A stretch of 64,000 nt of DNA, from positions 248,001 to 312,000 of the forward strand of contig NZ_VDCZ01000002.1 in NCBI RefSeq assembly GCF_006491645.1, read 5' to 3'. This document shows, piece after piece, positions 1 through 64,000 of the stretch. The stretch comes from Flavobacterium profundi. Lineage in GTDB: Bacteria > Bacteroidota > Bacteroidia > Flavobacteriales > Flavobacteriaceae. Position 1 is the first letter of the stretch. Every line of letters begins with the position of its first letter. The notes beneath the pieces were generated by a model, which worked only from the letters and a program-made list of their open reading frames with translations, was not told where the DNA came from and searched no databases. The position numbers were made by a program, and so were the translations under genes.

Positions 1-1713
1 TTCCTACCTCGTTATCGAAAAACCATAAGACTGGTGGTTTTTTCTTTTACATTGTTTCTTTTTATACTTCTCATTTTATTAAATGCAGTAAGTGAATTTT
101 TCTTTTGGAACGAATTTGGAGTACGATATAATTTTATCGCTGTTGATTATTTGGTTTATACCAATACGGTTATTGGAAATATAATGGAATCTTACCCAGT
201 TATTCCCTTATTCACGGTTTTAGGAATTGTAACATTGCTTATCACCTATTATATAACAAAACGCTCTAAAATATATTTGGAAATATTACCAACTTTAAGA
301 AAAAAAATACAACTTACAGGAATTTATCTCTCCGTTTTTCTTATTTCATTATTAGGTATAGTTCAATTAGCAAAACTTGAAAATTCAAAAAATGTATTTA
401 CTAACGAACTTCAGGCCAATGGGATTTACAAATTTTATTTGGCTTTTTTGAATAGTGAATTGGATTATAATACGTTTTATAAAACTACTTCAGACGAAAA
501 GGCATTCGCCTTATTAAAAGAACAATTACCAAACATTACTAGTACAACCACCATTCATCAGATTGATAATGATAGTGTAGAAATGAAAAAAAATGTGGTG
601 CTAATTACTATAGAAAGTTTAAGTGCCGAATTTATGCAACTCTATGGAAATACTAAAGAAATAACACCATTTTTAGATTCATTGGCTTTACAGAGTATGA
701 CTTTTACCAATTTATATGCTACTGGAAACAGAACGGTAAGAGGATTAGAAGCCGTTACCTTATGTATTCCACCCACTCCAGGAGAAAGTGTCGTAAAAAG
801 AGAAGATAATAAAGACAAGTTTACGACAGGTAGTATATTTAAATCCAAAGGATACGATGTAAAATATTTATATGGTGGAGATGCTTTTTTTGATAATATG
901 CAAGATTTTTTTAGCGGAAATGGATATGATGTAATTGACAAAAGTAGTTTTAAACCAGAAGAAATTACATTTTCAAATGTTTGGGGCGTTTGCGATGAAG
1001 ATATGGCCAAAAAAGCAATCGAGATTATGAATACGGAAGCGCAAAAAGGAAAACCCTTTTTTAATCATTGGATGACGGTAAGTAATCATAGACCTTTTAC
1101 TTATCCTGATGGCAAAATTGATATTCCAAACGATACAAAATCAAGAGAAGGTGGCGTCAAATACACAGATTATGCCTTAAAACAATTCTTTACTATGGCT
1201 CAAAAACAACCGTGGTTCAATGAAACTATTTTTGTAATTGTTGCTGATCATTGTGCATCGAGTTCAGGCAAAACCGAGCTGCCCATGGATAAATATAGAA
1301 TTCCCGCCATGATTTATGCTCAGAATACAATCCAACCCAAGATGGTAAATCAATTAATGTCTCAAATTGATATAATGCCTACGCTATTTGGTTTATTACA
1401 TTTTAAATACCAAAGTAAATTTTATGGTCAAGATGTTTTGCAACCCGATTATAAACCACGTGCATTCATTGCAACCTATGAAGATTTAGGATTGATTAAA
1501 AATAACAAACTGACAATTCTTTCACCAGTAAAAAAAACCAAACAGTTTGATTTACAAATACATAAAAATGACCTTATAGATTCAAATTTTCAAATATATT
1601 ATGATGAAGTACCTAGAAAAATAATGGATGAATCACTTGTTGATGAAGCAATATCGTATTATCAAACTGCTAGTTATTTGTTAAAAAACAAGAAATACGA
1701 ACGCTTAGAGTAA
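1..1713 (+). CDS. LTA synthase-like membrane sulfatase, 5' end cut by window
   Basis: The reading frame is open from base 1, so the gene starts upstream; a GTG at 34 is internal and not a credible start. The N-terminal part holds hydrophobic membrane segments, followed by a sulfatase/phosphoglycerol-transferase fold. Visible motifs are ITIESLSAE (metal-binding Glu, codon at 613), GNRTVRG (nucleophilic Thr, codon at 733), a HWMTVSNHRPF block and VADHC (metal Asp-His, near 1246). This is the LtaS arrangement. In Gram-negative Bacteroidota such enzymes are thought to transfer phosphoglycerol or phosphoethanolamine to envelope glycans rather than make lipoteichoic acid, so the substrate is uncertain. 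It converges on the VWA gene with a 9-nt overlap of the stop codons. Confidence 0.88.
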   Translation, partial: FLPRYRKTIRLVVFSFTLFLFILLILLNAVSEFFFWNEFGVRYNFIAVDYLVYTNTVIGNIMESYPVIPLFTVLGIVTLLITYYITKRSKIYLEILPTLRKKIQLTGIYLSVFLISLLGIVQLAKLENSKNVFTNELQANGIYKFYLAFLNSELDYNTFYKTTSDEKAFALLKEQLPNITSTTTIHQIDNDSVEMKKNVVLITIESLSAEFMQLYGNTKEITPFLDSLALQSMTFTNLYATGNRTVRGLEAVTLCIPPTPGESVVKREDNKDKFTTGSIFKSKGYDVKYLYGGDAFFDNMQDFFSGNGYDVIDKSSFKPEEITFSNVWGVCDEDMAKKAIEIMNTEAQKGKPFFNHWMTVSNHRPFTYPDGKIDIPNDTKSREGGVKYTDYALKQFFTMAQKQPWFNETIFVIVADHCASSSGKTELPMDKYRIPAMIYAQNTIQPKMVNQLMSQIDIMPTLFGLLHFKYQSKFYGQDVLQPDYKPRAFIATYEDLGLIKNNKLTILSPVKKTKQFDLQIHKNDLIDSNFQIYYDEVPRKIMDESLVDEAISYYQTASYLLKNKKYERLE

Positions 1714-3729
1714 ACCGTTATATTTTCTAACAAACCATTCTGTTGCTAATAAACCGCAAATCAAAAGTAATAGCAATTTCCAATCTATTAAAGGTGTTTT
1801 TTTAAGAACTTCTTTTTGTACAGGAAGATAATTTGTGTCCTTGAGTAAAGACTGGATTAAATCTTCTGATTGATTCGGATAAAATAACTTCCCTGATGAA
1901 TGGCTCGCTAATTGTTCCAAACGCAAACGATCTGGATTGACAAATTGTTTTTCAATGTCAAACTCTAAAATTTCAAAGTTTCCAGAAAAAGTTTTTTTAG
2001 AATCTTTTTCAGTAACAATAAAATTATAATTCCCTTTTTTTAGGTTATCAAATTCAACTTTATAATCAATGTTGGATTTTAGAAAATTATATGATTTTTT
2101 TTCATTGGTATCTTTATTAGTCAAAAGAATACTCAATTGTGCATTTTCATCCAATTCATAATTTTTATCAAAATATTGTGCAGTTATTTGAAAGGTTTCC
2201 CCTTCATTATAATAACTTTTATAATCAACTTCTAGATTCTTTTTTGCAGCATTAGAGGTTAAATATTGCACCCATTTATCTGTAAAAAAATCAAAATCAT
2301 CAAATGAATTCTTTTTTAAATGTGTTTCTAATCTCCATTTCCAAATATTCTCACCAAAAAGGTAGCCGTTTCTTTGTTTTCCTTTTTCTACAAATGTTAG
2401 CAAAGGATTACCTGATGGTATGTTTCGAATTGTAGCTTCTAAAAGTGTAGCTGTATTTCCTTTACTAGTTATCGTTCCAAATTTGTTTTCTAATGAAGAA
2501 AAGTTTTCAAAACCGATATTTTCTTGAGCAAACAAGTTAAAACCAGAAATATAAGAAGCAAAATAGTCCTCTTTTTGAGAGGCCATTTTAAAAGAAAAAT
2601 CATCTTGATATTGCCCTAAAAATGTAAAGTCAGTATGCAAACCTGTAATGGTAAACGTGTTTATTTTAGCCTTTTTATTGGCTTCAAAAATACTTTTAAA
2701 AGAAGCATTCGGTTGATAAAAAATCAATACGTTATATTGCTGTAAATCCTTGATTTCATTAGACTTAAGTATACTTACTTTACGTTGTTCATTTGCTTCA
2801 ATACTACGTTTCAAAGCACTTAAATCTGGGTGAATGATATCAGAAAGTAAAGCAATTTCTGTTCGTTGATCGATAACTTCTATAATGAAATTCTTATAAT
2901 TATTAGTCTTATTTTTTTCATCTTTTAAAGAACTAATTGAAGCTGTATACTTTTGAATACCAATTTTTGTAGCATCTAAAAGCAAAGAAATAGATTGCGC
3001 TTTATTTTGTTGTGAAAAGGATACATTTTTTTTAAAAACAACTTGATCTTGATTTTTAATTGTCAGTATTGAATTTACAGTTTCATTTCCATTATATTGA
3101 AGAAAAACTTCAACAGGAAATTTATTTTTAAGAAACGTATATTTATTGGCATTGATTTGATCAATTTTTAAATCAAAGACAGTAGTTGTATCACCTAAAA
3201 CAATTGGATAAACTTTACTGTTATCCTGAAAACTAAACACATAATCATTCCCTTGTGTTTGATTTCCATCTGTAAAAAGGACAACAGGATAATTGGTATT
3301 GCGATATAATTGCTTTAAATTTTTGGCAACATTATCAATTAAAGATTGCTTTCCAGAATAATCAATGGTTCCATTTGCTGTAAAGTCTTTATCGAATGTA
3401 TACACTTGTACCTCAAATTTTTCATTTAACTTTTGATTTTGGATAAATGTATTGTACGTGTCATTATTTATAACACTCGATAAATTTTTGATAGATTCTG
3501 AGTTGTCTATTACAATGGGTAAGGGAGTTTTTACTACTTCATAGGATTTACTTGAAAAAATTGGATTGAGCAATAATAAAAACACACCAAACCAAATTAA
3601 AAAACGCATAAAAGCTAAGAATAAATTTACTTTAAGTTTATTCTTAGCTTTATAATAATATTGATAATATGATAAACCAGTAGCTATAAATACTGATAAA
3701 ATAAGAAGTAAAATAGTACTTGTTGTCAT
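1705..3729 (-). CDS. VWA-domain-like membrane protein
   Basis: A 674-residue protein with two N-terminal membrane helices (about residues 4-20 and 37-58), a large extracytoplasmic middle and one C-terminal helix just before the end. After the second helix the text PLPIVIDNSESIKN resembles the start of a von Willebrand A fold (DxSxS MIDAS). VVLFTDGNQTQGND about 100 residues later resembles its second metal motif. The build is that of the large BatA-like membrane proteins common in Flavobacteria, but no MoxR ATPase or Bat partner lies beside it. Its role is unknown; a scaffold for envelope assembly or a sensor is possible. It sits downstream of fabG on the same strand with a gap of about 75 nt. 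Confidence 0.75.
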   Translation of the reverse strand: MTTSTILLLILSVFIATGLSYYQYYYKAKNKLKVNLFLAFMRFLIWFGVFLLLLNPIFSSKSYEVVKTPLPIVIDNSESIKNLSSVINNDTYNTFIQNQKLNEKFEVQVYTFDKDFTANGTIDYSGKQSLIDNVAKNLKQLYRNTNYPVVLFTDGNQTQGNDYVFSFQDNSKVYPIVLGDTTTVFDLKIDQINANKYTFLKNKFPVEVFLQYNGNETVNSILTIKNQDQVVFKKNVSFSQQNKAQSISLLLDATKIGIQKYTASISSLKDEKNKTNNYKNFIIEVIDQRTEIALLSDIIHPDLSALKRSIEANEQRKVSILKSNEIKDLQQYNVLIFYQPNASFKSIFEANKKAKINTFTITGLHTDFTFLGQYQDDFSFKMASQKEDYFASYISGFNLFAQENIGFENFSSLENKFGTITSKGNTATLLEATIRNIPSGNPLLTFVEKGKQRNGYLFGENIWKWRLETHLKKNSFDDFDFFTDKWVQYLTSNAAKKNLEVDYKSYYNEGETFQITAQYFDKNYELDENAQLSILLTNKDTNEKKSYNFLKSNIDYKVEFDNLKKGNYNFIVTEKDSKKTFSGNFEILEFDIEKQFVNPDRLRLEQLASHSSGKLFYPNQSEDLIQSLLKDTNYLPVQKEVLKKTPLIDWKLLLLLICGLLATEWFVRKYNGLL

Positions 3730-3804
3730 ACAAATGTTTTAGAGTTCAGTTTTCAGTTTTTTAATGTTTTATAAAATTCTTTAAAACACTAATTTCTGAA
3801 CTGC

Positions 3805-4551
3805 CTAGGTTAGCATACCTCCATCAACATTGATTACCTGTCCTGTTACATAGGCACTCATGTCAGATGCTAAAAACACACATACATTGGCTACATCTTC
3901 TGGAGAACCACCTCTTTTCAAAGGAATAGCTTCTCTCCAACCTTTCACAACATCTTCATTTAATTTAGCGGTCATTTCGGTTTCAATAAATCCAGGAGCA
4001 ATTGCATTACAACGAATATTTCTTGAGCCTAATTCCAAAGCAATCGACTTCGTAAAACCAATCATTCCCGCTTTAGATGCAGCATAATTTGCTTGTCCTG
4101 CATTTCCTTTTACTCCTACTACACTACTCATATTAATGATAGAGCCTTTACGGTTTTTAAGCATCGTTTTTTGAACCGCTTTTGTCATGTTGAAAACCGA
4201 TTTTAAGTTAATTTCAACAACTTTGTCAAAATCTTCCTCACTCATTCGCATCAACAAATTATCTTTTGTAATTCCTGCATTATTGATTAAAATATCAATA
4301 GTACCAAAATCAGCCAGTACATTTTCTACTAATTGCTGAGATTCATCAAAATCAGCAGCATTTGACTGATATCCTTTAGCTTTAACTCCTAAAGCAACTA
4401 ATTCATTTTCTAATTCCTGAGCTGATGAAGCTGAAGAACTATATGTAAAAGCTACATTTACACCATTTTTTGCAAATACTTCAGCAATCCCTTTACCAAT
4501 ACCTCGACTAGCACCAGTGATAATTGCTACTTTACCTTCTAATAATTTCAT
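3805..4551 (-). CDS. fabG: 3-oxoacyl-[acyl-carrier-protein] reductase FabG
   Basis: Reduces 3-oxoacyl-ACP to 3-hydroxyacyl-ACP with NADPH in the fatty acid elongation cycle, in the cytoplasm. The 248-residue chain is full length for a classical short-chain dehydrogenase. It has TGASRGIGKGIA (nucleotide-binding glycine motif) at the N-terminus, NNAGIT, the catalytic Ser in NMSSVVG, the YAASKAG catalytic Tyr-Lys pair and the IAPGFIETEM block typical of FabG. The start ATG at 4551 gives the expected MKLLEGKVAIITG beginning. On the minus strand a TATATTTG box lies about 25 nt upstream (4575-4582), a fair match to the Bacteroidota -7 element. Other SDR enzymes look similar, but the match to FabG is close throughout. 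Confidence 0.93.
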   Translation of the reverse strand: MKLLEGKVAIITGASRGIGKGIAEVFAKNGVNVAFTYSSSASSAQELENELVALGVKAKGYQSNAADFDESQQLVENVLADFGTIDILINNAGITKDNLLMRMSEEDFDKVVEINLKSVFNMTKAVQKTMLKNRKGSIINMSSVVGVKGNAGQANYAASKAGMIGFTKSIALELGSRNIRCNAIAPGFIETEMTAKLNEDVVKGWREAIPLKRGGSPEDVANVCVFLASDMSAYVTGQVINVDGGMLT

Positions 4552-4695
4552 CTTTGTTTCTTAAAATTTGAAGTCAAATATATTAATAATTTAAAGTTTA
4601 AAAAAGAACAATTAAAAATTGTTATCACTTTACGAATTAAACTTTTTTGAAAAAATTGTGTCATACACATACAAACCTATTTAACCTTACAAAAT

Positions 4696-5886
4696 ATGAG
4701 AGCTATTACAATTTTATTTTTTCTATTGAGTTGCTTATTTATATCTTGTTCCAAAGATACAAATGACACCTATGAATCGATCCCTGAGTATCCCAATGTA
4801 AAAGCTACTTTTGGAAATACTATTGATTTGAATAATTTGGAAAACTATGACAACCAATTTGTTCCATCTTATATAACCAAAGATAATAGCATTCTAAATC
4901 CAATCTCTAATAAAGGAGCTACTTTAGGAAGAGTTTTATTTTATGACACGAATTTATCTGTAGATCATACCATTGCATGTGCGAGTTGTCATAAACAAGA
5001 AAATGCATTTGGAGATAATGCACTTATGGCCAGCAACGGTGTTAACGGAGTTACTGGTAGACATTCGATGCGTTTAATCAACACTCGATTTGCTACCGAA
5101 ACTAAATTTTTCTGGGACGAAAGAGCAGCAAGTCTAGAAATTCAAACCACAATGCCCATTAAAGATCATGCGGAAATGGGTTTTAGTGGTACCAATGGCG
5201 ATTTATCTTTTGATGATTTGATTACTAGATTGGAAGGCATTGACTACTATAAAGAACTTTTCACTTTTGTATATGGAAATGAAGAAATCACAGAATCTAA
5301 AATACAAAACGCTTTAGCTCAGTTTATTAGAAGTATCCAATCTTTTGATTCTAAATATGATTCCGGAAGAACATTAGTTACTAATGACAACCAACCTTTT
5401 CCTAATTTTACCCAAAATGAAAATACAGGTAAAAATTTATTTTTAACACCTCCTCAGTTTGATGGAAATGGATCTCGTATTGGTGGTGGTGTAGGTTGCG
5501 CAGGATGTCATAGAGCACCAGAATTTGATATTGATCCTAATTCGCTTAATAACGGTATCACTGGAACCCTAAGTAACACTGGAATTGATATCACCAATAC
5601 GCGTGCACCTTCTTTACGAGACTTGGTAAAACAAGATGGTACGCTCAATTCAACCTTAATGCATACAGGTAATATTGCTACTTTACAAGCTGCAATTGGG
5701 CATTATAATACAATTACTATAGCACCTGGAAATACCAATTTAGATTCCAGATTACGACCAGGTGGCAACGGTCAACAATTAAATATGACAGGAGCAGAAA
5801 TGAATGCCTTACAATCTTTTCTATTAACTTTGGCAGGTTCAAATGTATATGTAGATTCGAAATGGAGTTCCCCTTTTGAAGAATAA
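4696..5886 (+). CDS. cytochrome-c peroxidase (CCP/MauG family) lipoprotein
   Basis: A 396-residue exported diheme protein. The N-terminus is a lipoprotein signal (FLLSCLFISC, Cys the likely lipidated residue), so it is anchored in the periplasm or outer membrane. Two c-type heme sites are visible: CASCH near residue 95 and CAGCH near residue 273. Around them are the family's GRVLFYD, RNTPSL-like (TRAPSLRD) and LMHTG segments. Members reduce hydrogen peroxide with electrons from cytochromes, or carry out MauG-type oxidations. It stands alone between fabG (divergent) and sucD (convergent), with a strong two-way terminator after it. Confidence 0.9.
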   Translation: MRAITILFFLLSCLFISCSKDTNDTYESIPEYPNVKATFGNTIDLNNLENYDNQFVPSYITKDNSILNPISNKGATLGRVLFYDTNLSVDHTIACASCHKQENAFGDNALMASNGVNGVTGRHSMRLINTRFATETKFFWDERAASLEIQTTMPIKDHAEMGFSGTNGDLSFDDLITRLEGIDYYKELFTFVYGNEEITESKIQNALAQFIRSIQSFDSKYDSGRTLVTNDNQPFPNFTQNENTGKNLFLTPPQFDGNGSRIGGGVGCAGCHRAPEFDIDPNSLNNGITGTLSNTGIDITNTRAPSLRDLVKQDGTLNSTLMHTGNIATLQAAIGHYNTITIAPGNTNLDSRLRPGGNGQQLNMTGAEMNALQSFLLTLAGSNVYVDSKWSSPFEE

Positions 5887-5892
5887 TAGCAT

Positions 5893-5924
5893 AAAAAAAG
5901 TCCCTAAAAAACGGGACTTTTTTT
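5893..5924. terminator. bidirectional intrinsic terminator
   Basis: AAAAAGTCCC and GGGACTTTTT form a 10-bp stem around a short A-rich loop, with A and T tracts on both sides. It serves both the peroxidase gene (+) and sucD (-), which converge here. Confidence 0.85.
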
Positions 5925-5945
5925 ATTTATAAGAAATTGTTTTAT

Positions 5946-6818
5946 TTAGCCTAAAACTTCTTTCACTTTTTTACCAATTTCTGCAGGAGAATCTACTACG
6001 TGTATACCATTTTCTCTCATGATACGTTTTTTAGCTTCAGCAGTATCATCAGCTCCTCCAACAATTGCTCCAGCATGCCCCATTGTTCTTCCTTTAGGAG
6101 CAGTCTCACCAGCAATAAAACCTACAACAGGTTTGCGGTTTCCATCAGCTTTTACCCAACGTGCAGCATCCGCTTCTAATTGACCTCCAATTTCTCCAAT
6201 CATAATGATACATTCAGTTTCTGGATCATTCATTAGTAATTCAACTGCTTCTTTAGTAGTTGTTCCAATAATTGGATCACCACCAATTCCAATAGCTGTT
6301 GTAATTCCTAAACCTTGTTTTACAACCTGATCAGCTGCTTCATATGTTAAAGTACCTGATTTAGAAACGATACCTACTTTTCCTTTTTTGAATACAAAAC
6401 CTGGCATAATACCTACTTTCGCTTCTTCTGGAGTGATTACTCCTGGACAGTTAGGACCAACTAAACGACAGTCTCTTGATTTAATATAATCATAAGCTTT
6501 AATCATATCAGCAACAGGAATACCTTCTGTAATACAAATGATAACTTTAATACCTGCATCAGCAGCTTCCATAATAGCATCAGCAGCAAATGCTGGTGGT
6601 ACAAAAATAATCGATGTATTTGCTCCAGCTTTCTCAACAGCTTCTTGAACTGTGTTAAAAACAGGTTTGTCTAAGTGAGAAGTTCCTCCTTTTCCAGGTG
6701 TTACACCACCCACAACATTCGTACCGTATTCAATCATTTGAGAAGCATGAAAGGTTCCTTCACTTCCTGTGAAACCTTGAACAATTATTTTTGAATCTTT
6801 ATTTACTAAAACACTCAT
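5946..6818 (-). CDS. sucD: succinyl-CoA ligase alpha subunit SucD
   Basis: Alpha subunit of succinyl-CoA synthetase, which makes ATP or GTP while converting succinyl-CoA to succinate in the TCA cycle. The 290-residue length is standard. It starts [21 protein letters not shown], followed by GGVTPGKGG (CoA-binding domain), the [10 protein letters not shown] ligase segment and the active-site His in GHAGAIVGG that is phosphorylated during catalysis. The beta subunit gene (sucC) is not in the window. This separation is ordinary in Flavobacteria. A TACTTTTG box on the minus strand at 6856-6863 could be its promoter -7 element. Confidence 0.96.
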
Positions 6819-6855
6819 GATATGATTATTATATTATAATTTTTAAATTGTGATG

Positions 6856-6863
6856 CAAAAGTA
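6856..6863 (-). promoter_or_regulatory. candidate -7 element for sucD
   Basis: Minus-strand TACTTTTG fits the Bacteroidota TAnnTTTG box 38 nt upstream of the sucD ATG. No good TTG -33 partner was found, so the call is tentative. Confidence 0.35.
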
Positions 6864-6912
6864 AGTTTTTTGTAAAAAAAACAGGAACTTTTTAAGTTTT
6901 ATTTTTATTAAT

Positions 6913-7275
6913 TTATGCGGGTTGGCTAATTTGATACCCTTTGTACAATTTATCTCCCAAAAATTCCCAAATAACAATAAATCTCGCAATCGGAATTATT
7001 TCAGAAGGATTTTCAAATGTAGCAACTTTATGATTGTATTTAATTACAACTTTATGATCTTCTTCAATTAAATGTGTTATTTCAACGATAGAATTGGTAT
7101 AATTTTGTTTCAATTCGTTTGCCAAATCTAAAATTGCTTGTTTATCAAGTGATAATAAACCATCTGAACTCGACCATTCTAAAAGTACATCATCGTGAAG
7201 CAAGTCTTTCAATGCCGAAGCATCTCTAATTCCATCTTCAAGATAAAATTTCTGAATTTGCGCTTTATTTGTCAT
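6913..7275 (-). CDS. SnoaL/NTF2-like small protein
   Basis: A 120-residue cytoplasmic protein with the alternating helix and strand pattern of the NTF2-like cone fold: an N-terminal helix ([11 protein letters not shown]), then [15 protein letters not shown], then strands ending in [23 protein letters not shown]. Members may be enzymes of the SnoaL or ketosteroid isomerase type or simple ligand-binding proteins; no catalytic set can be assigned here. It overlaps the end of the upstream LpxD-like gene by 11 nt, so the two are translated from one message. Confidence 0.7.
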
Positions 7276-8206
7276 TTTCTTTTAATTTATCTATAATTTG
7301 AGGTATCTTTTTAATATTAGCTAATTGCTTCAATTTCTCACGGGATTCTTCAATAGGAGTACCAAAATACGTTTTACCGCCTTCTATCGACTTGGTAACA
7401 CCGGTTTGTCCCATAACGACTGCTTTAGAACCAATTGTGATACCGCTAGTAGTACCAACTTGACCCCATAAAGTTACTTCATCTTCAACTACAACACAAC
7501 CCGCAATACCTGTTTGTGCAGCAATTAAACATTTTTTACCAATTACAGTATCATGCCCTACATGCACTTGATTGTCAATTTTAGTGCCCTCACCTATTGT
7601 AGTGTCTCCTGTAACACCTTTATCTATAGTACATAAAGCACCTATACCTACATTGTTTTCGATCACTACTCTACCGCAAGATAACAATTGGTCAAAACCT
7701 TCTGGTCTTTTTTTATAATAAAAGGCATCCGCTCCAATAATTGTTCCAGCATGAATAATGACATTATCACCAATGACTGAATTATCGTAAATTGAAACAT
7801 TAGAATGAATGATACAATTTTTTCCGATAGAAACATTATGTCCAACAAAACAATTTGGTTGAAGAACACTTCCTTCACCTATAGTTGCTGAATTTGAAAT
7901 GGATACTGAAGCATTTGTAAAAGGTCGGAAATGTTTGGATAAGGTATTGAAATCTCGAAATGGGTCATCAGAAATTAACAACGCTTTCCCTTCAGGACAT
8001 GCTACTTCTTTATTAATTAAAACGATAGTGGCAGCCGATTCGAGTGCTTTATCATAGTATTTTGGGTGATCCACAAAAACAATATCTCCTTTTTCAACAA
8101 CATGAATTTCATTCATTCCTAAAACAGGAAAATCTTCAGGACCAATAAAATTGCAATTAATAATCGTTGCAATTTCTTTAAGTGTATGCTTTTTTTGGAA
8201 TTTCAT
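7265..8206 (-). CDS. second LpxD-like UDP-3-O-acylglucosamine N-acyltransferase
   Basis: A 313-residue left-handed beta-helix acyltransferase: an N-terminal domain ([18 protein letters not shown]) like the UDP-GlcNAc-binding domain of LpxD, then many hexapeptide repeats ([20 protein letters not shown] and onward) and a C-terminal helix. It is shorter than and clearly diverged from the canonical lpxD at 11080-12096. Bacteroidota often carry this paralogue beside efp. It might add a different acyl chain or act on another UDP-sugar. The chain has a typical repeat pattern with the loop [24 protein letters not shown], including the HVGHDTVIG segment where LpxD has its catalytic His. Confidence 0.82.
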
Positions 8207-8232
8207 TTGTAGTGATTAGTTTAAAAGTGAAT

Positions 8233-8263
8233 AGTGAATAGTAGCTACTAAGTACTATTCACT
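8233..8263. repeat. 11-bp inverted repeat between efp and LpxD-like gene
   Basis: AGTGAATAGTA and TACTATTCACT face each other across a 9-nt loop, inside a stretch of repeated agtgaatagt and taattact words. It could weaken read-through or stabilise an mRNA end after efp. There is no clean U-run. Confidence 0.5.
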
Positions 8264-8281
8264 AATTACTAATTACTATTT

Positions 8282-8842
8282 TTATACACGCTCCATGTAT
8301 TTACCAGAAGCCGTATCTATTTTAATTTTATCGCCTTCATTGATAAATAAAGGTACATTCACAGTTGCACCTGTTTCAACAGTTGCAGGCTTTGTAGCAT
8401 TTGTAGCGGTATTCCCTTTTACACCAGGCTCTGTATAAGTCACTTCTAAAACAACTGAAGCTGCCATATCTACTGATAAAGGCATATCTGTTTCTGTATT
8501 AATTTGAACCATCACATTTTCTCCTTCTTTTAATAAATCTGGAGCATCTAATACATCTCTATTTAAAGTGATTTGTTCAAATGTTTCATTATTCATAAAG
8601 TGAAAGTCATTCCCTTCAGCATATAAATATTGAAAAGTGTGTGTTTCCACTCGTACTACATCAATTTTATGACCTGCAGAAAACGTATTATCTAATACTT
8701 TTCCATTTGTTAATGATTTTAATTTGGTTCTAACAAATGCTGGACCTTTACCAGGTTTCACGTGTAAGAACTCGATAATTTTATAAATATCATGATTGTA
8801 CTTAATACAAAGTCCATTTCTAATATCTGATGTACTTGCCAT
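8282..8842 (-). CDS. efp: elongation factor P
   Basis: Promotes peptide bond formation at polyproline stretches by binding near the ribosomal E/P site. At 186 residues it is full length, with the three beta-barrel domains of EF-P. The N-terminal loop HVKPGKGPAFVRTKL carries the Lys (PGKG) that is modified in many bacteria. The C-terminal signature INEGDKIKIDTASGKYMERV is present. It sits between lpxA and the second LpxD-like gene, and the short gaps suggest shared transcription from the lipid A operon. Confidence 0.97.
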   Translation of the reverse strand: MASTSDIRNGLCIKYNHDIYKIIEFLHVKPGKGPAFVRTKLKSLTNGKVLDNTFSAGHKIDVVRVETHTFQYLYAEGNDFHFMNNETFEQITLNRDVLDAPDLLKEGENVMVQINTETDMPLSVDMAASVVLEVTYTEPGVKGNTATNATKPATVETGATVNVPLFINEGDKIKIDTASGKYMERV

Positions 8843-8867
8843 TTTTATATATTTATTTTGATAATTT

Positions 8868-9656
8868 TTAAATTGTACTTCCTGTATATCCTTTCATAAT
8901 TCCTCTAGAAGAATTTCTGATAAACTGAATGATATCGTCTCTTTCTGGAGTTGCTTCCATTTCTGCCTCTATAATACTTAAAGCTTGAGTTGTATTGAAA
9001 TTTTTCTGATATAAAATACGATATATATCTTGTATTTCTCTTATTTTTTCAGTTGAAAAACCTCTTCTTCTTAATCCAACAGAGTTAATACCTACATAGG
9101 ATAAAGGCTCTTTTGCTGCTTTTGTATAAGGAGGAACATCTTTTCTAACTAAAGAACCACCAGATACCATGGCATGTTCTCCTACTGATATAAATTGATG
9201 AATTGCAGCTAAACCACCAATAATCGCAAAATCACCTATTGTTACGTGTCCTGCTAAAGCTACTCCATTAACAATTATAGCATTGTTTCCAATGTGACAA
9301 TCATGAGCAATATGAGCCGTAGCCATAATTAAACAATTATCACCAATTTTGGTTTGACCAGATGCAATAGTTCCTCTGTTAATGGTTACACATTCTCTAA
9401 TCGTGGTATTGTCACCAATGATTACTAGAGAATCCTCTCCTCCAAATTTTAAATCTTGTGGAACTGCTGAAATAATTGCTCCTGGAAAAATATTACAATT
9501 TTTACCAATTCTAGCTCCTTCCATAATCGTAACATTAGAACCTATCCAAGTTCCTTCTCCAATTACCACATTATTATGAATCGTTGTAAAAGGATCAATA
9601 ACTACATTGCGTGCAATTTTAGCTCCTGGATGTACATATGCTAAAGGTTGATTCAT
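8868..9656 (-). CDS. lpxA: acyl-[ACP]-UDP-N-acetylglucosamine O-acyltransferase LpxA
   Basis: First enzyme of lipid A synthesis; it moves a 3-hydroxyacyl chain from ACP to the 3-OH of UDP-GlcNAc. The 262 residues begin with a hexapeptide-repeat beta-helix (PLAYVHPGAKIARNVVIDPF). The catalytic His is in MATAHIAHDCHIG, and GGLAAIHQFISVGEHAMVSGG is the substrate-binding signature. A C-terminal helical domain follows (RRRGFSTEKIREIQDIYRIL). It lies 22 nt after lpxC/fabZ in the same operon. Confidence 0.96.
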   Translation of the reverse strand: MNQPLAYVHPGAKIARNVVIDPFTTIHNNVVIGEGTWIGSNVTIMEGARIGKNCNIFPGAIISAVPQDLKFGGEDSLVIIGDNTTIRECVTINRGTIASGQTKIGDNCLIMATAHIAHDCHIGNNAIIVNGVALAGHVTIGDFAIIGGLAAIHQFISVGEHAMVSGGSLVRKDVPPYTKAAKEPLSYVGINSVGLRRRGFSTEKIREIQDIYRILYQKNFNTTQALSIIEAEMEATPERDDIIQFIRNSSRGIMKGYTGSTI

Positions 9657-9678
9657 CTTTTTTTAATTTAAAATATTT

Positions 9679-11067
9679 TTATTGTTTTTTTGCGATTTGA
9701 GCCATAAGCTCCGCTTCAGCAACTAATTTTCCATTAGCATATGCATTTGCTTGCATGTGGCAAATACCTCTTCTAATAGGAGCAATTAAGTCACACTTAA
9801 ATATTAATGTGTCTCCTGGCAATACTTTTTGCTTAAACTTAACATTATCTATTTTCATAAAATAGGTTAAATAATTTTCAGGATCTGGTACAGTACTTAA
9901 TACTAAAATTCCTCCTGTTTGAGCCATAGCTTCCACAATTAATACTCCTGGCATTACTGGAGCATCTGGAAAATGTCCAACAAAGAAAGGCTCGTTCATG
10001 GTTACATTTTTCAAACCAACCACATGAGAATCTGTCAATTCCAAAATTTTATCAATTAGAAGAAAAGGAGGTCTATGAGGTAACATCTTCATAATCTGAT
10101 GAATATCCATCAAAGGCTCTTTATGCAAATCATAAACAGGAACCTGATTTCTTTCTTCTATCTTGATAATTTTGGATAGTTTTTTTGCAAATTGCGTATT
10201 CACAAAATGACCCGGTTTAGTTGCTATAATTTTACCTTGAATTCTTTTCCCAATTAACGCCAAATCACCTACAATATCAAGTAATTTATGTCTCGCTGCT
10301 TCATTTGGATAATGCAATGTTAGGTTATCTAAAATCCCATTTGGATTAACCGAAATAGATTCTTTATTAAATGCTTTTTTCAAGTTTTCCATCGTTTCTG
10401 AAGAAATTTCTTTATCTACATAAACAATTGCATTATTTAAATCTCCTCCTTTAATTAAACCATTATTCAATAAAGATTCTAATTCATGTAAAAAACTAAA
10501 AGTTCTACAATCTGCAATTTCTGATTTGAAATCATCGATACTTTTTAATGTTGCATTTTGGGTGCCTAAAACTTTAGTTCCAAAATCTACCATAGTTGTA
10601 ATCGTATAAGTATCACTAGGAATCACCGTAATTTCACTTCCAGAAGCTTCATCTAAATAGGAAATTACTTCTTTTACTACATATACTTTTCTTTCTGCTT
10701 CCTGCTCTACAACACCTGCTTTTTCAATAGCTTCAACAAAATATTTTGATGAACCATCCATAATAGGAAGTTCAGAAGCATTTAATTCGATAATCACATT
10801 ATCTAAATCACAACCCACAAGTGCTGCCAACACATGTTCTGGAGTTTGAATCATTACACCTCTTTTCTCAAGGTTTGTTCCTCTTTGTGTATTTACCACA
10901 TAGTTTGCATCTGCTTCAATTATGGGTTGACCTTCTAAATCAACACGTATAAAAGTGAAACCATTATTTACAGGAGCTGGCTTGAAAGTCATTTCAACTA
11001 ATTGTCCAGTATGTAACCCTACTCCTTTTAATGAAACATCGTTCGCAATGGTCTTTTGTTTAACCAT
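9679..11067 (-). CDS. lpxC/fabZ: bifunctional LpxC deacetylase / FabZ dehydratase
   Basis: A 462-residue natural fusion typical of Bacteroidota. Residues 1 to about 310 are LpxC, the zinc deacetylase that commits UDP-3-O-acyl-GlcNAc to lipid A: it starts KQKTIANDVSLKGVGLHTG, has the EHVLAALVGCDLDN zinc-ligand region and ARHKLLDIVGDLALIG. From about residue 320 it is FabZ, the 3-hydroxyacyl-ACP dehydratase: IMKMLPHRPPFLLIDKI, then HFPDAPVMPGVLIVEAMAQ with the catalytic His and Glu. Joining the two balances fatty acid and lipid A supply from the shared 3-hydroxyacyl-ACP pool. The gap to lpxD is 12 nt. Confidence 0.97.
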   Translation of the reverse strand: MVKQKTIANDVSLKGVGLHTGQLVEMTFKPAPVNNGFTFIRVDLEGQPIIEADANYVVNTQRGTNLEKRGVMIQTPEHVLAALVGCDLDNVIIELNASELPIMDGSSKYFVEAIEKAGVVEQEAERKVYVVKEVISYLDEASGSEITVIPSDTYTITTMVDFGTKVLGTQNATLKSIDDFKSEIADCRTFSFLHELESLLNNGLIKGGDLNNAIVYVDKEISSETMENLKKAFNKESISVNPNGILDNLTLHYPNEAARHKLLDIVGDLALIGKRIQGKIIATKPGHFVNTQFAKKLSKIIKIEERNQVPVYDLHKEPLMDIHQIMKMLPHRPPFLLIDKILELTDSHVVGLKNVTMNEPFFVGHFPDAPVMPGVLIVEAMAQTGGILVLSTVPDPENYLTYFMKIDNVKFKQKVLPGDTLIFKCDLIAPIRRGICHMQANAYANGKLVAEAELMAQIAKKQ

Positions 11068-11079
11068 GATTTTTTAAAA

Positions 11080-12096
11080 TTAATTGTTTTTCTTTATTTT
11101 GTCTATTTCTGCTACAATCTTTGGAAGATTTTTAAAGTGCACATAGGATTTTGTAAAATCAGAATAATTAAATGCTGGAGTACCTTGAACAACTTCTCCG
11201 TCTTGTAAACTTTTTCCAATTCCTGATTGCGCTTGAACTTTAACATTATCTCCTATAGTAATATGGCCAACAATACCAACTTGCCCACCAATCATACAAT
11301 TCTTGCCAATTTTAGTTGATCCAGCAACACCAGTTTGGGAAGCTATTACAGTGTTTTCACCAATTTCTACATTGTGAGCAATTTGTATTTGATTGTCCAA
11401 CTTAACTCCTTTTCGGATAATTGTAGATCCTAAAGTAGCTCTGTCTATAGTAGTACAAGCTCCTATTTCCACATTATCTTCTATAATTACATTTCCTATC
11501 TGAGGAACTTTTTGATAGGTACCATCTTCTTGTGGTGCAAAACCAAAACCATCGGAACCAATAATAGTACCCGAATGAATGGTACAATTATTACCTATAG
11601 TAGTTTCAGAATAAATTCGTACTCCTGCAAAAAAGACACAATTATCACCAATTGTAACGTTGTCACCAATAAAACTATTCGGATAAATCTTAACGTTTTT
11701 ACCAATGGTTACATTTTTTCCTATATAACAAAAGCTTCCTAAATACAATCCTTCACCATACACCACTTCTTCAGAAATAAAAGAAGGCTGTTCGATACCC
11801 GATTTCATTAATTTAACCTGATTGTAATATTCTAAAAGTTTCGAAAAAGATTTATAAGCATCTTCAACCTTGATTAATGTAGTGGTTAAATCTTGTTCTG
11901 GTATAAAACTTTTATTAACAATAGTTATTGTTGCTTTTGTGGTATATATATGACTTATATATTTTGGATTGGCAAGGAAAGTTAAAGAACCCTCAATACC
12001 TTCTTCAATTTTGGCAAGCTTTGAAACTTCTGCATTAGGATTTCCTACTACTTCACCTTCTAAAATACCCGCTATTTGTTCCGCTGTAAATTTCAT
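11080..12096 (-). CDS. lpxD: UDP-3-O-acylglucosamine N-acyltransferase LpxD
   Basis: Third step of lipid A synthesis: adds a 3-hydroxyacyl chain to the 2-amino group of UDP-3-O-acylglucosamine. The 338-residue chain is canonical: N-terminal uridine-binding domain ([20 protein letters not shown]), a beta-helix of hexapeptide repeats, the [20 protein letters not shown] segment carrying the catalytic His, and a C-terminal helix ([19 protein letters not shown]). It is the first gene of the lpx block on the minus strand, with the HD-domain gene about 100 nt upstream. Confidence 0.96.
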
Positions 12097-12199
12097 TCAG
12101 TTATTTTAAATTATCCAAAACGTAAAAGAAAATGTTTTCTTTTAGGTCTTTTTTTGATTCCATAACATCTTGACAAAAATATAAAATTAAATTAAATAC

Positions 12200-13444
12200 T
12201 TATGCTTCTAATGTTACTTTTGGAAAACATATAAAATATTTAGTTACGGGTTTAGATAAAGCCTTTAAGTTTAATTGGTCTGAAGCTTGTACAACATCTT
12301 CAATTGTTTTGTCTTTTTTAAGAATTCTAATAGGCTCACTTTCTTTACTATAAGCTTGATTTTTAATTTTCCCTTTGAATACAAAATAATCAATATCTTT
12401 TTCAGAAACCTCATGTAATTTCATAAAGGCTTCCTTATATGGATTTAAAATATCTTTATGTGGTTTTTCTTCTAGCATTCTAATTTTTAGTAAATCTCGA
12501 TTAATAATCATTTTACACAAACTAGAAAGTACAAAATCATCATTAAATTGCCACGTTTTAATTGCACTTAATACATCATAATCATCTAAATAGGAAAATG
12601 TATCCAAAATTTCTTTTGTAAAATGAGTTAATTCCACCTTGTTCTGTAAAAAAAATTGCAAAGGTTTACTACATTCCAATGTAATCCCTTTATGAGTTAA
12701 TTCTTTGGCTCTTTTTAAAATTTTGGTTAAAATTAATTCTGCAACAACTGAAGTTTTATGCAAATAGGCCTGCCAATACATTAACCTTCTGGCTACTAAA
12801 AACTTTTCAACTGAGTAAATTCCTTTTTCTTCTATGACTAAATAATCATCCTGTACGTTCATCATTTGAATCAAACGCTCACTGTTGATATTTCCTTCAG
12901 CAACTCCACTGTAAAAACTATCTCTACGCAAATAATCCATTCGATCCATATCCAACTGACTCGAAATAAGTTGCAACATAAATTTTCGATGATACTCCCC
13001 TTTAAAAATCTCAATAGCTAAAGACAATTTACCTTTAAAATCTTTATTTAATTGCTCCATAAATAACAATGACAGCTGCTCGTGATGCACATCTTCTACA
13101 ATACTGTGCTCCATGGCATGACTAAAAGGTCCATGTCCAATATCATGCAATAAAATTGCAATGTACAAAGCATTCTCTTCTTCATCGGAAATAGCAACTC
13201 CTTTGAATGTTAAAGTTTGTACAGCCTTTTGCATAATGTGCAAACAACCTAATGCATGATGGAAACGAGTATGATGGGCTCCAGGATAGACTAAATAAGT
13301 CATTCCCATTTGTGAAATTCTCCTTAATCTTTGAAAATAAGGATGTTGAATTAAATCGTAAATTAAAGAATTGGGTATTGTAATAAATCCGTAAATAGGA
13401 TCATTAAATATTTTAAGCTTATTAGTAGCGTTCACGTAGTACAA
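12200..13444 (-). CDS. HD-domain phosphohydrolase (dNTPase/SAMHD1-like)
   Basis: A 414-residue soluble metal-dependent phosphohydrolase. The HD pattern is clear: TRFHHALGCLHIM, then ILLHDIGHGPFSH with the His-Asp pair, and the later QLDMDRMDYLRRDSFYSG that carries the distal Asp. This layout is that of the SAMHD1/YdhJ type, so the likely substrates are deoxynucleoside triphosphates or related nucleotides; this is not shown by the sequence alone. It is commonly found beside lpxD in Flavobacteria. A gap of about 165 nt separates it from the divergent gene at 13611. Confidence 0.85.
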   Translation of the reverse strand: MYYVNATNKLKIFNDPIYGFITIPNSLIYDLIQHPYFQRLRRISQMGMTYLVYPGAHHTRFHHALGCLHIMQKAVQTLTFKGVAISDEEENALYIAILLHDIGHGPFSHAMEHSIVEDVHHEQLSLLFMEQLNKDFKGKLSLAIEIFKGEYHRKFMLQLISSQLDMDRMDYLRRDSFYSGVAEGNINSERLIQMMNVQDDYLVIEEKGIYSVEKFLVARRLMYWQAYLHKTSVVAELILTKILKRAKELTHKGITLECSKPLQFFLQNKVELTHFTKEILDTFSYLDDYDVLSAIKTWQFNDDFVLSSLCKMIINRDLLKIRMLEEKPHKDILNPYKEAFMKLHEVSEKDIDYFVFKGKIKNQAYSKESEPIRILKKDKTIEDVVQASDQLNLKALSKPVTKYFICFPKVTLEA

Positions 13445-13610
13445 ATTTTATAACAAAGATAAGGTTTTATAAAAGACTAATTAAAACATTTAAACACATT
13501 ATTGTATACTGTAAGACACCGATTTAAATAACCCAATTTTAACGCTTGTTCATTTTACAACTACAATAAAAACGTTATTTTTGTAACTCTATTAGAATCA
13601 ATATTTTAAA

Positions 13611-14312
13611 ATGAAAACTACTTTCTCTTTAAAAATAGAATTAGACGCTATAAAAGATAATATTTCATTACATTCTGATGATTTTAAATTCCAAACGATT
13701 ACAATTGAAAAATCCACAAGTATAAAAGAACGTTTGAACAAATCAGATGGAAACCTTCAAAACACATTTGATTTTAACCAATTGGAATCAGAGCGAATTT
13801 ATTCCTTATCAGCTATTAAAAAAATTTGTTTGGCTAATAGACTTCGTTTTTTAGACACCCGATTTTATAAAAATGAGTATCCAGAAGCTGTTATTCAAAG
13901 TATTAAACAATTTGAAGAACTACATCAAACAGAACTACAACATTTTAAAATCGTAGCACCTAAAAGCAATTTTAAACTTCATAATTATGATGACCCTCTG
14001 CTATTTATGAGTTTAGGAAACGACTATTATTATCTGTTAGACTATTGGGGAAATGATTTACATTGGACAAGAAAAATAAAAGCTTTACCACTAAAAAACC
14101 TACTTAATTTAACCCTTTTTACAATAGTTATAAGTACACTTCTCACCTATTTCATACAGCTTTTTAAAACCGAATCTTTAACTACTAGCTACCAAATAAT
14201 TATTTTTCTTTTCACTTGGAAATCGGTTATTGCAATTGTTTGCTATTATATCATAAAAACAGGAAATAATGTAAGTGAATACAATTGGAACAGTGAATTT
14301 TATAACAAGTAG
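13611..14312 (+). CDS. uncharacterised protein with two C-terminal membrane helices
   Basis: Not recognised as a named family. The 233-residue chain is soluble over about residues 1-165, then has two hydrophobic segments (LLNLTLFTIVISTLLTYFIQ and a second around 195-215), suggesting a cytoplasmic domain tethered to the inner membrane. It lies just upstream of porX on the same strand with an 87-nt gap. A TATTTTTG box at 13576-13583 may be its -7 promoter element. No catalytic motif is visible. Confidence 0.65.
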   Translation: MKTTFSLKIELDAIKDNISLHSDDFKFQTITIEKSTSIKERLNKSDGNLQNTFDFNQLESERIYSLSAIKKICLANRLRFLDTRFYKNEYPEAVIQSIKQFEELHQTELQHFKIVAPKSNFKLHNYDDPLLFMSLGNDYYYLLDYWGNDLHWTRKIKALPLKNLLNLTLFTIVISTLLTYFIQLFKTESLTTSYQIIIFLFTWKSVIAIVCYYIIKTGNNVSEYNWNSEFYNK

Positions 14313-14399
14313 TTAAATTTTCTTAAAAGTGTTATTTTTATACAATTTTTAATACAATACTCGTTTATTAAGTATTAAATTGCATAAAATTTCAAATAA

Positions 14400-15953
14400 A
14401 TGAACAAAATAAAAATATTATGGGTCGATGATGAAATTGATCTTTTAAAGCCGCATATCCTTTTTTTAGAGAAGAAAAACTATGAAGTAACCACTTGTAA
14501 CAATGGACAAGACGCTATAGACGCTTTTGAAGAGAATAATTTTGATGTTGTATTCTTAGATGAAAATATGCCAGGATTGAGTGGTTTAGAAACCTTATCC
14601 GAAATTAAAGAAAAAAAATCTTCTGTTCCTGTAATTATGATTACAAAAAGTGAAGAAGAATATATCATGGAAGAAGCCATTGGTTCCAAAATAGCTGATT
14701 ATTTAATCAAGCCTGTCAATCCCAATCAAATTTTATTAAGTTTAAAAAAGAATTTAGACCATTCCCGTTTGGTTTCTGAAAAAACGACCTTAGATTACCA
14801 AAAAGAATTTCGAAAAATAGCTATGGATATGGCTATGGTACGTTCTTTTGAAGATTGGGTTGAGTTGTACAAACGACTTATTTATTGGGAAATGGAACTC
14901 GAAAATATATCGGATCAAGGTATGGTTGAAATTTTGGAAAGCCAAAAAACAGAAGCCAATGTTCAATTTGGAAAATTTATTGAACGTACCTATGAAGATT
15001 GGTTTGATGAAACAGAAGATAAACCCATTCTTTCACACAAATTATTTGGTGAATTAGTTGCTCCCGAAATTAGAAAAAAAGACAAACCTATCCTTTTTAT
15101 TGTAATTGATAATTTGCGTTATGACCAATGGAAAGCCTTTGAAAATATTGTGAATAATCATTATAAACTAGAAAAAGAAGTCAGTTATTTTTCTATCTTA
15201 CCTACAGCAACACAATATGCAAGAAATGCTATTTTCTCTGGTTTGACACCTTTGGAAATGGAAAAGAAATTTCCAGAATATTGGAAAAATGATATTGATG
15301 ATGGTGGTAAAAATTTATATGAAGGAGAGTTTCTTACGGAACAATTGAAACGATTAGGTCTCAATATTAAACAAGAATATTATAAGATTACTAATTTTAA
15401 AGATGGTAAAAAGCTAGCGGAAAATTTCAAAGGCTTGAAAGGTAATGATTTAACTACTATCGTATATAATTTTGTAGATATGCTTTCACACGCTAAAACC
15501 GAAATGGAAGTAGTAAAAGAATTAGCTTCTGATGATAAAGCATATCGATCATTAACAGTTAGCTGGTTTAAAAACTCTCCTTTATTAGACATGATTCAAC
15601 AAGCTCAAAAACAAGGATTTCGATTAATAATCACTACAGATCACGGTACTATAAATTGTAAAAATCCTTCAAAAGTTATTGGAGATAAAAATACCAGCTT
15701 AAATTTACGCTATAAAACGGGACGAAGTTTAACGTATGAAGATAAAGATGTGTATGCCGTAAAAGATCCTAAAAAAATAGGACTTCCTGCTTTAAATATG
15801 AGCAGTTCTTTCATTTTTGCAAAAAACGATTTATTTTTAGCTTATGTAAATAATTTCAATCATTATGTAAGTTATTATAGAAATACTTACCAACATGGAG
15901 GCATTTCGTTGGAAGAAATGATTATTCCGTTTTTAGTATTGGAACCTAAATAA
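14400..15953 (+). CDS. porX: PorX: response regulator with PglZ-type phosphatase domain
   Basis: Regulator of the type IX secretion system in Bacteroidota. Residues 1-120 form a CheY receiver with the acidic pair in WVDDE, phospho-acceptor D54 in FLDENMPG and the conserved Lys in LIKPVN. A helical linker follows. The rest is an alkaline-phosphatase-like PglZ domain: FIVIDNLRYDQW (metal Asp), LPTATQYARNAIFSG (nucleophilic Thr), TTDHGT (metal Asp-His) and the C-terminal HGGISLEEMIIP. PorX is known to be phosphorylated by PorY and to hydrolyse cyclic or linear oligonucleotides. The histidine kinase is not in the window. A hairpin follows the stop. Confidence 0.94.
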   Translation: MNKIKILWVDDEIDLLKPHILFLEKKNYEVTTCNNGQDAIDAFEENNFDVVFLDENMPGLSGLETLSEIKEKKSSVPVIMITKSEEEYIMEEAIGSKIADYLIKPVNPNQILLSLKKNLDHSRLVSEKTTLDYQKEFRKIAMDMAMVRSFEDWVELYKRLIYWEMELENISDQGMVEILESQKTEANVQFGKFIERTYEDWFDETEDKPILSHKLFGELVAPEIRKKDKPILFIVIDNLRYDQWKAFENIVNNHYKLEKEVSYFSILPTATQYARNAIFSGLTPLEMEKKFPEYWKNDIDDGGKNLYEGEFLTEQLKRLGLNIKQEYYKITNFKDGKKLAENFKGLKGNDLTTIVYNFVDMLSHAKTEMEVVKELASDDKAYRSLTVSWFKNSPLLDMIQQAQKQGFRLIITTDHGTINCKNPSKVIGDKNTSLNLRYKTGRSLTYEDKDVYAVKDPKKIGLPALNMSSSFIFAKNDLFLAYVNNFNHYVSYYRNTYQHGGISLEEMIIPFLVLEPK

Positions 15954-15958
15954 AAAAA

Positions 15959-15992
15959 CTCCAAAGAGATTTAGAAATAAGTCTCTTTGGAA
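15959..15992. terminator. hairpin after porX
   Basis: CCAAAGAGA and TCTCTTTGG form a 9-bp stem over a 12-nt loop right after the porX stop. The A-run lies before the stem rather than a T-run after it, so termination on the plus strand may be weak. Confidence 0.5.
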
Positions 15993-16016
15993 TAAAAAGT
16001 ATAAACCGCATTTTAT

Positions 16017-16430
16017 ATGATGATAAACTTTACTCTAGATGAAATTCAAGAGGTAGTCAAACAGATTCTTGCTACACCAAGACTTAAAAAAGTAATTACA
16101 TTTCATGCCACTATGGGTGTTGGAAAAACAACACTTATTAAAGAATTAGTCAAACAATTAGGCGTAAATGATACTTCCAGTAGTCCCACTTTTTCTTTGG
16201 TTAATGAGTATCAAACCAAGGAAGGAGAAACGATTTATCATTTCGATTTATACCGCTTAAATAGCGAAGAAGAAGCCTATGACATGGGTATTGATGAATA
16301 TTTCTATTCAGGGAATTGGTGCTTTATCGAATGGCCTGAAAAAACTCCTAATCTCATTCCAATTGACCATGCTAGCATTCATATGAAAACCACTAAAAAT
16401 GGGACTCGAGAATTGATTTTAAAAAATTGA
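16017..16430 (+). CDS. tsaE: tRNA threonylcarbamoyladenosine synthesis ATPase TsaE
   Basis: P-loop ATPase that works with TsaB and TsaD to make t6A at position 37 of ANN-decoding tRNAs. The 137 residues include the Walker A box MGVGKTTLIKEL, the SSPTFSLVNEY segment, HFDLYRL and FIEWPEK, all hallmarks of the family. The start is MMINFTLDEIQEVV, with the second Met equally possible. It lies between porX and alanine dehydrogenase, an arrangement common in Flavobacteria. Confidence 0.95.
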   Translation: MMINFTLDEIQEVVKQILATPRLKKVITFHATMGVGKTTLIKELVKQLGVNDTSSSPTFSLVNEYQTKEGETIYHFDLYRLNSEEEAYDMGIDEYFYSGNWCFIEWPEKTPNLIPIDHASIHMKTTKNGTRELILKN

Positions 16431-16536
16431 TACTTTCTAAAAAATGATGCAATTGTTTTTTATACTATCTTTTTTCATATTCTTTTTTTAAATTTTAAAA
16501 TTATTCCTAAATTGGCTCAACTTTACAAAAAACAAC

Positions 16537-17733
16537 ATGTCAACTTTTAGTCCTTTTTCAAAAATGCAATTGCTTCCTCAAGAAGAGAAATTGGAAATTA
16601 CTAAGCACAAAAGCGAGTTATTCATAGGTATTCCAAAGGAGACATCCTATCAAGAAAGACGTATTTGCTTAACACCAGATGCAGTGAGCTCTTTAACTTC
16701 TCATGGACATCGCGTCATGATTGAAGCAGGCGCTGGAGAAAGTTCAAGTTATTCCGATAAAGAATATTCAGATGCAGGTGCTGAAGTTACAAACGACCCT
16801 AAAAAAGTATTTAGTTGCCCAATTATACTAAAAGTGGAACCGGCCACTTTACCTGAAATAGAGATGATGAATCCACAAACTATCATTATTTCAGCCATAC
16901 AATTAAAAACCCAACGCAAAACGTATTTTGAAGCTTTAGCCACTAAAAGAATTACAGCGCTAGCTTTTGAATTCATAAAAGATGAAGACGGATCCTACCC
17001 TGCCGTTAAATCATTGTCAGAAATAGCAGGAATTGCTTCCATACATATAGCTGCCGAATTAATGATCAATCAAAATATTGGAAAAGGCTTGCTTTTTGGA
17101 AATATAACAGGCGTTCCTCCAACAGAAGTAGTCATTTTAGGCGCTGGAACCGTAGCAGAATATGCGGCAAGAACCGCATTAGGCCTTGGAGCTAGTGTAA
17201 AAGTATTCGATAATTCCATTACCAAATTAAGACGTTTACAAAATACTTTAAATCAAAGAATTTTCACATCTACTATTCAAGAAAAATCGGTACTCAAAGC
17301 TCTTCGAAGATGTGATGTTGCCATTGGTGCCATGCGTGGAAAAAACAGAACTCCTATTGTGGTTACTGAAACTATGGTAGAACACATGAAAAAAGGAGCT
17401 GTAATTGTAGACGTTAGTATCGATACAGGAGGTTGTTTTGAAACCTCAGAAGTAACGACACACGAAAGACCTACATTTATAAAAAACAATGTCATTCATT
17501 ATTGCGTGCCTAATATTCCGTCTAGATATTCTAAAACAGCTTCGCTTTCAATTAGCAATATCATCACTCCTTTCCTGCTTCAAATTGCAGATGATGGTGG
17601 TATTGAAAGCGCCATTCGCTGTAATAGAGGCTTAAAAAACGGAATTTACTTTTATCACGGTTTACTAACGAATAAATCCATTGCAGATTGGTTCAATTTA
17701 GAACATCGCGATATTAATCTAATTGTTTTTTAG
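16537..17733 (+). CDS. ald: alanine dehydrogenase
   Basis: NAD-dependent enzyme that interconverts L-alanine and pyruvate plus ammonia. The 398-residue chain has the N-terminal IGIPKETSYQERRICLTPD block (family signature), the substrate-binding Lys in ILKVEP and a Rossmann domain beginning VVILGAGTVAEYAARTALGLGA. It ends in a C-terminal segment AGAxAINR-like (SAIRCNRGLKNGIYFYHGLL). About 25 extra residues precede the conserved core compared with Bacillus enzymes; this extension is usual in Bacteroidota. A hairpin-rich repeat begins at the stop codon. Confidence 0.9.
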   Translation: MSTFSPFSKMQLLPQEEKLEITKHKSELFIGIPKETSYQERRICLTPDAVSSLTSHGHRVMIEAGAGESSSYSDKEYSDAGAEVTNDPKKVFSCPIILKVEPATLPEIEMMNPQTIIISAIQLKTQRKTYFEALATKRITALAFEFIKDEDGSYPAVKSLSEIAGIASIHIAAELMINQNIGKGLLFGNITGVPPTEVVILGAGTVAEYAARTALGLGASVKVFDNSITKLRRLQNTLNQRIFTSTIQEKSVLKALRRCDVAIGAMRGKNRTPIVVTETMVEHMKKGAVIVDVSIDTGGCFETSEVTTHERPTFIKNNVIHYCVPNIPSRYSKTASLSISNIITPFLLQIADDGGIESAIRCNRGLKNGIYFYHGLLTNKSIADWFNLEHRDINLIVF

Positions 17734-17819
17734 GGCATTCCCTTCGGTCGCGCTATTCGTTATATCTTTTATTTTCTCTATGGATAAAATAAAAGGATGT
17801 CACTCCTATCGCTAATGCT
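17732..17819. repeat. REP-like hairpin element after ald
   Basis: An 88-bp stretch that starts inside the ald stop and is locally GC-rich at its ends (GGGCATTCCCTTCGGTCGCG) with an AT-rich central stem. ATCTTTTATTTT pairs with AAAATAAAAGGAT around a short loop. From memory, very similar gggc-ttcggtcg...aaaggatg...tcgctaa units are scattered through Flavobacteria genomes; only one copy is seen here. It could end transcription or protect the ald mRNA. Confidence 0.55.
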
Positions 17820-17830
17820 AACCAAAATAG

Positions 17831-17838
17831 TATATTTG
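17831..17838 (+). promoter_or_regulatory. -7 promoter element for DUF4258 gene
   Basis: TATATTTG matches TAnnTTTG exactly and lies 14 nt before the ATG at 17853, which implies a very short leader. No clear TTG is seen about 19 nt further upstream. Confidence 0.45.
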
Positions 17839-17852
17839 CAAAAAAAAATCAT

Positions 17853-18239
17853 ATGAAGCTTAAATACAGATTAGCTTATTACTTATTTGGATTATTATTA
17901 GGCCTGTTTTTCGTTATCAAATTCTTAGGTGCAAAAGCTGAAGCCAAAGGAGTTGAATTTTGTTATTTACCCAATTGTAGAGTTTTAAAAGAATTAAGAA
18001 GTAAACCACTCGATTTTTCACCAGAAACAAAATCGATTTTAACACAAGATTGGATTTCTTTAGAAGATATAAAAGCCACTTTAAAATATGGAGATGTAGA
18101 TTTTTCTAAAAGTAATTTACCATACAATAATGGAAAAATTTATATTATAGAAGGCAAAACTACTCAAAATGAAGAAATTAACATTACCATGATTAATTAC
18201 CCTTCAAAAGTGGTTTTGGAAAAGATTGAAAAAAAATAA
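17853..18239 (+). CDS. DUF4258-like membrane-anchored protein
   Basis: A 128-residue protein with one N-terminal membrane helix (LAYYLFGLLLGLFFVIKFLG) followed by a small extracytoplasmic domain. The domain contains FCYLPNCRVLKELRSKPLDFS and, near the end, GKIYIIEGKTTQNEEINITMI, the strand pattern of DUF4258. Its function is unknown. It is transcribed toward tRNA-Val, whose own promoter begins about 20 nt beyond the stop. Confidence 0.7.
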   Translation: MKLKYRLAYYLFGLLLGLFFVIKFLGAKAEAKGVEFCYLPNCRVLKELRSKPLDFSPETKSILTQDWISLEDIKATLKYGDVDFSKSNLPYNNGKIYIIEGKTTQNEEINITMINYPSKVVLEKIEKK

Positions 18240-18257
18240 TTTTTTTATTAAAAACAC

Positions 18258-18287
18258 TTGCAGATACAAATAAACCTTGTATATTTG
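18258..18287 (+). promoter_or_regulatory. promoter of tRNA-Val
   Basis: TTG at 18258-18260, exactly 19 nt, then TATATTTG at 18280-18287: a textbook Bacteroidota housekeeping promoter. The mature tRNA starts 37 nt after the -7 box. Confidence 0.85.
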
Positions 18288-18323
18288 CACTCGCAATCCA
18301 GGAATATTGGTTGCGATTCATTG

Positions 18324-18398
18324 GGGCGATTAGCTCAGCTGGTTCAGAGCACCTCGTTTACACCGAGGGGGTCGGGGGTTCGAACCCCTCATCGCCCA
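18324..18398 (+). tRNA. tRNA-Val (anticodon TAC)
   Basis: Full cloverleaf. The acceptor stem is GGGCGAT (18324-18330) with ATCGCCC (18391-18397); the D arm is GCTC/GAGC. The anticodon stem CCTCG/CGAGG encloses TTTACAC with TAC at 18359-18361. The T arm has GGGGG-TTCGAAC-CCCTC. The discriminator is A at 18398. The CCA end is not encoded (ACAAAA follows), so it must be added after processing. A terminator follows within 10 nt. Confidence 0.97.
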
Positions 18399-18406
18399 CA
18401 AAACTT

Positions 18407-18434
18407 AAATCCTACAGAAATGTAGGATTTTTTT
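18407..18434 (+). terminator. intrinsic terminator of tRNA-Val
   Basis: AAATCCTACA and TGTAGGATTT form a 10-bp stem with a 4-nt loop, followed by a T-run. Confidence 0.85.
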
Positions 18435-18579
18435 GTTTCTACTTTTCTCTAAAAAATCCTATTTTTTATTTTCAATTTTGGATTATTCAAAAAAATTTCT
18501 TTTTCAATCAAAAAATACGTATATTTAAGACACGCTTTTCTCAAATCTGAAACTATTACTTAACTTAACACCGTAATAA

Positions 18580-18978
18580 ATGATAAAAAACTACCTACTC
18601 ATTTTACTGCTTTTTAGTCCATTTTATTCTAGCCAAGCACAAAATATCAATTTAAGTGAAGAAGAAGTTCTAAAAACCTTATGCCATACTTGGAGTTTAA
18701 GTTCCGCGTCCATTAAAGGCAAACCCATTCAAATTGATTTAGACTTTAAGGTTCAGTTTAATAGTGATTACTCCTATTTCTTACTCAGCAATCCTGAAAA
18801 TCCAGGAAAATGGATGTATAATAAACAAGGAAAGTATATAGAATTAAGAACCAATAACAGAATTGCTCGAATTACTTACCTAAATAAGAATGAATTAATC
18901 TTTATTGAAATGGATATTGATGAATATCAAAGAGTCACACCACAAAATTCTCAATTTCATTTTATCAGGAATGAATAA
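18580..18978 (+). CDS. small secreted protein, lipocalin-like
   Basis: A 132-residue exported protein: signal peptide NYLLILLLFSPFYSSQAQ with the AQA-Q cleavage context frequent in this group. The mature part reads like a small beta-barrel: LCHTWSLSSASIKGKPIQ, FKVQFNSDYSYFL, GKWMYNKQGKYIELRTNNR and a closing strand HFIRNE. This is the pattern of lipocalin-like proteins of Bacteroidota. No ligand can be inferred. It stands alone between tRNA-Val and the GH92 pair. Confidence 0.6.
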   Translation: MIKNYLLILLLFSPFYSSQAQNINLSEEEVLKTLCHTWSLSSASIKGKPIQIDLDFKVQFNSDYSYFLLSNPENPGKWMYNKQGKYIELRTNNRIARITYLNKNELIFIEMDIDEYQRVTPQNSQFHFIRNE

Positions 18979-19100
18979 AATCAATATTTATTAAATTATA
19001 GCCAATTTTAACTATACAACAACTCAACTTATTTATCACCATGTTTTTCAAAAGATGATAATTAAGTATATTTGAAGAATATAAATAATAATTTTCTTCA

Positions 19101-21380
19101 ATGGTATCTAAATTAGTTAAAGTAGTATTTTTTATTACTTTATTTTCTTATGCACAACAAATAGCGAAACCAACAGATTTAGTTGAATGGATTAATCCTT
19201 TAATGGGAACTGATAGCAGTTATGAATTAAGTAATGGAAATACTTATCCTTCCATTTCATTGCCATGGGGAATGAATGCTTGGACACCACAAACTGGCAA
19301 CAATGGCAACGGTTGGCAATATACCTATGATGCTAATAAAGTTAGAGGATTCAAACAAACACACCAGCCTTCACCCTGGATGAACGATTACGGTCCGTTT
19401 TCTTTAATGCCGATGACAGGTAAAGGTACCGTTGATGAAGAAGAAAGAGCCAGTTGGTTCAGTCATAAATCTGAAATCGCCAAACCATATTATTATAGCG
19501 TTTATTTGGCTGATTATGATGTTACTACAGAAATCACACCTACAGAAAGAGCCGCTTCCTTTAGATTTACTTTTCCTAAAACAGACAGTGCTTTTGTAGC
19601 CATTGATGCTTATGACAGAGGTTCGTACATCAAAATCATTCCATCAGAAAACAAAATTATTGGCTACAGTTCAAGATATGCACGAGGAAAATTGAATAAT
19701 TTCAAAAATTATTTTGTCATTGTTTTTGATACTCCTTTTACAACCGCTACTCTTTGGAACGATAAAACTAAAATTAATACAAACGAACTTTCTGGATCAC
19801 ATATAAGCAGTCTTGTTCATTTTATAATTAAAAATAAAAACACTACTATTCACGCTAAAGTTGCTTCATCATTTATCAGTTTTGAACAAGCAGAACAAAA
19901 TCTAAAAGAAATTGGTTCTGATAATTTTGATACTGTTAAACAAAAAGCCAAGAATACTTGGAATACAACTTTAGAAAAAATACAAATTGAAGGAGGTACA
20001 ACAGAACAAATTAGAACCTTCTACTCTACCTTATATCGCACTCTCTTTTTCCCAATGAAAATGTATGAAATTGATACCAATGGAGCTATCGTTCATTATA
20101 GTCCCTATTCTGGTAAAACCATGCCAGGATATCGCTTTGCTGGAACTGGATTTTGGGATACTTTTCGAGCGTTATATCCTTTTTTAAATTTAATATACCC
20201 TTCCATTAATAAGGAAATGCAAGAAGGGTTACTAAACGATTATAAAGAAGGAGGTTGGTTACCTGAATGGAGCAGCCCATCCTATAGTGATATTATGATT
20301 GGCAATAACTCAGCTTCTGTTGTTGCAGACGCCTACGTAAAAGGTTTGCGTGGTTACGATATTGAAAAATTGTATCAAGCACTACTCCATGGCGCAAACA
20401 ATGAAGGGCCACAAGCTACAGGAAGAAAAGGAGTTCAGTATTATAATGAATTGGGTTATGTTCCTTATAATGTTGACATTAATGAAAGTGCAGCTAGAAC
20501 ATTAGAATATGCTTACGATGATTTTGCTATTAGCCGTTTGGCCAAATTATTAAATCGCCCTCAAAAAGAAATTGACTTATATGAAAATAGAAGTATGAAT
20601 TACAAACATCTTTTTGATCCTGAAACAAAATTAATGCGTGGAAAAAATAATGATGGAACTTTTCAGAAACCTTTTAATCCTTTAAAATGGGGTGATGCTT
20701 TTACAGAAGGCAATAGTTGGCATTACACTTGGAGTGTTTTTCACGATATTGAAGGATTAGCACAACTAATGGGCGGACATCAACAATTTACCACTATGCT
20801 AGATTCTGTTTTTCAAATGGCTCCTGTTTTTGATGACAGCTATTACGGAGGGACAATTCATGAAATCCGTGAAATGCAGATTGCAAATATGGGACAATAT
20901 GCCCATGGAAACCAACCCATTCAACATATGATTTACTTGTACAATTATGCGGGCCAACCTTGGAAAACACAATATTGGGTCAGAGAAGTTATGGAACGCA
21001 TGTACAAACCTACTCCAGACGGGTATTGTGGAGATGAGGATAATGGTCAAACCTCTGCTTGGTATGTTTTTTCCGCTTTGGGCTTCTACCCTGTTTGTCC
21101 TGCAACGAATCAGTACATATTAGGTTCTCCTTTATTCAAAAAAGTAACTTTACATCTTGAAAATGGTAAAACATTTACCATTAAAGCACCTAATACTAGT
21201 TCAGAAAACAAATATGTTGATAAAATTAAATTAAACGGAAAAGAATATAAAAACAATTGGATTAGCCATGAGGATATCTTAAAAGGCGGTACTTTTAACT
21301 TTATTATGAATAACACACCCAATACAAAAAGGGGAACAACCACCGATACTTTCCCTTTTTCACTATCTACTAACAATTAA
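19101..21380 (+). CDS. GH92 family alpha-mannosidase, first of a pair
   Basis: A 759-residue secreted calcium-dependent exo-alpha-mannosidase. A short signal peptide (LVKVVFFITLFSYAQQ) leads into the GH92 N-terminal domain (WINPLMGTDSSYELSNGNTYPSISLPWG). The (alpha/alpha)6 catalytic domain contains GTGFWDTFRALYPFLNLIYP, LPEWSSPSY, GHGNQPIQH-like (YAHGNQPIQHMIYLYNYAG) and PDGYCGDEDNGQTSAWYVFSALGFYPVCP, the family's most conserved block with the catalytic acids. GH92 enzymes trim alpha-linked mannose from N-glycans or yeast mannan. The next gene follows after 3 nt, so the pair is co-transcribed. It is only moderately similar to its neighbour, so the duplication is old. Confidence 0.93.
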   Translation: MVSKLVKVVFFITLFSYAQQIAKPTDLVEWINPLMGTDSSYELSNGNTYPSISLPWGMNAWTPQTGNNGNGWQYTYDANKVRGFKQTHQPSPWMNDYGPFSLMPMTGKGTVDEEERASWFSHKSEIAKPYYYSVYLADYDVTTEITPTERAASFRFTFPKTDSAFVAIDAYDRGSYIKIIPSENKIIGYSSRYARGKLNNFKNYFVIVFDTPFTTATLWNDKTKINTNELSGSHISSLVHFIIKNKNTTIHAKVASSFISFEQAEQNLKEIGSDNFDTVKQKAKNTWNTTLEKIQIEGGTTEQIRTFYSTLYRTLFFPMKMYEIDTNGAIVHYSPYSGKTMPGYRFAGTGFWDTFRALYPFLNLIYPSINKEMQEGLLNDYKEGGWLPEWSSPSYSDIMIGNNSASVVADAYVKGLRGYDIEKLYQALLHGANNEGPQATGRKGVQYYNELGYVPYNVDINESAARTLEYAYDDFAISRLAKLLNRPQKEIDLYENRSMNYKHLFDPETKLMRGKNNDGTFQKPFNPLKWGDAFTEGNSWHYTWSVFHDIEGLAQLMGGHQQFTTMLDSVFQMAPVFDDSYYGGTIHEIREMQIANMGQYAHGNQPIQHMIYLYNYAGQPWKTQYWVREVMERMYKPTPDGYCGDEDNGQTSAWYVFSALGFYPVCPATNQYILGSPLFKKVTLHLENGKTFTIKAPNTSSENKYVDKIKLNGKEYKNNWISHEDILKGGTFNFIMNNTPNTKRGTTTDTFPFSLSTNN

Positions 21381-21383
21381 ATC

Positions 21384-23669
21384 ATGAAAACATTATTTTC
21401 AGCAATTAGCTGTTTTTTTACACTACTTTTTTTTGGCCAACAAACTTCAAAAAACTTAATTCCTTTTGTAAAACCAATTATTGGAACACAACGCATGGGA
21501 CACGTTTATCCGGGTGCTACCGCTCCATTTGGAATGGTACAACTAAGTCCAGATACCGATACAATTCCTTATGCTGTTAATGGAAAATACAATCCAGATG
21601 TATATAGATATTGCGCAGGTTACCAGTACGATGACAAAACTATAGTTGGTTTTAGCCATACCCATTTCAGTGGAACGGGCCATTCTGATTTAGGAGATTT
21701 CTTAATCATGCCAACGATAGGAAATTTACAATTAAATCCAGGAACAGCAACAGCACCTTCAAAAGGGTTTAGATCTACTTTTTCTCATGAAAATGAACTA
21801 GCCGAAGCTGGATATTACAAAGTAAAACTAGATGATCATAATATTACAGCAGAATTAACGGCTTCTACCAGAGTAGGTATGCATCAATATACCTTTCCAA
21901 AAACCGATCAAGCTCATATTATTTTAGATTTAATGGCTGGAATTTATAATTATGACGAAAAAAATGTTTGGACTTACATAAGAGTTGTAAATGATACTTT
22001 GGTAACGGGTTATAAACAAACCAATGGTTGGGCTAGAACCAGAACAATCTATTTTGCTATGAGTTTCTCCAAGCCTTTTAAGAATTATGGTCAGAAAAAC
22101 TTTGATGAAAAACAAGTATACCGAGGTTTTTGGAGAAAATTTGATCAAGAAGATAATTTCCCAGAAATAGCAGGTAAAAAAATAAGAATGTTTTTTGATT
22201 TTGATACAGAAGCAAATGAAAAAATTAAAGTTAAATTTGCTTTATCACCTGTAAGTCAAAAGAATGCACTACAAAATTTAACAGAAGAAATACCGCATTG
22301 GGATTTTGAAAAAGTAAAAAAACAAACTCAAAATAGCTGGAATCAAGAATTAAATAAAATCCAGGTTGATGCATCTCCTGATGATAAAACCAACTTCTAC
22401 ACAGCTATGTACCATGCTTTTATTACACCTACTGTTTATCAAGACAGAAATGGAGAATACAAAGGGTTAGATCAAGATGTACATCAAGCGAATGGTTTTA
22501 CAAATTATACAACTTTTTCACTTTGGGATACCTATAGAACCTTACATCCTTTATTTAATATTCTCCAACCCAAAAGAAATGCAGATATGGTTGCTTCTAT
22601 GTTAGCTCATTATGACCAAAGTAGTTTACACATGCTTCCTATTTGGAGTCACCATGCGAATGACAATTGGTGCATGAGCGGTTATCACAGTGTATCCGTA
22701 ATTGCAGATGCTATCTTAAAAGGAACGTATACAGGTGATGCAGAAGCGGCTTTAAATGCTTGTGTTATTACAGCAAGGAAAAGCAATTATGAAGGAATTG
22801 GCTACTATATCGACAAAGGGTATATTCCAGCCGAAAAAAGTGGTATTTCGGTTTCCAACACATTAGAATATGCATATGACGATTGGACTATTGCACAATT
22901 GGCAAAAAAATTAAATAAGACTGATATTTACAACGAGTTTATACTACGTTCCGAAAATTGGAGAAATAATTTCAATCCAGTTTCAGGTTTTATGGAACCT
23001 AAATTAGCCAATGGAACATTCAAAAAAGACTTTGATGCTTATAGCACGCACGGACAAGGATTTATTGAAGGAAACAGTTGGAATTATAGTTTTTTTGTAC
23101 CACACAATCCTGATGCATTGGTAACAATTATGGGAGGCAAAAAACAATTTGGTAAAAAATTAGACACCCTTTTCACCATGCATTTATCTGATGCTTTCTT
23201 TGCAGAAACCGAAGACATCACAAGAGATGGAATTATAGGAGGTTATGTACATGGCAATGAACCTGCGCATCATGTAGTTTATTTGTATAATTGGGCAGAC
23301 CAACCTTGGAAAACACAAGAAAGAGTACGTCAAATATTAAAAATGCAATACAAACCTACACCCGATGGTTTAGGAGGAAATGACGATTGCGGGCAAATGA
23401 GTGCTTGGTATATTTTCAGCTCCATGGGATTTTATCCAGTGGCTCCTGGTTCTTTAGAATACGCAATTGGTAGTCCCTTAATTACAAATGCAATCATTCA
23501 TTTAGAAAATGGAAAAACATTTGAAGTTGCTACTCAAAACCAATCAGAAACTAATCCATATGTAAAAAAAATTATCCTGAATGGGAAGACGTTAGAACGT
23601 TATTACATTACTCATGATGAAATTATGAATGGCGGAAAAATAACCTTCATAATGAGTTCTAAAAAATAA
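21384..23669 (+). CDS. GH92 family alpha-mannosidase, second of a pair
   Basis: A 761-residue partner of the preceding gene. After a signal peptide (AISCFFTLLFFGQQ) it has FVKPIIGTQRMGHVYPGATAPFG, GFSHTHFSGTGHSDLGD, FSLWDTYRTLHPLFNILQP, IWSHHANDNWCMSGYHS, the YVHGNEPAHHVVYLYNWADQPWKTQ block and GGNDDCGQMSAWYIFSSMGFYPVAP. These are canonical GH92 motifs, closer to the family consensus than those of the first copy. The two may differ in linkage preference (for example alpha-1,2 against alpha-1,3). No SusC/SusD pair or other carbohydrate gene is nearby, so this is not a complete polysaccharide utilisation locus. Its stop directly abuts the convergent HxlR gene. Confidence 0.95.
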   Translation: MKTLFSAISCFFTLLFFGQQTSKNLIPFVKPIIGTQRMGHVYPGATAPFGMVQLSPDTDTIPYAVNGKYNPDVYRYCAGYQYDDKTIVGFSHTHFSGTGHSDLGDFLIMPTIGNLQLNPGTATAPSKGFRSTFSHENELAEAGYYKVKLDDHNITAELTASTRVGMHQYTFPKTDQAHIILDLMAGIYNYDEKNVWTYIRVVNDTLVTGYKQTNGWARTRTIYFAMSFSKPFKNYGQKNFDEKQVYRGFWRKFDQEDNFPEIAGKKIRMFFDFDTEANEKIKVKFALSPVSQKNALQNLTEEIPHWDFEKVKKQTQNSWNQELNKIQVDASPDDKTNFYTAMYHAFITPTVYQDRNGEYKGLDQDVHQANGFTNYTTFSLWDTYRTLHPLFNILQPKRNADMVASMLAHYDQSSLHMLPIWSHHANDNWCMSGYHSVSVIADAILKGTYTGDAEAALNACVITARKSNYEGIGYYIDKGYIPAEKSGISVSNTLEYAYDDWTIAQLAKKLNKTDIYNEFILRSENWRNNFNPVSGFMEPKLANGTFKKDFDAYSTHGQGFIEGNSWNYSFFVPHNPDALVTIMGGKKQFGKKLDTLFTMHLSDAFFAETEDITRDGIIGGYVHGNEPAHHVVYLYNWADQPWKTQERVRQILKMQYKPTPDGLGGNDDCGQMSAWYIFSSMGFYPVAPGSLEYAIGSPLITNAIIHLENGKTFEVATQNQSETNPYVKKIILNGKTLERYYITHDEIMNGGKITFIMSSKK

Positions 23670-24014
23670 TTATACGATGGTTTCCAATTCATTTTTCACT
23701 ACATAATCACCCCATTTAGCCATTTCTTGCAAAAGTGGAATAAGCGTTTTTCCAAAATCGGTTAATGAATATTCCACTTTTAAAGGAGGCTTTGTAGTAT
23801 ATACTTTTCTTTGAATCACACCATCAGCCTCTAAGTCTTTTAACTGCAAACTCAACGTACGTTCGGTAACATCTTTCATTTTTTTTCGCAACTCATTGTA
23901 ACGCAACGGTTCTTTAATCAAATAAAATAAAATCACCGATTTCCACTTTCCACCAATAATTCCCATCGTAACACTGGTACAACAAGGATATTCTTTTCCT
24001 TTTACTGTATACAT
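23670..24014 (-). CDS. HxlR-family transcriptional regulator
   Basis: A 114-residue winged-helix repressor. It has the family's N-terminal Cys followed by GIIGGKWKSVILFYL, the RYNELRKKMKDVTERTLSLQLKDLEADGVIQRKVY recognition region and a C-terminal dimer helix. Two adjacent Cys residues (CC in EYPCCTSV) precede the DNA-binding domain; in HxlR members such as YodB and HypR an N-terminal Cys senses quinones or disulfide stress. It is divergent from the nitroreductase gene, which it probably controls through the ACTATA sites between them. Confidence 0.92.
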   Translation of the reverse strand: MYTVKGKEYPCCTSVTMGIIGGKWKSVILFYLIKEPLRYNELRKKMKDVTERTLSLQLKDLEADGVIQRKVYTTKPPLKVEYSLTDFGKTLIPLLQEMAKWGDYVVKNELETIV

Positions 24015-24057
24015 ACTTTATTTTTTATTAAATTTAAACTATCCTTTTTGACCGTTA

Positions 24058-24109
24058 TTGCACAACAAAAATACTATACTTACTTTTGTAACTATAAAAA
24101 ATATAGTAT
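24058..24109 (+). promoter_or_regulatory. nitroreductase promoter with ACTATA operators
   Basis: TTG (24058-24060), 20 nt, then TACTTTTG (24081-24088) form the promoter. ACTATA at 24073-24078 and 24091-24096 and inverted TATAGT at 24102-24107 flank the -7 box. ATACTATA and TATAGTAT form an 8-bp inverted repeat. This fits a divergently encoded HxlR repressor blocking polymerase. Confidence 0.6.
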
Positions 24110-24127
24110 AAATCAAATCACAAAAAT

Positions 24128-24727
24128 ATGAGTTTTATTACAGCTATACAAGAGCGTTACACTACAAAAAAATACGATGCTTCTAAAAAAATTAAAAAAG
24201 ACACTTTAGAACAATTAAAAGAAATTGTAAGACTGAGTCCGTCTTCTATAAACAGTCAACCTTGGAAATTTACATTTATAAGTGATGAAAAAACCAAAAA
24301 CGAATTAGCCAAAGCATCTTTTTTTAATGATACCAAAGTAATCAATTGTGATACGCTAGTTGTTTTTAGCCGAATTGATAGTATTACAGCATTTGAAGAA
24401 CAAATTCAAGCAACACTACCAGAAGGTGCGGTAGGGTATTACAACCAATTTATAAAACCTTTACCAGAAGCAGAAATAAAAGCGTGGTTTGACAAACAAG
24501 TATATTTAGCGTTAGGCGTTTTCTTAAGTGCTTGTGCTACCATGAATATCGACTCTACACCTATGGAAGGTATTGAACCCGAAAAATATGATACTATTTT
24601 AAAATCGAATCATCATCATGCTTTAGTAGCTGTAGCTATTGGCTATAGAGATACTGAAGATACGAATCAACCCCAAATAAAACCCAAATCGAGAAGAGCA
24701 TTAGAAGAAGTTGTTAAATCTGTTTAA
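24128..24727 (+). CDS. NAD(P)H-dependent nitroreductase-family oxidoreductase
   Basis: A 199-residue FMN enzyme of the nitroreductase fold (NfsB/YodC type). It starts SFITAIQERYTTKKYDASKKI, has the FMN-binding RLSPSSINSQPWKF block and AVGYYNQF, and ends with KSRRALEEVVKSV. Such enzymes reduce nitro groups, quinones or enones with two electrons. Control by a Cys-containing HxlR regulator supports a role in quinone or electrophile detoxification. The upstream promoter is well formed. It is monocistronic. Confidence 0.9.
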   Translation: MSFITAIQERYTTKKYDASKKIKKDTLEQLKEIVRLSPSSINSQPWKFTFISDEKTKNELAKASFFNDTKVINCDTLVVFSRIDSITAFEEQIQATLPEGAVGYYNQFIKPLPEAEIKAWFDKQVYLALGVFLSACATMNIDSTPMEGIEPEKYDTILKSNHHHALVAVAIGYRDTEDTNQPQIKPKSRRALEEVVKSV

Positions 24728-24836
24728 TTCAATTTGAAAATAAATTAATATAAAGGGTAAACTAATTTTGTTTGCGCTTTTTCATTATAAATAATCTATT
24801 AATCTAACTATTTTCTTTATATTTCAAAATTAATTC

Positions 24837-25334
24837 ATGCTTTATCAATACAATATGGCACATACTATTAATGGAATTATTACTAGTTTTAAATATGATG
24901 GAAAATTGCCACATGTTAACTTAGTCGGAAACTATTATTTAATAACTTTTGTACCAAAATATAGTTCTAGTTATTCTGAAAAAAAAATTGAACCTTTTCA
25001 AGAATTAACTTCAGAAATTAAACAAGTTATCAAAGAATTGTCTTTCAAAGGCAAATGTATTTATATTGAAACCGATTATTTTGGTGGACCAGGTTATCAA
25101 ATGGCAATTATTTGGGAAAATGGAAAAGCTATTTCAGATCCTTTTATTTCTTATGATAAGATTGAAAATCCAAAAATACCTGAAAAAGCAAAATTAGTAA
25201 TTAATGCCATTAATATTGGATTGCATAGCATAGGTATTTATACTCATGAAAACAAAGATGAATTTGACACGGTTAGACTTGGAGACTATCGTTCTTATGA
25301 AGATGTTTTGGAAGAATTTTTGAAAACTAAATAA
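24837..25334 (+). CDS. uncharacterised soluble protein
   Basis: Not recognised. A 165-residue acidic cytoplasmic protein without signal or membrane segments. Two Met codons are close together (24837 and 24855); the second gives MAHTINGIITSFKYDGKL and may be the true start. It contains IYIETDYFGGPGYQMAIIWENGKAISDPF and YTHENKDEFDTVRLGDYRSYEDVLEEFL. The compact build with many aromatic and acidic residues resembles immunity or ankyrin-free accessory proteins of Bacteroidota, but no toxin gene is adjacent. A frameshifted secreted-protein gene follows after 34 nt. Confidence 0.55.
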   Translation: MLYQYNMAHTINGIITSFKYDGKLPHVNLVGNYYLITFVPKYSSSYSEKKIEPFQELTSEIKQVIKELSFKGKCIYIETDYFGGPGYQMAIIWENGKAISDPFISYDKIENPKIPEKAKLVINAINIGLHSIGIYTHENKDEFDTVRLGDYRSYEDVLEEFLKTK

Positions 25335-25368
25335 AACATGATTATTACTTTTAATTCTTAAATTACAA

Positions 25369-26314
25369 ATGAAAAAAACATTACACCTTATTAATTCTCT
25401 TTTCTATATTATCACATAGCCAAAATAATTTTTTAATTGAATATCAAAAAGCTGAACAATTATTAGATAAAGATGATATAACAAATGCATATTTAAAATT
25501 TAAAGATTTAGAAAATAGAATTTCCAAAGAAGATACACTATACAATTATACACTTTGGAACAAAATTTTAACTGGTAGTTATCTAGAAAAAACAAATAGA
25601 TTACAAGAGAAATTTCAAGAATCACTTGAATTAGGATTAGAAACTTTAAAAGATTTTAAAAAAGGCGAATTAATTTTCGATGAAAAATTTAAAAAAAGAG
25701 AATTCTTTATTGTAAAAAATATAATTGTTTCCTATTATGGTTTAAATAATTTCGGAGAAGGAAATAAATGGAAAGAAAAAATGTATGCTGCTAAAAAAAC
25801 AAATTTATTATCCGAAGGTATTGATGAGTATTTCAACTACGACTTTTTTAAATGGGAAGACAAAAATGTTTGGGGTTATGAATGGTTTCATGAATTACCA
25901 GACAATCGTTATTCGAGTAGCTTTACAAAAGTAGTTTACTATGTTTACAGCACAAATCCAGACGGTACTGATAAAGATCAACTCTATAGACTTCATGTAT
26001 TAATGTTTCATGGAGATAATAAAAATTTTGATTATATTTTAACTAAGAGATTAGAAACAGCTTCAGAAGGTGAAATAAGTGGTTCTTTATACTCATACAC
26101 TTATAAAAAAGACATTGATTTTGAAAAACTTAAAAAGGATATTAAAGAGGTATTAAAAGGCAATTTGCAACCAAACATTACAACAACTACTACAATAAAG
26201 AAAACAGCAAATAATTTATCTTCCAACTATTTATTCAGTCACCAAATTAAACACAGGGCAACTCCCTGCTTCAGGTATCATACTATGCACTGGTGGTTTA
26301 GGATAATATTGTAA
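25369..26314 (+). pseudogene. secreted protein gene with +1 frameshift in signal peptide
   Basis: The ATG at 25369 opens a frame that stops after 16 codons. The frame one base later continues without a stop from 25373 to 26314 and begins KKHYTLLILFSILSHSQN, a plain signal peptide. Removing one A from the seven-A run just after the ATG joins the two. The mature protein is mixed alpha/beta with an N-terminal helical part (YQKAEQLLDKDDITNAYLKF) and a GYEWFHELPDNRYSSSFTKV core. The next in-frame Met (25781) would discard the first 136 codons of the continuous frame. The last 28 codons run into the convergent DJ-1 gene. It may be a broken gene, a phase-variable gene or a base-call error. Confidence 0.65.
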
Positions 26315-26917
26315 GGTTCTTTGCACCGAAATAGCACTTTCTTTTCCTGCAATGAGTTCTACTAAATATAAGGCTTCATCTAATCCAGAGGAAATTCCTC
26401 CACCCGTAACTCTATTTCCCGATTTCACATATCTAGGATGTCCTTCAGCGACTGTTACTTCAGGATATTTTCCAAAACAATTCACAAATGCCCAATGTGT
26501 TGTAATCGTATGTCCGTTTAACAAACCTGTATTAGCGAGCAAAACGGCACCTTCACAAACGGAACATACCCATTCTGCTTGAGAACCTGCTTGAGTTACA
26601 TAAGCTGTAAATGGCGACTCTTTATCGGCAATGATAGCTGCTAATACATCAGCATCTCCACCTGGTACCCAAATTAAATGTGGTTTTTGTACAAAGGCGT
26701 CATCAAAAGTGGCTTCAACTGCTATTTTTACTCCGTTAATGGTTGTAAAAGTAGGTTGATTTCCGCATACATAGTAAATTTTAACCTCTCTTTCAAAACT
26801 AGGATCTTTTGCTAACCAACCAAATATTTCTCTTGGAGCAGCGATATCCATATAATCTACGCCGTCATATACAGGAATTGCGATTATAAAGGGTTCTTTT
26901 GAAGTAGTGCTTGTCAT
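26231..26917 (-). CDS. DJ-1/PfpI family protein
   Basis: A 228-residue glutamine-amidotransferase-like protein. The nucleophile elbow is WVCSVCEGAVLLANTGLLNG, with the second Cys as the likely reactive residue, followed by TTHWAFVN. The GGDADVLAA segment lies where the acidic partner is expected. Members are proteases, chaperones, glyoxalases, isonitrile hydratases or AraC-type regulator domains; there is no HTH here, so a stand-alone enzyme similar to isonitrile hydratase is most likely. Its 3' end overlaps the convergent frameshifted gene by 84 nt. Confidence 0.85.
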   Translation of the reverse strand: MTSTTSKEPFIIAIPVYDGVDYMDIAAPREIFGWLAKDPSFEREVKIYYVCGNQPTFTTINGVKIAVEATFDDAFVQKPHLIWVPGGDADVLAAIIADKESPFTAYVTQAGSQAEWVCSVCEGAVLLANTGLLNGHTITTHWAFVNCFGKYPEVTVAEGHPRYVKSGNRVTGGGISSGLDEALYLVELIAGKESAISVQRTLQYYPKPPVHSMIPEAGSCPVFNLVTE

Positions 26918-26981
26918 AACTGTTGTTTATTAGTAAACTAAAAATACAAAAAACAATTCATGAACGATAATTTTACAACAT

Positions 26982-27006
26982 AAAAAAATCCCTTTTTCAA
27001 GGGATT
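26982..27006 (-). terminator. intrinsic terminator of proline dehydrogenase
   Basis: On the minus strand AATCCC-TTGAAAAA-GGGATT is followed by a run of seven T, directly after the proline dehydrogenase stop. Confidence 0.8.
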
Positions 27007-27010
27007 CATC

Positions 27011-28177
27011 TTATAATTTTCTTCTAGCTCTTTCTTTTTTTATCAAATCAAGTTCTCTACTCGTTTGTCCTGCAACTGAAGTATTTTCTTCTGCTCTTCG
27101 TATTAAATATGGCATTACATCACGAACAGGGCCAAATGGTAAATATTTAGCCACATTATAACCATTGGCTGCCAAATTATAACTGATATTATCACTCATT
27201 CCATATAATTGACCAAAAAAGATTCTTGGATCATTTTTAGCAATATTACGTTCTGCCATTAATTCCATTAAACGGTACGAACTATTCTCATTATGTGTTC
27301 CTGCAAAAATAGCCATATGATCAATATGATCTAACATATAAGCTACTGCTGTATCATAATTTTCATCTGTAGCTTGTTTGCTATGACAAATAGGTGATGT
27401 ATAGCCTTTTTCCTCTGCTCTAGCATTTTCTTTTTCCATGTATGCACCACGAACTAATTTCATACCTACATAAAACCCTTCCGCTTTTGCAATGGCGTTT
27501 AATTTTCGCAAATATTCCATTCGATCCCAACGGTACAATTGCAAGGTATTGAAAACAATCGCTTTCTCTTTATTGTATTTGCGCATCATTTCAGTAACCA
27601 AATCATCTGCAGCATCTTGCATCCAACTCTCTTCACCGTCAATTAAAACAGCAACGCCTTTATCATGAGCCATTTTACAAACTGTATCAAAACGAACTAC
27701 TACTCTATTCCATTCTGCTTGTTCTTCTGTAGTAAACGATTTCCCTTCACCTATTTTTTGATATAATGCAAAACGACCTAAACCCGTCGGTTTAAAAACA
27801 GCAAAAGGAATTGCTAAACGCTCTTTTGCAAATTCAATCGTTTTTAACGTCATTTCTAAGGCTGCATCAAACTGATTTTCTTCTTCTTTACCTTCTACAG
27901 AATAGTCTAATACAGACGAAACCCCTTTGGTAAACATCTTATCAACTACAGAAAGACAATCTTTTTCATTAATACCACCACAAAAATGATCAAAAACCGT
28001 ACTTCTAATTAAGCCTTCTACTGGTAAATGTGCCTTTAAAGCAAAATTAGTTACAGCAGTACCAATTCTTACAAGTGGCTGACTTTCAATTAATTTGAAT
28101 AAAAAATAGGCTCTTTCTAATTCAGTATCACTTTTTAGTGAAAAAGCAACTTGAGTATTGTTGAATATTTTTTCCAT
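27011..28177 (-). CDS. proline dehydrogenase (PutA N-terminal type)
   Basis: A 388-residue FAD enzyme that oxidises L-proline to pyrroline-5-carboxylate and feeds electrons to quinones. It contains FAVFKPTGLGRFALYQKI, VAVLIDGEESWMQDAAD, FNTLQLYRWDRMEYL, GMKLVRGAYMEKEN and the C-terminal YNVAKYLPFGPVRDVMPYLIRRAEEN signature of the PRODH barrel. It is monofunctional; no P5C dehydrogenase is adjacent. It is divergent from aroB with about 95 nt between the starts. Confidence 0.93.
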   Translation of the reverse strand: MEKIFNNTQVAFSLKSDTELERAYFLFKLIESQPLVRIGTAVTNFALKAHLPVEGLIRSTVFDHFCGGINEKDCLSVVDKMFTKGVSSVLDYSVEGKEEENQFDAALEMTLKTIEFAKERLAIPFAVFKPTGLGRFALYQKIGEGKSFTTEEQAEWNRVVVRFDTVCKMAHDKGVAVLIDGEESWMQDAADDLVTEMMRKYNKEKAIVFNTLQLYRWDRMEYLRKLNAIAKAEGFYVGMKLVRGAYMEKENARAEEKGYTSPICHSKQATDENYDTAVAYMLDHIDHMAIFAGTHNENSSYRLMELMAERNIAKNDPRIFFGQLYGMSDNISYNLAANGYNVAKYLPFGPVRDVMPYLIRRAEENTSVAGQTSRELDLIKKERARRKL

Positions 28178-28272
28178 TCTTGGGCTTTGTTTTTGTGATG
28201 CAAATATACTTTACACCATTGTAATTTTAAATAAAAATTGCCTTATTTTGCAATAAATTGAAATTGATTACC

Positions 28273-29340
28273 ATGCAAACCATTCAAGCCAATAATTATC
28301 AGGTTTTATTTAATGAAAAAGGATACGAATACCTTAATAGTATTTTATTGCCACAAAAGTATTCTAAATTATTCATCCTAGTTGATGAAAACACCTCAAA
28401 TTATTGCTTGCCTCATTTTTTATCGCAATTGGCTATCGAAATGGAAATTGAAATTATTGAATTAGAAGCCGGTGAAGAACATAAAAATATTGAAACATGC
28501 TTGCAGATTTGGCATTCATTAACCGAATTGGGTGGTGATCGAAAAAGTATCATCTTAAATTTAGGAGGTGGTGTAATTACCGATTTGGGTGGATTTATTG
28601 CTTGTACTTTTAAAAGAGGAATCGACTTTATAAATATACCTACTACTTTATTATCCATGGTGGATGCATCCATTGGCGGTAAAAATGGTGTGGATTTAGG
28701 CAACTTGAAAAATCAAATTGGAATTATTAGAGAACCTAAAGCAGTTATCATTGATACGCATTTTTTAGAAACTTTACCTGGTGAACAAATGCGTTCTGGA
28801 TTTGCAGAAATGTTAAAACATGGGCTAATATTCGATAAAATCTATTGGGATAATTTAAAAAACTTATCTGATTTAAGCACAGATGATTTAGATACTTTAA
28901 TTCATCAATCAATTGTAATAAAAAATGAAATTGTTTCTCAAGATTTAACCGAAAATGGCATTCGAAAAGCACTGAATTTCGGTCATACTTTAGGGCATGC
29001 TATAGAAAGTTATTTTTTGGAAAATGAAAACAAAAAGAGTTTACTCCATGGAGAAGCTATTGCAATTGGAATGATTTTGGAAAGTTTCATTTCTAAAGAA
29101 AAAGGCTTACTTACTTCAGAAGAACACCATGAAATTAAATATATTTTAAGTGATATTTATGACGCAGTATCATTCAATCAAAATGACATAAAAAATTGCA
29201 TTGATTTACTTATTTATGACAAAAAAAATGAATTTGGAACGGTACAATTTGCCTTATTAGATAAAATTGGTCACTGTAAAATTAACGAAACTTGTGAAAA
29301 CGAACTGATTTACAAGGCTTTTGAAGATTATAAATCTTAA
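28273..29340 (+). CDS. aroB: 3-dehydroquinate synthase
   Basis: Second step of the shikimate pathway, converting DAHP to 3-dehydroquinate with NAD and zinc. The ATG at 28273 (MQTIQANNYQVLFNEKG) is preferred over an in-frame TTG five codons earlier. Motifs include GGDRKSIILNLGGGVITDLGGF (NAD-binding), the IPTTLLSMVDASIGGKNGVD block, EMLKHGLIFD with zinc ligands further on in NFGHTLGHAIES and HGEAIAIGM. The length of 355 residues is normal. Confidence 0.95.
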   Translation: MQTIQANNYQVLFNEKGYEYLNSILLPQKYSKLFILVDENTSNYCLPHFLSQLAIEMEIEIIELEAGEEHKNIETCLQIWHSLTELGGDRKSIILNLGGGVITDLGGFIACTFKRGIDFINIPTTLLSMVDASIGGKNGVDLGNLKNQIGIIREPKAVIIDTHFLETLPGEQMRSGFAEMLKHGLIFDKIYWDNLKNLSDLSTDDLDTLIHQSIVIKNEIVSQDLTENGIRKALNFGHTLGHAIESYFLENENKKSLLHGEAIAIGMILESFISKEKGLLTSEEHHEIKYILSDIYDAVSFNQNDIKNCIDLLIYDKKNEFGTVQFALLDKIGHCKINETCENELIYKAFEDYKS

Positions 29341-29383
29341 TTATTTTTACCTGTATCATTATTATTTGATAATAATATTTTTT

Positions 29384-29628
29384 TACCTTTGTGGGAATGA
29401 AAGAACACTCATTTTCTCGTTTTTCGAAATGCAGTAGTGCAAATACAATAACTGATTTGTCTATCAGTTTATGTTTTTTATGGGCTACTTTTTCTTTTAT
29501 TGACGCTTTTATTTTCTCTAAAACCTTTAGGGAGAAATTATTAATTCAATTTTCAAATATTAGAGTATAAAAAAAAGAAACAAACTGAAATGATCCTTTT
29601 TTTTAAACTTTAAAATCTTATTTTTCAA
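29384..29628 (+). promoter_or_regulatory. promoter and structured leader of arginine decarboxylase
   Basis: TACCTTTG at 29384-29391 is a perfect TAnnTTTG box, which places the start of transcription near 29397 and leaves about 230 nt before the decarboxylase ATG. Two hairpins are visible: AACTGAT/ATCAGTT near 29451-29470 and TTTCTC..TAAA/TTTA..GAGAAA at 29513-29537. A 57-codon open frame spans most of the leader. This looks like a post-transcriptional control region, possibly polyamine or arginine responsive (inference). Confidence 0.5.
29397..29570 (+). CDS. possible 57-codon leader peptide
   Basis: An ATG six bases after the -7 box opens 57 codons: MKEHSFSRFSKCSSANTITD, then a hydrophobic middle (LCFLWATFSFIDAFIF) and a basic end. 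If it is translated, its start would be almost leaderless. The frame overlaps both leader hairpins, so translation could set their folding, as in attenuation. There is no Arg-rich run that would sense arginine directly. It may equally be a chance frame. Confidence 0.25.
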   Translation: MKEHSFSRFSKCSSANTITDLSISLCFLWATFSFIDAFIFSKTFREKLLIQFSNIRV

Positions 29629-31029
29629 ATGAATACTAAATATTACGATTTAATTAACCAAACTTTTTATTTTCCTCAAGAAGAATTCACTTTAAATAAA
29701 GATACCCTTCAATTTCACGGAATTGATTTAATGAAATTAGTAGAAGAATATGGTACGCCATTAAAATTTACGTATTTACCTAAAATATCAAAAAACATCA
29801 AAAGAGCGAAAACATGGTTCCGTAATGCTATGGAAAAGCATGATTATGATGCAAAATACTATTATTGTTACTGTACCAAAAGTTCTCATTTTGAATTTGT
29901 ATTGAATGAGGCTTTAAAAAATAATATTCACATTGAAACTTCTTCCGCTTTCGATATAAATATCGTTGAAAAATTAATTGAAGAAGGTAAAATCAACAAA
30001 AATACTTTTGTTATTTGCAACGGTTTTAAAAGAGATCAATATATTGAAAATATAGCGCGATTAATCAATACAGGACATAAAAACACCATTCCAATTATTG
30101 ATAATTATGAAGAATTAGATCTTTTACAAGAGCAAATTAAAAGTAAAATCAAAATTGGTATTCGTATTGCTGCTGAAGAGGAACCTAAATTTGAGTTTTA
30201 TACTTCGCGTTTAGGTATTGGTTATAAAAACATTTTACCTTTTTACAGAAAACAAATTCAAGAAAATAAAAAATTAGAGCTTAAAATGCTTCACTTTTTT
30301 ATTAATACTGGAATTAGAGATACTGCTTATTATTGGAACGAACTTTTAAAGTGTATGAAAGTTTACATCGCACTTAAAAAAGAATGCCCTACTTTGGATA
30401 GTTTAAATATTGGTGGTGGTTTCCCAATTAAAAACTCCTTAGCTTTTGAATATGATTATCAATATATGATTGATGAAATCTTAAATCAAATCAAGATTGC
30501 TTGTGATGAAGCAGAAATTGATGTTCCCAATATTTTTACAGAATTTGGTTCGTTTACTGTAGGTGAATCTGGAGGAGCTATTTACGAGGTATTGTATCAA
30601 AAACAACAAAACGATAGAGAATATTGGAATATGATTGATTCCTCTTTCATTACTACTTTACCTGACACTTGGGCAATCAATAAGCGATTTGTAATGTTAG
30701 CCGTAAATAGATGGAATGATACTTACGAAAGAGTTTTATTAGGAGGAATGACATGTGATAGTGATGATTATTACAATTCAGAACAACATATGAATGCGGT
30801 ATATTTGCCAAAATACAATAAAGAAAAACCTTTATACATTGGTTTCTTTAACACAGGAGCTTATCAAGAAACAATTGGTGGTTTTGGAGGATTACACCAC
30901 TGTTTAATTCCACAACCCAAACACATATTAATTGATCGAGACAAAAACGGCATTATAGCAACCGAAGTGTTCTCAGAACAGCAAAATGCTGAAGAAGTAT
31001 TAAATATTTTAGGTTATAATAAGAAATAA
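29629..31029 (+). CDS. speA: PLP-dependent arginine decarboxylase (fold III)
   Basis: Converts arginine to agmatine, the first step of polyamine synthesis. The 466-residue chain is a fold-III alanine-racemase-like decarboxylase, shorter than the roughly 650-residue E. coli SpeA. Visible features are the N-terminal barrel start YGTPLKFTYLPKI with the PLP-binding Lys region, IETSSAFDINIVEKL, FFINTGIRD, LNIGGGFPIKNS (phosphate-binding glycine loop), TEFGSFTVGESGG and MTCDSDDYY. The CDSD form of the last motif is characteristic of arginine rather than ornithine decarboxylases. The deoxyhypusine-synthase homologue follows after 11 nt, so the two act in one pathway. Confidence 0.85.
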   Translation: MNTKYYDLINQTFYFPQEEFTLNKDTLQFHGIDLMKLVEEYGTPLKFTYLPKISKNIKRAKTWFRNAMEKHDYDAKYYYCYCTKSSHFEFVLNEALKNNIHIETSSAFDINIVEKLIEEGKINKNTFVICNGFKRDQYIENIARLINTGHKNTIPIIDNYEELDLLQEQIKSKIKIGIRIAAEEEPKFEFYTSRLGIGYKNILPFYRKQIQENKKLELKMLHFFINTGIRDTAYYWNELLKCMKVYIALKKECPTLDSLNIGGGFPIKNSLAFEYDYQYMIDEILNQIKIACDEAEIDVPNIFTEFGSFTVGESGGAIYEVLYQKQQNDREYWNMIDSSFITTLPDTWAINKRFVMLAVNRWNDTYERVLLGGMTCDSDDYYNSEQHMNAVYLPKYNKEKPLYIGFFNTGAYQETIGGFGGLHHCLIPQPKHILIDRDKNGIIATEVFSEQQNAEEVLNILGYNKK

Positions 31030-31040
31030 ATAAAAGAAAA

Positions 31041-32015
31041 ATGAGCAAAGGACCAATTAGTCAATTTATAGAGAAAAATTATCTTCATTTTAATGCTGCT
31101 GCCTTAGTAGATGCTGCAAAAGGATATGAAGAACATTTATTAGCAGACGGGAAAATGATGGTAACTTTAGCAGGCGCAATGAGTACCGCTGAGTTAGGAA
31201 AATCATTAGCAGAAATGATTCGTCAAGATAAAATTCATATTATTTCTTGTACTGGCGCAAACTTAGAAGAAGACATTATGAATTTGGTTGCTCACAATTC
31301 CTATAAAAGAGTACCTAATTATAGAGATTTATCACCTCAAGAAGAATGGGATTTATTAGAAAACCATTACAACCGTGTAACAGATACGTGTATTCCAGAA
31401 GAAGAAGCTTTCAGAAGACTGCAATCCCATTTATATGATATTTGGAACAAAGCAGATAAAGCTGGAGAAAGATATTTCCCTCACGAATTCATGTACCAAA
31501 TGATTAATTCAGGAGTTTTGGAGCAATATTATGAAATTGACCCTAAAGATTCATGGATGGTTGCAGCTGCTGAGAAAAACTTACCTATTGTAGTTCCTGG
31601 ATGGGAAGACAGTACTATGGGGAATATTTTTGCCTCTTATTGTATTAAAGGAGAATTTAAAGCTTCTACTACTAAAAGCGGTATTGAATACATGATGTGG
31701 TTAGCGGATTGGTATCCAAAAAATTCAAGTGGAAAAGGTGTTGGTTTCTTCCAAATTGGAGGTGGAATTGCTGGAGATTTCCCAATTTGTGTAGTTCCAA
31801 TGTTATATCAAGATATGGAAATGCACGATATTCCATTTTGGAGTTATTTTTGCCAAATTTCAGATTCAACCACTAGTTATGGTTCTTATTCTGGAGCGGT
31901 TCCTAATGAAAAAATTACTTGGGGAAAATTAGATATTACAACGCCTAAATTTATTGTAGAGTCTGATGCTACGATAGTTGCGCCTTTAATTTTCGCTTAT
32001 ATTTTAGGCCATTAA
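31041..32015 (+). CDS. deoxyhypusine synthase homologue
   Basis: A 324-residue NAD-dependent aminobutyl transferase of the deoxyhypusine/homospermidine synthase family. It shows MVTLAGAMSTAELGKSLAEM (NAD-binding part), HIISCTGANLEEDIMNLV, GVGFFQIGGGIAGDFPIC and TWGKLDITTPKFIVESDATI, where Lys296 of TWGK matches the catalytic Lys of eukaryotic deoxyhypusine synthase. Bacteria have no eIF5A, so a small-molecule product such as homospermidine or spermidine is expected; Flavobacteria are known for homospermidine. It is co-transcribed with arginine decarboxylase. No agmatinase gene is in the window. Confidence 0.88.
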   Translation: MSKGPISQFIEKNYLHFNAAALVDAAKGYEEHLLADGKMMVTLAGAMSTAELGKSLAEMIRQDKIHIISCTGANLEEDIMNLVAHNSYKRVPNYRDLSPQEEWDLLENHYNRVTDTCIPEEEAFRRLQSHLYDIWNKADKAGERYFPHEFMYQMINSGVLEQYYEIDPKDSWMVAAAEKNLPIVVPGWEDSTMGNIFASYCIKGEFKASTTKSGIEYMMWLADWYPKNSSGKGVGFFQIGGGIAGDFPICVVPMLYQDMEMHDIPFWSYFCQISDSTTSYGSYSGAVPNEKITWGKLDITTPKFIVESDATIVAPLIFAYILGH

Positions 32016-32084
32016 TTTTTTTTATTTTTTTTTATAAAAATTGTTTGATAATTTGATTTAGGATATTACTTTTGAAAAATATCT

Positions 32085-32471
32085 ATGAATAAAAACAACC
32101 CAATGAAAAGAGTTATTGTTGATTACGCAAAATTGACAAACGAAATTTTAACTTTATTAGTTGAAAAATTTCCTGAAGGATATGACGAGTCAGACATTAT
32201 CCGTTTTAAGAACGCTAAAAACGAAGCAATTGAAGCTGTAGAAGTACGTACGGAAGATACTATTTATTTAGTAAAAGTAAGTACAAAACTAGCTGATCGA
32301 ATTGAAAACTTCGATGAGGATGATGATATTGATGACACTATAGATGTACCTGTATTAGATCCTATCAAAGGTATTGACTTAGACGATGACGATGACGATG
32401 ACGATGATACAGATGCTGATGATGTGGAAGATAAGGCTGATGATGAAGACGAAGATTCAGACGAAGATTAA
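32085..32471 (+). CDS. conserved small protein with Asp-rich tail
   Basis: A 128-residue protein. Residues 1 to about 75 form a small alpha/beta domain (MKRVIVDYAKLTNEILTLLVEKFPEGYDESDIIRF..., with EAVEVRTEDTIYLVKVST). The rest is almost wholly acidic: a D/E tail of about 50 residues. Homologues in Flavobacteria are often labelled DNA primase, but nothing here supports that. The tail could mimic nucleic acid or bind cations or a basic partner. The tail coding sequence holds a GACGAT tandem repeat. A strong terminator follows. Confidence 0.7.
   Translation: MNKNNPMKRVIVDYAKLTNEILTLLVEKFPEGYDESDIIRFKNAKNEAIEAVEVRTEDTIYLVKVSTKLADRIENFDEDDDIDDTIDVPVLDPIKGIDLDDDDDDDDDTDADDVEDKADDEDEDSDED
32382..32408. 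repeat. GACGAT tandem repeat in the Asp tail
   Basis: Four exact copies of GACGAT plus a partial one, coding Asp-Asp. Such hexamer repeats can change copy number without shifting the frame. Confidence 0.8.
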
Positions 32472-32472
32472 T

Positions 32473-32511
32473 AAAAAAATAAGGCATGTAAATTACATGC
32501 CTTATTTTTTT
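32473..32511. terminator. bidirectional intrinsic terminator
   Basis: AATAAGGCATGTAA and TTACATGCCTTATT form a 14-bp perfect stem with A and T tracts outside. It lies between the convergent Asp-tail gene and dinB-like gene. Confidence 0.88.
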
Positions 32512-33022
32512 ATAAATATCGTTCTTGAAGCACGCTTTTGTGATGCAATTCATGTCCTATAATGATACTTCCAATAGCACGAACCGAAACTGTACTGTTT
32601 GAAGCAATACCAACACGCAATAACTGATCTTCTGTCAAATTATCAAATAAAGTTATAGTTGCATTTCTAACCGCTTTATATTCCTCCAGCAAACTCTCTA
32701 TAGTTCGATTATTCGCATTGGCAAATGGCACGTAATCATTTTCTTCAAAACCTGGCAAAGGAGTACTATCATTTCTAGAAATACGTAAAGCTCTATAACT
32801 AAATATACGTTCTGCATCAATTAAATGCAATAGAATATCTTTAGGTGTCCACTTCCCTACTGCATATTGATATTCTAATTTATCTTTAGGAATAGCTTGA
32901 AAAAAAGCAATATTTTCATCTCTCAGTTGTTGTAGCCCTTCAATTATATTGGTATGTTGTAACGATTTGGCAATATAATTTGCATAAAAAGGGGCAAATT
33001 CATTTTCATTAAAGTGTATCAT
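32510..33022 (-). CDS. DinB family protein
   Basis: A 170-residue four-helix metal-binding protein. His residues at the expected positions are visible: LHLIDAERIFSYRALRI (first His) and IIGHELHHKSVLQERYL near the C-terminus (paired His). DinB-like proteins of this type are thiol transferases (bacillithiol or mycothiol dependent) or uncharacterised hydrolases. The terminator of the Lrp gene lies just upstream, so it has its own transcript. Confidence 0.85.
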   Translation of the reverse strand: MIHFNENEFAPFYANYIAKSLQHTNIIEGLQQLRDENIAFFQAIPKDKLEYQYAVGKWTPKDILLHLIDAERIFSYRALRISRNDSTPLPGFEENDYVPFANANNRTIESLLEEYKAVRNATITLFDNLTEDQLLRVGIASNSTVSVRAIGSIIIGHELHHKSVLQERYL

Positions 33023-33037
33023 AAAAATAGAATAAAA

Positions 33038-33061
33038 AAAATCCCGAAAAAATCGGGATTT
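33038..33061 (-). terminator. intrinsic terminator of Lrp gene
   Basis: Minus-strand AAATCCCGA/TCGGGATTT stem followed by a run of T, located 10 nt after the Lrp stop. Confidence 0.85.
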
Positions 33062-33070
33062 AAATTAATA

Positions 33071-33550
33071 TTAAAGTTCTTTAAAAATGGTATGCATTAA
33101 ACGTTTTTTATCATTAATGCTTTCTTCTAAAGAAATCATAGTTTCTGTTCTGTATACCCCTTCAATATCATCAATCATGAAGATTACCTCTTTAGCATGT
33201 TTTGTATCTCTTGCTCTAATTTTACAAAAAATATTAAACTTACCTGTTGTAACATGCGCTACAGTTACATAAGGAATTTGATTAATTCTTTCTAAAACAA
33301 ACTTAGTCTGTGAAGTATTGTGTAAAAACACTCCTACATAAGCAATAAAAGAATATCCTAACTTTTCATAATCTAAAGTTAATGAAGAACCTTGAATAAT
33401 TCCTGCATCTTCCATTTTTTTTACCCTAACGTGCACTGTTCCAGCAGATATTAATAATTTTTTAGCAATATCTGTAAAAGGAACCCTTGTATTGTCAATC
33501 AACATGTCTAAAATTTGATGATCAACTTCATCTAAACGAAACTTACTCAT
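33071..33550 (-). CDS. Lrp/AsnC family transcriptional regulator
   Basis: A 159-residue regulator with an N-terminal winged helix (DEVDHQILDMLIDNTRVPFTDIAKKLLIS... VHVRVKKMEDAGIIQG) and a C-terminal RAM effector domain (FIAYVGVFLHNTS...VAHVTTGKFNIFCKI). Lrp-type proteins form octamers and sense amino acids. It is followed by its own terminator. A small gap separates it from the M14 gene on the same strand, but no common control is evident. Confidence 0.94.
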   Translation of the reverse strand: MSKFRLDEVDHQILDMLIDNTRVPFTDIAKKLLISAGTVHVRVKKMEDAGIIQGSSLTLDYEKLGYSFIAYVGVFLHNTSQTKFVLERINQIPYVTVAHVTTGKFNIFCKIRARDTKHAKEVIFMIDDIEGVYRTETMISLEESINDKKRLMHTIFKEL

Positions 33551-33585
33551 AAGAGAATTATATAAATTTATTGTACTTAAACGGT

Positions 33586-34746
33586 TTATAGCTGTTGATA
33601 TTGTATCCCATTTATAAATTTAATACGGTCATCAATTGAAAAATTTGCTTTTTCACCAAGCTTTGGCTTGTTTCCATAATTCGCATTAAATACCCCTCCT
33701 TCTGCATCAAACTCATAATGACCTACATATCCTTCCAAATTTTCTATTTGAACAATATAGGCTTCAAAATGAATTGCTCCATCTTTTAATATCTCAGTAA
33801 ATTGAGCAGCAAAGTTAATTAATTTTTCTTGAGAATTATCAATAATTCTAACATTTTTATAAAGAAAATCGTAAAAACACTTAGAATTTTGAGAAATATT
33901 TAAGTAATCCTCCAAATTATTAGAAACTATAACGTTTTCGTTAATTGCTTGAAAACCACTCCAAAGCGCACAAAAAATAAATTTTCTAACTTCATCTCTT
34001 TGATAATCTTCCTTATAATGCCCTGCTTCAAAAAGAATTGTGGGTGTATTTCTATACGTTAAATAATCTCCAATACAATTAATATTAAAAGAATCATCAA
34101 AACGCCCTATTTGGTTTGGAATAAATGAAGCTAAATTCGAATTCATAGCATTTATAATTGCTATTGCCTTATGTCTAGTTTCGTTAAAAGCCCTGGTTTC
34201 ATCAAAAGCAGGAGCCAAAAAAGATACAGAAGCTGGCAAATCATTCATTTCTGTTCCAAAAATAGTACGTTGATCATGTAAATTAAAGCAATAATCCGGT
34301 TCAAATTCTTCATATATACGACGCAACAGCTTACTTTCTGGTTGTGTAATATCAAAAGCATCCCGATTTAAATCGATTTGATTCGCATTTACTCGAGTAT
34401 AAGCAACAGCGCCATCTGGATTTAATATAGGAATACTTAAAAAGGTAAAACTAGTATACCAATTCTCAGCTAGAGTTTCATTTGATGCTAAATAATTAAA
34501 AAAATCAAATAAAGCTTTTGTAGTAGTAGATTCATTTCCATGCATCTGAGACCAAGCAAAAACTTTTATCTTACCAATTCCAAATCGAACACTATAAATA
34601 GGTTTATCTAAAACAGATTTTCCTTCTAGGTTAATTTTAAATCGATTATTCAAAAGTTTTATTAGTGGCAGAATATCCTCATTTGTTATATACCTTCCTT
34701 GTAAATCTGACTGCAAATAGGTTGTTGCTAATTGTAAACTATCCAT
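33586..34746 (-). CDS. M14 family zinc carboxypeptidase-like protein
   Basis: A 386-residue peptidase of the carboxypeptidase A superfamily. The first zinc pair is in WSQMHGNESTTTKALFDFF (His and Glu, HxxE), the third ligand in CFNLHDQRTIFG. NPDGAVAYTRVNANQIDLNRD is the family's NPDG...R..DLNRD substrate block. FEAGHYKED lies where the catalytic Glu is expected. No signal peptide is seen, so it should act in the cytoplasm, as for peptidoglycan-peptide or amino-acid-conjugate recycling. It is divergent from the HTH regulator, and the shared upstream region is full of palindromes. Confidence 0.88.
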   Translation of the reverse strand: MDSLQLATTYLQSDLQGRYITNEDILPLIKLLNNRFKINLEGKSVLDKPIYSVRFGIGKIKVFAWSQMHGNESTTTKALFDFFNYLASNETLAENWYTSFTFLSIPILNPDGAVAYTRVNANQIDLNRDAFDITQPESKLLRRIYEEFEPDYCFNLHDQRTIFGTEMNDLPASVSFLAPAFDETRAFNETRHKAIAIINAMNSNLASFIPNQIGRFDDSFNINCIGDYLTYRNTPTILFEAGHYKEDYQRDEVRKFIFCALWSGFQAINENVIVSNNLEDYLNISQNSKCFYDFLYKNVRIIDNSQEKLINFAAQFTEILKDGAIHFEAYIVQIENLEGYVGHYEFDAEGGVFNANYGNKPKLGEKANFSIDDRIKFINGIQYQQL

Positions 34747-34760
34747 GTCTTTTTATTAAG

Positions 34761-35066
34761 TTACAAATGTAAACAAGATATCATTTACATTTGTAAACAT
34801 TAAAAAATCTTTTTTTGTATACTTGTGTAAACAGATTATTCTATGTAATTACACGTTAGTAAACAGTATTGATTTACATATTTAAACTATTTTAACATTT
34901 CAAACATAATTAACTACTAATCAGTCGTTTAATCGTATTTATTTAATGTAAAAGTTTAGTTTATTTCACTATATTTACATTTGTAACCAATAATAATTTG
35001 TGCATTATTTTTCTTTTTATTACATTTGTAAACAAGTGAATTTTCAAATGCAATTTACAATGGTAA
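34761..35066. promoter_or_regulatory. cluster of TTACATTTGTAA operators
   Basis: The palindrome-like TTACATTTGTAA or its complement occurs at 34761-34772 (reverse), 34785-34796, 34975-34986 and 35020-35031. A close variant TTACAATGGTAA lies over the regulator's start codon (35055-35066). Weaker copies lie near 34823, 34849 and 34873. The core contains TACATTTG, a perfect -7 box, so a protein bound here would compete with RNA polymerase. Probable ligand: the HTH protein at 35060 and possibly the divergent M14 promoter. Confidence 0.65.
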
Positions 35067-35533
35067 ACATTGATGATTTTATAAAAAGACTACAAATCAT
35101 ACTCGATTATTATGGCTTATCGGCCTCTGCCTTTGCAGATCGTATCGATGTACAACGATCTAGTATTTCCCACCTTCTCTCTGGAAGAAACAAGCCTAGT
35201 TTAGATTTTATTTTAAAAGTGATTGAGATTTTTCCTGAAGTAGATTTATATTGGATTCTAAATGGAAAAGGAAATTTTCCTAAATCTGAAAAAAAGTATG
35301 ATGAAAAAATTAACACTCCTATTTCATCTAATTCTTTTTCAGAAGAAAAAAAAGAAACTGTTTCAGAAAGTGATTTATTTACACAAATGGATTACCCAGA
35401 AAATACTGCCGCAATTGAAACTAATTTTGAAAAAAAATCAAATATTGAAAATTTGAGCACCATAGAGGAAGACCTAGATTATATAGTGATTTTTTATAAA
35501 AATGGTACTTTTAAAAAATATCATAAAAAATAA
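35060..35533 (+). CDS. XRE-type helix-turn-helix regulator
   Basis: Starts at ATG 35060 (MVNIDDFIKRLQIILDYY), where Flavobacteria homologues usually begin; an in-frame ATG at 35048 and a GTG at 35000 are less likely. The 157-residue chain has an N-terminal HTH (LSASAFADRIDVQRSSISHLLSG, then RNKPSLDFILKV), the IFPEVDLYWILNGKGNFP extension typical of this group, and a poorly conserved acidic C-terminus. The repeated palindromes around its start suggest autoregulation. A terminator follows directly. Confidence 0.85.
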   Translation: MVNIDDFIKRLQIILDYYGLSASAFADRIDVQRSSISHLLSGRNKPSLDFILKVIEIFPEVDLYWILNGKGNFPKSEKKYDEKINTPISSNSFSEEKKETVSESDLFTQMDYPENTAAIETNFEKKSNIENLSTIEEDLDYIVIFYKNGTFKKYHKK

Positions 35534-35562
35534 AAGCGCTATTTCAATGAAATAACGCTTTT
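35532..35562. terminator. intrinsic terminator after HTH gene
   Basis: AAAAGCG and CGCTTTT with TATTTCA/TGAAATA form an imperfect stem-loop directly after the HTH stop; it also faces the convergent gene. Confidence 0.75.
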
Positions 35563-35606
35563 AAAAACTAAAATCTACTAATTCAAAAAAACTATTTTCA
35601 CATATT

Positions 35607-36614
35607 TTATTTTCTAAATAAATACACCGCTGCTACACCTGCTTCTGCACGAGTTGATACCGGTGCAATATTTCCAGAAGTAGCTGGAAAATCAAAAGTT
35701 AAGACGGTTCCTCCAGCATTTGCTCGTTCAGCAACATAAATTCGGTTAGAAACATAATCATAAGCAACATCTACAGGGTTACCTAAAGTAGTACTTGAAC
35801 CATAAACTCTAATTTGATTTGACATAGCAATCGTTCCCATATTGGATGTAGTCCCAAATATATTGGTAAAATTATTAATTATAACTAAGCCTCCATCTGT
35901 AGCATCTGCAGCACTAGCCACATCTGTTAAAATCATCACATCATCTTCAGGTGAGTAGGTTATTCCATGTGTTCTAGTCAACCCTTCAATAGTTACTCTT
36001 TTAGAAGCGCTTATATTTCCTGAAGGCAAAGAAAAAAAGTTATTAAACACCACTAAGTCACTCGTTAAATCTGCAATAGCATATAAGTTATTCCCATTTA
36101 TATGAATTCCCCAAACTTTAAAATCTAAAATATATTCATTTACTAATGTAAATCCTGTTGCTGTTTTTTGGTAAACTAACAATTTATTCGTATCACTATT
36201 ACTAGCAGCTTGGTCCTGAGTTACAATTACTTTGTCATCTGAAACTGCAATTTCTCTTGGATTTGTAAAATCGGCATTTAAATTAAAATTCGCTAGCATT
36301 AAATTATCTGTTTTTGCTTCAACAGTGTTTTTTAAGTTCGTATACCTTTCAATTCGATTATTGGTTCTAGAAGCTAAGATGACTTCGTCTGAACTACTAT
36401 CATAATAAATTCCATCATTATCGGTTCCGTTAACCGAAAGAGAAACAGTGGTTGGGTTAAGCAGTAATAAATCCGTAAAAGAAATTTTTCCAGAAGTGTT
36501 GCTAGAAGTTACTAGCTTAAATTCTGAATCTGACATAGTTGTCATGCTGTCATCATCATTACATGAAAGTATCGATAAAGACGCAAAGGCGGAAAGAAAG
36601 ATTGTTTTTTTCAT
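35607..36614 (-). CDS. beta-propeller lipoprotein
   Basis: A 335-residue surface or periplasmic lipoprotein: signal FLSAFASLSILSC with lipidated Cys and then NDDD. The mature part has repeated short strands with blades such as DGIYYDSSSDEVILASRTNN, NPREIAVSDDKVIVTQDQ, THGITYSPEDDVMILTDVAS and NPVDVAYDYVSNRIYVAE. This is the pattern of SMP-30/NHL-type six-bladed propellers. No active site can be assigned. It is monocistronic, with the HTH terminator at its 3' end. Confidence 0.75.
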   Translation of the reverse strand: MKKTIFLSAFASLSILSCNDDDSMTTMSDSEFKLVTSSNTSGKISFTDLLLLNPTTVSLSVNGTDNDGIYYDSSSDEVILASRTNNRIERYTNLKNTVEAKTDNLMLANFNLNADFTNPREIAVSDDKVIVTQDQAASNSDTNKLLVYQKTATGFTLVNEYILDFKVWGIHINGNNLYAIADLTSDLVVFNNFFSLPSGNISASKRVTIEGLTRTHGITYSPEDDVMILTDVASAADATDGGLVIINNFTNIFGTTSNMGTIAMSNQIRVYGSSTTLGNPVDVAYDYVSNRIYVAERANAGGTVLTFDFPATSGNIAPVSTRAEAGVAAVYLFRK

Positions 36615-36674
36615 AAAAAATTCTTTTAAAGTTGATACTTAAAAAGCATTTACGAAAAAAAATTACTTTTGGTT

Positions 36675-37235
36675 TTAAATTTCTTTTGGATTGAAACTTT
36701 TTTCTGGAAATTTACCTTTAACGCCTTTATAATAGGAATGTAAAACGGTTAAATCATGAGTAATGTCTCCAGTAGGATAAAATGGTGGATGGAAAATAAC
36801 TTTTTTATTGCCATAATCAAAAACACCAGGAATGATAGGTACATTGGCTTTTAAAGCCATATAATAGAATCCAGTTCTCCATTCTTCCACCTTTTTACGG
36901 GTGCCTTCAGGTGCAATAGCCAAACGAAAAATCTCTTTTTCCGAAAAAAGCTTTGCTATAGCATCTACTTTATTTTCTTTTTTGGCTCTATTTAAAGGAG
37001 CGCCTCCCATCCATTTGAAAAAATAATGAAATGGAAAAACAAAAAGTTCTTTTTTTGCCAAAAAATGAATTTCTTTATGAATAATACCTCTTGCAAATAC
37101 ACCAATAACAAAATCCCACCAACTCGTATGTGGTACGGCAATAACAATACATTTTTTTATTTCAGATGAAATGGTACCTTCTACGTGCCATCCAAAAAGG
37201 GTTGTGAAAATAAATCGATATATTTTTTGCTTCAT
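36675..37235 (-). CDS. 1-acylglycerol-3-phosphate acyltransferase family protein
   Basis: A 186-residue PlsC-like acyltransferase. The catalytic HX4D is PHTSWWDF. MGGAPLNRAK and APEGTRKKVEEWRTGFYYMA are the substrate and phosphate-binding motifs, and VPIIPGVFDYG follows. Flavobacteria carry several such short family members besides the true PlsC, acting in phospholipid or other acyl-lipid synthesis. No signal peptide; peripheral membrane association is likely. Confidence 0.87.
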   Translation of the reverse strand: MKQKIYRFIFTTLFGWHVEGTISSEIKKCIVIAVPHTSWWDFVIGVFARGIIHKEIHFLAKKELFVFPFHYFFKWMGGAPLNRAKKENKVDAIAKLFSEKEIFRLAIAPEGTRKKVEEWRTGFYYMALKANVPIIPGVFDYGNKKVIFHPPFYPTGDITHDLTVLHSYYKGVKGKFPEKSFNPKEI

Positions 37236-37289
37236 AGATGCTAATTTGATGTAAAATTAAAATTATATTTACAATTAGAAACTTTTTAT

Positions 37290-37961
37290 ATGATTAAACG
37301 TTTATTGAGTTATATTCTCCCTATCAAAATTTACGAAAAACCCTCTAAAATTAGTAAGACCTTAGAAGTGTCATGGAATAATGGAAAATTGGTTTTAGAT
37401 TCTAAAAACACGAATTATTCCTATGGAAGTTTACAGAAAGTACTTCGTAAAGGCTTGATAGCTATTGGTTTTGACAAAATTAAATCGATGCAAGAAATAC
37501 TTGTTTTAGGTGTTGCAGGTGGAAGTGTGATTCGAACTTTAGTAGACGAATTTAAATTTGAAGGAAATATTACAGGTATAGAAATTGATGAGAGTAGTAT
37601 TGAAATTGCCAATCAATATTTCGGTTTGAACCAAATAAAGAATTACAAAACTATAATTTCAGATGCCAATGAATTTGTTCGAAAATCTGAAAAACTATAC
37701 GATTTAATCATTATCGATATTTTTGAAGACACAACAATGCCTTTATTTTTATTTAAAAAAGAATTTGTTGAAGCTTGTAAACAATTACTTCAAAAAAATG
37801 GATTTATTTTATTCAATACCATGATTTTAAACGAAAAACAAATTGATAGAAATAATGTTTTTATTCGTCTTTTTGATAATGAAAAATACTATTGTAAAAC
37901 CTTTTCTAATGTAGAATATTACAATCAGTTGATTATTATTGAAAAAATAATAACTCAATAA
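37290..37961 (+). CDS. spermidine-synthase-like methyltransferase-fold protein
   Basis: A 223-residue Rossmann protein with EILVLGVAGGSVIRTLVDEF (nucleotide-binding glycine loop), ITGIEIDESSIEIANQYFG (acidic ribose ligand) and YDLIIIDIFEDTTMP. The layout matches the C-terminal domain of spermidine synthase, but the N-terminal beta domain is reduced and the aminopropyl-transfer residues are not clear. Database names for this group say spermidine synthase; an unassigned methyltransferase is equally possible. It converges on kdsB. Confidence 0.7.
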   Translation: MIKRLLSYILPIKIYEKPSKISKTLEVSWNNGKLVLDSKNTNYSYGSLQKVLRKGLIAIGFDKIKSMQEILVLGVAGGSVIRTLVDEFKFEGNITGIEIDESSIEIANQYFGLNQIKNYKTIISDANEFVRKSEKLYDLIIIDIFEDTTMPLFLFKKEFVEACKQLLQKNGFILFNTMILNEKQIDRNNVFIRLFDNEKYYCKTFSNVEYYNQLIIIEKIITQ

Positions 37962-37991
37962 TTATCTTAAATAAAAGAATAATGATTTTTT

Positions 37992-38729
37992 TTATCTCTT
38001 ATTTACAATGATATTCCTTGCTTTCTCCAAATCTTCAGGTGTATCAATTCCAATGCTAACATGCGCAGTTTCTACCATTTTGATACGTTTGCCATATTCT
38101 AGGTAACGCAATTGCTCTAATTTTTCAGAAGCTTCTAAAGACAACATCGGTAAACGATAAAAATCGAGTAAGGCTTCTTTTCTAAAAGCGTAAATACCAA
38201 TATGTTTCATATAGCGTACACCAACATTTATTTCTCTTGGATAAGGAATCACGGAACGAGAAAAATACAAGGCAAATCCGTTTTGATCAGTAATTACTTT
38301 TACATTATTTGGGTTTTCAATGTCTTCTTTTTGATGTATTTCAAACATTAAAGAGGCTAAATCTACCGTTTTATTTGTGTCATTTTTAAATACTTCAATC
38401 ACTTTTTTTAGTGGTTCAGCATCTATAAAAGGTTCGTCTCCTTGCACATTAATTACGATATCTACCTCCATATTTTCAACCGCTTCTGCAATTCGGTCGC
38501 TTCCACTTTCATGCTCTTTAACACTCATAATGGCTTTTCCATTATTTATAACTATTTCATTATGAATTAGTTCTGAATCTGTAACCACAAATACATCATC
38601 AAACAATCCAGTAGCCAATGCAGCTTCATACGTTCGAAGAATTACTGTTTTTCCACCTAAATCTTGCATTAATTTAGCAGGAAAACGAGTGGATGCGTAA
38701 CGGGCAGGAATAACAGCTATTATTTTCAT
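37992..38729 (-). CDS. kdsB: 3-deoxy-manno-octulosonate cytidylyltransferase KdsB
   Basis: Activates KDO as CMP-KDO for the inner core of lipopolysaccharide. The 245 residues have the N-terminal [19 protein letters not shown] nucleotide-binding motif, [35 protein letters not shown] (metal-binding Asp) and [15 protein letters not shown]. Full length. The downstream gene at 38732 lies upstream in transcription with a 2-nt gap, so the two share a message. Confidence 0.95.
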
Positions 38730-38731
38730 TA

Positions 38732-39283
38732 TTATTGATTATATTGTTCTAAAATCTCTTTAAACTTAATGTAATCTTCACTATTCATCATGATTAGTTC
38801 TTCATTAATCTTAGATATTTGATAAATTAATACATAACAATTTTTACCATTTCTATTAATTTCTTTAAAATGAAAGTTTTCCATAGAAATTACATCAATT
38901 ACTTTCCTTTTATTAATCAATTGATTACCCTTGAAGTTTTTTTTAAAAACTATTTTATCAACTAAATCAATTTCAATTTCATAATAAAAAACACTCTTAG
39001 GTAAACGAATTAAAAAATAAATACTGAAAATTAATATACATAAAATCGGAGCTATTATTCTATCTACCAAAAAAACACTTAAAAACATTGGAAGAATAAC
39101 AAAATAGACTAATTCACTCCAATGAAAAGATTGTTTTGTACTAATATTTATCTTTAAATCTGAATGATGAATATCCAATTTATTCGATACAAATTTAAAA
39201 TTATTCTTCATTTTATATTTTTTGCTATCTAAATAAAATAAAACAATTATTAACAAATACATTATAAAATACCAATGTAACAT
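38732..39283 (-). CDS. uncharacterised membrane protein
   Basis: Not recognised. A 183-residue protein with an N-terminal helix ([15 protein letters not shown]) and two more hydrophobic segments ([19 protein letters not shown] and [16 protein letters not shown]), followed by a cytoplasmic beta-rich tail with [33 protein letters not shown]. The pattern resembles PH-like membrane proteins of Flavobacteria. It lies 2 nt ahead of kdsB on the same strand. Confidence 0.6.
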
Positions 39284-39325
39284 TTATCAGTACCAAATTC
39301 ATGACTATCTAAAATTGGGATTAAT

Positions 39326-40753
39326 TTAATTTTCGAAACTTTCCTCTTTAAAACCAATCAAATATAATTTTTCTTTGGCTCTTGTAATCGCGGTGTACAA
39401 CCATCTTAAATAATCTCTATCAACTCCATTTGGCAAATACGGTTGTTCTACAAAAACAGTATTCCATTGCCCACCTTGCGATTTATGACAGGTCATAGCA
39501 TACGAAAATTTAACCTGAAGCGCATTAAAATGCGGATTATTTTTCACTTTTAAAAATTTTCGATACTGTTGCCTTTCTTCTTCATAATCTTTCATTACTT
39601 CTTGATAAAGCAAATTAGACTCTTCATACGTTAATGAGGGTGATTCACTAGTAATGGTGTCCAATAGTAACATGGTTTCAAAAGAAGGTTGATTCGGATA
39701 ATCAATCATTCGAATGGTTACTTTGGCAAACTTAAAACCATACAATTCTTGAATAGAGTTAATTTTAAGTACTTCTATAATATCACCATTGGCTATAAAA
39801 CCTGCATCTGAATTTTCTTTAAGCCAAAAATAATTGTTTTTTACCACCATCAATAAGTCACCTGTTGATAGCTCACCTTCTCTATTTAAAATTTTAGCTC
39901 TAATTTGTTGGTTGTACTGATTGGCTCTTTTATTAGATCGCACTATAAAAGCTGTTTCTTCCGACCCGTTTTTCTCAAAAGATTGATAAATGGCATCTTC
40001 AATTTCATAACCGTCTTGCAATCGAATAATATCTTTAAAACTTTTAAGTTGAAATTTAAAAGCATCAATAAAATGCGATTTCAATTCTTCTCTTAAAGCG
40101 GTAGCATTAAATAGAATTCCAGATTTTTCTGCTTGTCGCATTACTTCATCCAATTCTATTTGGTGAATTTCTTTATCAAAATGAATGCTAAGCGTATCGC
40201 TATTTAAAGCGGGGCTAACTTCTAAATTTACAGGTGGTAATTGCGCTGTATCTCCGATAAAAACAAGTTTACAATTGGTGCCTTGATCTACATAAAAAAT
40301 CAAATCATCTAATAAGGAACCGTTTTCATACAATTTAGATTCTTGAGATGTATCTGAAATCATGGAAGATTCGTCAACTATAAAAATGGTATTTTTAAAC
40401 TTATTTTGTTGCAACGTAAAAGATACGCCACCAGACTGACTCTTTTTGGGAAAATAAATCCGCTTATGAATAGTAAAAGCTGGCTTTTGGGAGTAATTAC
40501 TAATTACTTTAGCCGCTCTTCCAGTAGGTGCTAATAAAACATATTTTTTATTGGCTTCTTTTAAATAATTAACTAAAGTAGAAATTAAGGTTGTTTTACC
40601 CGTTCCAGCATATCCTTTTAATATAAAAATTTCATTATTTTTATCATTTAAAACAAAATTGGCAATTTTTTGAAAAAAAATATCTTGTTTTAAAGTCGGT
40701 TCAAAAGGAAAATTATCGCGTAAAGTTTTGTAAAACAGTGAAGATTTCATCAT
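39326..40753 (-). CDS. RecD-like superfamily 1 DNA helicase
   Basis: A 475-residue ATP-dependent helicase of the RecD2/UvrD-like SF1B type. Walker A is LKGYAGTGKTTLISTLVNYL; then LLAPTGRAAKVI (motif Ia), FIVDESSMIS (Walker B), LVFIGDTAQLPPV (motif III) and near the C-terminus SYAMTCHKSQGGQWNTVFVE with LYTAITRAKEKLYLIG (motifs V and VI). It lacks the long N-terminal region of RecD2. Role: DNA repair or replication support; stand-alone forms are common in Bacteroidota. Confidence 0.92.
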   Translation of the reverse strand: MMKSSLFYKTLRDNFPFEPTLKQDIFFQKIANFVLNDKNNEIFILKGYAGTGKTTLISTLVNYLKEANKKYVLLAPTGRAAKVISNYSQKPAFTIHKRIYFPKKSQSGGVSFTLQQNKFKNTIFIVDESSMISDTSQESKLYENGSLLDDLIFYVDQGTNCKLVFIGDTAQLPPVNLEVSPALNSDTLSIHFDKEIHQIELDEVMRQAEKSGILFNATALREELKSHFIDAFKFQLKSFKDIIRLQDGYEIEDAIYQSFEKNGSEETAFIVRSNKRANQYNQQIRAKILNREGELSTGDLLMVVKNNYFWLKENSDAGFIANGDIIEVLKINSIQELYGFKFAKVTIRMIDYPNQPSFETMLLLDTITSESPSLTYEESNLLYQEVMKDYEEERQQYRKFLKVKNNPHFNALQVKFSYAMTCHKSQGGQWNTVFVEQPYLPNGVDRDYLRWLYTAITRAKEKLYLIGFKEESFEN

Positions 40754-40813
40754 TTCTTAATATTGGCTTGTAGAATTTTTCAAATATACTGATGATTTTT
40801 TTAAGAAATTCTT

Positions 40814-40841
40814 TTGAGAAGAAAAAAAAATTGTAGATTTG
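40814..40841 (+). promoter_or_regulatory. promoter for the 40872 operon
   Basis: TTG at 40814-40816, 17 nt, then TAGATTTG at 40834-40841, a good Bacteroidota promoter 30 nt ahead of the ATG. Confidence 0.65.
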
Positions 40842-40871
40842 CGTACCATATAACTAAAAAATTAAATATAA

Positions 40872-41630
40872 ATGTTACTAATCATTTCCGTAATTCTGAC
40901 ATGCCTTGTAGCACTAGGCTTAGTTAAGTTGATTGATAAATTTCTGCCAAGTGGTGCTCGACCAGTAGTTTCTATACTTCTTTGGGTTGCTACTTTTTTC
41001 TTAGCGTACCTTATTTATGAATCTGTAATGAAGCCTATTCGTTTTGATGAAGCAAAAAACGAGCGTTATAAAGTTGCTGTTCAAACTTTAATTGATCTTA
41101 AAAAAGCACAATTAGGGTATAAAAAAGTAAATGGTGAATATGCTGATTCATTTGATAAATTAGTAGCTTTTATTGATAATGGTACATTCGATATCATCAC
41201 TAGAAAAGATACCACTATTATTGACCGTAAGAAAAACAAAGCTTTTAATTTAACAGTTAACGAAAAAGGTGAAGGTGGTTTCTTTAAAGATACTGTAATC
41301 ATTAATAAAATTGGAACTGTTTCTGTTAAAGACTCATTATTTAGTGGAAATGACCGTTACAAGCGTTTAAATTCTGTTAAATTTAATGAAATTGAAGTTC
41401 CAGTTGAAATGAAAACTGGTTTCGTATATAGAAACGAAACAAAACTTCCTGTTTTAGAAGCTACTATCGATAAAAATGCATTATTAGCTGACTTAGATCA
41501 AGATTTGTTAGCTCAAGAAAATAAAGTAGAAGATATTAACGAAATTAACGGAGATAAAGTAATCCTAGGTTCTTTAGTGGACGTAACACTATCTGGAAAC
41601 TGGCCAAAAAGATATGGTAATAACGACTAA
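40872..41630 (+). CDS. conserved flavobacterial membrane-anchored protein
   Basis: A 252-residue protein with two N-terminal hydrophobic helices (LLIISVILTCLVALGLVKLI and VVSILLWVATFFLAYLIYE) and a periplasmic or cytoplasmic domain. That domain contains VAVQTLIDLKKAQLGYKKVNGEYADSFDKLVAFI, which looks like the helix-turn region of type II pseudopilins. Function is unknown. It overlaps the DUF3822 gene by 17 nt and rsmD follows, an arrangement conserved in Flavobacteria, so translational coupling is likely. Confidence 0.75.
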   Translation: MLLIISVILTCLVALGLVKLIDKFLPSGARPVVSILLWVATFFLAYLIYESVMKPIRFDEAKNERYKVAVQTLIDLKKAQLGYKKVNGEYADSFDKLVAFIDNGTFDIITRKDTTIIDRKKNKAFNLTVNEKGEGGFFKDTVIINKIGTVSVKDSLFSGNDRYKRLNSVKFNEIEVPVEMKTGFVYRNETKLPVLEATIDKNALLADLDQDLLAQENKVEDINEINGDKVILGSLVDVTLSGNWPKRYGNND

Positions 41631-42426
41631 CGATATTACAACCAAAAATTATAAAAAGTTGTCCATTCAGGTCTCTCTGAGTGGACTTTCTTTTTGTGTC
41701 TTTGATTTAATTTCAAAAAAGGTAATCACTTATCAGAATGTGGATTACATAAAAAGTAATGTAATCGAAGAACAATTATGGAAGGTTTTTACAGATTATA
41801 CTATACTTTCCAATACTTATGATGAAATTGTAATTTTACATGATAATAGTTTAAACACATTGGTTCCCGATGTGTTATTTGATACTAATTTCATGGGAAG
41901 CTATTTGCAATACAATGTAAAAGTGTTTGATACAGACTTTTTTACATTTGATAAAATAGAAAATTACGATATTTCGAATGTATATGTTCCGTATGTAAAT
42001 ATTAACAATTTCTTATTGGACCAATACCATTCTTTTGACTATAAAAACGTAAATTCGATATTAGTAAAGAAAATTTTAGATCATTCGATTGGAAATCCTG
42101 AAAAAGAAGTATTTGTTCATATACAAAAAGGACATTTTGAAATTGTAGTGGTTAAAAACCAACAATTATTGCTTTTTAATTCTTTTGAATATACAACTCC
42201 AGAAGATTTTATCTATTATATTCTTTTTACTTACGAACAATTGCAAATAAGTCCTGAAACTACCCCAATCTTTCTATTAGGATCAATTGAAGAAACAGAT
42301 GATTATTTTAAAATGGCTTATAAATTTATAAGAAACTGTAATTTATTTGACACAACTAAATGGACAAGTATTTATGATCAAACTGCTAGCGAAATTCGTA
42401 CTAATTTCATACTTTTTAATTCATGA
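41614..42426 (+). CDS. DUF3822 family protein
   Basis: A 270-residue soluble protein of the DUF3822 type, probably of the actin/Hsp70-like ATPase fold: repeated strand pairs LSIQVSLSGLSFCVFDLISKKVITY, the phosphate-type loop region and VFVHIQKGHFEIVVVKNQQLLLFNSFEY. It is always found next to rsmD in Flavobacteria. Function is unknown. It overlaps both neighbours (17 nt upstream, 4 nt with rsmD), so the three form one translationally coupled unit. Confidence 0.8.
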   Translation: MVITTNDITTKNYKKLSIQVSLSGLSFCVFDLISKKVITYQNVDYIKSNVIEEQLWKVFTDYTILSNTYDEIVILHDNSLNTLVPDVLFDTNFMGSYLQYNVKVFDTDFFTFDKIENYDISNVYVPYVNINNFLLDQYHSFDYKNVNSILVKKILDHSIGNPEKEVFVHIQKGHFEIVVVKNQQLLLFNSFEYTTPEDFIYYILFTYEQLQISPETTPIFLLGSIEETDDYFKMAYKFIRNCNLFDTTKWTSIYDQTASEIRTNFILFNS

Positions 42427-43007
42427 GAATAATTTCAGGTAAACATAAAGGAAAAAGAATTCAAGCTCCAAAAAAATTACCCGTACGCCCTACTACAGAT
42501 ATGGCTAAAGAAGCTTTATTTAATATCTTGAATAATTTTTTCAATTTTAGTGGACTCAAAATTCTAGAATTATTTGCAGGTACTGGTAATATTGGCTACG
42601 AATTTGCTTCAAGAGGTAGTAATGCAGTAGTTGCTGTAGATGCAGATATGGGTTGTGTCGCTTTTATTAAAAAAACTGCAGCTGAATTAGACTTGGATAT
42701 TTCAGCAATTAAATCGGATACTTTCAAGTATTTAGAAAGATGTAATGCAAGCTATGACATTATTTTTGCAGATCCTCCTTATGATTTATCACAAGAAGAT
42801 TTTGAAAAAATTGCGTTACAAATATTTGAAAATAATATATTAGATGAAGAAGGTATGCTTATCATTGAACATTCTAAACATACCAAATTAGATCATCTAA
42901 TAAATTTTTCTTTCTCTAAAAATTACGGTGGTACCGTTTTTTCCTTTTTTGAATTTGATTTTGACGAAGAAGAAATTGAAAAAGAAGAAAGTGAAGAAGA
43001 CTTTTAA
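42423..43007 (+). CDS. rsmD: 16S rRNA (guanine-966-N2)-methyltransferase RsmD
   Basis: Methylates G966 of 16S rRNA in the assembled small subunit. The 194 residues show MRIISGKHKGKRIQAPKKLPVRPTTDMAKEALFNIL (start typical of RsmD), ILELFAGTGNIGYEFASRG (SAM loop) and FADPPYDL (catalytic DPPY). The C-terminal tail is very acidic (EEEIEKEESEEDF). Last gene of the three-gene unit; its stop directly abuts the convergent small gene at 43008. Confidence 0.95.
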   Translation: MRIISGKHKGKRIQAPKKLPVRPTTDMAKEALFNILNNFFNFSGLKILELFAGTGNIGYEFASRGSNAVVAVDADMGCVAFIKKTAAELDLDISAIKSDTFKYLERCNASYDIIFADPPYDLSQEDFEKIALQIFENNILDEEGMLIIEHSKHTKLDHLINFSFSKNYGGTVFSFFEFDFDEEEIEKEESEEDF

Positions 43008-43202
43008 TTACTTAAACTCTTTAACCATTTTTAAAATAGTTTCAATTCCTTTTTGTGTCTCATCTTCATCATCATAATAGAATTTATCATAACTATTATC
43101 TAATTTTTCTTCTATAAATAAAGCAATACTTTCTAAAATTGCTTCATCATCAATGGAGAGGATGCGCTTGATTACATCAATTTTTAAATTTTCAGTTTTC
43201 AT
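43008..43202 (-). CDS. small antitoxin-like protein, no toxin alongside
   Basis: A 64-residue acidic helical protein. MKTENLKIDVIKRILSIDDEAILESIALFIEEK resembles the N-terminal helices of the small type II antitoxins and addiction-module proteins common in Bacteroidota. The expected RelE/ParE-like partner would lie downstream (below 43008), but that space is taken by rsmD on the other strand, so it is an orphan. RNase P RNA lies about 160 nt upstream. Confidence 0.55.
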   Translation of the reverse strand: MKTENLKIDVIKRILSIDDEAILESIALFIEEKLDNSYDKFYYDDEDETQKGIETILKMVKEFK

Positions 43203-43360
43203 AAGATTTATTTTTTTATAGTTTACTTACCACTTATCTAAAAAGAAACGCTTTCTATATAAGTGTTCTATAAATTTAATTAAAAAAAATATTTTAAATC
43301 GATGAAAATCCGTTATTTAACGTATAAATAACATTTTTAAGAAGTCGAAAAATTTAGAAA

Positions 43361-43677
43361 AAAGCAGACCTATAAGCCGGATTCTGTCTCCCTAAGGAGC
43401 CTTATCATTTATCTAGACTAAACATTACTGTTTAGCTCAAGCTGCCTACCCTTCAACATCGAACGAGTAGCTCTTATCTAACCGAAGTTAGAGTTGTTGA
43501 TATACTTGGCATTTCACCGCATAGAGTTTACCTGGTTTCACTACAGCATTATCTGTACATACTTTCTGTTGCACTTGTCCTCACCTCTCGGCGGATGGGC
43601 GTTACCCATTATGCTACTCTTTGGTGTCCGGACTTTCCTCTCCTAAAATTAGGAACGATAAGGCGGTCTGCGCTGCA
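43361..43677 (-). ncRNA. rnpB: RNase P RNA (class A)
   Basis: The catalytic RNA that removes 5' leaders of pre-tRNA. On the minus strand it begins gcagcgcagaccgccttatcg. Conserved core pieces are visible on the plus strand as GGACTTTCCTC, GGCGGATGGGCGTTACC, ATTTCACCGC and the 3' closing AGACCTATAAGCCGGATTCTGT. The ends are approximate to about 5 nt. The total of about 317 nt is short for class A, as in other Flavobacteria. It lies alone in the gap 43203-43792. Confidence 0.93.
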
Positions 43678-43792
43678 AACTTACAATAATTTTATTTCTG
43701 AAAATAATAAAATCTTTCCTACTTTAACATTACTTTAAATGTTAATGAGCTTAAAATTGATAACTTTATGAAAACTATAAAAAACAAACGCT

Positions 43793-44086
43793 ATGTCAGA
43801 AAGATATCATTATGCTTCCGTATCAGAAGCTTTAGAATTATTGAAAGAGAAAGGATACGACTATGATTACAATATCAATGAACAAGAAATTGAACGAAAT
43901 CCAGATCATTTCGAAATTCATCACGTCTATCGTTATGAAGGAAATACCAATCCTGATGATGAATCTTGGGTGTATGGAATTCAATCAAAAGAAGGTAAAA
44001 AAGGTGTATTTGTTAATGGTGCTTCTTCCGATTCTTCGGTTGAAGTAATTAAATTTTTGCATAAATTGGCCATAAAAGGGCAATAA
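43793..44086 (+). CDS. small conserved acidic protein
   Basis: A 97-residue cytoplasmic protein: [33 protein letters not shown], then [27 protein letters not shown] and a closing helix [15 protein letters not shown]. Homologues in Flavobacteria are often named phosphoribosylpyrophosphate synthetase, but nothing here matches that enzyme. Function is unknown. A two-way terminator follows. Confidence 0.7.
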
Positions 44087-44091
44087 AAAAT

Positions 44092-44123
44092 AAAAAAAGT
44101 GAGCTTAAAAGCTCACTTTTTTT
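44092..44123. terminator. bidirectional intrinsic terminator
   Basis: AAAAAAAGTGAGC-TTAAAA-GCTCACTTTTTTT: perfect stem with A and T tracts. It ends the 43793 gene (+) and the tyrosinase/LodA operon (-). Confidence 0.88.
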
Positions 44124-44129
44124 ATGATT

Positions 44130-45713
44130 TTACTTCGTATTAGTTGCTGGTGTTAAGGGTCTTGGTATTTTTTCATCCCAATGTGCTCTTTGCGACAACA
44201 ACCAACTAAAATCTCCCGATAATTGATCTCCCGTTATAAATTTACCATTTTCAATTTTATTGTAAATTCCAGCACTGGAATGGCAGCCCATACAACTTTC
44301 TGTTCCAAATATAGTGATGTCACTAGCTGGATTGGCTTCCATTAAATTTGAAGCAGACTGATTTCCGCCTTGAAAAAAGGTTTCCATAGTAATGTTTGTT
44401 AGTAAGGCAATATTGGGTTCGCCACCTGGTTTATTGGTAACGGATGCCGGCAATCTATACCCATCTTCCGTATGTGAACTAGGAGGTACATTTTGATTTA
44501 AAGGATACTGTGTATCAATTAATTGGTAATACTGAAACACACTATTAACCGATTTAAAATATTTTTGAATTCTCTGATTGATTTGTTGCACACGCACTGG
44601 AATATCAACCATTCTTTTGGCTTGGGTTTTCATAATATCAGTATTGGCGAAATATCTGTCGGTAGTATCTCCTGAAATCGTCCAATAATCACCATGATTA
44701 CCTGTATGATGCGTATAAGTAGTACCACCACTAGTAACGTCTACATTCACCGGGCAAATTTCACACTCTGGATTGGTCAAAGAAGGATGAATAACTGATC
44801 TTTTACCTTCTTTTTCAACCACATTTTGATCTAAATTATCGATGTGTTCAAAAGTAGACCACACCCATTGCTTGCCTGTTGGTGTTTTCTGACTAATATG
44901 AAATCCAATCATTCCTAATTCTTTCTTGGTTAAGATGCCATTTTCATCAATAACATAACCAAAATTTCTATAGTAGCGCTCTTTATGATCGCTGTCGGTT
45001 AATATTTTCCAAGCAAACTTAATTTCCACCGCTCCAAGCTTTGTAGTTGCATAATCACCCGCTGGAAAATTAGCTATCGCCCCATTTTTTGAAAATTCAA
45101 TTTGACCATTAATGTTGTATAATTTATTGGTAACCAAATAATCAAACTCTTCTTTATTCATTAAAACCTCATAATACACCACATTCCCATTTTGATCAAA
45201 AAGCTGACCTGCAAAGGCTTGATCGGTTTCATCAGCAACGTTTTTAGAGTGTATTCTTTTTGTAGGAGTTTCTGAAGATAAAAATACGCGTACTGTATTT
45301 TCTTCTATCATGGTCTGATTTAAATTATAACCTGCTTTTACTCTCGGACTTTCCCAAGGTGCGGGTACTCCTCCATCTTTTCGATACACTTGAGCTGCTT
45401 CTTTCCAGCCTAACCAAGTAGATTTTCCTTCATCTGTAAAATTCGGCATTGGTTTTCCTTCTTTATCTCTAGGCCAAAAAATGGCAACCATGGCTTTCCA
45501 ACTGAATTCATTAAAGGCCTCGTTCAATTGGTAAATATCTCCTTCTTTTTTTAATTTATCTTGCAATTCTGGGTTTACATCCACTGGAATGGAGGCAGAT
45601 AATTCAAATGGCTGTTCTATTTTTTCATAAGGGTCTCCTTTTTTATCACAGGAGAAGAAAAAACTTGCCAAACCTAAGAGTGCAAGCTTAGCTACTAATT
45701 TTTGTTGTTTCAT
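44130..45713 (-). CDS. c-type-heme lipoprotein of the LodA operon
   Basis: A 527-residue exported protein, the last gene of the five-gene operon. The signal LALLGLASFFFSC ends in a lipobox Cys followed by DKKGD. One c-type heme site, CMGCHSSAG, lies near the C-terminus; the preceding 450 residues resemble the large uncharacterised cytochrome-family proteins of Bacteroidota. Motifs include NEAFNEFSWKAMVAIFWPRD near residue 70 and QKTPTGKQWVWSTFEHIDN in the middle. It could pass electrons from or to the quinoprotein or tyrosinase, or act as a membrane anchor; no acceptor is identified. The gap to the flavoprotein gene is 15 nt. Confidence 0.72.
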   Translation of the reverse strand: MKQQKLVAKLALLGLASFFFSCDKKGDPYEKIEQPFELSASIPVDVNPELQDKLKKEGDIYQLNEAFNEFSWKAMVAIFWPRDKEGKPMPNFTDEGKSTWLGWKEAAQVYRKDGGVPAPWESPRVKAGYNLNQTMIEENTVRVFLSSETPTKRIHSKNVADETDQAFAGQLFDQNGNVVYYEVLMNKEEFDYLVTNKLYNINGQIEFSKNGAIANFPAGDYATTKLGAVEIKFAWKILTDSDHKERYYRNFGYVIDENGILTKKELGMIGFHISQKTPTGKQWVWSTFEHIDNLDQNVVEKEGKRSVIHPSLTNPECEICPVNVDVTSGGTTYTHHTGNHGDYWTISGDTTDRYFANTDIMKTQAKRMVDIPVRVQQINQRIQKYFKSVNSVFQYYQLIDTQYPLNQNVPPSSHTEDGYRLPASVTNKPGGEPNIALLTNITMETFFQGGNQSASNLMEANPASDITIFGTESCMGCHSSAGIYNKIENGKFITGDQLSGDFSWLLSQRAHWDEKIPRPLTPATNTK

Positions 45714-45728
45714 GCTAGTTGGTTTTAG

Positions 45729-46838
45729 TTATATATTAATTTCATGTCTTCTTTTCCAAAAAAGAGTATTGGAAAAGCGGCTTTCTTGTTGGTAAAATTC
45801 TTTTCTTTTCTTTTCATATACTTCAAAATCATGGGCTACTAAATTTTGATATTTTCGCAAACCGATACGGTCATTCTTTAAGAAATCTTGGATAGCAAAA
45901 CTCGCCCATTGACTCATTACTAAGGCTTTATAGATTCCCAAAGAAGAAATCGGGTCATAACTGGAAGCCGCATCGCCCACTGCTAACCAACCTTCTCCAA
46001 CACACGATTTTAAATATTGGGTTTGAGCAGCTACTAAAAAAGGCGTAGTTGTATCCGATAGTGTTGCTACTCTTGTCGCAGTTATAGTCGTTTGTTGCAA
46101 TTGGTCTTCAAAATGAGAGGTGACTTTCATTTTCAAATGGGAAGCAATATCAGAATCGGTTAGGTACCCCAAAACTAATTTCTGGTTGGGTAAAGTGGCA
46201 CTATACCACCAACCATTCGCATCTGTTTCTACCACAATACCTTCTTTTATTTCAGTTGCATTCGCTTGTTTTAAATCATAAAAACGATACACGCCTACCT
46301 GTTTGTCCTTTTTTATTTTTTCCGTGCCTTGTAGGGCTGAAAAAGCAGCTTTTTTACCAGTAGCATCTACAACAAAGTGTGTATTCAATAATAAGGTAGT
46401 GGATTCCTGATTACATTGCAAAATCCATTCTTCATTTTGCCAAGTGGAATCGATACAACTGGTATTCCAATACACTACTACTCCTTGTTCTTTAGCTTGT
46501 TCCATCATAAATTGATCGAAAGCATTTCGGTCTAAATTCCAACCATAACCATAAGGAGAAAAAATATATTCATTGGTATAAACCGTATGGGAACCCCAAA
46601 CCGATGACGTTCCATAGGAAGAAGAAAAATTACAGGCTAAAAAAGCCTCCCAAATTCCTAAATTTTGAAATTGTTTAGAGGCTTGGGGTGGCAATGTTTC
46701 TCCTATTTTAAAAGCGTTTTCTAATGATGCACTACGTTCTATAATAGCAATATGCAAGTCTTTATTGACTTTTTTTAAAGCCAATGCGGTAGCACAACCT
46801 GCCACTCCTGCTCCTATTATGATTACATCATACTCCAT
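45729..46838 (-). CDS. LodB-like FAD-dependent oxidoreductase
   Basis: A 369-residue flavoprotein: DVIIIGAGVAGCATALALKKVN (Rossmann FAD motif), FVVDATGKKA (ATG motif) and GWLAVGDAASSYDPISSLGIYKALVMSQWAS (GD motif). This is the build of the halogenase/geranylgeranyl reductase group, to which LodB and GoxB belong. In Marinomonas mediterranea LodB is required to make the cysteine tryptophylquinone cofactor of LodA. Being two genes after the LodA homologue in the same operon, this protein is the probable cofactor-maturation enzyme. Gaps of 2 and 15 nt to its neighbours indicate one message. Confidence 0.85.
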   Translation of the reverse strand: MEYDVIIIGAGVAGCATALALKKVNKDLHIAIIERSASLENAFKIGETLPPQASKQFQNLGIWEAFLACNFSSSYGTSSVWGSHTVYTNEYIFSPYGYGWNLDRNAFDQFMMEQAKEQGVVVYWNTSCIDSTWQNEEWILQCNQESTTLLLNTHFVVDATGKKAAFSALQGTEKIKKDKQVGVYRFYDLKQANATEIKEGIVVETDANGWWYSATLPNQKLVLGYLTDSDIASHLKMKVTSHFEDQLQQTTITATRVATLSDTTTPFLVAAQTQYLKSCVGEGWLAVGDAASSYDPISSLGIYKALVMSQWASFAIQDFLKNDRIGLRKYQNLVAHDFEVYEKKRKEFYQQESRFSNTLFWKRRHEINI

Positions 46839-46840
46839 CC

Positions 46841-47284
46841 TTATGCTTCATCTTGTTTTACGGCTATCCATTGGGCCACAACACCAGCTGGTGCCGTGGA
46901 ATCTCCATTAGCTCCTGTTGGATGCGGAATAACTCTTACTATAGTTCCAACTAAAGCCGGTCTTTGATTGACTCCATTTACCCAATTCGGTACAAAATAC
47001 CCCACATAATTGTAAATCCATTCGGCTCCTCCTACTACTCCTTTGCCTTGAAATTGAACCGTAAAAGGATTGCCATATCCAATGGAACCAGTTAATTTCA
47101 ATTCCCAACCTGGACCAAATATCAATCCATCAAAGGTTTGCATCGGACCTTCATTAATTTTAATAGTGCCTCGACCAAATTCCAAGCTGTCAAAATCAGC
47201 AGTTACATCTGGATTACTTAAAAAACTTCTATATGTCCATAGTCCGGTAAGAACTTCTGGGACGCCATTTATTGTAGTACTCAT
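46841..47284 (-). CDS. small beta-rich protein of the LodA operon
   Basis: Start taken at ATG 47284 (MSTTINGVPEVLTGLW), 4 nt after the LodA stop; an in-frame ATG at 47320 would overlap LodA. The 147-residue protein has no signal peptide. It is rich in Gly, Trp and aromatic residues with strand-like segments LTGLWTYRSF, TFDGLIFGPGWELKL, NPFTVQFQGKGVVGGAEWIYNYVGYFVPN and VAQWIAVKQ. It looks like a single beta-barrel, perhaps a lipocalin-like carrier or an accessory subunit of the oxidase. I do not recognise a family. Its place between the oxidase and its flavoprotein suggests a role in assembly or export. Confidence 0.65.
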   Translation of the reverse strand: MSTTINGVPEVLTGLWTYRSFLSNPDVTADFDSLEFGRGTIKINEGPMQTFDGLIFGPGWELKLTGSIGYGNPFTVQFQGKGVVGGAEWIYNYVGYFVPNWVNGVNQRPALVGTIVRVIPHPTGANGDSTAPAGVVAQWIAVKQDEA

Positions 47285-47288
47285 AGTT

Positions 47289-49490
47289 TTATTTTTTTGA
47301 TTTCGAACGGGTATCACCAAGCCCTAAAATGCGGTTTCCTGGTTGTACGGGTTCACCTAAAGCTTCATTATTGCGTTCTACTTGATAAAATTGTTTGTTA
47401 TTGCCTTCTCCACTCGATACGATGAAACCTAAGTCTTTCCAAGCTTCCACCATTTGTAAATCTCCCGCATTATTATCTGGTATTCCTGAAGCCCAATACA
47501 CTTGCGGACCATTCAGAGATTCAAATACCACCATAGGTCTATGGGCAGGCCACCAAGGTATATTGTATGCAATTTGCTGTTGCACCGGATCACCCGTTGA
47601 ATCTGGGTAAATGGTATTCCAATTTTCATAGGTAACATCTACATTTTGATCGGTACACTCATGGAAATCAGCTTGCCAAGGCACGCCAATATATTTGGTT
47701 AAATCTCCAGGTTCTAAACCCGCTTTTAGATTAGGAGCCGTACTGCCGTCTTTATCTGCAATTGGTTTGGGGATACTTAAAGCCCCTGGAACATAGGTTG
47801 CATGTTTGATACGATACGGTTCACTATAAATAGCCGGATTTTTCATAATCCATGTCATTTCTGCACCCGGACAGAAAGCACCTCCAACGGCATTTCCTAA
47901 AACGCCTCTATCGATACCAATTCCTGTTGTAGGTGGTAATGCCCAAGGATTTGAACAATTAGGGTTGCCTTCCTCCCATTCCTGACATTCATTGACGAAT
48001 TTACCAGCTGCCCATTGTCTTAAAAAGAACAATTGGGTAGGTCGCATCGCTAAAAACTTATCGGGCGAAACATTGGTTAACGGATTATTACCACACAACA
48101 TCGGCATTAAACGAGGCTTGTTTGCTGATTTTGCATTGCCTTCCACGGTATATGCATTGGTTTGCGAACTTTTTCTCATGATACCCAATACAAATTGGCG
48201 CAACTTGAAATTAGGATCTTCCCCATTTTGTGGGGGTTGTGATAACGCAGCCTGACTTAAATTACCGCCCGTACCTCTATTGTGAGGATCACCTCCATCA
48301 CTGGGGTCAAATACCATCGTAAACGTGGTTTGTTCGTAAGGCCTTCTTAAAATAGGCCAAATATCTCTATAGAATTTAGGATAATAATCGGGATTAAAAC
48401 GCGCCGCATTTTTCCATAAATCCAATTCTTCTTGGGTTGTAGGACTATTATTTTCAATAGTAAAAGGTGGCACCCCAAAAAGCCTTGGTTCGTAAGCCAT
48501 GTTGCGTACAAAAATATCGTACATGGTTTCGTCCATGGTAATCATATCTTCCAGTTCTGGTGCATATCTGGGATAACCCACCACTACCCAAGCTGGAACT
48601 TGAACTTCCATAGTGGCTTTGGTTTTGGTTTTGATCTCTTTATCACCATCATAGCTAATGTTGATAAACGTATATTCTATTTTTGCCGTAACTGGTCCAT
48701 CAGAAATATCATCAAACCAACCGTCGTTATTCACAAAATTATCTATTACAGGAGTTTTGGTAGAACCCGAATTTCCATTACCACCCAAGACTAACAAGCG
48801 AATGTTTTTATCTTGTTCGTTGACCAAAACACTCCCCAAAGTCTCAATCGAATTGGGTTTTATATCTGCTGGTGGAAAGGTTTGCGGATAGGCTACTTTT
48901 TTATTTTTACTGTTGTCATTTCTTTTACTTTCCGAACCAAATTTAGCAAAAGCACCTTGATTGTTCTTTAAGTTCACCGTTACAGGTCCGGGATCGATAA
49001 TCAATTGTCTTCTTAAATCGGGTTGGGTAACTTCAGGATTACGCAACGGATGATCAGGTGCATAACCGTGTTGGCCATTGGTCTCCTGAAACTCATACCA
49101 TGAAGCCTTTTTATTCGCTAAATGTACGGTCCAATCAATATCAGTTACGGTTCCTTCCACTATTCTTGGAGCGGTTACTGCCGTTTGATAAATAAAATTA
49201 TATTTACCTCCTACTTGAATCTCTTTGCCTTCGCTATCGCCTTCATCTGCATAAGCAAAAACACGAAAACGAGCGGCTTGCTTTTTGATTTTTGATAAAT
49301 CGTTATCGTCTTTAAAGGAAGAAACACGTACCGGATTTCCATTGGCATCTTGTTTTTCTTTACCCGATGTATCACACGCAATAGGCAAAGTACCTGGTTG
49401 TTCAGGAGCGATGTAAAATTGGTCTGAATTCCCTAATCTCGCAATTCCGATACTAGGATGTATTTTGAATGTCGTATATGATTTGCTCAT
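47289..49490 (-). CDS. LodA/GoxA family CTQ-dependent amino acid oxidase
   Basis: A 733-residue quinoprotein. LodA oxidises the epsilon-amino group of lysine and GoxA oxidises glycine, both releasing hydrogen peroxide. The N-terminus is the family's FKIHPSIGIARLGNSDQFYIAPE. Near residue 540 GNAVGGAFCPGAEMTW offers the Cys, and the later IPWWPAHRPM offers Trp residues of the cysteine tryptophylquinone region (by analogy with LodA). PWQADFHEC lies between. The substrate cannot be read from the sequence. There is no Sec signal; LodA is also exported without one. Gaps to neighbours are 13 nt (tyrosinase) and 4 nt. Confidence 0.92.
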   Translation of the reverse strand: MSKSYTTFKIHPSIGIARLGNSDQFYIAPEQPGTLPIACDTSGKEKQDANGNPVRVSSFKDDNDLSKIKKQAARFRVFAYADEGDSEGKEIQVGGKYNFIYQTAVTAPRIVEGTVTDIDWTVHLANKKASWYEFQETNGQHGYAPDHPLRNPEVTQPDLRRQLIIDPGPVTVNLKNNQGAFAKFGSESKRNDNSKNKKVAYPQTFPPADIKPNSIETLGSVLVNEQDKNIRLLVLGGNGNSGSTKTPVIDNFVNNDGWFDDISDGPVTAKIEYTFINISYDGDKEIKTKTKATMEVQVPAWVVVGYPRYAPELEDMITMDETMYDIFVRNMAYEPRLFGVPPFTIENNSPTTQEELDLWKNAARFNPDYYPKFYRDIWPILRRPYEQTTFTMVFDPSDGGDPHNRGTGGNLSQAALSQPPQNGEDPNFKLRQFVLGIMRKSSQTNAYTVEGNAKSANKPRLMPMLCGNNPLTNVSPDKFLAMRPTQLFFLRQWAAGKFVNECQEWEEGNPNCSNPWALPPTTGIGIDRGVLGNAVGGAFCPGAEMTWIMKNPAIYSEPYRIKHATYVPGALSIPKPIADKDGSTAPNLKAGLEPGDLTKYIGVPWQADFHECTDQNVDVTYENWNTIYPDSTGDPVQQQIAYNIPWWPAHRPMVVFESLNGPQVYWASGIPDNNAGDLQMVEAWKDLGFIVSSGEGNNKQFYQVERNNEALGEPVQPGNRILGLGDTRSKSKK

Positions 49491-49503
49491 TTGTTTTGTT
49501 TTT

Positions 49504-51771
49504 TTAATCCATAAAATTTAATGAAACGCCTTCTATGAATACCGCATTTTCTACTGGTTTTCCGTTTAAGCCTACGATTACCAATTGCACGGTAATGTTT
49601 TTCGCTCCATTATTTAAAACACGTTGTACCGCATCAGTAGCATCGATTTTATAATTTCGAGGTTCGTGATTGTGCAACGGTCTTCTATCGAATGTACGCG
49701 TATTGGGTAAGGGTAAATTACAATGTCCCGGACCACCAAAACAACTGCCGTTAAAGGTAGAAAAGGCTTCTACAAAATTAGGGTTATCGGTAATAGGCGT
49801 GTCTACAGAAGCATCAGGTGTGTTTAAGAAAACACGAATACTGGCATTTTGTAAATTCCCCATTTGAACACGGTGCAATACAATTTCCGCTTTGCGGTGT
49901 GCTTGTAAAGTGGTTTGTGAGACTTGTGCAGGAGCTGCTTTAAATTGGGTTAAACCCACCGCATTAGAAACCGGATAAAACACGGAATCTCTCATATAGG
50001 TATAGCCTAATTTCTGAATGCTCATTGCTTCTTTAACCGTTAAGGTCCAAGGTGCCATAACCGCATCCATTTCAAGTGGTGTACCAGTATGTTGTTCTTG
50101 CCATTTGGCCCAAATTCGGTCTACGTTAGAATGATGTCCCCAAAACAACGGATCAAACGCGGTAGTACGATTATCGGTCATCCAACCGTAAATAGGATTG
50201 TCTAAATTTTGTGGATCTGGAGTTAGGTTTAATTTTTGGTATATCTTAACCCAATCTTTGTTATTATCAGGATAATTCGGATTGGTTCCTCCTGAAAAAT
50301 TATGCATGCCATTGTGGACTTTTTCCAAAGCTCCAAAATAGTGGTCGTAAGCCGAACCACCACCCATATCGGCAAAGTTATTAATGTCTAAAATTAAGGC
50401 AATATCGTCTTTGGTTGGGTATTGTGAAATGGCAGCTGTACCATTTAAAGAACCGGGCCATCTATTTGGGAACCATAAGGGATTGACTTCTTTTAAAACG
50501 GTATACAAGGCATTGATTTTGGGTGACCAAATCGCAACATTATTCTGATTGATAATTTCATAATCGATGCCCGCTGCTTTTAAGAAACGCAATCCCGAAT
50601 TGAAAATAGTGCCTTTTTTGGTTAACGAAGCCAATGCGGTGGTTTCTTTGGGTGAAAACAATAACGAACCGTCAGCGGCTTTCATCGTACTTAGTTTTTC
50701 AAACCCTTTGGCAGTTAAAAAACAACCGTATGCATCGGGAATGACTCCTAAATCGAATTGCGAATTGTTAAACGTATTCGTATTTACATCCGCATAATCG
50801 GTCCAAGACCAATACGGCAATGATATGTTGGGGTTGTAATCTTGTAATTTTTGTTCGAAGAAATACAAATACAAACGGTGCCAAGGTAAGAATTGCTCCC
50901 AACCGTGCTGACACGAATTGGTGTGAATACGTGCCCAATAATCGAAACTTCTATCGTCTTGCCAATAGTCGTTGTATTGATTCATGCAATTAATGGCTTC
51001 ACGAAAAGTTTCCAATTCTTCAGCAGTTAACGAACTCACCTCTTTACGAACGGTTAAGCCATTCACGCTGGCTTTACTTTCGTTAGTAGGTGCTTGCGCT
51101 TGTGCATGCAACATTTCACCACGAGCTAAAGCCACTAAATTGCTCACTTTGGCTGTGGAAACCATTTGCAGTTTATTCGTTTGCTCCTCTTCTAACGTCA
51201 ACGGGCAACCCGAATCGATCCAATTGGCAATAAACTGAATTTGTTCAGCAGTAGCTTCATTGGTTGTGTCCCATAACAATTTAGGAAACATACTTCCATC
51301 GAAAGGATATTGGCCTTTTAAACCGATGATAATACCCGATTGGTCGCTTCTTTTCACTGTTGGAAAAGCACCACCTCCACCACTACTGCCACCCGAAGGC
51401 CAACAATCAGTAGTTACTTTAGGAGCCGCTAAGTTAGCCGAAGAAGTCAGTTTAGGTTGACTATCGATAGGTGCCGTTGCGGTTTCTTGAGAACCACAGC
51501 AGCCTTCTGTTTTTACGGGACTCATAGTTTTATCGGGTGCATGGGTTGCGGGAGCACTACTACCACAACATCCTGAAGCCGTCGTTTGGGTCGTAAGCCC
51601 GTCTTGAGGAGCAATTAAGCGTTGCCCATACAAAGACGCATTGAGGAATACCTCTGGATTTTGCCAGAAGGCATACAGGCCTTGATAACTGGGAATGGTA
51701 TTTCCTTGTAAAGTATCTAAAATAGAAACCACCTGGTCATACATTGCCTTTTGATTTTTGGTACTAGCCAT
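49504..51771 (-). CDS. tyrosinase-family copper oxidase with Cys-rich N-terminal region
   Basis: A 755-residue protein and first gene of the operon. The binuclear copper centre is complete: CuA from RIHTNSCQHGWEQFLPWHRLYLYFFE, CuB from EKVHNGMHNF and DPLFWGHHSNVDRIWAKW. The core of roughly 300 residues is surrounded by a long N-terminal region with two GCCGS motifs (residues 67-71 and 90-94), a Gly-rich linker, and FDGSMFPKLLWD...IANWIDSGCP, which resembles the C-terminal part of heme-less cytochrome-like domains. A C-terminal domain of about 150 residues follows. Tyrosinases hydroxylate phenols and oxidise catechols. Without a signal peptide its location is open. Confidence 0.92.
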   Translation of the reverse strand: MASTKNQKAMYDQVVSILDTLQGNTIPSYQGLYAFWQNPEVFLNASLYGQRLIAPQDGLTTQTTASGCCGSSAPATHAPDKTMSPVKTEGCCGSQETATAPIDSQPKLTSSANLAAPKVTTDCWPSGGSSGGGGAFPTVKRSDQSGIIIGLKGQYPFDGSMFPKLLWDTTNEATAEQIQFIANWIDSGCPLTLEEEQTNKLQMVSTAKVSNLVALARGEMLHAQAQAPTNESKASVNGLTVRKEVSSLTAEELETFREAINCMNQYNDYWQDDRSFDYWARIHTNSCQHGWEQFLPWHRLYLYFFEQKLQDYNPNISLPYWSWTDYADVNTNTFNNSQFDLGVIPDAYGCFLTAKGFEKLSTMKAADGSLLFSPKETTALASLTKKGTIFNSGLRFLKAAGIDYEIINQNNVAIWSPKINALYTVLKEVNPLWFPNRWPGSLNGTAAISQYPTKDDIALILDINNFADMGGGSAYDHYFGALEKVHNGMHNFSGGTNPNYPDNNKDWVKIYQKLNLTPDPQNLDNPIYGWMTDNRTTAFDPLFWGHHSNVDRIWAKWQEQHTGTPLEMDAVMAPWTLTVKEAMSIQKLGYTYMRDSVFYPVSNAVGLTQFKAAPAQVSQTTLQAHRKAEIVLHRVQMGNLQNASIRVFLNTPDASVDTPITDNPNFVEAFSTFNGSCFGGPGHCNLPLPNTRTFDRRPLHNHEPRNYKIDATDAVQRVLNNGAKNITVQLVIVGLNGKPVENAVFIEGVSLNFMD

Positions 51772-51860
51772 ATTCGGGTTGTTTATTGTTTGATTAGTTT
51801 ACCCAAAGTAACAAAGAATACTGCAGGCATTTATAGGTAGAAATACCTGTTTTTTTTTGA

Positions 51861-51941
51861 GTTGTTGGTTGTGAGTTGTTGGTTGTGGGTTGTTGGTTTA
51901 ATTTGATATTGACATTGAAATTGATATTGACATTGAAATTG
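51861..51941. repeat. two adjacent tandem repeats
   Basis: A 14-bp unit (GTTGTTGGTTGTGA/G) is repeated nearly three times at 51861-51898. An 18-bp unit (TTGATATTGACATTGAAA) is repeated twice exactly plus 3 bp at 51903-51941. They lie in the 378-bp gap upstream of the tyrosinase start. No coding frame. Confidence 0.85.
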
Positions 51942-52037
51942 CGATTAAAACACCTTGCAATTAACTTAAATGGTTTTACAAAACTTTTTTAATCGTTTGT
52001 AAGTAGAAAAATAATATATTTGAAAAACGCTAGTTTG

Positions 52038-52075
52038 TAGCGCCTATACACCCAATATTAGGTAGATTGGCGCTA
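52038..52075. other. TAGCGCC/GGCGCTA dyad at left end of cassette array
   Basis: TAGCGCC at 52038-52044 and GGCGCTA at 52069-52075 face each other over 24 nt, 22 nt before the first GTTAGCGG core. It may be a remnant attI or a truncated attC. Confidence 0.35.
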
Positions 52076-52149
52076 GGTAGTAGCGTATATATACTAGTTA
52101 GCGGTTATTTTTACCGCAACGTCTGAAAATAGAACTAATAAAACAGAAA

Positions 52150-53655
52150 TTGAGAATATTAATTGACACAAACATTCTGATTAATCTTGAAGACAATAGA
52201 GTCATCAATAAACAGTTTTCAGAATTTTACAGATTAGCAATTACTAATAATTGTCAAGTTTTATATCATCCAAAAGCTATTCCTGTTGATATTAGTCGTG
52301 ACAAAAATTCTGATCGAAAAGAAATAATAAAGTCTAAACTTGATAAATACGAAAAGTTAAAAGACTATACTGAACCAACGACAGAGTTCAAAAAACATAT
52401 TGGTGAAAAAAAAGTTAATGACGAAATCGATAATAAACAACTTTATCAATTATCGAAAGGCTATGTAGACGTTTTAGTAACTCAAGATAAAGGAATTCAT
52501 ATAAATGCTAAAAAAATTGGCATTCAAGATAAAGTTTTAGACATTGAACAAATTCTAACTTTACTCGAAGAACAATTCACTATTAAAATCCCAAGCCATC
52601 CAATCCTCAAAGAGCATAGCATTAGGGAAATTGAAAATAAATTTAATTCAAGTTTTTTTGACAGCTTACGGGAGGATTATGGTGTAAAAGAATTTAATCT
52701 TTGGTTAGAAAAATGCGCAAGCAAAAACAGAAAATGCTATTCTTTAATAGTTGAAGATGAATTACAAGCAATCCTAATTTACAATTTAGAAACTGTTGAA
52801 GAACATCAATTAGAAAACATCTATGAAAAAGCATTAAAAATATGTACTTTCAAAGTTTCTGACACAGCATTTGGAATAAAACTTGGAGAATTATTTCTTC
52901 ACAAAATGTTTGAATATTGTATTAATCAAAAATTAAATTTCTTATATCTAACAGTTTACGAAAAACAAAATCATTTAATCAAACTATTAGAAACTTTCGG
53001 TTTCTATAAAGTTGAATTTATGAATAAACAAGGATTATTAGAAATTCAAATGATTAAATGTTTGGACAAAAAGAAATTAGTATCAAATGAAAATACTATA
53101 AATAATCATCCTTTTTATTTTGACAGCAAAAAAATCTCAAAGTTTGCAATTCCAATAAGACCAGATTATTATGAAAAACTTTTCAAAGATGGAAAACTTC
53201 GTGTTCCAACTTTGTTTGACACTTCACCAGATAGTGTTAATGAAATTCAAGGGAATACAATCATAAAAGCTTACATATCAAATTCTAAAATTAAAAACCT
53301 TAAAAAAGGGGATTTACTTTTCTTCTATTCTTCAAAAACAAATCAAGAAATTGAACCTGTAGGAATTCTAGAAACTATACAAATAGTAAAAGATTTCGAT
53401 GAACTATGGAACTTAGTTGGCAAAAAGACTGTATTTTCGCAACAAGATTTATTAAAGAAACTAGATGAGAAGAAGGAATTGAACGTAATTACATTCAGGC
53501 TAATAACTTACTTAAAAAAGAAAGTAAAATTGGCGAAAATAAAAGAAATCGAAAGTTTCAAAAATAAAATACAAACTATTACAAGAATATCAGAAACCGA
53601 TTATCAAGAACTGAAAAATGAAGGATACTTTGACAAGCGTTATATTATCGATTAA
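52150..53655 (+). CDS. PIN - GNAT - PUA/EVE-like fusion protein
   Basis: A 501-residue cytoplasmic protein starting at TTG 52150 (MRILIDTNILINLEDNRV); no ATG precedes it in frame and the text is a natural PIN start. Residues 1-140 are a PIN-like nuclease domain with acidic residues D6, D94, D107 and D113 (VDVLVTQDKG). About 150-305 reads like a GNAT acetyltransferase (CYSLIVEDELQAILIYNL, FGIKLGELFLHKMFEYC, LYLTVYEKQNHLIKLLETFGFYKV). About 320-500 is a PUA/EVE-like domain (IPIRPDYYEKLFKDG, KKGDLLFFYSS). It could cut and modify RNA, for example tRNA. It overlaps the ASCH gene by 38 nt, so the two are coupled. Confidence 0.7.
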   Translation: MRILIDTNILINLEDNRVINKQFSEFYRLAITNNCQVLYHPKAIPVDISRDKNSDRKEIIKSKLDKYEKLKDYTEPTTEFKKHIGEKKVNDEIDNKQLYQLSKGYVDVLVTQDKGIHINAKKIGIQDKVLDIEQILTLLEEQFTIKIPSHPILKEHSIREIENKFNSSFFDSLREDYGVKEFNLWLEKCASKNRKCYSLIVEDELQAILIYNLETVEEHQLENIYEKALKICTFKVSDTAFGIKLGELFLHKMFEYCINQKLNFLYLTVYEKQNHLIKLLETFGFYKVEFMNKQGLLEIQMIKCLDKKKLVSNENTINNHPFYFDSKKISKFAIPIRPDYYEKLFKDGKLRVPTLFDTSPDSVNEIQGNTIIKAYISNSKIKNLKKGDLLFFYSSKTNQEIEPVGILETIQIVKDFDELWNLVGKKTVFSQQDLLKKLDEKKELNVITFRLITYLKKKVKLAKIKEIESFKNKIQTITRISETDYQELKNEGYFDKRYIID

Positions 53656-54046
53656 ACCAATTTACGCACAAGCAATAATTGAAGGAACGAAAAAAGTAGA
53701 ATTTCGTAAAAAAATTTTCAAACGAGAAGTTGAAAAAATTTTTATTTATTCTTCAACGCCAAAGAAAATGATGATTGGTTATTTTACAATATTAGACATT
53801 GTTGAAGATACACCAATAAATTTGTGGAATGAGTTTAAAGAAGTTGGAGGTATATCTGAAAAAGACTTTTTTGAATATTACAAAAATGTTGAAAAAGGTT
53901 TTTCGATTAAAATAAATGAAGTCGTAAAATTTGAAAAAGAAATTGATCCAGAAGATTTTATTGAAGAATTTTGTGCTCCACAATCATATATATATATTGA
54001 AGAAAAAACGACTGCTAACAGCGGTTTTAAGAAATTGGGAGTTTAG
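53618..54046 (+). CDS. ASCH-domain protein, partner of the PIN-GNAT fusion
   Basis: A 142-residue protein of the ASCH/PUA fold: VILSIKPIYAQAIIEGTKKVEFRKKIF is the signature N-terminal strand-helix with the GxKxxExR pattern, followed by KIFIYSSTPKKMMIGYFTILDI. ASCH domains bind or process RNA and modified nucleosides. The last ~10 codons (TTANSGFKKLGV) are encoded by the attC site, a feature of cassette genes. It overlaps the upstream gene by 38 nt, so it may be the antitoxin-like or specificity partner. Confidence 0.8.
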   Translation: MKDTLTSVILSIKPIYAQAIIEGTKKVEFRKKIFKREVEKIFIYSSTPKKMMIGYFTILDIVEDTPINLWNEFKEVGGISEKDFFEYYKNVEKGFSIKINEVVKFEKEIDPEDFIEEFCAPQSYIYIEEKTTANSGFKKLGV

Positions 54047-54145
54047 GCAAAATTTAAAGGTAATTTTATATATTTGACTTTAGTCCTAATGGAATGGTTT
54101 GGGAACAAAAATCCCCAACTTCTTAAAGCCGGCGGGACGTTAGCG
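54013..54145 (+). other. attC site 1 (133 nt)
   Basis: R'' TGCTAAC (54013-54019) and R' GTTAGCG (54139-54145) bound the site. Inner arms L'' GGTTTTAAGAAATTGGG and L' CCCCAACTTCTTAAAGCC pair with one or two unpaired bases. The middle is a variable loop. Exactly the same length as attC 2. Confidence 0.75.
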
Positions 54146-54910
54146 GCAAGCTTAAACCGATAAGAATGATTAAAAATATTATCATTACTATTTCTCTTCT
54201 TTTAATCTCATGTTCGAAAGACAAACATAAGATTGAAATATACACATCACCTTATAGATTCAACAATCTAGAAGGAATTCAATTATCGAAACACTTTGAA
54301 AATGAGATTAAAAATGATGCTGATTTTTTAAGAAAATTTGGCGCTAATACAACTTTTGATACTTTAAACAATGATATTATTTTTGCCGGGAAATTCAATT
54401 TTGTCAGTACTAAATTAAATAAAGAACCGACGATATCAGACGAAGAAATCTTGATGTTAGATTTAGACAAAAACGAAATTATTTTTTCTGAAGCAGGTAG
54501 AAAACAACTAAGTAAACTAAAAGAAAGTTTATATGGTATTCAATTCATTATGACTGACAATAAAAAACCAATAATGACAGGTTACTTATGGAATGATTTT
54601 TCACCTTATTGGTCTAATTGGAATACTATTTCTTACTCCACAGATTTTAAGAAAAAAAAGAAAAATAGAATTTTTAAAGGAATTGGAAGACAAGATTTAT
54701 TGGGACAACCTATAAATTTCTCAAATTATACAGATCTTTTGATTGCATTTAAAGAATCTAATCGCTTAAAAGAAAAAGCTAGCCGCTAACAGTGGTTTTG
54801 CTAGATTGCGAAAAATGTGCAAAAAATCACATTTTTCTCTCGTAAGAAATTATATCTTTAACAGAAAATAATCGGTTCCGAAGCTCGCAACCTCGCCATG
54901 TGCCTGAACG
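54140..54910 (+). mobile_element. integron gene cassette 2 (lipoprotein)
   Basis: Begins TTAGCGGC after G 54139 and ends at G 54910. Its R'' region GCCGCTAAC is the exact complement of its own start GTTAGCGGC over 9 bases, the expected signature of a circularised cassette. Confidence 0.8.
54166..54789 (+). CDS. cassette-borne lipoprotein of unknown function
   Basis: Not recognised. A 207-residue exported lipoprotein: IIITISLLLISC lipobox, then SKDKHKIEI. The mature part has mixed strands and helices (SKHFENEIKNDADFLRKFGAN, MLDLDKNEIIFSEAGRKQLSKL, YLWNDFSPYWSNWNTISYS). The single gene of cassette 2; its TAA stop is formed by the R'' bases CGCTAAC. Strongly AT-rich, as are the other cassette genes. 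Confidence 0.7.
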   Translation: MIKNIIITISLLLISCSKDKHKIEIYTSPYRFNNLEGIQLSKHFENEIKNDADFLRKFGANTTFDTLNNDIIFAGKFNFVSTKLNKEPTISDEEILMLDLDKNEIIFSEAGRKQLSKLKESLYGIQFIMTDNKKPIMTGYLWNDFSPYWSNWNTISYSTDFKKKKKNRIFKGIGRQDLLGQPINFSNYTDLLIAFKESNRLKEKASR

Positions 54911-54916
54911 TTATGC
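54784..54916 (+). other. attC site 2 (133 nt)
   Basis: R'' CGCTAAC (54784-54790) and R' GTTATGC (54910-54916) bound it. Inner arms GGTTTTGCTAGATTGCGA and GCTCGCAACCTCGCC pair with a few mismatches. Confidence 0.75.
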
Positions 54917-54951
54917 TTCATTTTGGTCGAACGAAACGAAAATCAACGATA

Positions 54952-55524
54952 ATGGAATTTCACGAAAAATATCAAATTGAAATTTATGTAGACGAAACTT
55001 ATAAAAGCGGTTCTGCAGACAACTTAAATAAATATGATTTTGAATATTTTAGCGAAACAAAATATCAATTAACCACTCAAATTGGAATAAAAGTTCTTGA
55101 AAATGCAGAAACAATTTATAGTGCAATTATTGGTTCTGAAGGTGGCGCAACAGGTATATTCGAAAACTCAGTAATTATAGAAGAAGATAAAGTTCTAATT
55201 TGCTGTTCAGATTCAGTATTTTGTCTCTCGCTCCCTGAGTTAAAAATTTTATGGAAAACAAAAACAGACGAAATTACTTGTTTTGGACTTTATAAAAAAG
55301 ATGATTTTTATATTGTGCATGGAGAATTAGCAATTTCAAAATTAAACAATCAAGGTAAAATTCTTTGGCAAAATGGTGGCGCAGATATTTTCGTAACGAT
55401 AAGTGGAGAAAATGATTTTGAAATGACCAAAAAACTTATAATTGCAAAAGATTGGAATAACAAAATCTATAAATTTGATTTTGACGGCAATGAATTTACA
55501 GATATGCAACAATTTAAATTATAA
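54952..55524 (+). CDS. cassette-borne PQQ-like repeat protein
   Basis: Start taken at ATG 54952 (MEFHEKYQIEIYVDETYKSG), since the earlier in-frame ATG lies within attC 2. The 190-residue protein has no signal. It shows beta-propeller-like strand repeats: SVFCLSLPELKILWKTKTDE, ISKLNNQGKILWQNGGAD and NKIYKFDFDGNEFTD, similar to PQQ-enzyme-like repeats. Only about half a propeller is present, so it may oligomerise. Homologues commonly ride in Bacteroidota cassettes. Its cassette start is GTTATGCTTC but no matching R'' follows, so its own attC is lost. Confidence 0.65.
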   Translation: MEFHEKYQIEIYVDETYKSGSADNLNKYDFEYFSETKYQLTTQIGIKVLENAETIYSAIIGSEGGATGIFENSVIIEEDKVLICCSDSVFCLSLPELKILWKTKTDEITCFGLYKKDDFYIVHGELAISKLNNQGKILWQNGGADIFVTISGENDFEMTKKLIIAKDWNNKIYKFDFDGNEFTDMQQFKL

Positions 55525-55610
55525 AAACCAACGCCCAACATTCGTTTTTAGCAATTACTAAACTCTTTCAAAGAACTCCTTTCCTAAAACATCTCATTTT
55601 TACCCCAATA

Positions 55611-55774
55611 ACCTAAAATTTTACCTCAAGGACTTAAAAGTTTAAGTAGCACACCTAAAATTTTATGTCTGGGACTTAAAATTTTAAGTAGGGAGACGTA
55701 AAATTTTATCTCAACAACATAAAATTTTAAGTCGGGAACATAAAATTTTAACCTCGACACATAAAATTTTATGT
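55611..55774. repeat. eight A4T4 palindromes spaced 21-22 bp
   Basis: TAAAATTTTA (once TAAAAGTTTA) starts at 55614, 55635, 55656, 55677, 55699, 55720, 55741 and 55762: steps of 21, 21, 21, 22, 21, 21 and 21. Each unit begins AC and keeps the palindrome in the same phase. The 21-bp step equals two turns of B-DNA, so the A4T4 tracts face one side of the helix. No arms or spacers as in CRISPR. It lies 95 bp before the gene at 55869, in an otherwise empty 345-bp gap. Confidence 0.9.
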
Positions 55775-55868
55775 TTTTTCATGCATTTAACATATTTATA
55801 ACACATTTCATACCATTTGTGGCATATCATTTGTAAATAGTTTCTTATAACAAATAAATAGTACAAAT

Positions 55869-56366
55869 ATGTCATTAAACAATTTAGGAGTATACCATCT
55901 TACTCCAGCACAGAAACAAGCTATTGACGATGCTTTGGCGAGCATTGAAGCAAATTTAACTTCGGTTACTCAAAACTTATCTAATGAAGAGCGTCAGAAA
56001 TTTGGTAGCATTAAAGAAACCAATAAGTTATTGGTAAACAAATGCCGCGAATTTCAACAAACCCAAAGTAGCTTGGCTTCTCCCGATGTGGATTGGGTAG
56101 AATTTGAAGCCGATTTTCAAGATCGTCTTTTTGCCGATACCCGTTTAGACCGTTTGGCAACGATTACACGCATGTTGAGTGACTTTAAAATTGTACACGA
56201 TTACGACAATTACCAAGATGCCCTCACCGATTATGATTTTAGTAAATACAAATCCACAACTAAAACGCCTGGTTTTACTGGAAAAGTAGACGAACTGAGA
56301 CAGTTCTTCCCAAATACAAGTGCCAGCAGTACATTGGTTACCAAAAATAATCCTACTACCGAATAA
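55869..56366 (+). CDS. conserved small helical protein, likely highly expressed
   Basis: Not recognised by function. A 165-residue soluble protein that looks almost all helical up to residue 135: LTPAQKQAIDDALASIEANLTSVTQ, ERQKFGSIKETNKLLVNKCREFQ, DWVEFEADFQDRLFADTRLDRLATITRMLSDF. The Ser/Thr-rich end is NTSASSTLVTKNNPTTE. The codons are noticeably less AT-rich than those of the flanking cassette genes, which would suit strong expression or a different history. It is preceded by the phased A4T4 array and followed by a good terminator, so it is a one-gene transcript. Confidence 0.75.
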   Translation: MSLNNLGVYHLTPAQKQAIDDALASIEANLTSVTQNLSNEERQKFGSIKETNKLLVNKCREFQQTQSSLASPDVDWVEFEADFQDRLFADTRLDRLATITRMLSDFKIVHDYDNYQDALTDYDFSKYKSTTKTPGFTGKVDELRQFFPNTSASSTLVTKNNPTTE

Positions 56367-56416
56367 GGGTAGTTTTTAAATAATCCTATTTACTAGTTTG
56401 TTGTTGAATTATTTGT

Positions 56417-56447
56417 AAAAGAGTGTCGTAAAGGCACTCTTTTTTTG
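56417..56447 (+). terminator. intrinsic terminator
   Basis: AAAAGAGTG and CACTCTTTT stem with a short loop and a run of T, 50 nt after the stop of the 55869 gene. Confidence 0.85.
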
Positions 56448-56506
56448 TTTACAAACTCGTGTTTTAATTCTTAGTTTTGTGGGAAAAGAATCTTTAAACC
56501 TTATAC

Positions 56507-57148
56507 ATGGAAATAGCAGAATTTGAAAAGAATTTAACGCTCTCTACTGACTACTTGAATAGTACTATTGAATTGAATGATAAAATTAAGAGTTATGAAG
56601 CGCTGGGAATAAAAACTCCAACCATTATCCAAGAAACATTAATTGATATTAATATTAGTGCCAATTTAGTGTATGTTTATACTGATTGCATTGCCATTGG
56701 AAAATCTTTTAATACAAGTAATCTGTTCTTATATCAACTATTTTTTATAAAATCTATCATTAGAACGGTTCATGAAGGTTTCAGAATTATTAAAAAATAT
56801 GAAACTCGTTTTTTTATTGAAGACTTAGAAAATGATAAGGTAAAAGAAGTAACAAACTTGCGTAAAGTTTTTAAAAAGAAGTTCAATTTGGAGATAATTC
56901 AGGAAAATAGAAATAAAATAGGTTCTCATTATCCAGAAGATTTTATGGAGCATTACAATACAATTAAGAATATTGATGTAAAATTGACTTTAGAAATGTT
57001 TTTTGCTTTTTTGCTTATAATTACTAAAATAAATGATTATCTTATTTTTGAAAGATTTTCCCATGCAAAATTAAATCAAGTTTTTGCTCCCTACTTCAAA
57101 GATGTGGAAGAAAAGTTAACGATTTTAGGGAATCAAGAGAATTCATAA
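56507..57148 (+). CDS. HEPN-like helical protein
   Basis: A 213-residue, all-helical cytoplasmic protein. R135-N-K-I-G-S-H141 in QENRNKIGSHYPEDF fits the Rx4-6H motif of HEPN ribonucleases, and the surrounding long helices (SANLVYVYTDCIAIGKSF, LTLEMFFAFLLIITKINDYLI) fit the fold. HEPN proteins are RNases in toxin-antitoxin and defence systems, or scaffolds in enzymes. No MNT nucleotidyltransferase or other partner is adjacent. The RN dipeptide is the most typical form of the motif, but the match is weak evidence alone. Confidence 0.5.
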   Translation: MEIAEFEKNLTLSTDYLNSTIELNDKIKSYEALGIKTPTIIQETLIDINISANLVYVYTDCIAIGKSFNTSNLFLYQLFFIKSIIRTVHEGFRIIKKYETRFFIEDLENDKVKEVTNLRKVFKKKFNLEIIQENRNKIGSHYPEDFMEHYNTIKNIDVKLTLEMFFAFLLIITKINDYLIFERFSHAKLNQVFAPYFKDVEEKLTILGNQENS

Positions 57149-57314
57149 ATTTCTCTTATTATCCTTTATGCATTATAAAAGTGAATAACTACTCCAGTAA
57201 GTATACTAATCCGATGCTGCATAAAATGGTTTGGTATATTTGTTTGAGTTTACTCTTACTTTACTTAAAAGAAAGTAAGACCGAAAACATAGATTTTGAA
57301 ACCAAAGACTAAAT

Positions 57315-57878
57315 ATGAACTTAAGATCCAAGCAATTTCTAATTGTACTTATATTTCTTGTAACAGTGACTATTCTACGAGAAAGTGGAATTTTGAATAT
57401 CAATTTTTTCACTTCAGAAATAACAGCTAATACGAAACTTAATTTAGTAAGCAATGAAGAGATAATGTCTGTTGAAAAATCGGGTTTAGATTCGATTAAA
57501 GGCGGAGAAAGTTATCAAGATTTACGTATAAAAATAGTTGCCATTACATCAGATTCAGCCAATAATGATTTTGATTTTGTTATCAAAGAGCAATTAATAC
57601 CCACTTCTTTTATTCCTTTACATGCTAACCTAAATTATAAAATTACTGCAACAATAGATGATGAAGTTCGTATCTATAAAACAGATATAGAGCAAATTCA
57701 TCTTTTAAAAAATGCAATTAAAGGTAAAATTACTGTTGAAGGTCAATTTAAAAGCACAGGTTTAGTATCCAATTACGAAATTAAAAATCTGATTTTCAAA
57801 AAGTTTACAGCATCTATACATCAAGAATTTAAAAAGTATCTTGAAGCTCATAAAATACCCTTAACAGTGGTTGAGTAA
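57315..57878 (+). CDS. uncharacterised membrane-anchored protein
   Basis: Not recognised. A 187-residue protein with one N-terminal hydrophobic helix (QFLIVLIFLVTVTIL) and a soluble domain with FDFVIKEQLIPTSFIPLHAN and IKGKITVEGQFKSTGLVSNYEI. It could be a periplasmic protein held by its signal-anchor. There is a gap of about 165 nt on each side with no clear terminator. Confidence 0.55.
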   Translation: MNLRSKQFLIVLIFLVTVTILRESGILNINFFTSEITANTKLNLVSNEEIMSVEKSGLDSIKGGESYQDLRIKIVAITSDSANNDFDFVIKEQLIPTSFIPLHANLNYKITATIDDEVRIYKTDIEQIHLLKNAIKGKITVEGQFKSTGLVSNYEIKNLIFKKFTASIHQEFKKYLEAHKIPLTVVE

Positions 57879-58034
57879 ATAGCTACTTTTATAAATAAAG
57901 TATCTTTACTTGTTCATTGGAAAAACCTATCTTAGTCAGAAATTATAGTTATCCATACATATTGGTCAAGCCTTAGAACATTACTAATAAACAACACATA
58001 AATACAAAATTAAACACTTTACTTGAGTCAAAAC

Positions 58035-58331
58035 ATGAAACCAACATACTATTTATCTATAATATTATTCCTAGCTTTTTGGAGTTGTGAATCTAGAGAC
58101 GAAAGCCTTAAAACAAATTGGAAATATCAGGAAGGAAAACATTTTGGTGACTTTCTACACTTTGAAAATGAAAATATTAAAATTCAAGGGGATACTATTT
58201 TTATAAATTCCATTCCGTTTGCGATAATTGAAGAATTTGACAGGACATTTTTCCCTGGAAGTGAAAATAAGTTACAACTTAAAACTATTGAAACTGGAGA
58301 ATTCGGTTTTTATACCGATAAAGGAAAATAA
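58035..58331 (+). CDS. small lipoprotein
   Basis: Start taken at ATG 58035, since the earlier TTG adds only four codons. A 98-residue lipoprotein: YYLSIILFLAFWSC lipobox, followed by ESRDESL. The mature chain NIKIQGDTIFINSIPFAIIEEF is strand-rich. Function is unknown. Confidence 0.6.
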   Translation: MKPTYYLSIILFLAFWSCESRDESLKTNWKYQEGKHFGDFLHFENENIKIQGDTIFINSIPFAIIEEFDRTFFPGSENKLQLKTIETGEFGFYTDKGK

Positions 58332-58522
58332 TACTAGTCACAAATTCACTTTTTAACAATTACTAGGCTTGTTCATCCTAATTTTCTTTGATTAGTTTTC
58401 ACTTTATATATAAATCCTAAAAAATCCTAAATGCATTTTTTTACTTGTCATCTTTTGTTATAAATTTACACTTTTGCTACTAATTAGTCAAAAGCTAGCA
58501 ACAATTTTGTAAAAACCAAATA

Positions 58523-60031
58523 ATGAAAATTACACCCACATTAATTGTATTGTTTTTTATTTCATTTTTTTCAAACTCTCAATCTATTGATGATCCTCTT
58601 TCGCAGGTAAAAATGAAGCAAGATTTTGAAATCTTTAAACAAATATCAAGGAGTGCCAATTCAGGACTTTATAAATATAGAACCAAAGAACAAATAGATA
58701 GTATTTATAATTGGGGGAATCTACAAATTGAAAAGCTTACTACTTTCAGAGATTTTTTTAATCTTATTTGCACAATTTCAGACTTTGAAGGAAGTGTACA
58801 TAATACAATTTCTTTACCAAAAAAGTATTTTGAAAATTTAAAAAACGAAACGTATGGCTACTTTCCCTTTCCCATCAAATGGATAGAAGGAAAATGGCTC
58901 GTAAATATAGATGATAAAGAAATACCTGTTGGAGCAGAAATTATTTCAATAAATTCAATTCCAATTTCTGAGATTATACCCAATTTGTATAAATATTATT
59001 CTACCGATGGTGTTAATATCACGGGAAAAAGAATTGGTTTAAGAACCAGTTTTTCTAAGTATTATAGACTGCATTATGGTTTATCCAAAACCTTCACCGT
59101 AAGCTATCTGAATCCAACTTCAAAACTTTTAGAAACTAAAGTCATTGTAGGAGTTGGAAATAAAAAATATTATGAGAATTTCAATAAAATACATTCCTTA
59201 CCCCTTGATAAATTCTATTATTATAATTTGAAAGAGAATCAAAAGTATAATTACAAACAGTTGAATTCTACTACTAGTATTCTTACTATTCATACTTTTA
59301 GAATGGGAAATGAATCTACCAATGAGCATCAAAAGTACAAACAATTTTTAGACAGTATTTTTGTAACAATAAATACAAATGGAATAAAAAATCTAATTGT
59401 TGATGTTCGTAATAATGGAGGCGGAACTGACCCAAATGATTTAATTACTTATTCCTATTTAACAAATAGAACTTTTCAAGAAAATAAAGAAGCTTGGATT
59501 CAATTTAAGAAAATTCCATTGATAAAATATTACAACATTGGAATTCCAAAATTTATTAGACCATTCGTAGTTGGTAAGTATAACAAAGAATTTCAAAATG
59601 AATTTCCTATAGAAAAAGATGGAAAATTCTATCAAGACGAAAAATCAAATGATCATAAAACTTGGTATCCTAATAAAAATGCTTTTACAGGTACTATTTA
59701 TTTACTAATAAGTCCGGCAATTGCTTCAGCAGGAAGCCTTTTTGCTGCCATGCTCTCTGGAAATGAAAATACAACAACAGTTGGAGAAGAAACAATGGGA
59801 GGCTATTATGGGCACAATGGGCACACACCCTTGGAATACAAATTACCCAAATCGAAAATCATTATGGAATTTTCAGTTGTAAATTTAGAACAAGATGTTC
59901 CTAAAAAAGAAAATCATCAATATAATAGTGGTATTATTCCAGATTATGAAGTTACCCAAAATAAGGAAGACTTCTTAAATAATATTGACACACAAATGAA
60001 TTTTACATTGGAGCTAATAGAAAAAAATTAA
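58523..60031 (+). CDS. S41 family peptidase
   Basis: A 502-residue secreted protein. The signal is IVLFFISFFSNSQS. A helical N-terminal part (DFEIFKQISRSANSGLYKY) is followed by a PDZ-like section (VGAEIISINSIPISEIIPNLY). The C-terminal tail-specific-protease domain has NLIVDVRNNGGGTDPNDL (substrate-binding), ISPAIASAGSLFAAML with the candidate catalytic Ser and TTTVGEETMGGYYGHNGHTP. The group cleaves C-terminal peptides in the periplasm. The Lys/Glu partners are not certain. Alone between a lipoprotein and a beta-barrel gene. Confidence 0.85.
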   Translation: MKITPTLIVLFFISFFSNSQSIDDPLSQVKMKQDFEIFKQISRSANSGLYKYRTKEQIDSIYNWGNLQIEKLTTFRDFFNLICTISDFEGSVHNTISLPKKYFENLKNETYGYFPFPIKWIEGKWLVNIDDKEIPVGAEIISINSIPISEIIPNLYKYYSTDGVNITGKRIGLRTSFSKYYRLHYGLSKTFTVSYLNPTSKLLETKVIVGVGNKKYYENFNKIHSLPLDKFYYYNLKENQKYNYKQLNSTTSILTIHTFRMGNESTNEHQKYKQFLDSIFVTINTNGIKNLIVDVRNNGGGTDPNDLITYSYLTNRTFQENKEAWIQFKKIPLIKYYNIGIPKFIRPFVVGKYNKEFQNEFPIEKDGKFYQDEKSNDHKTWYPNKNAFTGTIYLLISPAIASAGSLFAAMLSGNENTTTVGEETMGGYYGHNGHTPLEYKLPKSKIIMEFSVVNLEQDVPKKENHQYNSGIIPDYEVTQNKEDFLNNIDTQMNFTLELIEKN

Positions 60032-60317
60032 AACTATCCCTAAAAAGATACATATACCATTAAAAATTTAAATGACGCTGTCTTGTCTTAATGTATTAGT
60101 TGAAAGGTGTAATTTTTATATTTAAATGGAAAAAATAACTTCTGCTAATAGCGATTTCATGTAATTGTATCGTGAGTACTATTCTGAAAAATAATTCATT
60201 AATTCAAAATTTGTAGCCTTATCTCCAAATTAGTAATATTTTAATTATTTTTGACAAAAAAATTGACCGCTAATAGTTTCATAATTCGTCTTCTATAATA
60301 TTCAGTTAAAAAAAATC

Positions 60318-60896
60318 ATGAAGAAAACATTATTATTTGTATTCCTAAACCTCAATTTATTTTTATTTTCCCAAGAATCTAAATTAAGTATTGAGTTAAA
60401 TTATCCAATCCCAGTAGATAATAATTTTATTGGAAAAAATTATAATGGAATCGTCGATATTGGAGCTAAATATAAAATTATAGATAAAAACATTTTAGAT
60501 TTTGGAGTTGCTTTCAATACGGGACTTTTAGTATTTAATAATTCGAAAGATAGTTTTACACAGAATTTTAAAGTGTATGCTTATCCAATACAGCCTAAAA
60601 TTTATTGTGAATTCAATATCAAAAATGTTGAAAAACTTCATCCATATACTTCTCTTGGCTATAGTTTTATTGTCTTTAAAGCAACAGGAACCAATAATGG
60701 ATATGACATATCTAACTTTAATGATACACAAAGTGGACTAAATCTGAACTTAGGTTTATCCTATGATATTACAAATAGGTTTTTTGTTAATGGTCAATTT
60801 GACTTTATAAAACTGCAAAAAGAAAATGGTATTCCAAATTCTACATATAACACAAGTGTTAATTTGATAAAATTTGGTATTGGCTTAAGAATATAA
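60318..60896 (+). CDS. outer membrane beta-barrel protein
   Basis: A 192-residue exported protein: LLFVFLNLNLFLFSQE signal, then alternating strands with aromatic ends (SIELNYPIPVDNNFIGKNYNG, LDFGVAFNTGLLVF, FKVYAYPIQPKIYCEFN, HPYTSLGYSFIVFKATG, LNLNLGLSYDITNRFFVNGQFDFI, VNLIKFGIGLRI). The final IGLRI resembles the C-terminal strand of OmpA-like or PorT-like barrels. Eight strands can be counted. Confidence 0.7.
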   Translation: MKKTLLFVFLNLNLFLFSQESKLSIELNYPIPVDNNFIGKNYNGIVDIGAKYKIIDKNILDFGVAFNTGLLVFNNSKDSFTQNFKVYAYPIQPKIYCEFNIKNVEKLHPYTSLGYSFIVFKATGTNNGYDISNFNDTQSGLNLNLGLSYDITNRFFVNGQFDFIKLQKENGIPNSTYNTSVNLIKFGIGLRI

Positions 60897-61057
60897 ACGT
60901 TACATACCCTATTTTACTACTAAGCAATGTGTAGAATAGCAATAAAATTGTTTGCTAGGTTGTTGTATGTGCTTAAATCTCCTATAATTTGATAGCGTTT
61001 GTATGCCTTCCTTTTTTTAACTTTTTTAAATCAAGGAATGCTTTTTCAAACTACAAC

Positions 61058-61825
61058 TTACCCTTTATGCGTTAGAATTCCAATAACAACACCAACAATT
61101 AGGATTAAAAGAAAGAAACTCGCAATCAACAATACAAAGAATAAGACTCGCAGTAACATGGCTTGGATGCTGAGACCAAATATTTTTCGAAGGGAATAGG
61201 TAAAATAAGCCAGCTGAAAGAAAAACATCAACATATTAATCACTACTATTATTTCTGCATTAAAAGCCGAAAATAACAAGACCACTGTGCTAATGATAGC
61301 CGCTTCCGAATACAGGTAAATATTGATGATAAAATGTTCGGCCCAATTGTAATCCTTGTATTTCGAGAATAAAACTTTGGTAAAAAACACATATAAAGGA
61401 ATAAACAGCACCGCAAAAGCATTCGAATATTCTACAATATACGAATTGATTTTTAAAGCCAATTCTTTTTGCATTTCGTTATCATAAGAAGCCGCAGAAG
61501 CATCCATCATTTGTCCATAATCGATAAAACCTTTTTGTACCAAATAAAAGTACAAACCCGACAAGGTTAAGGCAAAAGCAAAATAAGAAACCGGATTAAA
61601 ATAACGCACCCTCTTCCCTTCTAAATAACCCGAAATTACTTCCTGTGGTTGTTTCAATAAGGTGAGGAAGGTTTGGTAGAATTTATTGTCAATATTAAAG
61701 AATTTATCCAAAAACTCTTCGAATATGGTTTTAAAAGTAACTCTTTGCACTCCTACTTTTCCTCCACATTCTGGGCAAAACTTTTGATTATTAGTTAACT
61801 GGTTCAAGCAATTTTTACACTCCAT
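61058..61825 (-). CDS. DUF3667 zinc-ribbon membrane protein
   Basis: A 255-residue protein. The N-terminus is a zinc ribbon (CKNCLNQLTNNQKFCPECGG, four Cys), followed by the DUF3667 block LLKQPQEVISGYLEGKRVRYFNPVSYFAFAL and about five membrane helices. Function is unknown. It is divergent from dnaX with 88 nt between the starts. Confidence 0.85.
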   Translation of the reverse strand: MECKNCLNQLTNNQKFCPECGGKVGVQRVTFKTIFEEFLDKFFNIDNKFYQTFLTLLKQPQEVISGYLEGKRVRYFNPVSYFAFALTLSGLYFYLVQKGFIDYGQMMDASAASYDNEMQKELALKINSYIVEYSNAFAVLFIPLYVFFTKVLFSKYKDYNWAEHFIINIYLYSEAAIISTVVLLFSAFNAEIIVVINMLMFFFQLAYFTYSLRKIFGLSIQAMLLRVLFFVLLIASFFLLILIVGVVIGILTHKG

Positions 61826-61913
61826 GGTTTGACCTATTATTTTTCAAATATATATTAAATTTACTTTTGAATAATCATAATTTGTACACTATATTTGTAA
61901 TTCAATTACTGCA

Positions 61914-62999
61914 ATGGAACAATTTATAGTATCAGCTCGAAAATACCGTCCGCAAACCTTTAAAGATGTTGTGGGACAGAAAGCTATTACCAATACTTTG
62001 TTGAATGCCATTGAAACCAATCACTTAGCGCAAGCCTTGTTATTTACAGGTCCGAGAGGTGTTGGTAAAACCACTTGTGCGCGTATTTTGGCACGAAAAA
62101 TCAATCAGGAAGGTTACGATGATCCGAATGAAGATTTTTCATTTAATGTATTCGAATTGGATGCGGCATCCAATAATGGTGTGGATGACATTCGTAGCAT
62201 TATCGATCAAGTACGCATCCCACCACAAACTGGAAAATACAAAGTATATATCATTGATGAGGTGCACATGTTGTCTCAGGCTGCTTTTAATGCTTTTTTA
62301 AAGACGTTAGAAGAACCGCCTAAACATGCCATTTTTATTTTAGCAACTACTGAAAAACATAAAATTATCCCAACGATTTTATCGCGTTGTCAAATTTTTG
62401 ATTTCAAACGTATTACGGTTAATGATGCCAAAGAACATTTAGCAGAAATTGCCAAAGAACAAGGTGTAACTTTTGAAGATGATGCTTTGCACATTATTGC
62501 GCAAAAAGCTGATGGTGCGATGCGTGATGCTTTATCCATTTTTGACCGAGTGGTTTCGTATTGTGGCACCAATTTAACGCGTCAGGCAGTAACCGAAAAT
62601 TTAAACGTACTTGATTTTGAATATTATATTAAAATCACCGATTTAATTTTAGAAAATAAAATTCCGGAATTGCTTTTAGCCTATAATGATATTTTATCGA
62701 AAGGATTTGACGGACATCATTTTGTTGCCGGTTTGGCATCTCATTTTAGAGATTTATTAGTGTGTAAAAACCCTGTTACTCTTGCACTTTTAGAAGCTGG
62801 AGAACAAGCACAAACCTTATATGCTGCTCAATCCCAAAAAGCGTCACAATCTTTTTTATTACAAGGAATTGAATTGGCAAACGACACCGACTTAAAGTAT
62901 AAAACGAGTCAGAATCAACGTTTGCTTGTAGAACTCTGCTTAATGCAATTGGCCTCTATCACTATTGATGGAGAAAAAAAAAAGCTAAGTCCTTTATAA
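61914..62999 (+). CDS. dnaX: DNA polymerase III gamma subunit (dnaX, zero frame)
   Basis: Clamp-loader ATPase that loads the beta clamp at the replication fork. The zero frame codes 361 residues: YRPQTFKDVVGQKAITNTL, GPRGVGKTTCARILA (Walker A), KVYIIDEVHMLSQAAFNAFLKTLEEPP (Walker B and sensor), ATTEKHKIIPTILSRC, GAMRDALSIFDR and clamp-loader domain III to about residue 355. The zinc-binding Cys4 loop found in most DnaX is absent (after ARKINQEGYDDPNED), as in other Bacteroidota. The frame ends EKKKLSPL after ten A residues, where a -1 shift opens the tau tail; gamma alone would be complete through domain III. Confidence 0.92.
   Translation: MEQFIVSARKYRPQTFKDVVGQKAITNTLLNAIETNHLAQALLFTGPRGVGKTTCARILARKINQEGYDDPNEDFSFNVFELDAASNNGVDDIRSIIDQVRIPPQTGKYKVYIIDEVHMLSQAAFNAFLKTLEEPPKHAIFILATTEKHKIIPTILSRCQIFDFKRITVNDAKEHLAEIAKEQGVTFEDDALHIIAQKADGAMRDALSIFDRVVSYCGTNLTRQAVTENLNVLDFEYYIKITDLILENKIPELLLAYNDILSKGFDGHHFVAGLASHFRDLLVCKNPVTLALLEAGEQAQTLYAAQSQKASQSFLLQGIELANDTDLKYKTSQNQRLLVELCLMQLASITIDGEKKKLSPL
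62974..62984 (+). promoter_or_regulatory. slippery A-run for dnaX frameshift
   Basis: Ten A then G. Read in frame it contains A AAA AAG at 62978-62984, the same heptamer that E. coli dnaX uses for -1 frameshifting. The run is also long enough for RNA polymerase slippage. Confidence 0.7.
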
Positions 63000-63652
63000 T
63001 TCCAGCTACATATTTTAGAAACGGAGGTTATTCGATAACGGAAGTTAAAACTCAAAAGCCTGAAATTGAAAGTCCGAAGGCTGAAATTAAAAGTCCAAAG
63101 TCGAAAGTTGAAAGTCAAGTTACTGAAAACAGACCACAGCCAACAGAAAACAAACCACAGCTAACGGAGAACAACCCCCAAACGGATACGAGTCCGAAAA
63201 TATCGGCTTTATCTTTATCGAGCATTCGTGCAAAAAAAGAACTAGAAGCCAAACAAGCTTTACATCAAAAGCATCATGAAGAATTACCCACAGAAGCTTT
63301 TACTGAAACCGATATGCTCTTGTTGTGGAATAAGTTTGCCCAACGCTTAACCGATCAAGGAAAACGTTTAATGGCAACCTACATGCAAATGAATGATCCA
63401 GTACTTAATGGTACAACGATTACCTTAGAATTACCCAACCAAAGTACGAAAGAAGAATTTTTAAGTGGTTATCATGATCTTTTAGGCTATTTAAGAGGCA
63501 AACTACACAATCACGACATTACAATTGAAGTTAAGGTAAACGAAGTTTCTGAGACCAAATATGCATTTACACCGCAAGAAAAATTTGAAAAACTAAAAAC
63601 CATCAATCCAAATATTGAATTGTTGAAGAAATTGTTTGATTTGGATGTTTAA
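62984..63652 (+). CDS. dnaX: tau-specific C-terminal part of dnaX (-1 frame)
   Basis: From the slippery run the -1 frame is open for 222 codons to the stop at 63652, giving a tau of about 579 residues. A Pro/Lys/Glu-rich linker (IESPKAEIKSPKSKVES and PQPTENKPQ repeats) leads to a folded domain with TETDMLLLWNKFAQRLTDQGKRL and LPNQSTKEEFLSGYHDLLGYLR, then KLKTINPNIELLKKLFDLDV. This is the usual C-terminal domain of Bacteroidota DnaX that contacts the polymerase core or helicase. It has no start of its own worth calling, so expression needs the shift. Confidence 0.85.
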   Translation, partial: AKSFIIPATYFRNGGYSITEVKTQKPEIESPKAEIKSPKSKVESQVTENRPQPTENKPQLTENNPQTDTSPKISALSLSSIRAKKELEAKQALHQKHHEELPTEAFTETDMLLLWNKFAQRLTDQGKRLMATYMQMNDPVLNGTTITLELPNQSTKEEFLSGYHDLLGYLRGKLHNHDITIEVKVNEVSETKYAFTPQEKFEKLKTINPNIELLKKLFDLDV

Positions 63653-63688
63653 AATTGGAATTAAATATTATCTTTAATTCGTTAATTA

Positions 63689-64000
63689 ATGAATTTTTCT
63701 AAAAGAAATATTACTTACATACTTTTATTTATTACTATCGTAATTTACATTAGTATCTTAACTATAAAATCTTATTTATTTCAATTTTCTTATGTATTAA
63801 TTTCGTACGTGATTATTATTGTGCTTTATGAAATTACAAAAAGGAAAAAAATCAATTTAGAAATCAATTCTCAAATTTTAAATTATTCTTTGATTAGTCT
63901 TACAATACAGCTCATTTCAATTGAATTTGGTATCCATTTCTATTCGGTTTTTATCTTTTTATTATTGCTATTACTCTATTTAATATTAATATTAAAAAGC
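63689..64000 (+). CDS. membrane protein, 3' end cut by window
   Basis: ATG 63689 opens 104 codons without a stop to the last base. The text is strongly hydrophobic: ITYILLFITIVIYISILTI, YVLISYVIIIVLYEI, then a basic loop ITKRKKINLEI, followed by LISLTIQLISIEFGIHFYSV and FLLLLLLYLILILK. At least three or four helices. Not recognised; it begins 36 nt after the dnaX stop on the same strand. Confidence 0.55.
   Translation, partial: MNFSKRNITYILLFITIVIYISILTIKSYLFQFSYVLISYVIIIVLYEITKRKKINLEINSQILNYSLISLTIQLISIEFGIHFYSVFIFLLLLLLYLILILKS

What the first reader, a model, noticed from the sequence alone, without database searches (positions are those of the whole stretch)
55611..55774. Eight A4T4 palindromes in helical phase, 21 bp apart
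TAAAATTTTA recurs at 55614, 55635, 55656, 55677, 55699, 55720, 55741 and 55762. Steps are 21 bp with one 22, that is two helical turns. A4T4 in phase is the strongest known pattern for static bending. The bases between differ, so selection acts on phase and palindrome, not on a simple tandem copy. It ends 95 bp before a likely highly expressed gene: an upstream bend, a multi-site operator or a nucleoid/partition-protein platform.
Basis: partly seen in the sequence, partly recalled or inferred. Interest (0 to 1): 0.76.

Follow-up and report, generated by a model that had tools for sequence, protein, structure and literature searches.

The report
Gene-linked, helix-phased palindrome arrays in Flavobacterium
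Beside most sampled members of an orphan family of small genes in Flavobacterium lies a row of DNA units, often mirror-symmetric, repeated every 21-22 base pairs (two helical turns), whose sequence differs from locus to locus while the spacing stays; the row is likely a landing platform for a paired DNA-binding protein.

Summary
The array is real: seven exact and one one-mismatch TAAAATTTTA at the stated places, steps 21,21,21,22,21,21,21. It is one of six in the genome and lies before the same gene in five relatives. The unit consensus is the palindrome RACNTAAAATTTTANGTY. Between orthologous arrays the core changes at 1.3% of sites, the variable spacer at 21.5%, flanks at 18.5%. The main finding lies outside the coordinates: the downstream gene (55869-56366) belongs to an orphan family in 45 of 398 Flavobacterium genomes, and 49 of 60 family loci have a 21/22-bp periodic array beside them. 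Cores differ between loci (AAATTT, TGGTNNACCA, ACTTTAAAGT types) while period and ACS/SGT flanks recur. Predicted bending is strong here but absent in 9 of 38 linked arrays with the same phase. I read the array as a one-face, multi-site platform for a dimeric DNA-binding protein. That protein is unidentified; the linked product is the first candidate, though 8 of 18 strong-array genomes lack the gene. Function is untested.

The parts
55614..55771 (.). Array of eight palindromic units (seven TAAAATTTTA, one TAAAAGTTTA at 55635), steps 21,21,21,22,21,21,21
55610..55627 (.). First unit with its flanks, AACCTAAAATTTTACCTC; the left flank fits RACN, the right flank CCTC departs from NGTY
   Evidence: sequence; consensus from 239 units
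55606..55613 (+). CAATAACC, an end motif seen at one end of several other arrays (as CAATAACC or GGTTATTG)
   Evidence: read by eye; no statistical test
55699..55708 (.). Unit after the only 22-bp step (12-bp spacer AGTAGGGAGACG at 55687-55698, kept with one or two changes in two relatives)
55772..55868 (+). Upstream region of the gene, well conserved in G000, NRK F7, J27 and F. jejuense, not in G010
   Evidence: alignment
55869..56366 (+). Linked orphan gene, 165 aa, pI 4.96, predicted all-helical with a helix of residues 76-130
56420..56447 (+). Terminator-like hairpin with T run after the linked gene
   Evidence: read from the sequence; not scored

Best explanation
The row of eight palindromes is likely a multi-site landing platform on which copies of a symmetric (dimeric) DNA-binding protein would sit side by side on one face of the helix, and it forms a linked pair with the orphan gene beside it. 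Shown: the unit, its 21/22-bp phase, conservation of the core, linkage of such arrays to the gene family across species, and copies at other intergenic sites of which more than half resemble the linked array of their own genome best. Inferred: that a protein binds it; that each unit takes one dimer, with half-sites ACS-core-half / core-half-SGT; that the bound array forms a stiff or curved nucleoprotein. Guessed: that the binder is the linked 165-aa protein or a partner of it, and that the whole acts as an anchoring or organising site on the chromosome rather than as the operator of one gene.
For: Phase: in 450 bp downstream of the gene in 58 loci, autocorrelation peaks at lags 21, 42, 43, 63, 64, 22; 49 of 60 loci exceed the control's 98th percentile on one side. 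44 of 59 loci have such an array within 1 kb, against 0 of 47 control loci, or 3 of 50 with the three loci that I left out because one search had shown dispersed arrays there. Symmetry: mean 2.65 of 5 complementary core pairs against 1.31 in a composition null, 480 units. As parsed, the core stays 10 bp while the spacer is 11 or 12 (the finder assumes the 10). Selection: 11 orthologous array comparisons, core 10/800, AC/GT 23/320, variable spacer 108/503, flank 227/1227 changed. No complementary covariation at the bases next to the core, which speaks against RNA or cruciform stems. By eye, about 25 of the 40 loci printed have a terminator-like hairpin between gene and downstream region, which points to DNA-level action there. 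Co-evolution: core similarity follows protein similarity (Mantel r 0.25, 0 of 2000 permutations, 38 loci) and the side of the array changed once on the protein tree; 23 of 38 dispersed arrays (22 of 37 without one entered twice) best match the linked array of their own genome among 41.
Against: No binding data. The linked protein matches no known DNA-binding family significantly and is acidic. Arrays sit beside unrelated genes, as mobile junk would. After rnhB the array is present in G010 and absent in the window's own genome. In the comparisons left out of the sum (G000-G010 and three pairs within G010) the core changed at 7-14% against 22-64% in the variable spacer, so conservation is weaker there. 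Below 70% protein identity the core-protein correlation is weak (r 0.10). Two TCAAATTTGA arrays of G010 match no linked array there. 11 of 60 family loci fail the test (three have short flanks; L017, L019, L265, L268 have AT-rich 21-bp rows by TRF). A few TRF hits, such as L269 and L274, look like simple AT-rich repeats.
Confidence: 0.5

Rival explanations
1. A mobile, non-coding minisatellite of the BrickBuilt/MITE type: copies spread by an unknown transposase or by recombination, and homogeneity comes from tandem amplification.
For: Six arrays each in G000 and G084, eight in G010 counting one short copy; three G010 arrays at different sites align end to end with shared spacers and ends. Array-bearing and array-free versions of one site. 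Arrays lie between genes, apart from a mechanical 72-aa ORF over one. BrickBuilt of Porphyromonas gingivalis, also in Bacteroidetes, is intergenic and present 19 times (PMC4596501).
Against: Neutral amplification does not hold cores at 1.3% change beside spacers at 21.5%. By eye I saw no terminal inverted repeat pair or target duplication. The tight link to one gene family is not explained.
Confidence: 0.25
2. An intrinsically bent DNA element selected for curvature as such.
For: Strong predicted curvature in 19 of 19 TAAAATTTTA arrays and in 29 of 38 linked arrays at the 5% level.
Against: 9 of 38 linked arrays keep the phase without predicted excess curvature. In 18 of 19 arrays an all-21-bp version is predicted to bend more than the real 21/22 mix. 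The central AT, which A4T4 needs most, is the least conserved part of the core.
Confidence: 0.1
3. An array of RNA hairpins (transcribed palindromes), for example an mRNA tail or a sponge RNA.
For: Both strands fold better than shuffles (z -5.5 and -4.9). By eye, in about nine family loci the array begins right after the stop codon without a hairpin terminator before it, so it could be transcribed there.
Against: Both strands do so alike, as any palindrome array would; no covariation beside the core; no Rfam match in the arrays of seven loci; about 25 of 40 printed loci have a terminator-like hairpin before the array, and in the window's clade it is upstream.
Confidence: 0.07
4. A multi-site operator that regulates the linked gene.
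For: Array 58-115 bp upstream of the gene in six species of the window's clade, at 91-92 bp in four of them.
Against: In most other family loci the periodic flank is downstream (43 of 58 against 7 of 58 upstream), and siblings lie beside rnhB, hemN and others.
Confidence: 0.08

Closest known systems
BrickBuilt and MITEPgRS minisatellite MITEs of Porphyromonas gingivalis (PMC4596501; abstract, sections 5 and 9, and part 1 of 2 of section 7 read)
   Same: Bacteroidetes; tandem units of about 20 bp; intergenic; copies gain and lose whole units
   Different: 23-nt (41-nt) direct repeats with leader, tail and IS5-like terminal inverted repeats; not reported as palindromic, helix-phased at 21/22 bp, or linked to a gene family in the parts read
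Tandem centromere of plasmid F, sopC with SopB/ParB (details recalled; one search listed papers only)
   Same: Works like: many palindromic sites for a dimer in a row; a 43-bp period equals two units here (21+22)
   Different: Linked protein here shows no ParB, HTH or ParA match of significance; chromosomal, several arrays per genome; core sequence turns over between loci
Plasmid iterons, 17-22 bp (recalled)
   Same: Two-helical-turn spacing of protein sites
   Different: Iterons are mostly direct repeats next to a rep gene; units here are palindromes and the linked protein matches no Rep family
REP/BIME elements with RAYT transposase (PMC3733652 and PMC3116915 seen in the search listing only)
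   Same: Intergenic palindromes in many places
   Different: No Y1_Tnp gene in G000 or G084; REPs carry a GTAG or CGTC tag (listing title) and are GC-rich hairpins (recalled)

Membership tests
BrickBuilt-type MITE | 23-nt tandem unit | tested here: not met
   period 21/22
BrickBuilt-type MITE | terminal inverted repeats and target-site duplication | tested here: inconclusive
   by eye only: a shared motif CAATAACC at one end, the other end varies; the array-free rnhB site does not align well enough to see a duplication
REP/BIME with RAYT | Y1_Tnp (RAYT) gene in the genome | tested here: not met
   PF01797: no match in G000 and G084, one in G010
CRISPR | identical repeats with unique spacers of about repeat length | tested here: not met
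   spacers 11-12 bp with recurring SGTY..RACS ends; some spacers recur. cas genes were not searched for
ParABS centromere | linked ParB-like protein | tested here: not met
   linked protein has no significant Pfam, NCBIfam or PHROGs match. A ParB encoded elsewhere was not tested
Iteron origin | linked replication initiator | tested here: not met
   no Rep domain among the ten proteins scanned around the window array
Known RNA family | Rfam match over the array | tested here: not met
   in seven loci only two Flavo-1 hits and a sub-threshold ceN81, none on an array
Known protein fold for the linked gene | clear PDB or viral structure match | tested here: inconclusive

The most novel reading that the evidence does not exclude
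A new two-part genetic system: an orphan helical protein and its own hypervariable palindromic satellite, locked to two helical turns, that evolve together as centromere proteins and satellites do in eukaryotes. The satellite seeds further arrays over the chromosome, which the same protein (or a partner of it) would bind as a private set of anchoring sites.
Probability: 0.3. Interest if true: 0.92.

Novelty: categorically new. Interest (0 to 1): 0.8.

Why it matters
A tandem array is normally recognised by its sequence. Here the core sequence turns over between loci and species while period, partial symmetry and the neighbouring gene are kept. If a protein binds it, the family offers dozens of natural pairs of sites and proteins, a test bed for how a DNA-binding specificity changes together with all its sites. 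It would also give a function to an unnamed protein family and to a class of intergenic arrays that annotation passes over. The searches made (open-licence PMC papers only, top listings seen) showed no paper that describes it.

Tried and rejected
REP/RAYT origin: rejected, no Y1_Tnp in G000 and G084. RNA structure: folds well but without covariation beside the core. In one search the apparent covariation at the spacer ends was set aside, since choosing the smaller of two strands biases it. Phage or plasmid origin of the gene: no match in viral contigs, plasmids or phages. Viral contigs hold pairs or short rows of the motif, none of them an array of this type by eye. Rfam: nothing in the arrays of the seven loci given. 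Phylum survey with the AAATTT pattern: 11 of 395 genomes match, three of them more than once (G000, G373, G126), so the AAATTT form is largely a Flavobacterium matter. Two loci outside the genus do show array-like flanks beside the gene: Chryseobacterium taichungense L056 and G040 L012. Structure comparison gave no usable match; a missing match does not show a new fold. F. psychrophilum VNTRs in one table are 4-9 bp units, not this (PMC4501049, passages only).

First curvature run had the wrong sign: its control made T4A4 curved. It was discarded; one search chose the sign that makes A4T4 curved, as known from Hagerman (recalled), and one search was run with it. The wedge values are recalled.

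Sampling notes: the 59 loci are 57 of the 62 places (G305, G420, both G453 pieces and G091 left out) plus two (G040). The control of 47 loci left out L096, L126 and L127, which were already known to carry arrays. One search used 60 loci (plus L056, itself found through an array pattern), 58 with enough flank on each side. Several genomes are sister species, so loci are not fully independent. In one search one G238 array was entered twice (L221, L276) and one chosen locus (L287) gave no array.

Full report
Observation. The array at 55614-55771 is as described except that the unit at 55635 is TAAAAGTTTA. It is not chance. The gap to the ATG of the next gene is 97 bp.

It is a family. The same genome has six arrays: this one, one on C2 near 15.6 kb, two on C5 near 9 kb, two on C6. 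Flavobacterium sp. NRK F7 (handle G084, recognised by its contig length) has six in corresponding places, and G010 has eight counting one short copy. With up to one mismatch the paired motif is found in 18 of 150 genomes, own included: 29, 18 and 18 times in G000, G010 and G084 and once or twice in the other 15. Named species with three units in a row include F. jejuense, Flavobacterium sp. J27 and sp. 9AF.

Unit. Over 239 units of 26 loci the consensus is RACNTAAAATTTTANGTY. The inner AAA and TTT are nearly fixed, the outer T and A about 1.6 bits, the central AT 1.1-1.3, AC and GT about 1.2, the base beside the core nearly free. Steps are 130 of 21, 79 of 22, one of 42. The finder fixed the core length at 10 and favoured steps of 21-22, so the period is better shown by the unconstrained autocorrelation below. 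Several arrays alternate 21 and 22, a 43-bp superperiod.

Selection. In 11 comparisons of orthologous arrays, changes per aligned base were core 10/800, AC/GT 23/320, rest of the spacer 108/503, 60-bp flanks 227/1227. The species pairs overlap, so these are not 11 independent tests. Four further comparisons were left out of the sum: G000-G010 (core 6/80, variable 32/50) and three pairs of arrays within G010 (core 10-13 of 90, variable 13-26 of 60). Whole units are gained and lost.

Dispersal. Three G010 arrays at different sites align end to end with shared spacers and ends. The region after rnhB holds an array in G010 (255 bp to the next gene) and only a 20-bp gap in the window's genome, where the next gene has the same orientation and length class; that it is the same gene was not tested. 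None of the other rnhB loci listed there (L097-L111) has an array. The hemN 3' array is in 2 of 19 hemN loci (G000, G084), and the alignment puts arrays of F. jejuense and J27 at that place too. Neighbours of the arrays are unrelated: RNase HII, lipoyl ligase, peptidase, ABC protein, QPRTase and others.

The linked gene. The 165-aa product of 55869-56366 has no significant Pfam, NCBIfam, PHROGs or PADLOC match. It has 269 homologues in the large protein set, 120 of them listed; the names shown say hypothetical or uncharacterised. Its predicted model is all-helical with one helix of 55 residues and has no convincing structural match. Relatives of it turned up in loci that had been fetched for their arrays alone: L056, L206, L212 from array searches, and L157, L162, L181 among the 47 loci. 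Of those 47, 20 show no array by either finder and 27 do; so 3 of 27 hold the gene within the fetched 3 kb and 24 do not.

Linkage test. The gene is in 45 of 398 Flavobacterium genomes. Within 1 kb of it, 44 of 59 loci have an array by motif finder or TRF (18 and 42), against 0 of 47 control loci at rnhB and hemN; three further control loci with known dispersed arrays had been left out, so 3 of 50 is the fuller figure. A motif-free test gave autocorrelation peaks at 21, 42, 43, 63, 64 and 22 downstream and 49 of 60 loci above the control's 98th percentile (43 of 58 downstream, 7 of 58 upstream). A finder built on SGTY-N3/4-RACS alone gave 38 of 60 against 0 of 47. By genome, 10 of 18 with a strong array (E <= 1e-6) have the gene, against 35 of 380 others (Fisher p 3e-6); linked arrays count on both sides of that table.

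What varies and what does not. Read by eye in the 40 loci, the array usually follows the gene; about 25 of the 40 have a terminator-like hairpin first, and in about nine the array starts right after the stop codon. Consensus cores include TAAAATTTTA, CCAAATTTGG, TCAAATTTGA, TGAAATTTCA, TCAACGTTGA, TGGTTGACCA, ACTTTAAAGT and TATTTTAATA. Cores are more palindromic than chance (2.65 against 1.31 of 5 pairs), though several consensus cores are not palindromes. On the protein tree the side of the array changes once, and core type follows the tree (Mantel r 0.25, 0 of 2000), but weakly between distant proteins (r 0.10). The labels for side were set by me; loci without a clear side were left unlabelled.

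Trans link. Of 38 dispersed arrays, 23 share most 8-mers with the gene-linked array of their own genome among 41 linked arrays; without the double entry it is 22 of 37, with about 2 expected at random (my arithmetic). G000 and G084 were not scored against each other. Failures include two TCAAATTTGA arrays in G010.

Bending. With wedge values that make A4T4 curved and T4A4 straight, all 19 TAAAATTTTA arrays tested are predicted to be more curved than shuffles (at most 1 of 200 reaches them), and re-spacing to 16 or 26 bp removes it; in 18 of 19 an all-21-bp version would be more curved than the real one. Among 38 linked arrays, 29 exceed shuffles at 5% and 9 do not, among them TGGTTGACCA, ACTTTAAAGT and TGGTTCACCA arrays that keep the phase. 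Bending is therefore a predicted property of some members.

Reading. Core geometry, symmetry, one-face phase, conservation of the core and co-variation with a linked protein fit a platform for a dimeric binder. The binder is not known. The linked protein is the first candidate by linkage only; its acidity, the lack of a known DNA-binding domain and genomes with arrays but no gene (8 of the 18, two of them incomplete) speak against it being the only one. A mobile minisatellite that has been put to use is the main rival and may be true at the same time.

Noticed in passing
L210 3683-3873, L211 3987-4199 (G010): A second class of arrays (TCAAATTTGA, with TCATGNATGA-like units between) in a genome whose linked arrays are of another type; orphan arrays.
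   Followed up: partly
L021 about 5119-5190, L075 about 4560-4640: Another dispersed repeat (GTCACCCTGTAA...CATAA) close to the arrays in these genomes.
   Followed up: no
L022, L010, L242: Strict or near-strict 21/22 alternation in some arrays, i.e. a 43-bp double unit, as if two neighbouring sites made one larger site.
   Followed up: partly
L020 2379-2474 (-), L079 6607-6676 (+): Flavo-1 sRNA matches above the Rfam gathering score.
   Followed up: no
window 52150-54046: Overlapping genes with an EVE domain and an ASCH domain, a modified-base or RNA reader-like pair.
   Followed up: no
window 49504-51771: Large protein (755 aa) with a tyrosinase domain.
   Followed up: no
window 63041-63174: 21-bp tandem repeats just beyond the end of the 361-aa ORF at 61914-62999; may be coding or chance in period.
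   Followed up: no
L017, L019, L265, L268: In the uvrC-linked clade of the gene, AT-rich 21-bp rows lie upstream (TRF only; not caught by the motif finders).
   Followed up: partly
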